The position numbers and the translations under genes are program-made. From the IMG/VR virus record IMGVR_UViG_3300025168_000907, positions 1 through 20,128 of that record: a stretch of 20,128 nucleotides of DNA; one strand, 5' to 3'. The notes under the pieces were generated by a model, which did no database searches, was not told where the DNA came from, and saw only the letters and a program-made list of their open reading frames with translations. Source of the stretch: a virus. This document shows, in pieces, positions 1-20,128 of the stretch (positions are counted from its first letter, which is position 1; the number at the start of each line of letters is the position of its first letter).

Positions 1-1
1 C

Positions 2-142
2 CTTCCGAGTGATTGGGTGTATCCTCCCGAAGACCCTTTAATAGAAGAAACACCTCAGAGAGCTAGGGATGCCGATGGAAAATTTATAGCAGACGATCCA
101 ACTACTCCTGATGTTGATGAAGCTTGGACTCAACCCGATTAA
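2..142 (+). CDS. 3' end of an upstream phage gene (partial)
   Basis: An open frame enters from the left edge and runs 46 codons to TAA at 140-142, nine bases before the portal start. The visible C-terminus is acidic and proline-rich, with phrases such as PPEDPL, RARDADGKF and DDPTTPDVDEAW. It has no membrane segment or catalytic motif. In T7 the gene just before the portal is 7.3, a small tail/host-range protein, so by position this could be a functional equivalent, but the visible part shows no recognisable homology and most of the protein is outside the window. Being real code is supported by frame length, tight spacing to the portal and ordinary codon use. The function is unknown. Confidence 0.6.
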   Translation, partial: LPSDWVYPPEDPLIEETPQRARDADGKFIADDPTTPDVDEAWTQPD

Positions 143-151
143 AAAATTTAT

Positions 152-1714
152 ATGAATTACGAAGCACAAACAGCCGAGCAGATCTATTCAGTTCTTGAAG
201 GTAAAAGACACAGCTACCTTGATAGGGCTAGGCAGTGTTCAAAGCTAACAATACCTTACATCCTCCCTGACGAAGGTTTTGGACAGCACTCAAGATTGGA
301 TACTCCTTTTCAAGGCGTAGGCGCGAGAGGTGTAAATAATTTAGCTTCAAAACTCCTGCTCGCCTTGTTGCCTCCTAACGTATCTTTTTTTAGACTCCAG
401 GTTGATACAAATAAATTACAACAAGAAGGAGCACCTGAAGAAATCGTTAGTGAAATAGATTCCGCTCTGCGTAAAGTAGAAGATGCTGTAACAGATGAAC
501 TGGCGAGAAAACGCTATCGCACGGTCGTTCACGAAAGTTTAAAACAGCTAATCGTTACTGGTAACAGTTTACTTTATCTCGATCAAAACGGAGGCATGAG
601 AGCCTTTAGACTCGATAGGTTTGTTGTAGAGCGCGATCCAATGGATAATGTTTTAACGATAGCAACAAAAGAAACTCTTAGTTACGAAGCGCTCGATGAC
701 GACATAAAAGCTGCTATACAAAAACCCCAGGATTCATCTGTAGGAAGTGGAGGCACTGTAAATCTCTTTACGGCTGTTTGTAAACAAGGTGATAAGTGGA
801 TGTTGAAACAGGACGTCAACGGCGTTGTTTTACCTCAGACGGGAACGACCTTTCCTTTAGATAAAAACCCCTACATACCTCTTAGATTTAGTCGCGTTGA
901 TGGAGAAAACTTTGGACGTTCATATGTAGAAGAATATCTAGGAGATCTTCAGTCACTGGAGTCTCTTACTAGAGCTATTGTTGAAGGTTCAGCCGCTGCC
1001 AGTAAAATCCTATTTCTTGTAAACCCAAACGGGACAACAAGACCTAAAGACATGAACGCTCCTAACGGAGCTATAGTTCAAGGTAATGCTGCTGATGTTA
1101 GTGTTTTACAACTTAATAAATTTAACGACTTTAGAGTAGCCTCTGAAACTATAAATCAAATTAAAGATAGGCTGTCTCAAAACTTCTTGCTAACCAGTAG
1201 CGCTATAAGAAATGCAGAGCGAGTCACTGCTGAAGAAATCAGATTAATCTCTCAGGAGCTTAACGCTGCTTTAGGTGGTATCTTTAGTTTGCTTAGTAAC
1301 GATTTACAGACTCCGCTGCTTTCGCGTTTGATGGATGTAATGCAGAAAAACAAGAAGATGCCGAAGCTTCCTAAAGATCTCGTCAGTCCTGTTATTGTTA
1401 CAGGTCTTGATAGCCTCGGCAGACAGGGCGATCTTAACAGCCTCGATTCATTTCTTGTCGGTTCCAGTCAAGTGCTAGGACCACAAGCTGTAGCTAACTT
1501 TGTTAATGTTTCTGAATACATAAAGAGACGCGCGACTGCTTTAGGCATTAAAACAGCTGGGTTAATTAAGACCCAGGAACAACTTGCAGAAGAACAACAA
1601 CAGCAGCAACTTTTAGCGTTAAGTGAAAAATTAGGTCCGGCTGGAATAAAAGCAGCAAGCGATCAATCTTTAGCTGAACAGCAACAACAAGAAGAACAAC
1701 AACCACCCGAATAA
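152..1714 (+). CDS. Portal protein (head-tail connector, T7 gp8-like)
   Basis: Forms the dodecameric ring at the unique capsid vertex through which DNA is packaged and ejected; it nucleates scaffold and capsid assembly and later binds the tail tubular proteins. The 520-aa length is close to T7 gp8 (536 aa). The N-terminal third has the typical stretch GARGVNNLASKLLLALLPP (about residues 57-75), resembling the AVNxLAxKLxLALxP motif of podovirus portals, followed by charged helices and a conserved-looking EEIRLISQELNAALGGIF helix near residues 370-387. The last 50 residues are a Gln/Glu-rich low-complexity tail (EEQQQQQ, EQQQQEEQQ). It is first in a portal-scaffold-capsid series, which fixes the identity. 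The ATG has no Shine-Dalgarno; the preceding bases are only A and T. Confidence 0.95.
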   Translation: MNYEAQTAEQIYSVLEGKRHSYLDRARQCSKLTIPYILPDEGFGQHSRLDTPFQGVGARGVNNLASKLLLALLPPNVSFFRLQVDTNKLQQEGAPEEIVSEIDSALRKVEDAVTDELARKRYRTVVHESLKQLIVTGNSLLYLDQNGGMRAFRLDRFVVERDPMDNVLTIATKETLSYEALDDDIKAAIQKPQDSSVGSGGTVNLFTAVCKQGDKWMLKQDVNGVVLPQTGTTFPLDKNPYIPLRFSRVDGENFGRSYVEEYLGDLQSLESLTRAIVEGSAAASKILFLVNPNGTTRPKDMNAPNGAIVQGNAADVSVLQLNKFNDFRVASETINQIKDRLSQNFLLTSSAIRNAERVTAEEIRLISQELNAALGGIFSLLSNDLQTPLLSRLMDVMQKNKKMPKLPKDLVSPVIVTGLDSLGRQGDLNSLDSFLVGSSQVLGPQAVANFVNVSEYIKRRATALGIKTAGLIKTQEQLAEEQQQQQLLALSEKLGPAGIKAASDQSLAEQQQQEEQQPPE

Positions 1715-1729
1715 TGGGAGCAACTATAA

Positions 1730-2542
1730 ATGGACAAATACATAGTAAATCAACAGCAAGAAACCGAGGAGGGAAACGTAAGCTTAGAAGACCAGCTAGC
1801 TCAACAAGAAGCAGCTCAACAACAAACACAGCAAAACCCTTCTGGACAAGAGAATACTCAAGCTGCTGAAGATGAACAGACCAAGGCTGAAGATGAACAG
1901 ACCAAGGCTGAAGATGAAAACCTTATTTTAGGTAAATTTAAAAGCCAAGAAGATCTTGCAGCAGCTTATGAAAATTTAGAGAAAAAACTAGGCGAAACAA
2001 AAGAAGAACCAGCAGCTGAAGAAAACTCAACTAAGGATTCAAATGTTTCTACAGCTATACAAGAAGCCAGTAATTCTTTTTATGAGAACGGAGGGCTATC
2101 TGAAGACAACTATAAAGCTCTAGAGGCCAGTGGAATTCCCAGAGAGTTTGTTGAAGATTATGTTAAAGGACGTGAGGCTTCTATGGAAAGCGAAGCTGCT
2201 CAGATAACTAACAGCGTTGGCGGTCAAGAAAACTATGACGCTATGGCGCAATGGGCTTCAGAAGCTTTACCTGCGGATGAGATAGACACTTTTGATAAGC
2301 TAGTTACTGAGTCTTCACCTGAAGCTGCAAAGTTAGCAGTTAAAGGGTTGTATGCTCGTTACGCAGCTGAATCAGGAAACGCTTCGCTTAACATAAAACA
2401 AGGTCAAACTTCAGGCGCTGCCATTCAACCTTTCAACAGTAACGCTCAAGTAGTCGAAGCAATGAAAGACAAACGATATGAAAATGATCCTGCTTACCGT
2501 GAAGAAATTGAAAGACGGCTGGCAGTCTCAACAAGGGTATAA
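1730..2542 (+). CDS. Capsid assembly scaffolding protein (T7 gp9-like)
   Basis: Internal scaffold that guides polymerisation of the capsid protein around the portal and leaves before or during DNA packaging. It is 270 aa (T7 gp9 is 307), very acidic, Gln/Glu/Ala-rich and predicted mostly helical, as scaffolds are. The first 65 residues are low-complexity and contain a tandem EDEQTKA peptide repeat encoded by a 21-bp DNA duplication. The central part has FKSQEDLAAAYENLEKKLGE, typical of podovirus scaffolds. The C-terminal segment (VVEAMKDKRYENDPAYREEIERRLA) is a basic, charged helix likely to contact the capsid protein. The start is preceded by GGGAG about 10 bases upstream. It lies 15 bp after the portal, as in T7, though here three small genes separate it from the capsid gene. 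Confidence 0.92.
   Translation: MDKYIVNQQQETEEGNVSLEDQLAQQEAAQQQTQQNPSGQENTQAAEDEQTKAEDEQTKAEDENLILGKFKSQEDLAAAYENLEKKLGETKEEPAAEENSTKDSNVSTAIQEASNSFYENGGLSEDNYKALEASGIPREFVEDYVKGREASMESEAAQITNSVGGQENYDAMAQWASEALPADEIDTFDKLVTESSPEAAKLAVKGLYARYAAESGNASLNIKQGQTSGAAIQPFNSNAQVVEAMKDKRYENDPAYREEIERRLAVSTRV
1865..1920 (+). repeat. 21-bp tandem duplication inside the scaffold gene
   Basis: Two identical 21-bp units (1865-1885 and 1886-1906) followed by a partial third copy of about 12 bases. Each unit encodes AEDEQTK. The copies show no synonymous differences, which points to recent slippage or active copy-number change in the flexible acidic N-terminus of the scaffold. Confidence 0.9.
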
Positions 2543-2550
2543 TAAAATTT

Positions 2551-2733
2551 ATGATAACGTACATTATTGAAAACAAAGAACAGCTTATTACACTTACTAC
2601 TGCTGTTGTTACAGCGGCTAGTCTTGTTTCAGCTCTGACACCAAACAAAGCAGATAATAAGATAACAGCAATAATTCTTAAACTTGTTAACTGGTTGGCT
2701 ATAAACGTCGGTAAAGCAAAACCAAAAGAATAA
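2551..2733 (+). CDS. Small membrane protein, holin-like
   Basis: A 60-aa protein with one hydrophobic segment at about residues 12-30 (ITLTTAVVTAASLVSALTP), then a polar TPNKADNK turn, a second amphipathic or weakly hydrophobic helix (ITAIILKLVNWLAINVG) and a basic tail (KAKPKE). Small size, one or two membrane helices and a charged C-terminus fit a phage holin or similar membrane protein. The TPNK-DNK turn after the first helix resembles small putative holins of podoviruses, but this is a memory-level resemblance. It sits 8 bp after the scaffold gene and 2 bp before the next small gene, so it is co-expressed with head genes. With the lipoprotein downstream it could form a lysis cassette. The start has an A/T-only leader; AAGGG lies about 12 bases upstream. 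Confidence 0.7.
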   Translation: MITYIIENKEQLITLTTAVVTAASLVSALTPNKADNKITAIILKLVNWLAINVGKAKPKE

Positions 2734-2735
2734 TT

Positions 2736-2993
2736 ATGGGGGTTAAAGTACTCGTAAGTCTTCTTCTCAATTTCCCAAAGATTTGCGAGTACTTTTTTAA
2801 AATAGTCGAAGCTTATGAAAAAGAAGCTTATAGTCGCAATCGTGAGCGCAACATTGATCTTATTGACGAGTGGTTGCAAGACAATAGGCCCACCGAAGAG
2901 CAAGATTCCCCATTTTATCTCGAAACTCAAAGTCCATTCATTCACCGATCCTCAAAAGGAGATCATAGCAGAGATTCTGATGTACACGAATGA
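2736..2993 (+). CDS. Small protein overlapping a lipoprotein gene; possible inner-membrane spanin
   Basis: An 85-aa protein of unrecognised family. The N-terminus (VKVLVSLLLNFPKICEYFFKIVEAY) is hydrophobic to amphipathic and could be a membrane or membrane-surface helix. It is followed by a charged helical stretch (EAYEKEAYSRNRERNIDLIDEWLQD) and a Pro/Ser/His-rich tail that shares its DNA with the lipoprotein in the +1 frame. This layout (N-terminal membrane helix, charged helix, lipoprotein gene embedded in +1) matches lambda Rz/Rz1 architecture, suggesting an i-spanin, although the membrane segment is interrupted by Pro-Lys and the coiled coil is short. It starts 2 bp after the preceding stop. 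The code after about residue 50 may be constrained mainly by the overlapping lipoprotein. The function is inferred from context only. Confidence 0.6.
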   Translation: MGVKVLVSLLLNFPKICEYFFKIVEAYEKEAYSRNRERNIDLIDEWLQDNRPTEEQDSPFYLETQSPFIHRSSKGDHSRDSDVHE

Positions 2994-3012
2994 ACTGGAA
3001 CATCGCAGATAA
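2815..3012 (+). CDS. Small lipoprotein nested in the +1 frame; candidate outer-membrane spanin (Rz1-like)
   Basis: A 65-aa protein with a textbook lipoprotein signal: MKKK, a hydrophobic core (LIVAIVSATLILL) and the lipobox LTSGC with Cys21. The mature part is about 45 residues and begins KTIGPPKSKIP, a short proline-containing linker like that of Rz1 proteins, then a mostly helical charged end. Signal peptidase II processing would anchor it to a membrane, and Lys after the lipid-bearing Cys favours the outer membrane. It begins inside the preceding gene, which is in another frame, and ends 19 bp beyond that gene. In the lambda/T7 scheme such proteins pair with an inner-membrane partner to fuse inner and outer membranes during lysis. 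The lipoprotein call is strong; the spanin role is an inference from size, nesting and the adjacent holin-like gene. Confidence 0.72.
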   Translation: MKKKLIVAIVSATLILLTSGCKTIGPPKSKIPHFISKLKVHSFTDPQKEIIAEILMYTNELEHRR

Positions 3013-3211
3013 TTTTAAAGATTTCAACACACACAAAAGAACACACAACAAAAACAACCGAAAGTTTGTTTTATGTTTAGCCCCTTGCGAGGGACAACTA
3101 AGCGAAGTAAACATTCATAGGTCTTTTTGTTTTATTCATTAAGTGAGTTGTTAAACCCAAAACAACAACAAACAACAAACAATAAATAAAATAGAAAGGA
3201 CATATTAAATT
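3013..3211 (+). promoter_or_regulatory. Capsid gene leader with A/C-rich unstructured tracts
   Basis: About 200 nt without a gene. Two tracts are almost pure A/C (3025-3060 and 3157-3183, with repeated CAACAA). Between them are a small hairpin with CCCT/AGGG arms at 3082-3093 and a possible GTTGTT/AACAAC hairpin (3147-3152 and 3161-3166). A ribosome-binding site AAAGGA lies at 3195-3200, 11 bases before the capsid ATG, making it one of few clear Shine-Dalgarnos here. T7 places its strong phi10 promoter and gene 10 leader at this position, so a late promoter is expected, but no T7-consensus promoter is visible. The unstructured CAA-rich leader could favour high translation of the most abundant protein. 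Confidence 0.45.
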
Positions 3212-4252
3212 ATGGCTAATGGAGATACAAACCCATCAAGGATAGGAGCGTCGTCCAATACCTCAAACGGCACTGTAGGCGATGCTGATGCTTTATTTCT
3301 TAAAGTATTCAGTAACGAAATCCTAACAACATTTGATGAGGCAAACGTGATGAAGGACTTGCATACAATCAGAACGATAAGTTCTGGAAAGAGTGCGCAA
3401 TTTCCTGTAAGTGGCGTTGCCGAGGCAAATTACTACACGCCGGGTAAAAATATACTTGAATCAGCTAACGGTTATTTAAGTAATATTAAGCACAATGAGA
3501 AAGTCATTAGCATTGATGATGTGTTGATTAGTTCAACATTCATCGCTGAATTTGACGAACTAAAATCTCATTATTCGATGCGAAGCACCTACGCGAAAGA
3601 GATCGGAAAGGCACTTGCCAAGCGCTTTGACCTCGCGGTCATGAAGACTTGGATAGCTGCTGCTAGATCTGGAGCTAACCTGCACGGGGGCCAAGGTGGT
3701 ATCAGAATCAACGCTACTGGCGGTGATAATGTATACACTGTTACAGAGCTTATTGCGGCCTTCTTTGAGATGGCTCAAAAGCTTGACGAAAACGACGTTC
3801 CAAACGACGGACAGCGTTTCGCAGTTCTGCCACCTTCACTATACTACAAGCTACTAACAGCTGACAATGTTGCAATCAACCGCGACAATGACGGTGTTGG
3901 TTCAGTAAGTAAAGGTATAGTGCCTATGGTAGCCGGTATTAAGTTGATTAAATCTCAACACATTGCTGATGTTACTGCTTTAGGTAACTTATCAAGTACC
4001 ACTACAGGCGACGGAAGCACCGCTGTTAAGAACGACCCGTTCGCTGGCTCTGGTGCGGGATACAACGGTGACGTTTCAAAGGCTGTTATAATCGGCGGCC
4101 ACCCAGCAGCTGTTGGAACAGTCCGCCTTTTGGACTTAACAACACAGTCTGATTATAGCGTTGCCCACCAAGGCACTTTGTTCCTAGCAAAATATGCGTT
4201 AGGGCACGGGGTCTTAAGGCCGGAATGCGCCGTAGAAATACACGGTGACTAA
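3212..4252 (+). CDS. Major capsid protein (T7 gp10A-like)
   Basis: Builds the icosahedral head shell. Length 346 aa is almost the same as T7 gp10A (345). The sequence has the family pattern: a flexible N-terminus, LFLKVFSNEILTTFDEANVMKDLHTIRTISSGKSAQFPVSG (about residues 28-68), an extended loop region with the YYTPGKNI phrase, the long helix region (RSTYAKEIGKALAKRFDLAVM), and a C-terminal part with FAVLPPSLYYKLL and a SVAHQGTLFLAKYALGHGVLRPECAVEI end typical of podovirus HK97-fold capsids. It has its own leader with a good Shine-Dalgarno and a strong terminator 27 bp after the stop, consistent with high expression. No -1 frameshift extension equivalent to T7 gp10B is apparent, since the other frames close quickly after the stop. 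Confidence 0.97.
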   Translation: MANGDTNPSRIGASSNTSNGTVGDADALFLKVFSNEILTTFDEANVMKDLHTIRTISSGKSAQFPVSGVAEANYYTPGKNILESANGYLSNIKHNEKVISIDDVLISSTFIAEFDELKSHYSMRSTYAKEIGKALAKRFDLAVMKTWIAAARSGANLHGGQGGIRINATGGDNVYTVTELIAAFFEMAQKLDENDVPNDGQRFAVLPPSLYYKLLTADNVAINRDNDGVGSVSKGIVPMVAGIKLIKSQHIADVTALGNLSSTTTGDGSTAVKNDPFAGSGAGYNGDVSKAVIIGGHPAAVGTVRLLDLTTQSDYSVAHQGTLFLAKYALGHGVLRPECAVEIHGD

Positions 4253-4278
4253 TCTTTATAGTTGCTAAACACAAAGTT

Positions 4279-4317
4279 AGGGTGGGAGTCGAAAGGCTCC
4301 TGCCCTTTCTTTTTTTT
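4279..4317 (+). terminator. Strong intrinsic terminator after the capsid gene
   Basis: A 12-bp stem (4279-4290 with 4295-4306, including G-T wobbles) closed by a GAAA tetraloop at 4291-4294 and followed by a pyrimidine run that is almost all T to 4317. Its position directly after the capsid gene is that of T7 T-phi, where transcription is partly attenuated between head and tail genes. It would lower tail and ejection protein expression relative to capsid. Confidence 0.9.
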
Positions 4318-4344
4318 AATTTCAATTATTTTTATAACTAATTT

Positions 4345-4944
4345 ATGCCAACACTAAGCACAGAACTAGAATGTATTAATGTTATGTTGGGATACATAGG
4401 TGAAAGCCCTGTATCAAGCATATCAAACACAACTGAACTTCCCGTGTCAGCTGCAATCGCTGTAACTGTCCTTTCGGAAACTTCCAGGGAAGTACAAAGC
4501 GAAGGCTGGCATTTCAACACCGAGAAAAAAAGAACATTTACTGGAAGCCCTGGCGACGGTAAAATTTATCTTGATGCAGACATTTTACAAGTGGACCACG
4601 AAGGGACTGACGATATTGACTTAGTGCAGCGAGGTGGGACTTTATTTAACAGAACAGACAACACTGAGGTTTTTACAAGTTCTGTTGAAGTAACTGTAGT
4701 AAGATTTTTAGACTTCGATAAACTTCCAGAACAAGCTCGCAGGTATATAACACTTAGAGCGGCTCGGTCTTTACAATCTAGACTTGTAGGGTCCAGAGAT
4801 CTCGAAGCACTTATCATACGCGATGAGTTTGCTGCGAAAGCAAACCTGGAGAGGTCTGACGGCGCTAACGCTGACAGAACTATTTTCGATAACTACGACA
4901 CTGCTGTAAGAGTGGGTATTAACAGAAATTACAATTTATACTAA
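4345..4944 (+). CDS. Tail tubular protein A (T7 gp11-like, adaptor/gatekeeper)
   Basis: Forms the dodecameric adaptor ring under the portal to which the nozzle and fibres attach. Length 199 aa is close to T7 gp11 (196). Typical family features are the N-terminal LSTELECINVMLGYIGESPVSSI (residues 3-25), a helix with ETSREVQSEGWHFNTEK (about 45-61), and the C-terminal LPEQARRYITLRAARSLQSRLVGS helix (about 128-151). It follows the capsid terminator and shares its last base with the first base of the next gene (TAATG-type junction). The start has no Shine-Dalgarno; its 13-base leader ATAACTAATTTAT is also found before the gp16-like gene. Confidence 0.95.
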   Translation: MPTLSTELECINVMLGYIGESPVSSISNTTELPVSAAIAVTVLSETSREVQSEGWHFNTEKKRTFTGSPGDGKIYLDADILQVDHEGTDDIDLVQRGGTLFNRTDNTEVFTSSVEVTVVRFLDFDKLPEQARRYITLRAARSLQSRLVGSRDLEALIIRDEFAAKANLERSDGANADRTIFDNYDTAVRVGINRNYNLY

Positions 4945-7541
4945 TGGCTTTAATAAATACTTCACTTCCCAACCTTGTCCAAGGAGTAAGTCAGCAACCT
5001 GACACGCTTCGTTTTGATGGACAGTGTGAGGAGCAGATAAACGCTTTGTCTTCGGTGGCAGACGGCTTGAAGAAAAGACCCAACTCAAGATTTATAAAAC
5101 AAATAGCAACTACAGCACTTGCTGATGGAGCTTTTGTTCACTTCATTAACAGAGATAAAACAGAGAAGTATGTTCTTATAATAAACAACAACACTTTAAA
5201 AGTTTACAACATACTTACAGGGGCAGCTGTAGTATTAGATGCTTCAAGTGGTGCGACTTCTATTGATTTAAATTTAAGTTCTAACTCTTATTTAAAGATA
5301 ACTGACACTACGAAGCCAACGGACATATTTAAAGCACTCACAGTAAACGACAATACTTTTATTCTTAACACGAGTAAAAACGTAGCTAAAGCTGATAACG
5401 GAGCTAGTACTCCTGTCACTTTAAAGTCTGGGGTGTTTTCTGCAGCTGGTGCTGTACATAACAACCAAGCAATAGTCTTTGTAAAGCAGGGTCACTACCA
5501 GACTGACTACACAATCGATATAGATTTTAATGACGTTAATGGCATAGCACGAACATCTAAAGCTACCTACATATCAGGAAAACCAGAAAACACTGGAATA
5601 TCTCTTAACGCAAGAGCAGGAAGGATTGCCTCAGTTTTAAAAAGCAAGTTAGTAACAGCGGTACAACAACACGATCCTAGCCCAAGCAACGCACCTTTTA
5701 ACAATGGATTTAGTATTACTGATGTCAGTACAACTGCTAACGCAACTGCTGGACAGGTTGTTGAGATTGAAGGTTCTCAAACTTTTGGAGATGATGAAGT
5801 GGCAGGTGCTAACTACGGATACCCTGCTTTTGTCATCTCCAGAACAGATGGCAGAGAGTTTAAAATAAAAGTATCTGACAGTAAGTCAGGAACAGCACTG
5901 GGAGTTGTATACAAAGAAGTAGACTCAATATCTGATCTACCTAAGTCTGCCCCAAACAATTTCAAAGTAAAGGTAAGAGGAAGCGTAGAGGATAATGAAG
6001 ATGATTATTATGTAAAGTTTGAGACTAATGATGGAGACGCAGACTTCAGCGATGGAGGATGGGTTGAAGACGTAGGCTTTGGAGAAGAAAACACTTTAAA
6101 AGCTGAATCACTTCCTTACAAACTTGTTAACACCCTTCCAAACACTTTCTCATTTGGGGCGTGTACTTGGACAACGTTACAAGCTGGAGACAGTGACACA
6201 AACCCCTTCCCTACCTTTACAACCAAAACAATTTCAAACATATTCTTCTACAAGAACCGATTAGGCTTCCTTTCAGAAGGTAGTGTAATTCTATCCGAAG
6301 CAGGAGAATACTTTAACTTCTTCAGGACAACTGTAAGAACCCTTCTGGACTCAGCTCCTATTGATGTAAACGTAGCTAGCACAAAGGTTACAAAGCTAAA
6401 GTCAGCAGTAGGATTCCAAGAGAACCTTATACTCTTTGGAGAGCGTGGGCAGTTTGTATTACGCGGTGGAGATATATTAACGCCTAAAACAGTTTCAATT
6501 ACGCCTATAACGAACTATGAGACTGACACAAGCACTACGCCTCTTGAGCTTGGCAGTTACGTTTACTTTCCTTTTACCCGTGGAAGCTTTACTGGAGTCC
6601 GAGAGTTTACTGTAAACGCCAACACGGACACTTACGACTCCGTTGAAATTACATCTCATGTACCTCAATACATTCCGGCCAACGTTATTGACATGGCAGG
6701 ATCTACAACAGAAAATTGTATTTGTGTTGTAAGTGCTGACGACACCAAAAGCATGTACGTCTATAAATATTATTGGGAGGGAAGCAAAAAAGTATTAGCA
6801 AGTTGGTCTAAGTTTACTTTTGCATTTACCATCGCAGGTTTTGAATTTGTTAACAGCGATCTATATATTGTAGCTGTAAAAGATACCAAGACAGTACTAA
6901 TAAAGATGCCGATGGAAGAAAAGCTTCTCGACACTGGCGCTTCCTTTAACACTTACCTCGACATGAGAGTTGAGGGTGTTGTTAATTCCTCTGGAGTAGT
7001 TGTAGTTGACAGCGTTGCTAACCTTCCGTACACACCAGAATCTACCGACACAGTACAAGTTTACACAAGAGAGTCTGGGAGTACGAAGGCAGGAGCGTTT
7101 ATTCCAAGTACAGTCAGTGGTGCTGTAGTAACAGTAAATACTTCACATGACACAATTCCAGTTTGGGTTGGCCTCAAGTACACCATGAGCTACACTTTTA
7201 GCGAACAAATGTTTAGACAAAGAGCTAACAAAAACAGAAGTCCTTCAGGATACCAAAGACACTTCCTTAAAGGAGGTACGATATTCTTTGACGATACCGC
7301 AAGTTTTAAAGTAGAAGTACAGCCTAAAGCACGCAAAGTTTACATAAACACATTCACAAGTAATATCGTTGGCTCTACAACAATAGGGACGCTGCCTATT
7401 GAATCAGGTTTCTTCTCCTTTCCAATTATGTCTTCAGCTAAGGACACTACAATCAAAATAATAAACGAAACAGCGCTGCCGGGTAACTTTCAGTCAGCTG
7501 AATTTGAATCTTTTATTCACTCCAGGTCGCAACGTGTTTGA
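4944..7541 (+). CDS. Tail tubular protein B (T7 gp12-like, tail nozzle)
   Basis: Hexameric nozzle closing the tail distal to the adaptor ring. The 865 aa compare with 794 in T7 gp12. The start SLPNLVQGVSQQPDTLRFDGQCEEQINALSSVADGLKKRPNS (residues 7-49) is the highly conserved N-terminus of the family. A later FFYKNRLGFLSEGSVILSEAGEYFNFF block (about 433-459) is also typical, and the C-terminus has the MSYTFSEQMFRQ segment. The region from about 180 to 400 is rich in beta-prone polar sequence and may hold the extra length as an inserted domain. The start overlaps the preceding stop by one base. The next gene starts inside its 3' end. Confidence 0.95.
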   Translation: MALINTSLPNLVQGVSQQPDTLRFDGQCEEQINALSSVADGLKKRPNSRFIKQIATTALADGAFVHFINRDKTEKYVLIINNNTLKVYNILTGAAVVLDASSGATSIDLNLSSNSYLKITDTTKPTDIFKALTVNDNTFILNTSKNVAKADNGASTPVTLKSGVFSAAGAVHNNQAIVFVKQGHYQTDYTIDIDFNDVNGIARTSKATYISGKPENTGISLNARAGRIASVLKSKLVTAVQQHDPSPSNAPFNNGFSITDVSTTANATAGQVVEIEGSQTFGDDEVAGANYGYPAFVISRTDGREFKIKVSDSKSGTALGVVYKEVDSISDLPKSAPNNFKVKVRGSVEDNEDDYYVKFETNDGDADFSDGGWVEDVGFGEENTLKAESLPYKLVNTLPNTFSFGACTWTTLQAGDSDTNPFPTFTTKTISNIFFYKNRLGFLSEGSVILSEAGEYFNFFRTTVRTLLDSAPIDVNVASTKVTKLKSAVGFQENLILFGERGQFVLRGGDILTPKTVSITPITNYETDTSTTPLELGSYVYFPFTRGSFTGVREFTVNANTDTYDSVEITSHVPQYIPANVIDMAGSTTENCICVVSADDTKSMYVYKYYWEGSKKVLASWSKFTFAFTIAGFEFVNSDLYIVAVKDTKTVLIKMPMEEKLLDTGASFNTYLDMRVEGVVNSSGVVVVDSVANLPYTPESTDTVQVYTRESGSTKAGAFIPSTVSGAVVTVNTSHDTIPVWVGLKYTMSYTFSEQMFRQRANKNRSPSGYQRHFLKGGTIFFDDTASFKVEVQPKARKVYINTFTSNIVGSTTIGTLPIESGFFSFPIMSSAKDTTIKIINETALPGNFQSAEFESFIHSRSQRV

Positions 7542-8043
7542 TCGAATAATAGTTAGATATGATAAAGTAGACGTCATCGACGGACATCCCGATCACGCTG
7601 AGTACTTAGCTGATAAACTTAGAGAAATGGATGTTGTGGAGTGTATGTCTTTTGGAACAAAACCAAAAGAAGCTCTTCTGTCCGCCTTTGATTACGACAT
7701 GGCTACTATGACTATTGTTGATAAAACAAACAAACCTCTTGCCATGTTTGGCGTAGGAGAATCAGCAGATCAACAAACACCTTACGTTTGGATGCTTGGA
7801 ACAAAAGAGTTTCCAAAGGTAGCTCGAAGGGATCTTGTCAAACACTCAAAGACCTGGATACACGAGCTTCTTAAAATTACAGGAGGAACAGCAATGAATG
7901 TTGTACATCGTTATAACAGACCTGCTGTACGCTGGCTAGAATGGCTCGGCGCAAACTTTACCCACGAACTTACAATCAAAGGCGAACCCTTTTACAAATT
8001 TATTTTAATCAATCACGAAATCATCGACGACTATTATGTGTAG
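7534..8043 (+). CDS. Internal virion protein A (T7 gp13-like, GNAT-fold-like)
   Basis: By position and sequence this matches T7 gp13 and related phage proteins annotated as acyltransferase-like, needed for virion assembly. The frame has no ATG before codon 42 of its open stretch. It could start at TTG 7504 or GTG 7534. I chose GTG because it shortens the overlap with the previous gene to 8 bp and sits just before the conserved part (169 aa; T7 gp13 is 138). Visible signals are the N-terminal HPDHAEYLADKLREMDVVE, the central LAMFGVGE strand-turn and a C-terminal VARRDLVKHSKTWIHELLKI helix with MNVVHRYNRPAVRWLEWLGANF, resembling the end of a GNAT fold. Whether it binds acetyl-CoA is unclear. 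It overlaps the next gene by 8 bp, suggesting translational coupling. Confidence 0.85.
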   Translation: MFDRIIVRYDKVDVIDGHPDHAEYLADKLREMDVVECMSFGTKPKEALLSAFDYDMATMTIVDKTNKPLAMFGVGESADQQTPYVWMLGTKEFPKVARRDLVKHSKTWIHELLKITGGTAMNVVHRYNRPAVRWLEWLGANFTHELTIKGEPFYKFILINHEIIDDYYV

Positions 8044-8587
8044 TGTAGCAATAGCATCAACAATCATTGGAGCAGGAAGCGCCATTTCTTCAATACAAGG
8101 ACAGCGCTACCAAGCAGACGCTCAAGAGCAATCTCAAAGATTAGCCTCAGCTCAAGAGAGGCAAAGGTATGCAGCGGAAGTCTCAGCAATGCGAATGCAG
8201 GAGCAACAAGAAATGATAACGCGATCTCAGCGTCTTCAAGAAGCAGCAAAGGGAGCGATGGAAGCTAAAGCAACTGCAAGAGTTTCAGCAGGAGAAGCAG
8301 GAATTAGCGGGCTAAGTGTTGAAGCTTTGTTGAGCGACCTCACGCGTAAAGAAGCTGACTATACATTTTCAGAACAAAAGCAAGCTGAGTTGACTACAGT
8401 AAACAGAGAGCTACAGCTAAAGGAGTCAGGAATAGGATTTAATAGAAACATGTTGAGGATTAATCAACCTATAGAACAACCTAATTATCTTGGGTCTGCT
8501 TTAGGCGGTCTTCAATCAGGACTAAGCACTTACACATCATTATACAACGCAGGACTTGGAGTACCCAAGCCAAATAAAGATTCATAA
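8036..8587 (+). CDS. Internal virion protein B (T7 gp14-like ejection protein)
   Basis: One of the core proteins ejected into the host envelope at infection; in T7 gp14 forms a pore in the outer membrane. Length 183 aa versus 196 in T7. The start MCSVAIASTIIGAGSAISSIQGQ (hydrophobic, with MC as in T7 gp14) is followed by a long Gln/Ala/Arg-rich helical coiled coil (about 25-90, with QEQSQRLASAQERQRYAAE), a GEAGISGLSVEALL turn (about 87-100) also typical of the family, and a Gly/Ser-rich C-terminus. It starts inside the last codons of the gp13-like gene and is 2 bp from the gp15-like gene. Confidence 0.92.
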   Translation: MCSVAIASTIIGAGSAISSIQGQRYQADAQEQSQRLASAQERQRYAAEVSAMRMQEQQEMITRSQRLQEAAKGAMEAKATARVSAGEAGISGLSVEALLSDLTRKEADYTFSEQKQAELTTVNRELQLKESGIGFNRNMLRINQPIEQPNYLGSALGGLQSGLSTYTSLYNAGLGVPKPNKDS

Positions 8588-8589
8588 AT

Positions 8590-11127
8590 ATGGCAAAACC
8601 TAGAAAACAAACAGACGTTCCTTTCGGAGCTGTTAGACTCAGTGAGACAATTCAAGGCGCCGGACAGACACCTGTCTACATGCCTAAAGTTCCTCAAGAC
8701 AACTCTATGTTGCAACTGTCTCGCGGACTTTCGCAGTTTAGTAATATTTTAGGACAGTACAGCAACATACAGCTAAAAAGAGGCCAGGATACAGCAGCTG
8801 TTATGTCTACCGACGACGTAATTGCAGCAATTGAGAAGCAGCAAGAACAAGACAAGATTCCTTTAACTGAACGTATCGGTTTTCAAAAAGGATACTCTCA
8901 GCAACTCTATTCGCGTTATCTTGAGACTAAAGTTATTCCTATGTTTAACGGTCTCAGTAATGAGCTGGCTAACATAAACGCAGATGAGTTCGACGCAAAA
9001 GGCGTAGACGAATACGATGATTTTATTGCTAGCAAAGTTAAAGAGATTGAGGACAAAGCTTTAGGCTACATCGGAGACAACCCATTTCAGATGCAAGTTC
9101 ACAACGCCGCCTTTGAGCCAGTTAAAACTAAATTCTCTGTTCAAGAACGTGATAAGTATGTAAAGAAACAAAGCGCCTGGGCTAATACAAGAGAGATAGA
9201 GATACTTAGCAACGACATGTATAACGCGCTCAATGCTACTCAAGCTGGCGACGAGCCTCTTACAGAAGGTTTAGAAGGCTCTGACGAACCTACAAACTTT
9301 GGCGCCTTTTTTGAAGACAGGATAGATTCAATTGTTAATAATTTTGAAGCTAGAGCTGGAGCGCTAAACATGAGTCCAGCAGCAAAAACAAAAGCTATTC
9401 AAGACTCAATTGTAGGAGCCGTAGCCCCTTTCGTTAACCTCCCGGACTCTGACATGCCTGAAAGGTTTGATAAAGCAAAGTTGTTTTTAGACGAAGCCAG
9501 GAAAAAACTTAGATTTAAAAGCCAAGCAGGACAAGCAGCTTTAGCGGCTGGTTATAAAACAGTTGATGCCGCAGAAGCTAAGTTTGAAAGAGATAACGAA
9601 AACCTACCAGCAGACATCGTTAAAGATTTAATGCTTAAAGACGGCATAAGAAGAAACCTTGAAATACTTGCAAACAACCCCGGTGAAATAATCGAGTTTA
9701 ACGGACAAACTTTTGACAGTTTAAATTCTTTCACGCAAGAGTTAACTAAAGTTCACAACTTGACTGAAAAAGGAAGGCCGTATGGGGGAACGCCTGAGAC
9801 GCAGATAGCTTTTAGAGATGGAGTAGAAGATTTTGTTTCTGAATACGAAACTAAAGTAAGCGATAAAGTACAGACGTTCTCGCGAGAAGCTGACGCAGCT
9901 AATTTCATTAAGCGTGAATTTAACGTAATCGATATTTTATCTCAGCTCTATCCTAAAGAAGCGTATTTAAATGACCCTTCTATTTACGACGCCGAAGAGA
10001 TTACTAAATTTGATCAAGTAAGAGGGTTTACCAAAGAAATACAAATTGCTACTCAAAACGCTCTTATACCTATACAAGAAGAAATAACTAACGAGCTGTT
10101 CGGCGACGTCGATGAATATGTTAGAACTACCCCAGCTCCTTCGCGCAAAGATAGAAACAAGTTTATTCAATCAGCCGCGACAGAGTTAGCTAAAGCCAAA
10201 CTTCCGGCAGCTTTAGAATTTTTAAAAGAAGAGTTCGACTTAAATCAAATTAATGAGAGTTCTAATCGCAGTCTTAACTCAGGCTTCAAGTCAACTAGAA
10301 AGCAAATAGACGAAGTTTACAAGAGTCAAAAAGACAGTCAGCTAAAAGGAATGACTGATCAAGAAATCAAAACAGAAGTTTTACAGGAAACAGCTAAAGC
10401 TACCCCAAATACTTTTGGAGTAGATAAAGACGGAAACTTAATAATAACAAAAGACGACAGCCTCTTTGATTTTGATAGCGGAAAGTTATTTGGTTTTATA
10501 GAAGTCAACGCAAACTACGAAATAGAGGACATACAACAACTAAAAACAAAGTATTTAAATTCCAGAGACGCTGGTCTTTTTGAAGGTAAAGAAGAAGACG
10601 TAGACACTGTTTTCGGCTTTCTAAAAGAAATGGTTAAAGAGTCAGACGAGATAAAATCTATTTTAGATGCTCTGCATCCCAGTGTCTTTCTTCCTTATAA
10701 CCCTGGAGGTTCGAAGCATTTTTCTCCTAAAGTAACTGGAGGTCAAAGATTAAAGCTTAATAGAAGAATGCGTGATTTATTAAGATACTCTGGAGTACTT
10801 GAAGACGACGCAGCGCAGGGATATATAAAAATAGGAGGAAAAGATTTCGACCTTGAAAATGCTTTAAGATCCCAAGATGTGGCAAGAGAAGATGGAAAGG
10901 TTGGTTTTGGTTGGCAAGAAATGCCAATACTAACTTATGATTCAGTTCAAAATAGAAACATAAATAGAGTTATTCAAAAAGTTCAAACGATCATAGATAT
11001 GAATAACCTTGTAAACGCGAGCGGAGCAAAGCTTACGGCAGATGAATTTATAGACGCGCAAGATTTAATATTTAAACAAGGCACTATAGCTAGGCCAAGA
11101 CAACAACAACAAAATAATAATAACTAA
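8590..11127 (+). CDS. Internal virion protein C (T7 gp15-like ejection protein)
   Basis: Large inner-core protein that, with the gp16 equivalent, forms the periplasmic ejection conduit in T7. The 845 aa exceed the 747 of T7. The N-terminus has the usual pattern of a polar arm, PVYMPKVPQDNSMLQLSRGLSQFSNILGQY (about 28-57), then long mixed helices. No signal peptide, membrane helix, or catalytic motif is visible, and I see no lytic transglycosylase signature here either. The C-terminus ends in a Gln/Asn-rich tail (RQQQQNNNN). It is between gp14- and gp16-like genes with 2-bp and 5-bp gaps. No Shine-Dalgarno precedes the ATG. Identity rests on order, size and helical character. Confidence 0.88.
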   Translation: MAKPRKQTDVPFGAVRLSETIQGAGQTPVYMPKVPQDNSMLQLSRGLSQFSNILGQYSNIQLKRGQDTAAVMSTDDVIAAIEKQQEQDKIPLTERIGFQKGYSQQLYSRYLETKVIPMFNGLSNELANINADEFDAKGVDEYDDFIASKVKEIEDKALGYIGDNPFQMQVHNAAFEPVKTKFSVQERDKYVKKQSAWANTREIEILSNDMYNALNATQAGDEPLTEGLEGSDEPTNFGAFFEDRIDSIVNNFEARAGALNMSPAAKTKAIQDSIVGAVAPFVNLPDSDMPERFDKAKLFLDEARKKLRFKSQAGQAALAAGYKTVDAAEAKFERDNENLPADIVKDLMLKDGIRRNLEILANNPGEIIEFNGQTFDSLNSFTQELTKVHNLTEKGRPYGGTPETQIAFRDGVEDFVSEYETKVSDKVQTFSREADAANFIKREFNVIDILSQLYPKEAYLNDPSIYDAEEITKFDQVRGFTKEIQIATQNALIPIQEEITNELFGDVDEYVRTTPAPSRKDRNKFIQSAATELAKAKLPAALEFLKEEFDLNQINESSNRSLNSGFKSTRKQIDEVYKSQKDSQLKGMTDQEIKTEVLQETAKATPNTFGVDKDGNLIITKDDSLFDFDSGKLFGFIEVNANYEIEDIQQLKTKYLNSRDAGLFEGKEEDVDTVFGFLKEMVKESDEIKSILDALHPSVFLPYNPGGSKHFSPKVTGGQRLKLNRRMRDLLRYSGVLEDDAAQGYIKIGGKDFDLENALRSQDVAREDGKVGFGWQEMPILTYDSVQNRNINRVIQKVQTIIDMNNLVNASGAKLTADEFIDAQDLIFKQGTIARPRQQQQNNNN

Positions 11128-11132
11128 TTTAT

Positions 11133-14100
11133 ATGTCTTTATCACAATTATTTAGAGAGGGAGCTAAAGGAACTGTAAGCAGGGCTAAAGAAGCCGCCGA
11201 AACTCCTTTTACATCTTCAGCTCAACTACAAGAGTCTTCTTTTGAAGCAGACTTAATGCGCGAACCGGAACAGGAAGACGCACCGGGTTGGACTGAAAAT
11301 GTGTTTGTTGATACCGCCGTTGCCCCTGTAAGAGGTATATTAGACATGGCCGACAGTGTTATTGATTTAGCGGACACCGTAACTCCTTTCTTAGGTGATT
11401 GGTATGACGATGAGTTTGAGTTAAACAGTATTTTACCTTACGGACTTGGAGAGTCTAAAACAATTCCTGGAGGTTTAGTTTCAGGAGCAACACAGTTCTT
11501 GTCTGGTTTCTTGGGGTTTGGTTTAGGAGCTGCTGGTTGGGCCGGAAGATTGCCCGGAATAGCAAAAGCAACACAAGCTGCTCGATTAGCCGGACCTACT
11601 TCAAAATTATCTAAAGCTGGTAAATACGTTGTAAAGCCTATGGTAGCTGGAGCTATAACTGACTTCACAGCCTTTGAAGGACAAGAGGAAAGACTTTCAG
11701 ATCTCTTTCAAGGTAACGAAAGCTTGTTAGGAAACTTTGCTTCTTATTTAAGTTACACAGGTAACGAAGACGACACTGAAATTGAAGGCAGACTTAAAAA
11801 TGTTATTGAAGGCTTGGTTCTTGAAGGCGTTGTTGGAGGAACTCTTTATGGAATGGTAAAGAGCATAAAGAGCCTTAGAAAATACAAACAAGAAAAAGCA
11901 AAAGGCAAAGACCCAGAGGAAGCTGGAAAGGCCGCTTGGGAAGATTTAAAACAAGACGATGAAGGTCAGAGGTTGTTTGATTTTGATCCAACTGAAAAAC
12001 CTACAGGAGAAGGCGCAGAACCAGAGCTACTTGTTGACAGTCCTTTTAAAACTAGAACGGACGAAGTCGATCAGGCTACTTTAAATAAAAACGCAACAGA
12101 AAAGCTTGAACAACGGATAGCTCAAAACCAAAAAGATTTTAACGAACAAAGATCAGATCAACTTGAGTTTAACATAAAAGAAACTGAAGACGGATCTCCT
12201 CAACTGTCTACTCCAAGTAGAAGAGGCGGCGATCAAGCTGTTGAATCTTCTTTTGAAGTTCTTATTAAATCTATAGAAGACCAAGTAGAAGACCTAGCTT
12301 CTTCAGCGGACTCTTTAGGAGCGATGGCTGCTGGAAGCGAAGTGTTATTAAAAGATAAAAATTTTCATGACAAGTTAGACGCGTCCTACTTAGACGGGAT
12401 AACAAAAGAAGCCGCAGAGAAATCAGGCAATGTTAAAGTGTCTTTAGAGAAAATAAGAGCAGGAGAAGACGTAGAGACACACAGGAGGTGGCTTGCAGAA
12501 AACGCTTCAGCCTACTTAATAATGCGTAAGTCAGCAGAAAATGTTGTTAACGTAGCTAAGAAATGGGACGGCGATATTTATAGCAACGAAGCAACAATTC
12601 AAGTTGCCGACGCACTTGCCGCTTTTGATGAAGCAGCGCGAGTAAACTCTATTAGAGCTGGCAGAGACTCCGCTGGATTGTTTTATCGCAAGGTTCTCAA
12701 AAGAGGTGTAACAGGCGCCTTTGAAAACAAAAGATTTAAACAAGTAAAGTCTCCAAAACCTGGATCAGATGTAAAGGAATACACTGCGTTCCTGCAAGAA
12801 AGACTAGGTCAGAAAGACATAAAGAAACTTGTAAGCCAACTAGTGAACGCAAGTACACTTAACGACGTTGAGAAAATTACTAGCCTCAAGAGGATATCTA
12901 GAAAGACTGCCGGAAGGAAAATGCTAGACATGACAACTGAGTTCTGGATCAACAGTATCCTTTCTGGACCTACTACTCAAATAGTGAACGTCATGGGTAA
13001 CATGTTAACTAACACTCTGATGGTAGGCGAAAGAAGCATAGGAGCTTTACTTAACGGAGACAAAGAGCTAGCTAAAGCTACTTTACAGTTTGCTTACAGC
13101 TCTGAAACTTTCTTTGAAGCTCTTAAAGCCGCTGGTATAGCCTTTAAAACTGACGAGTCCAGGCTGATGCGCGGAAGCAGACAATTTGACGAGTCAGACA
13201 GCGGACTTAAAGAGAGAAGCATAAGAGCAGAAAACATACCGCTTCCCGGTAATATTAGATTATCAAACGAGACAACACTTGGAGCAGCTGTAAACTTTTT
13301 CGGAGGCACAGCACGAGTTCCTTCAAGGTTCCTTGTTGGAGGTGATGAGTTCTTTAAGAACATGGCTATGCGCCAATACCTAAGAACTGAGTTTGCTATG
13401 GAAGCAATGAGTAACCCTCAAATAGCAAAGAATGGAAAAGCTATTGCCGCTTATGTGGAAAAAGAAATGGGCAAAACCATGAACAAAGCTGGCACTTATT
13501 ACAGCGAAATGGGAAGAATTTTAGAGGCCAATAGAGTACTCGACGCTCAAGGCTTAAAGTACGGTGAAGGTCGCGAAGAAGCGATGGAAAAAATACTCGA
13601 TCAAAAGTTTGATGAAACTCGATCAGCGATGGCCGAAAGAGCCGCACGTTACACTAGGAAATCAACTTTTACATCTAACTACAACGAACTCCAGGTTCCA
13701 GCTTTGGAATCTATGGGTAACTTAGGATCGAGTGTACTTAAAGCACACCCAGCTCTTCGGTTTATCGTTCCGTTTCTTAAAACACCTTTGAACATTGTTA
13801 ACTTTGGATTGGAGAGAACTCCTGTAGGTCTAGCTATGTACGGTCTTAAAAAACATAGAGAGCGCTATAGAAAAATAATGGACGAGGGAACTACACAAGA
13901 AAAAGCAGAGTTAAAAGGAAAACTAGCAACAAGCGTTCTTACAACTACGTTTACTCTTGCGTATGTAAATAGCAACGCAGAATTTATCACAGGAGGCGGT
14001 CCTCAAAGCAGACAAGAAAGAGACACCCTTAGAAAAGCTGGATGGCAACCTTACTCATTCAAAACTCCTGAATGGTTTCCGGGAGGGGAACAATACGTCA

Positions 14101-14972
14101 GTTATCAAAGACTTGACCCACTGGCAACAATGCTAACTATGGCTGCTGACTTTAGAGATTATCAGAAATTTGAGATTGCTGACGACAACGACGAAAACGC
14201 AGCTATAAACTTTGCAAACATGGCAATGATTTATGCAGTCAACCTTACTGATAAAACATTCCTTAAAGGAGTAAACAACATGTTCAACGTGCTTAGAGAA
14301 CCTGAGTACTACGGGCCAAAGTTATTCAAGGATGTTGCTGCTGGATTTGTTCCTAACATAGCAAACCAACTTCAAAACACAGACTCAGAAATAATAGTTA
14401 GAGAAGCAAGGACAGTAGCCGACGCAACTCTTAGAAGGGTTCCAATAAAATCAAAAGACGTTGCACCTAAAAGAACTGTTCTAGGCGACGTCATCACAAG
14501 GGATAACCCTGGAGGAATCTTCGGGTCAACTTTAAATCCTCTTTATATTTCTAAAGTTAAAAACAATGCTGTAGACAATGAATTAGCGCGGCTGAGTCAC
14601 GGGTTTAAAATGCCGTCGAAGAAACTGTTTAACATTCCAAACATTGATCTCACAAAGATAGCTTCTACGAAAGGTAAGTACGATACTTACGACCGATGGA
14701 TGGAGCTAAGAGGCACAGTTAAAATAGGTAATAAAAATCTAAGGCAAAGACTTAAAGATCTAATAGGAAAAGAAGGTTATCAAAAACTAGCTGAAGGAGA
14801 CTACTACGACAGCACCGCAATAAAGTCTCCCAAGATCAAAGCTATTACAGACATTATTAATAGATACAGCTCTAAAGCTCGCTTTGAGTTAATTAAAGAA
14901 ACTCCTGAACTAAAGGGAAAGTATATAGAGGCTATGAAAACTAAAAGAGACTACCTTAAAAACAAATTATAA
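11133..14972 (+). CDS. Internal virion protein D (T7 gp16-like) without visible transglycosylase
   Basis: The largest ejection protein, 1279 aa (T7 gp16 is 1318), expected to span the cell envelope during DNA entry. In T7 the N-terminus is a lytic transglycosylase. Here residues 1-150 show no Glu-Ser or GLMQ-type catalytic signature; instead there is an acidic start, then a Gly/Ala-rich hydrophobic region (about 110-142) and another hydrophobic helix (about 226-244) that could insert in membranes. Residues 270-370 are charged and low-complexity. A block FWINSILSGPTTQIVNVMGN (about 604-623) and FIVPFLKTPLNIVNFGLERT (about 877-896) resemble regions of large internal proteins in marine podoviruses. 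Peptidoglycan opening may depend on another protein. The leader ATAACTAATTTAT is identical to that of the gp11-like gene. Confidence 0.9.
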   Translation: MSLSQLFREGAKGTVSRAKEAAETPFTSSAQLQESSFEADLMREPEQEDAPGWTENVFVDTAVAPVRGILDMADSVIDLADTVTPFLGDWYDDEFELNSILPYGLGESKTIPGGLVSGATQFLSGFLGFGLGAAGWAGRLPGIAKATQAARLAGPTSKLSKAGKYVVKPMVAGAITDFTAFEGQEERLSDLFQGNESLLGNFASYLSYTGNEDDTEIEGRLKNVIEGLVLEGVVGGTLYGMVKSIKSLRKYKQEKAKGKDPEEAGKAAWEDLKQDDEGQRLFDFDPTEKPTGEGAEPELLVDSPFKTRTDEVDQATLNKNATEKLEQRIAQNQKDFNEQRSDQLEFNIKETEDGSPQLSTPSRRGGDQAVESSFEVLIKSIEDQVEDLASSADSLGAMAAGSEVLLKDKNFHDKLDASYLDGITKEAAEKSGNVKVSLEKIRAGEDVETHRRWLAENASAYLIMRKSAENVVNVAKKWDGDIYSNEATIQVADALAAFDEAARVNSIRAGRDSAGLFYRKVLKRGVTGAFENKRFKQVKSPKPGSDVKEYTAFLQERLGQKDIKKLVSQLVNASTLNDVEKITSLKRISRKTAGRKMLDMTTEFWINSILSGPTTQIVNVMGNMLTNTLMVGERSIGALLNGDKELAKATLQFAYSSETFFEALKAAGIAFKTDESRLMRGSRQFDESDSGLKERSIRAENIPLPGNIRLSNETTLGAAVNFFGGTARVPSRFLVGGDEFFKNMAMRQYLRTEFAMEAMSNPQIAKNGKAIAAYVEKEMGKTMNKAGTYYSEMGRILEANRVLDAQGLKYGEGREEAMEKILDQKFDETRSAMAERAARYTRKSTFTSNYNELQVPALESMGNLGSSVLKAHPALRFIVPFLKTPLNIVNFGLERTPVGLAMYGLKKHRERYRKIMDEGTTQEKAELKGKLATSVLTTTFTLAYVNSNAEFITGGGPQSRQERDTLRKAGWQPYSFKTPEWFPGGEQYVSYQRLDPLATMLTMAADFRDYQKFEIADDNDENAAINFANMAMIYAVNLTDKTFLKGVNNMFNVLREPEYYGPKLFKDVAAGFVPNIANQLQNTDSEIIVREARTVADATLRRVPIKSKDVAPKRTVLGDVITRDNPGGIFGSTLNPLYISKVKNNAVDNELARLSHGFKMPSKKLFNIPNIDLTKIASTKGKYDTYDRWMELRGTVKIGNKNLRQRLKDLIGKEGYQKLAEGDYYDSTAIKSPKIKAITDIINRYSSKARFELIKETPELKGKYIEAMKTKRDYLKNKL

Positions 14973-15008
14973 AATAAAAATTAAACACCACAGAGAATAA
15001 TTATTATT

Positions 15009-15947
15009 ATGGCAAAGACATACATTGAATACTCAGAATTAGGAACAGGCTCAAATCAAAGAGGTCAAAACCAATTTAGTTATGAAAACATTGAAGTGCT
15101 TAATGTAAATGACATTAAATGCAAAGGTTTTGTAATGAACGCTTGGGCTGTTGTCTCTATTGCAAACCAAGGATCATCTGATACTACGGCTAACAAAAAG
15201 ATTACACTAACGGCTTCAAACGCTGAACAATATACAAAGATAAGAGTGTATCGACAGACATCTTCAGACGCCCTTGTAGACTTTGTTGACGGCGCGCGAC
15301 TGACCGAGAATGATTTAGATACTGCCTACAAGCAAGGGCTGTTTGTTGCTCAAGAAGTTCAAGAAGACGCAGCAGCCGTTGGAATCGTCAATACTAACAA
15401 CCTAACTTTCCAAGGGACTACAAGTGTAGACAACCTCTCTGCTACTGGAGCAACAGTTGTAGCTAATCTGACGGCTAGTGGAACTGTAAGTATCCCTACT
15501 GCAAACTATGCAAAAGTGTATGTAACTAATACTGCGCCACAGACTTTAACAGCTAATACACTTACGGATGTTGTTTTAAATGATGAGCAAAGAGATAATA
15601 AAAACGCCTTTGCAAACAATACATTTACACCGCCTGTAACTGGGTATTATTTTATTCAAGGGCAAGCGGAAATAGAATGTACCGATCCTAATGATTTGTC
15701 ACACGTTGAAATAACAATAGCAAAAAGTGGAAGTCCTATGGAGGGAACAACTCAAAGTTTCTCTGAAACACACGAACCAGATGGTGACGCCAACTCAAAC
15801 ATGACTAAAGCGTCAGTAAGTACCTTTGTTATTGAATATTTGACAGCCAGTGATCCTATTAAATTAAAAGTAAAAGCTAATTCTGGAGCTGGAACTCTAC
15901 GAATAGTCGCTCAAAGAGCAGCTTTAGGAATCTTTCAACTAGCATAA
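15009..15947 (+). CDS. Short tail fibre protein: T7 gp17-type N-terminus with C1q-like C-terminal domain
   Basis: Likely receptor-binding fibre. The N-terminal 120 residues match the T7 fibre attachment domain: YTKIRVYRQTSSDALVDFVDG (about 78-98) followed by LTENDLDTAYKQGLFVAQEVQEDAA correspond to the IRRVTSTxRLVDFTDGS and VAEEARD region of T7 gp17. A short Asn/Thr/Ala-rich linker (residues 128-165) contains a possible repeat, DNLSATGATVVANLTASGTV. The last 140 residues look like a jelly roll of C1q/TNF type, with FTPPVTGYYFIQGQAEIE, FVIEYL and the end RAALGIFQLA. At 312 aa it is much shorter than T7 gp17 (553), lacking the long shaft. It may act directly or as an adaptor for another fibre outside the window. 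Confidence 0.88.
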   Translation: MAKTYIEYSELGTGSNQRGQNQFSYENIEVLNVNDIKCKGFVMNAWAVVSIANQGSSDTTANKKITLTASNAEQYTKIRVYRQTSSDALVDFVDGARLTENDLDTAYKQGLFVAQEVQEDAAAVGIVNTNNLTFQGTTSVDNLSATGATVVANLTASGTVSIPTANYAKVYVTNTAPQTLTANTLTDVVLNDEQRDNKNAFANNTFTPPVTGYYFIQGQAEIECTDPNDLSHVEITIAKSGSPMEGTTQSFSETHEPDGDANSNMTKASVSTFVIEYLTASDPIKLKVKANSGAGTLRIVAQRAALGIFQLA

Positions 15948-15959
15948 AAGCAACCAGAA

Positions 15960-16121
15960 ATGAACAATCAATTCACAACGCCAACTGTTGGTGTTTTAGG
16001 TCTACTTGCGAACATTACTTTGAATGATGTAAACGAGATTCTTGCAGTGCTTGTAGGCTTGGCGACGCTAATTTATATGAGCTTAAAGATAATTAAGGAA
16101 ATACGTAAAAAGGATAAATAA
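15960..16121 (+). CDS. Small holin-like membrane protein (T7 gp17.5-like)
   Basis: A 53-aa gene 12 bp after the fibre stop. The N-terminal half is polar to mildly hydrophobic (MNNQFTTPTVGVLGLLANIT), then LNDVNE, one clear transmembrane helix (ILAVLVGLATLIYMSLKII, about residues 29-47) and a Lys-rich cytoplasmic tail (KEIRKKDK). T7 gp17.5, the type II holin located between fibre and small terminase genes, has the same plan: an LSLNEW-like polar turn before the membrane helix, then a charged tail. Position, size and topology together make this the best holin candidate. Stop and next start are separated by 4 bp. There is no strong ribosome-binding site. If the protein at 2551 is also a holin, the phage carries two. 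Confidence 0.75.
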   Translation: MNNQFTTPTVGVLGLLANITLNDVNEILAVLVGLATLIYMSLKIIKEIRKKDK

Positions 16122-16125
16122 CTAT

Positions 16126-16377
16126 ATGAGCAACAACGAAAAAGAAAACATGGGGAGAATGTATACTTTACAGGATCTTCTGACAGATGAGTTCATAGCC
16201 AGGATAAAAATAGGCGATGCAGAACCATCTTTACTAAACGCTGCTAGGCAGTATCTTAAAGATAACGGAGTTCATTCAGGACTTAAACAAGACACTAAGA
16301 TACAAGACCTTGTAAGTGTTCTCCCGTTTAAAGAGGAAGAAGGAATAGACAGAGTAGTAAAACACGCTTCTAATTGA
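16126..16377 (+). CDS. Terminase small subunit (T7 gp18-like)
   Basis: An 83-aa protein close in length to T7 gp18 (89). It would recognise the concatemer junction DNA and recruit the large terminase to start packaging. The central sequence LLTDEFIARIKIGDAEPSLLNAARQYLKDNGV (about residues 18-49) resembles the helical DNA-binding region of small terminases of this group, in which a conserved PxLxxAAxxxLKDN-type motif is seen. The C-terminus is acidic then polar. AAGGA is 11 bases before the ATG. Its TGA overlaps the ATG of the next gene by one base. The identity is supported by gene order between fibre/holin and large terminase. Confidence 0.82.
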   Translation: MSNNEKENMGRMYTLQDLLTDEFIARIKIGDAEPSLLNAARQYLKDNGVHSGLKQDTKIQDLVSVLPFKEEEGIDRVVKHASN

Positions 16378-16598
16378 TGAGAAACTACAAAAAAGAATAT
16401 AAAACTTATCACGGCTCCGAAACTCAAAAGAAACGAAGAGCTGGAAGAAATAAAGCAAGAAGACTTGTTGTTAAATCAAAAGGTAAAGCAGCTCTTAAAG
16501 GTAAAGACATCGACCACAAAGACCGCAACCCTCTCAACAACAGTAGAAAAAACTTGAGAATACAAAGCAAAGCCAGAAACAGATCTCGAAACAACTAA
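16377..16598 (+). CDS. Small HNH-like nuclease domain protein
   Basis: A 73-aa very basic protein (many Lys/Arg in the first 45 residues) with a compact HNH-type core near the C-terminus: DIDHKDRNPLNNSRKNLR, i.e. D-H, central N-P-L-N-N and N-L-R as in HNH_3-like endonucleases. The protein ends with a polar basic tail (QSKARNRSRNN). The usual length is longer, so this may be a minimal nuclease or a DNA-binding derivative. Start: ATG 16377 is used rather than the TTG codon just before it, because it overlaps the previous TGA by one base (coupled translation). Lying between the small and large terminase genes, it may act in packaging or genome processing, as HNH proteins do next to terminases in some tailed phages, or it may be a relict homing nuclease. 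Confidence 0.75.
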   Translation: MRNYKKEYKTYHGSETQKKRRAGRNKARRLVVKSKGKAALKGKDIDHKDRNPLNNSRKNLRIQSKARNRSRNN

Positions 16599-16607
16599 AA
16601 GAAATAA

Positions 16608-18284
16608 ATGGAAATTCCAGAAGAATTAAAGGATTTCAGGAACTTTTTATATCTAGTTTGGAAACAATTAAATTTACCTGATCCTACTCCTATTCAGTAC
16701 GAGATCGCCGACTGGATGCAGAACGGACCTAAACGTGCTGTAATTCAAGGCTTTCGAGGCGTGGGCAAATCCTGGATCTGTTCTGCTTATGTAGTTCATC
16801 AGCTCCTCCTAGATCCCTCAAAGAACATCTTAGTTTGTTCAGCAAGTAAAACCAGAGCTGACGACTTCTCCACCTTTACGTTAAGATTAATTCATGAGAT
16901 GCCTCTATTGGCTCACTTGATCCCCACGGACAAACAAAGATTTTCAAAGATAAGTTTTGACGTTGGCCCCGCGCCAGCCGCACATGCCCCCAGCGTTAAA
17001 TCTTTGGGTATAACCTCACAGCTAACAGGCAGCCGTGCTGACATTGTTGTTAGCGATGACTGCGAGGTTCCAAACAATTCGGCGACGCAGGGCATGAGAG
17101 ATAAGCTTGGAGAGCAGGTCAAGGAATTCGAGTCCATTCTTAAACCTGATAAGGAATCTAAAATTATCTTTCTAGGGACGCCACAATGCGAAGACTCATT
17201 GTATAATAAACTAATCGAACGTGATTATACATCGCGAGTGTGGACCTGTAAATACATCACGCCCCAGAAGAACGAAAAGACATACTACGGGAGTGTAAGT
17301 AAGCTCTGCGTTGCCGAAGATAAAAAACAAACAAACAAGTCAACAGAGCCAACTCGATTTAGCGAAATAGACTTAGCTGAAAGAGAAGTCAGTTATGGTA
17401 AGGCCGGGTTTGCTATGCAGTTCATGCTGGATAGCCGCCTGTCTGATATAGACCGCTACCCTCTAAAGGTAAATGACTTAGTTGTTATGGACATAGACGA
17501 AGAGGTCGCTCCAGAGAAAGTAGTCTGGGCGCAATCTCCCGAACTGGCGTGGACTAGCGAAGTACCTAATGTTGGCTTTACAGGCGACAGGTTCTACCGC
17601 CCCTTTAAGCAAGTTGGAGACATGGTTGAGTTTACTGGATCTGTTATGTCTATTGACCCTTCAGGACGAGGGCGTGATGAAACTTCCTGGGCCGTAGTAA
17701 AGATGCTCAACGGTTATCTATATGTGCCTGACGCGGGTGGAATGCAGGGAGGCTACGGTGAAGACGTGTTAAAAACATTAGCCATTAAAGCTCAGAAACA
17801 CAAAGTCAACTACATCATAGTCGAGTCCAACTTTGGTGACGGAATGTTTAGCGAACTCTTTAAGCCCTTTTTAACAAAAATACACCCCTGCTCCATTGAG
17901 GAAGTAAGACACAGCATCCAAAAAGAAAAACGTATAATAGACACCTTGGAGCCAGTGATGAGTCAACATAAACTCGTCATATCCCCAGAGGTCATAAAGA
18001 ATGACTTTAGCACTGCTCAAAATTATGCCCTTGAATCTCAACTCCGCTACCAACTAATTTACCAACTGTCGCGAATAACAAGAGACAGGGGAGCCATAAC
18101 GCACGACGATAGGCTTGACGCACTCGCAATGGCTGTTAGCTACTGGACCGAACAGATGGCGCAAGATGCCGAAAAGAAAATCAAAAACCGAAAAGAAGAT
18201 CTTTTAAAAGAAGAACTACAAAGTATTGAAGACAGCTACTTCGGAAACAAACAACACCACAGAAATACCCCTAACTGGATCTAG
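16608..18284 (+). CDS. Terminase large subunit (T7 gp19-like ATPase-nuclease)
   Basis: Packages DNA into the prohead and cuts concatemers. 558 aa (T7 gp19 is 586). ATPase part: Walker A GFRGVGKS (48-55), Walker B ADIVVSDD (144-151) followed by CEVPNNSAT, and coupling motif FLGTPQCEDS (188-197). Nuclease part of RNase H fold: Asp350 in SIDPSGRGRDETSW, Glu406 in YIIVESNFGDG, and Asp500/501 and 504 in THDDRLDALAMA. These residues match the metal-binding acidic triad of viral terminases. The C-terminus is charged and helical (KKIKNRKEDLLKEELQ), likely to contact the portal. All key residues are intact. There is a 9-bp gap after the HNH-like gene and no Shine-Dalgarno before the ATG. Confidence 0.97.
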   Translation: MEIPEELKDFRNFLYLVWKQLNLPDPTPIQYEIADWMQNGPKRAVIQGFRGVGKSWICSAYVVHQLLLDPSKNILVCSASKTRADDFSTFTLRLIHEMPLLAHLIPTDKQRFSKISFDVGPAPAAHAPSVKSLGITSQLTGSRADIVVSDDCEVPNNSATQGMRDKLGEQVKEFESILKPDKESKIIFLGTPQCEDSLYNKLIERDYTSRVWTCKYITPQKNEKTYYGSVSKLCVAEDKKQTNKSTEPTRFSEIDLAEREVSYGKAGFAMQFMLDSRLSDIDRYPLKVNDLVVMDIDEEVAPEKVVWAQSPELAWTSEVPNVGFTGDRFYRPFKQVGDMVEFTGSVMSIDPSGRGRDETSWAVVKMLNGYLYVPDAGGMQGGYGEDVLKTLAIKAQKHKVNYIIVESNFGDGMFSELFKPFLTKIHPCSIEEVRHSIQKEKRIIDTLEPVMSQHKLVISPEVIKNDFSTAQNYALESQLRYQLIYQLSRITRDRGAITHDDRLDALAMAVSYWTEQMAQDAEKKIKNRKEDLLKEELQSIEDSYFGNKQHHRNTPNWI

Positions 18285-18363
18285 GATTCACGAGAAGGGC
18301 TTAGAGCAGCTTTTGGCTGTCTTGTATGCATTTTAAACAACGACGATTTGTAGAGGAAATATA

Positions 18364-19077
18364 ATGAAGAAAATAAAAGAAGGGCTGTTTGAAGCTCAGG
18401 AATCCATCAGCAAAGCTATCGAGGCACTTACAGAACTCGAAAGACTGAAAGAGGAACCCACAGCAATACCCTTTCCCACCAACAGTATACCAAGAGATGA
18501 ACTAAACGTCGCTATATGCGTCGGTCACTCAAGGTCAGGCGACACTGGAGCCGTAAGCGCCGGAGGCATCAACGAGTGGACCTACAATAAAAAAGTAGCA
18601 GAACACCTCAAATCAGACCTCCAGGAATACGGAATCAGTAGCTTCGTCGTCGATAAATATGGAGGCAGTTACGGATCTTATACGTCAGCCGTAGATTGGC
18701 TCGTAAAACACTTAAAGGAACATAAAGCCTCCATAGCTATCGAACTGCACTTTAATGCTTCAAGTAACGCAAAGGCCGAAGGTATGGAAATGCTGTACTG
18801 GAAAACTTCAAGGATCGGAATGACCCTCGCAGAATACCTACTCAGAGGATGTAATAAATACTTTCCACTCATAAAGAATAGAGGAACCAAAAAGAAAACC
18901 ACAGGCGACCGAGGGGCCACCTTCCTGCGTAAAACACACTGCCCAGCAGTAATCGCAGAACCGTTCTTCGGATCTTGTTGGGAGCCAGATTGGACCACCT
19001 TCGCAAACAATGAACATATCCTAAGCCAAGCTCTAGCGCTGGGCGTTAAAAATTGGGCAGATGAACACATCTTATAA
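18364..19077 (+). CDS. N-acetylmuramoyl-L-alanine amidase (Amidase_3 type), phage endolysin
   Basis: Cleaves the bond between N-acetylmuramic acid and L-alanine in peptidoglycan at lysis. 237 aa. Zinc ligands expected for Amidase_3 are visible: His55 (CVGHSRSGD), Glu71 (GGINEW) and His129 (IELHFNA); the catalytic Glu is Glu199 (IAEPFF). Residues 1-30 form a predicted charged helix (EAQESISKAIEALTELERLKE), followed by a proline-rich linker (about 31-47), before the catalytic domain. No signal peptide is present, so export would use a holin. AGAGGAAA precedes the ATG at good spacing. The gene is downstream of the terminase, unlike the T7 gp3.5 amidase, which is a different family. It overlaps the following gene by 17 bp. 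It is most likely the endolysin. Confidence 0.92.
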   Translation: MKKIKEGLFEAQESISKAIEALTELERLKEEPTAIPFPTNSIPRDELNVAICVGHSRSGDTGAVSAGGINEWTYNKKVAEHLKSDLQEYGISSFVVDKYGGSYGSYTSAVDWLVKHLKEHKASIAIELHFNASSNAKAEGMEMLYWKTSRIGMTLAEYLLRGCNKYFPLIKNRGTKKKTTGDRGATFLRKTHCPAVIAEPFFGSCWEPDWTTFANNEHILSQALALGVKNWADEHIL

Positions 19078-19369
19078 TCCACGACAAATTACCATAGGAG
19101 GCCACAAGTATAAAATCGTTTATAAAAAAGACCTGGAGGACTTCGGTAACCTAGACGTCGATAAGAAAATCATCACAATACGAAGCTCCCTTAAAATAAA
19201 CGATAAACTAGACACCATCCTTCACGAAGCCTTTCACGCTTGTCTAGCTATCTCTGGACTAAGCTACCTCATAGACGACGAAAACAAAGAAGAAGCACTA
19301 GTTAGAGCTTTTGACAGCCTCCTTTTACCAACAATAAAAAAAGAATTAAAGAAAGTACTTAAAAAATAG
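19061..19369 (+). CDS. Small HEXXH zinc metalloprotein (ImmA/IrrE- or SprT-like)
   Basis: A 102-aa protein with HEAFH at residues 55-59 and a downstream acidic helix ENKEEALVRAFDSLL (about 74-88) whose Glu could be the third zinc ligand, as in ImmA/IrrE-type and other gluzincin-like proteases. The N-terminal half contains ITIGGHKYKIVYKKDLEDFG and a strand pair (KKIITIRSSL), which is the ImmA-like order of beta hairpin followed by the HEXXH helix. No signal peptide. It starts inside the amidase gene (17-bp overlap), so its translation is probably coupled to the endolysin. A role in lysis timing, degrading a host protein or a regulator is possible, but the sequence shows only the likely peptidase fold; alternative: inactive metal-binding relative. 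Confidence 0.78.
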   Translation: MNTSYNPRQITIGGHKYKIVYKKDLEDFGNLDVDKKIITIRSSLKINDKLDTILHEAFHACLAISGLSYLIDDENKEEALVRAFDSLLLPTIKKELKKVLKK

Positions 19370-19391
19370 TCTAAATAATTTGTTCGACTAT
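19366..19391 (+). terminator. Weak inverted repeat at the end of the last gene
   Basis: A perfect 6-bp inverted repeat ATAGTC/GACTAT (19366-19371 and 19386-19391) with a 14-base loop spans the stop codon of the metalloprotein gene. It has no T-run after it, so termination by it is doubtful. Confidence 0.25.
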
Positions 19392-19393
19392 AT

Positions 19394-19417
19394 GAAGAAG
19401 GGGAAGAAGGGGAAAGG
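19394..19417 (+). repeat. 24-nt pure purine tract made of a 9-bp direct repeat
   Basis: The bases at 19394-19417 are only G and A. They consist of GAAGAAGGG twice in tandem (19394-19402 and 19403-19411) plus GAAAGG. It begins 24 bp after the last stop codon. A short ATG frame here would give a 14-residue Lys/Gly peptide and is not considered a gene. The role is unknown; purine tracts can act as transcription or replication pause points. Confidence 0.7.
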
Positions 19418-19429
19418 TAAACAATCCCT

Positions 19430-19555
19430 ACTATAAGTAACTATGGGAGGCTATGGAATAGGTCAATAAGAAGACTATAAAATAAGAAACAAACACAACT
19501 ATAAATAATAGCTTTAAGTATAACTATAAGAAAAGAGATAAAGCTAGAGCTATAG
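19430..19555 (+). repeat. Array of degenerate CTATRR elements with regular spacing
   Basis: RCTATRR occurs at 19430, 19440, 19450, 19474, 19498, 19523 and 19549. The spacings are 10, 10, 24, 24, 25 and 26 bases, so the elements fall in two regular classes. The third type in the run, CTATGGGAGG at 19441-19450, resembles the initiation part of a T7-type promoter. The regularity suggests a protein-binding or promoter-remnant array, but A+T-rich DNA can give CTATAA by chance. Confidence 0.45.
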
Positions 19556-19684
19556 AGGGCTTTAAGTTAACTTTAAGTAGCTTTAGGAACACTTAACTAC
19601 ATGTTTTGTGTGGTGTTTGTTTTCTGTTAATGTTTCTGCTGTTGTTTTGTTACTTATTTATTTTAGTAAAAAAATGTGAAAGGG

Positions 19685-19704
19685 TAATACGTTGTACATC
19701 CGGG
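19685..19704 (+). promoter_or_regulatory. T7-promoter-like sequence (partial match)
   Basis: TAATACG at 19685-19691 is identical to the first seven bases of the T7 class III promoter, AC at 19696-19697 matches within the recognition region, and GGG at 19702-19704 lies exactly where +1 to +3 would be. The TATA melting element is replaced by ATCC, so it may be a diverged promoter of a phage-encoded RNA polymerase or a chance match. The polymerase gene is not in this window. Confidence 0.25.
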
Positions 19705-19706
19705 CT

Positions 19707-19732
19707 GGAAGACCCCAATCGGGTTGGTTTCC
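19707..19732. other. GC-rich hairpin in A+T-rich junction DNA
   Basis: GGAA and ACCC (19707-19710, 19712-19715) can pair with TTCC and GGGT (19729-19732, 19721-19724), leaving a CAATC loop and an asymmetric internal bulge. CCAA/TTGG offers an alternative pairing in the same place. It stands out because its surroundings are mostly A and T. It lacks a following T-run, so it is not a standard terminator. Confidence 0.4.
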
Positions 19733-19892
19733 TGTTAGAAAACTATCATCTTAATTTAAATTAGCCGGCTATCTATTAATCATATTTGTGTTTTATTTGT
19801 CACCGATCAAAAAAAACTATCATTATCAACCGGATTTATTGAGCAACACTCAAGAACTAGAATCTTGTGTAAACTTTAAGACTCTTTTTAAA

Positions 19893-19899
19893 ATCTGTT
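19893..19899 (+). promoter_or_regulatory. ATCTGTT, class II T7 RNA polymerase pause/termination heptamer
   Basis: An exact ATCTGTT followed by a T-rich stretch (TTTCTTTTTC). This heptamer plus T-run is the hairpin-independent pause/termination signal of T7 RNA polymerase known from the T7 concatemer junction, where pausing helps packaging. Finding it once in the gene-free region after the terminase, between hairpin and repeat arrays, fits that role. It is only seven bases, so chance is possible, and the phage polymerase is not visible here. Confidence 0.45.
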
Positions 19900-19950
19900 T
19901 TCTTTTTCTTTGTTTTGTTTATGTCTTTTTTTATTTATCTACGTTTTTGC

Positions 19951-19980
19951 ACTTAAAGAAACTTAAAGAAACTTAAAGAA
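19951..19980 (+). repeat. Three exact tandem copies of a 10-bp repeat (ACTTAAAGAA)
   Basis: Units at 19951-19960, 19961-19970 and 19971-19980 are identical. Each contains the heptamer CTTAAAG, which differs by one base from the CCTAAAG unit of the short arrays next to the T7 terminal repeats. The ten-base period places each copy on about the same face of the helix. Confidence 0.9.
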
Positions 19981-20059
19981 CTTTTAAAACACTCACAGCA
20001 TAACTACTGTTCGCTTGAACACTATCATCATTAACACTGTCTATATACTGCCAGAATAA

Positions 20060-20128
20060 CCGGTCTTTAAGCCTGACTTATCGCCGGTCTTAAAGCCTGA
20101 CTTATCGCCGGTCTTAAAGCCTGACTTA
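20060..20128 (+). repeat. 24-bp tandem repeat array running off the window end
   Basis: Units at 20060-20083, 20084-20107 and 20108-20128 (the last cut by the window edge). The first differs from the others at one base (CTTTAAG instead of CTTAAAG); the rest of the unit, CCGGTCT then GCCTGACTTATCG, is identical. Each unit has a CCGG core and a CTTAAAG-type core. It could be a terminal-repeat-associated array as in T7 or iteron-like binding sites. The true copy number is unknown because the sequence stops inside the array. Confidence 0.9.

Follow-up and report, generated by a model that had tools for sequence, protein, structure and literature searches.

What is the role of three small genes that lie, in a marine T7-like phage, between the genes for scaffold and capsid? 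In T7 the corresponding gap carries no annotated gene, and the spanin genes Rz/Rz1 (18.5/18.7) lie between TerS and TerL. The window (the whole stretch of DNA analysed, a virus record of 20,128 bases) has the late gene order of T7: portal, scaffold, MCP, tail tubes, internal virion genes, fibre, a 53-aa transmembrane (TM) protein, TerS, HNH, TerL and an Amidase_3 endolysin. A first-pass annotation had placed three genes of 60, 85 and 65 aa at 2551-3012, where they are indeed present, and had read them as a possible holin followed by a spanin pair. The features on which the argument turns are these:

1730-2542: scaffold gene (PF05396)
2551..2733, + strand: 60-aa protein with one TM segment (about 12-30) and an amphipathic C-terminal helix; phrog_9685
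2736..2993, + strand: 85-aa protein in the i-spanin position, with an amphipathic helix (2-48) and a disordered tail (49-85), without a TM segment
2815..3012, + strand: 65-aa lipoprotein with lipobox LTSGC (Cys21), in the +1 frame of the 85-aa gene; o-spanin candidate
3212-4252: MCP gene
15960..16121, + strand: 53-aa single-TM protein in the T7 gp17.5 slot, a probable holin with weak matches to holin families phrog_920/1350
16374..16598, + strand: HNH endonuclease gene (PF13392, E=3.2e-7), in the slot of Rz/Rz1 in T7
18364..19077, + strand: Amidase_3 endolysin (PF01520, E=1.3e-19)

The lipobox and the +1 frame of the 65-aa gene are as first described, but the gene is not nested: its stop falls 19 nt beyond that of the 85-aa gene, so that in the window the two overlap. 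In AP013544 the counterpart is fully embedded. As a test of chance, the 85-aa protein was synonymously re-coded 20,000 times; 4.5% of the re-codings contained a +1 ORF that reached 60 aa or more, and in 0.08% such an ORF also had a lipobox. Among 21 aligned relatives dNN/dSN is 0.33 for the 85-aa frame and dNN/dNS is 0.30 for the lipoprotein frame. The codon-position pattern in these 21 sequences changes over at the borders of the overlap: third-position variation tracks the 85-aa frame before it and the lipoprotein frame after it, and within the overlap is held back by both. The three ORFs are genuine genes, and both overlapping frames are under purifying selection.

Relatives were gathered by searches with alignments of the MCP, the 60-aa protein and the lipoprotein. 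They recovered the three-gene block from uncultured T7-like phages of marine origin, 91 distinct sequences in all. The lipoprotein is in the +1 frame in 86 of the 86 blocks assigned by script, and also in the remaining five, which were read from ORF lists. The block occupies two sites in these phages, the scaffold-MCP gap or (five distinct blocks) a position just upstream of the portal gene. In a related clade the homologue of the window's own Amidase_3 endolysin comes directly after the 65-aa gene; nine distinct blocks have the endolysin in this place, and in G009 and G018 this is the sole endolysin match, with none downstream of TerL. A 60-aa homologue also occurs together with a further small protein, a +1 lipoprotein and an amidase on two other contigs, one a phage contig of 29 kb (L118/L142) and one assigned to an Acidimicrobiaceae bin (L228); on L118 and L228 the lipoprotein overlaps not the 85-aa protein but another protein, which has no TM-like segment. 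The association with lysis that had been proposed for the block is borne out by these endolysin neighbours and by those of the 60-aa family, described below. Linkage to other lysis genes is a feature of related and other phages; in the window the block does not adjoin the endolysin.

Two-component spanins consist of an outer-membrane lipoprotein and a type II inner-membrane protein, their genes being embedded, overlapped or separated; very short systems are allowed (62 periplasmic residues), and proteins of other topologies might serve (Kongari et al., PMC6139136). The lipoprotein and the overlap fall within this definition; the 85-aa protein falls outside it. The sequence LTSGC fits the PROSITE-type lipobox pattern used for the scan, with Cys21 followed by Lys at +2; the signal has K in its n-region and a hydrophobic h-region, and the mature part, of about 45 aa, contains a PP motif. 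Asp never occupies the +2 position of the mature lipoprotein in the aligned set, which is consistent with the predicted sorting to the outer membrane. By its sequence the 65-aa protein is a small lipoprotein with a lipobox and a predicted outer-membrane sorting signal, and its gene forms an overlapped +1 pair in the 91 distinct blocks. A C-terminal TM segment, as in unimolecular spanins of the T1 gp11 type, is absent. Neither the window lipoprotein nor the 85-aa protein has a significant PHROG or Pfam match to a named spanin family; spanins are frequently without detectable homologues. An Rz/Rz1 pair elsewhere in the genome was also looked for: the T7 slot holds the HNH gene, and no other credible sense-strand lipoprotein was found in the window or in the long relatives scanned. 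As the only credible lipoprotein of the genome, the 65-aa protein is most likely the o-spanin.

Like lambda Rz/Rz1 and T7 gp18.5/gp18.7, the window lipoprotein is expected in the outer membrane, and its gene overlaps in +1 the partner gene that precedes it. Unlike them, the pair lies between scaffold and capsid genes, rather than in a lysis cassette (lambda) or between TerS and TerL (T7), the block includes an extra 60-aa TM protein, and the partner is without a TM segment. The suggestion that order and overlap copy lambda accordingly holds for the o-spanin-like lipoprotein and its +1 overlap, and is not supported for the partner.

When the three proteins of the window were compared directly with phage records by tblastn, the matches were just AP013544, a weak match in Salicola phage CGphi29 and chance-level hits; the link to the cultured Pseudomonas phage LUZ100 was found by reading the scaffold-MCP gap of cultured relatives. 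In LUZ100 (20081-20617, corresponding to L240 2082-2618) this gap holds gp37 and then a 78-aa ORF (20275-20511) that carries no annotation and is overlapped in +1 by the gene of the lipoprotein gp38. Gap, gene order and +1 overlap are those of the window, and gp37 is a detectable homologue of the 60-aa protein (phrog_9685, E=4.3e-9; hhalign 97%, E=1.3e-11). The differences are that the body of gp38 has no detectable homology to the window lipoprotein, matching instead the Rz-like spanin phrog_1275 (E=1.6e-12), and that the 78-aa protein is more hydrophobic than its window counterpart. The authors of the LUZ100 study reported that no spanin equivalents could be annotated (PMC10134795).

CGphi29 has the order holin, M23-type peptidase, 60-aa homologue, 71-aa protein and +1 lipoprotein. 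As in the window, the 60-aa homologue precedes a small protein overlapped in +1 by a lipoprotein; here, however, the block sits in an ordinary lysis cassette after the holin and peptidase, and the lipoprotein matches the Rz-like spanin phrog_8971 (E=4e-11), the family of the K1-5/SP6-like o-spanins. Two homologies were tried and rejected: the 85-aa protein has none to the CGphi29 71-aa protein, and the two lipoproteins, although alike in layout, gave a non-significant profile comparison. The K1-5/SP6 spanins themselves resemble the window's in forming a very short set, there adjoining the endolysin, with a lipoprotein of similar size and layout; they differ in that the genes are separated and the i-spanin candidate is a 49-aa N-in/C-out protein, and homology of the lipoproteins, probed only via CGphi29, was not demonstrated.

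The position of the block had been called unusual. Against T7 it is, but it is fixed across a wide clade, and the Bradyrhizobium phage Pasto (MT708545; L244 1425-2607) carries a lysis cassette there, its depositors having annotated endolysin, holin, i-spanin and o-spanin in the scaffold-MCP gap. Pasto is thus a T7-like phage with an annotated spanin pair between scaffold and MCP genes, the place of the window's block, and differs in having endolysin and holin in the gap as well; sequence similarity to the window block was not noted in an unsystematic comparison. Endolysin and holin are also annotated in the same gap of ProddE (L245 2283-2927). With these precedents, to call a spanin pair in the head region unusual is too strong, and the gap seems to be a recurrent site of lysis genes in T7-like phages of other hosts. 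In the same gap of KM23-C739 (L005 8252-8707), a 70-aa protein with a TM and a coiled-coil-like segment is followed by a lipoprotein (GMYGC), together a candidate separated spanin pair of another family. A 79-aa protein (L207 3315-3554), which follows the lipoprotein in that contig and has an N-terminal TM segment and a coiled-coil-like tail, could be a canonical i-spanin.

Taken as a whole, the block is probably the outer-membrane-disruption part of a lysis system, placed between scaffold and capsid genes. Which protein would serve on the inner-membrane side is less plain. A comparison of 11 genomes, counting the window, gave just three small hydrophobic proteins conserved throughout: the 60-aa protein, the lipoprotein and the 53-aa protein. 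The 85-aa family accompanies them. Any inner-membrane spanin partner is therefore to be sought in the 60-aa protein or the 85-aa protein, but neither of the two shows the N-terminal TM segment in N-in/C-out orientation expected of an i-spanin: the 85-aa protein lacks a TM segment, and the 60-aa protein is predicted N-out/C-in. Judged on these predicted topologies, the inner-membrane partner is not canonical. We entertain, as a real possibility though short of an even one, a three-part spanin-like system in which the inner side is formed by a one-TM protein together with an amphipathic-helix protein and there is no type II i-spanin.

The 60-aa protein is a membrane protein, as first described, with one TM segment; AF2 places helices at 9-29 and 33-54. 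Its orientation is predicted from K/R residues, which are commoner after the TM segment than before it in 65 of 65 scored homologues. Its only family match is phrog_9685, of unknown function (E=1.6e-7). The family adjoins five kinds of endolysin (Amidase_3, GH19, M15, SleB-type and M23-type) in unrelated phages and bacterial contigs: homologues lie directly after GH19, M15 or SleB-type hydrolases in Roseospira, Inquilinus and several MAG contigs, and the bacterial contigs with a family member directly after a peptidoglycan hydrolase, of several types, are L222, L226, L227, L235, L237, L223 and L236 (the L236 hydrolase match being below its Pfam cut-off). From this neighbourhood phrog_9685 looks like a family of general lysis-cassette proteins. 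In Rhizobium phages (Paadamvirus; L242, L243, L247) a homologue stands alone in the scaffold-MCP gap, where no lipoprotein was found.

These last two settings bear on an arrangement in which the 60-aa protein is a holin or antiholin, the lipoprotein alone acts on the outer membrane, and the 85-aa protein regulates the timing of lysis from the cytoplasm. The family does trail endolysins in cassettes without a seen lipoprotein (Inquilinus, Roseospira), and it is alone in the Paadamvirus gap. However, the genome has another holin candidate, the 53-aa TM protein in the T7 17.5 slot, which is conserved in 10 of 10 other genomes compared and lies upstream of TerS where mapped; CGphi29 likewise has a holin alongside the 60-aa family. 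The initial designation of the 60-aa protein as holin is accordingly improbable, and the arrangement as a whole unlikely, if well short of negligible.

The 85-aa protein had been described as having a hydrophobic start and a charged helix, and as an Rz-type i-spanin. The hydrophobic start exists but is short and does not span a membrane. No TM segment was found in the protein or in 28 aligned homologues, a finding that the first-pass annotation had itself named as one that would refute its reading; the i-spanin assignment is not supported. Kyte-Doolittle hydropathy by itself does not part T7 gp18.5 (1.35) from the 85-aa family, so the comparison also drew on the length of charge-free runs and on an insertion-scale estimate. 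Charge-free runs are of 6-13 residues in the family against 19-23 in T7 gp18.5, lambda Rz and AF Rz; the insertion score of the family is unfavourable, on an estimate that uses an ad hoc position weight and is for comparative use only. AF2 predicts, with modest confidence, a kinked helix (2-48) and a disordered tail; the AF2 models are of low confidence (pLDDT 62 and 69).

A canonical two-component spanin would nevertheless follow if the short, weak N-terminal segment did insert N-in/C-out, making the 85-aa protein a true i-spanin whose helix and tail reach into the periplasm and bind the o-spanin. The gene is in the cognate position with a +1 overlap as in lambda and T7, combined periplasmic lengths down to 62 residues have been reported (PMC6139136), and in the LUZ100 counterpart the charge-free stretch at the N-terminus is longer, at 16. 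Yet the absence of a TM segment extends to all 28 aligned homologues; charged positions 4, 15, 18, 22 and 25 form a helical stripe that runs through the would-be TM segment; positive residues come after the short hydrophobic segment; the shortest homologues are of 49 aa; and proteins without a TM segment take the same place in L118 and L228. We regard insertion of this kind as doubtful.

Small outer-membrane lipoproteins such as T5 Llp and the Cor proteins are known in superinfection exclusion, and the window lipoprotein might similarly block a receptor, its lysis-gene neighbourhood being incidental; against this stand its late position among head genes, the conserved +1 overlap, the adjoining endolysins and the occurrence, in this slot of CGphi29 and LUZ100, of lipoproteins that belong to spanin families, which together make it very improbable. 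That one or two of the ORFs are non-genes overlapping by chance, for which nothing speaks beyond their small size and lack of annotation in relatives, is as good as dismissed by purifying selection on both frames and conservation of the block in 91 distinct sequences.

If the block is indeed the outer-membrane-disruption part of the lysis system, a plausible course of events is as follows. The block would be transcribed late with the head genes, and the 65-aa protein, once lipidated, would travel to the outer membrane and act there as the o-spanin. On the inner-membrane side would act the one-TM 60-aa protein, the amphipathic-helix 85-aa protein whose gene overlaps that of the o-spanin, or both. 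The probable 53-aa holin encoded near TerS would trigger lysis and the amidase remove peptidoglycan, whereupon the cassette would break or fuse the outer membrane. Directly after the endolysin gene is a 102-aa protein (19061-19369) with weak metallopeptidase-like matches, kept in near relatives G001, G005 and G014 and not found in G009 or G013.

The coupling of lysis and capsid gene expression that this location had suggested is no more than plausible, given a terminator-like hairpin 3' of MCP (4279-4309), as at T-phi in T7, and given that in LUZ100 a separate promoter serves MCP and overlaps the 3' end of gp38, the last gene of the block (PMC10134795). In the window about 200 nt of non-coding sequence (3013-3211) separate the lipoprotein and MCP genes and are strongly conserved in relatives; conserved pieces include CCCCTTGCGAGGG, TAGGTCTTTTTGTTTTA and a GTTGTT/AACAAC pair. 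This sequence, which has no Rfam match and no covariation, is perhaps an MCP leader or promoter. The conserved element CCTTGCGAGG before MCP, likewise with neither Rfam match nor covariation, was tested for being a phage promoter present in several copies, and this reading was rejected: genomes that have the element have it once, at that place, with one additional antisense match in L061. Tandem repeats occur inside the scaffold gene (1865-1918; 21 bp, 2.6 copies, encoding AEDEQTK repeats) and at the very end of the record (20060-20128; 24 bp, 2.9 copies).

Around 13% of surveyed phage genomes have no identifiable spanins (PMC6139136). The block provides a recognisable spanin candidate for marine T7-like phages and for the cultured LUZ100, reported to be spanin-less, whose counterpart is the most useful outcome for experimenters; it also links the unannotated family phrog_9685 to lysis. 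The question raised is whether an outer-membrane spanin can work without a canonical transmembrane inner partner. If the three-part system exists, it would represent a different way of disrupting the outer membrane in marine T7-like phages, with a related form in phages, CGphi29 and LUZ100 among them, that give the impression of lacking spanins or of being only half annotated.
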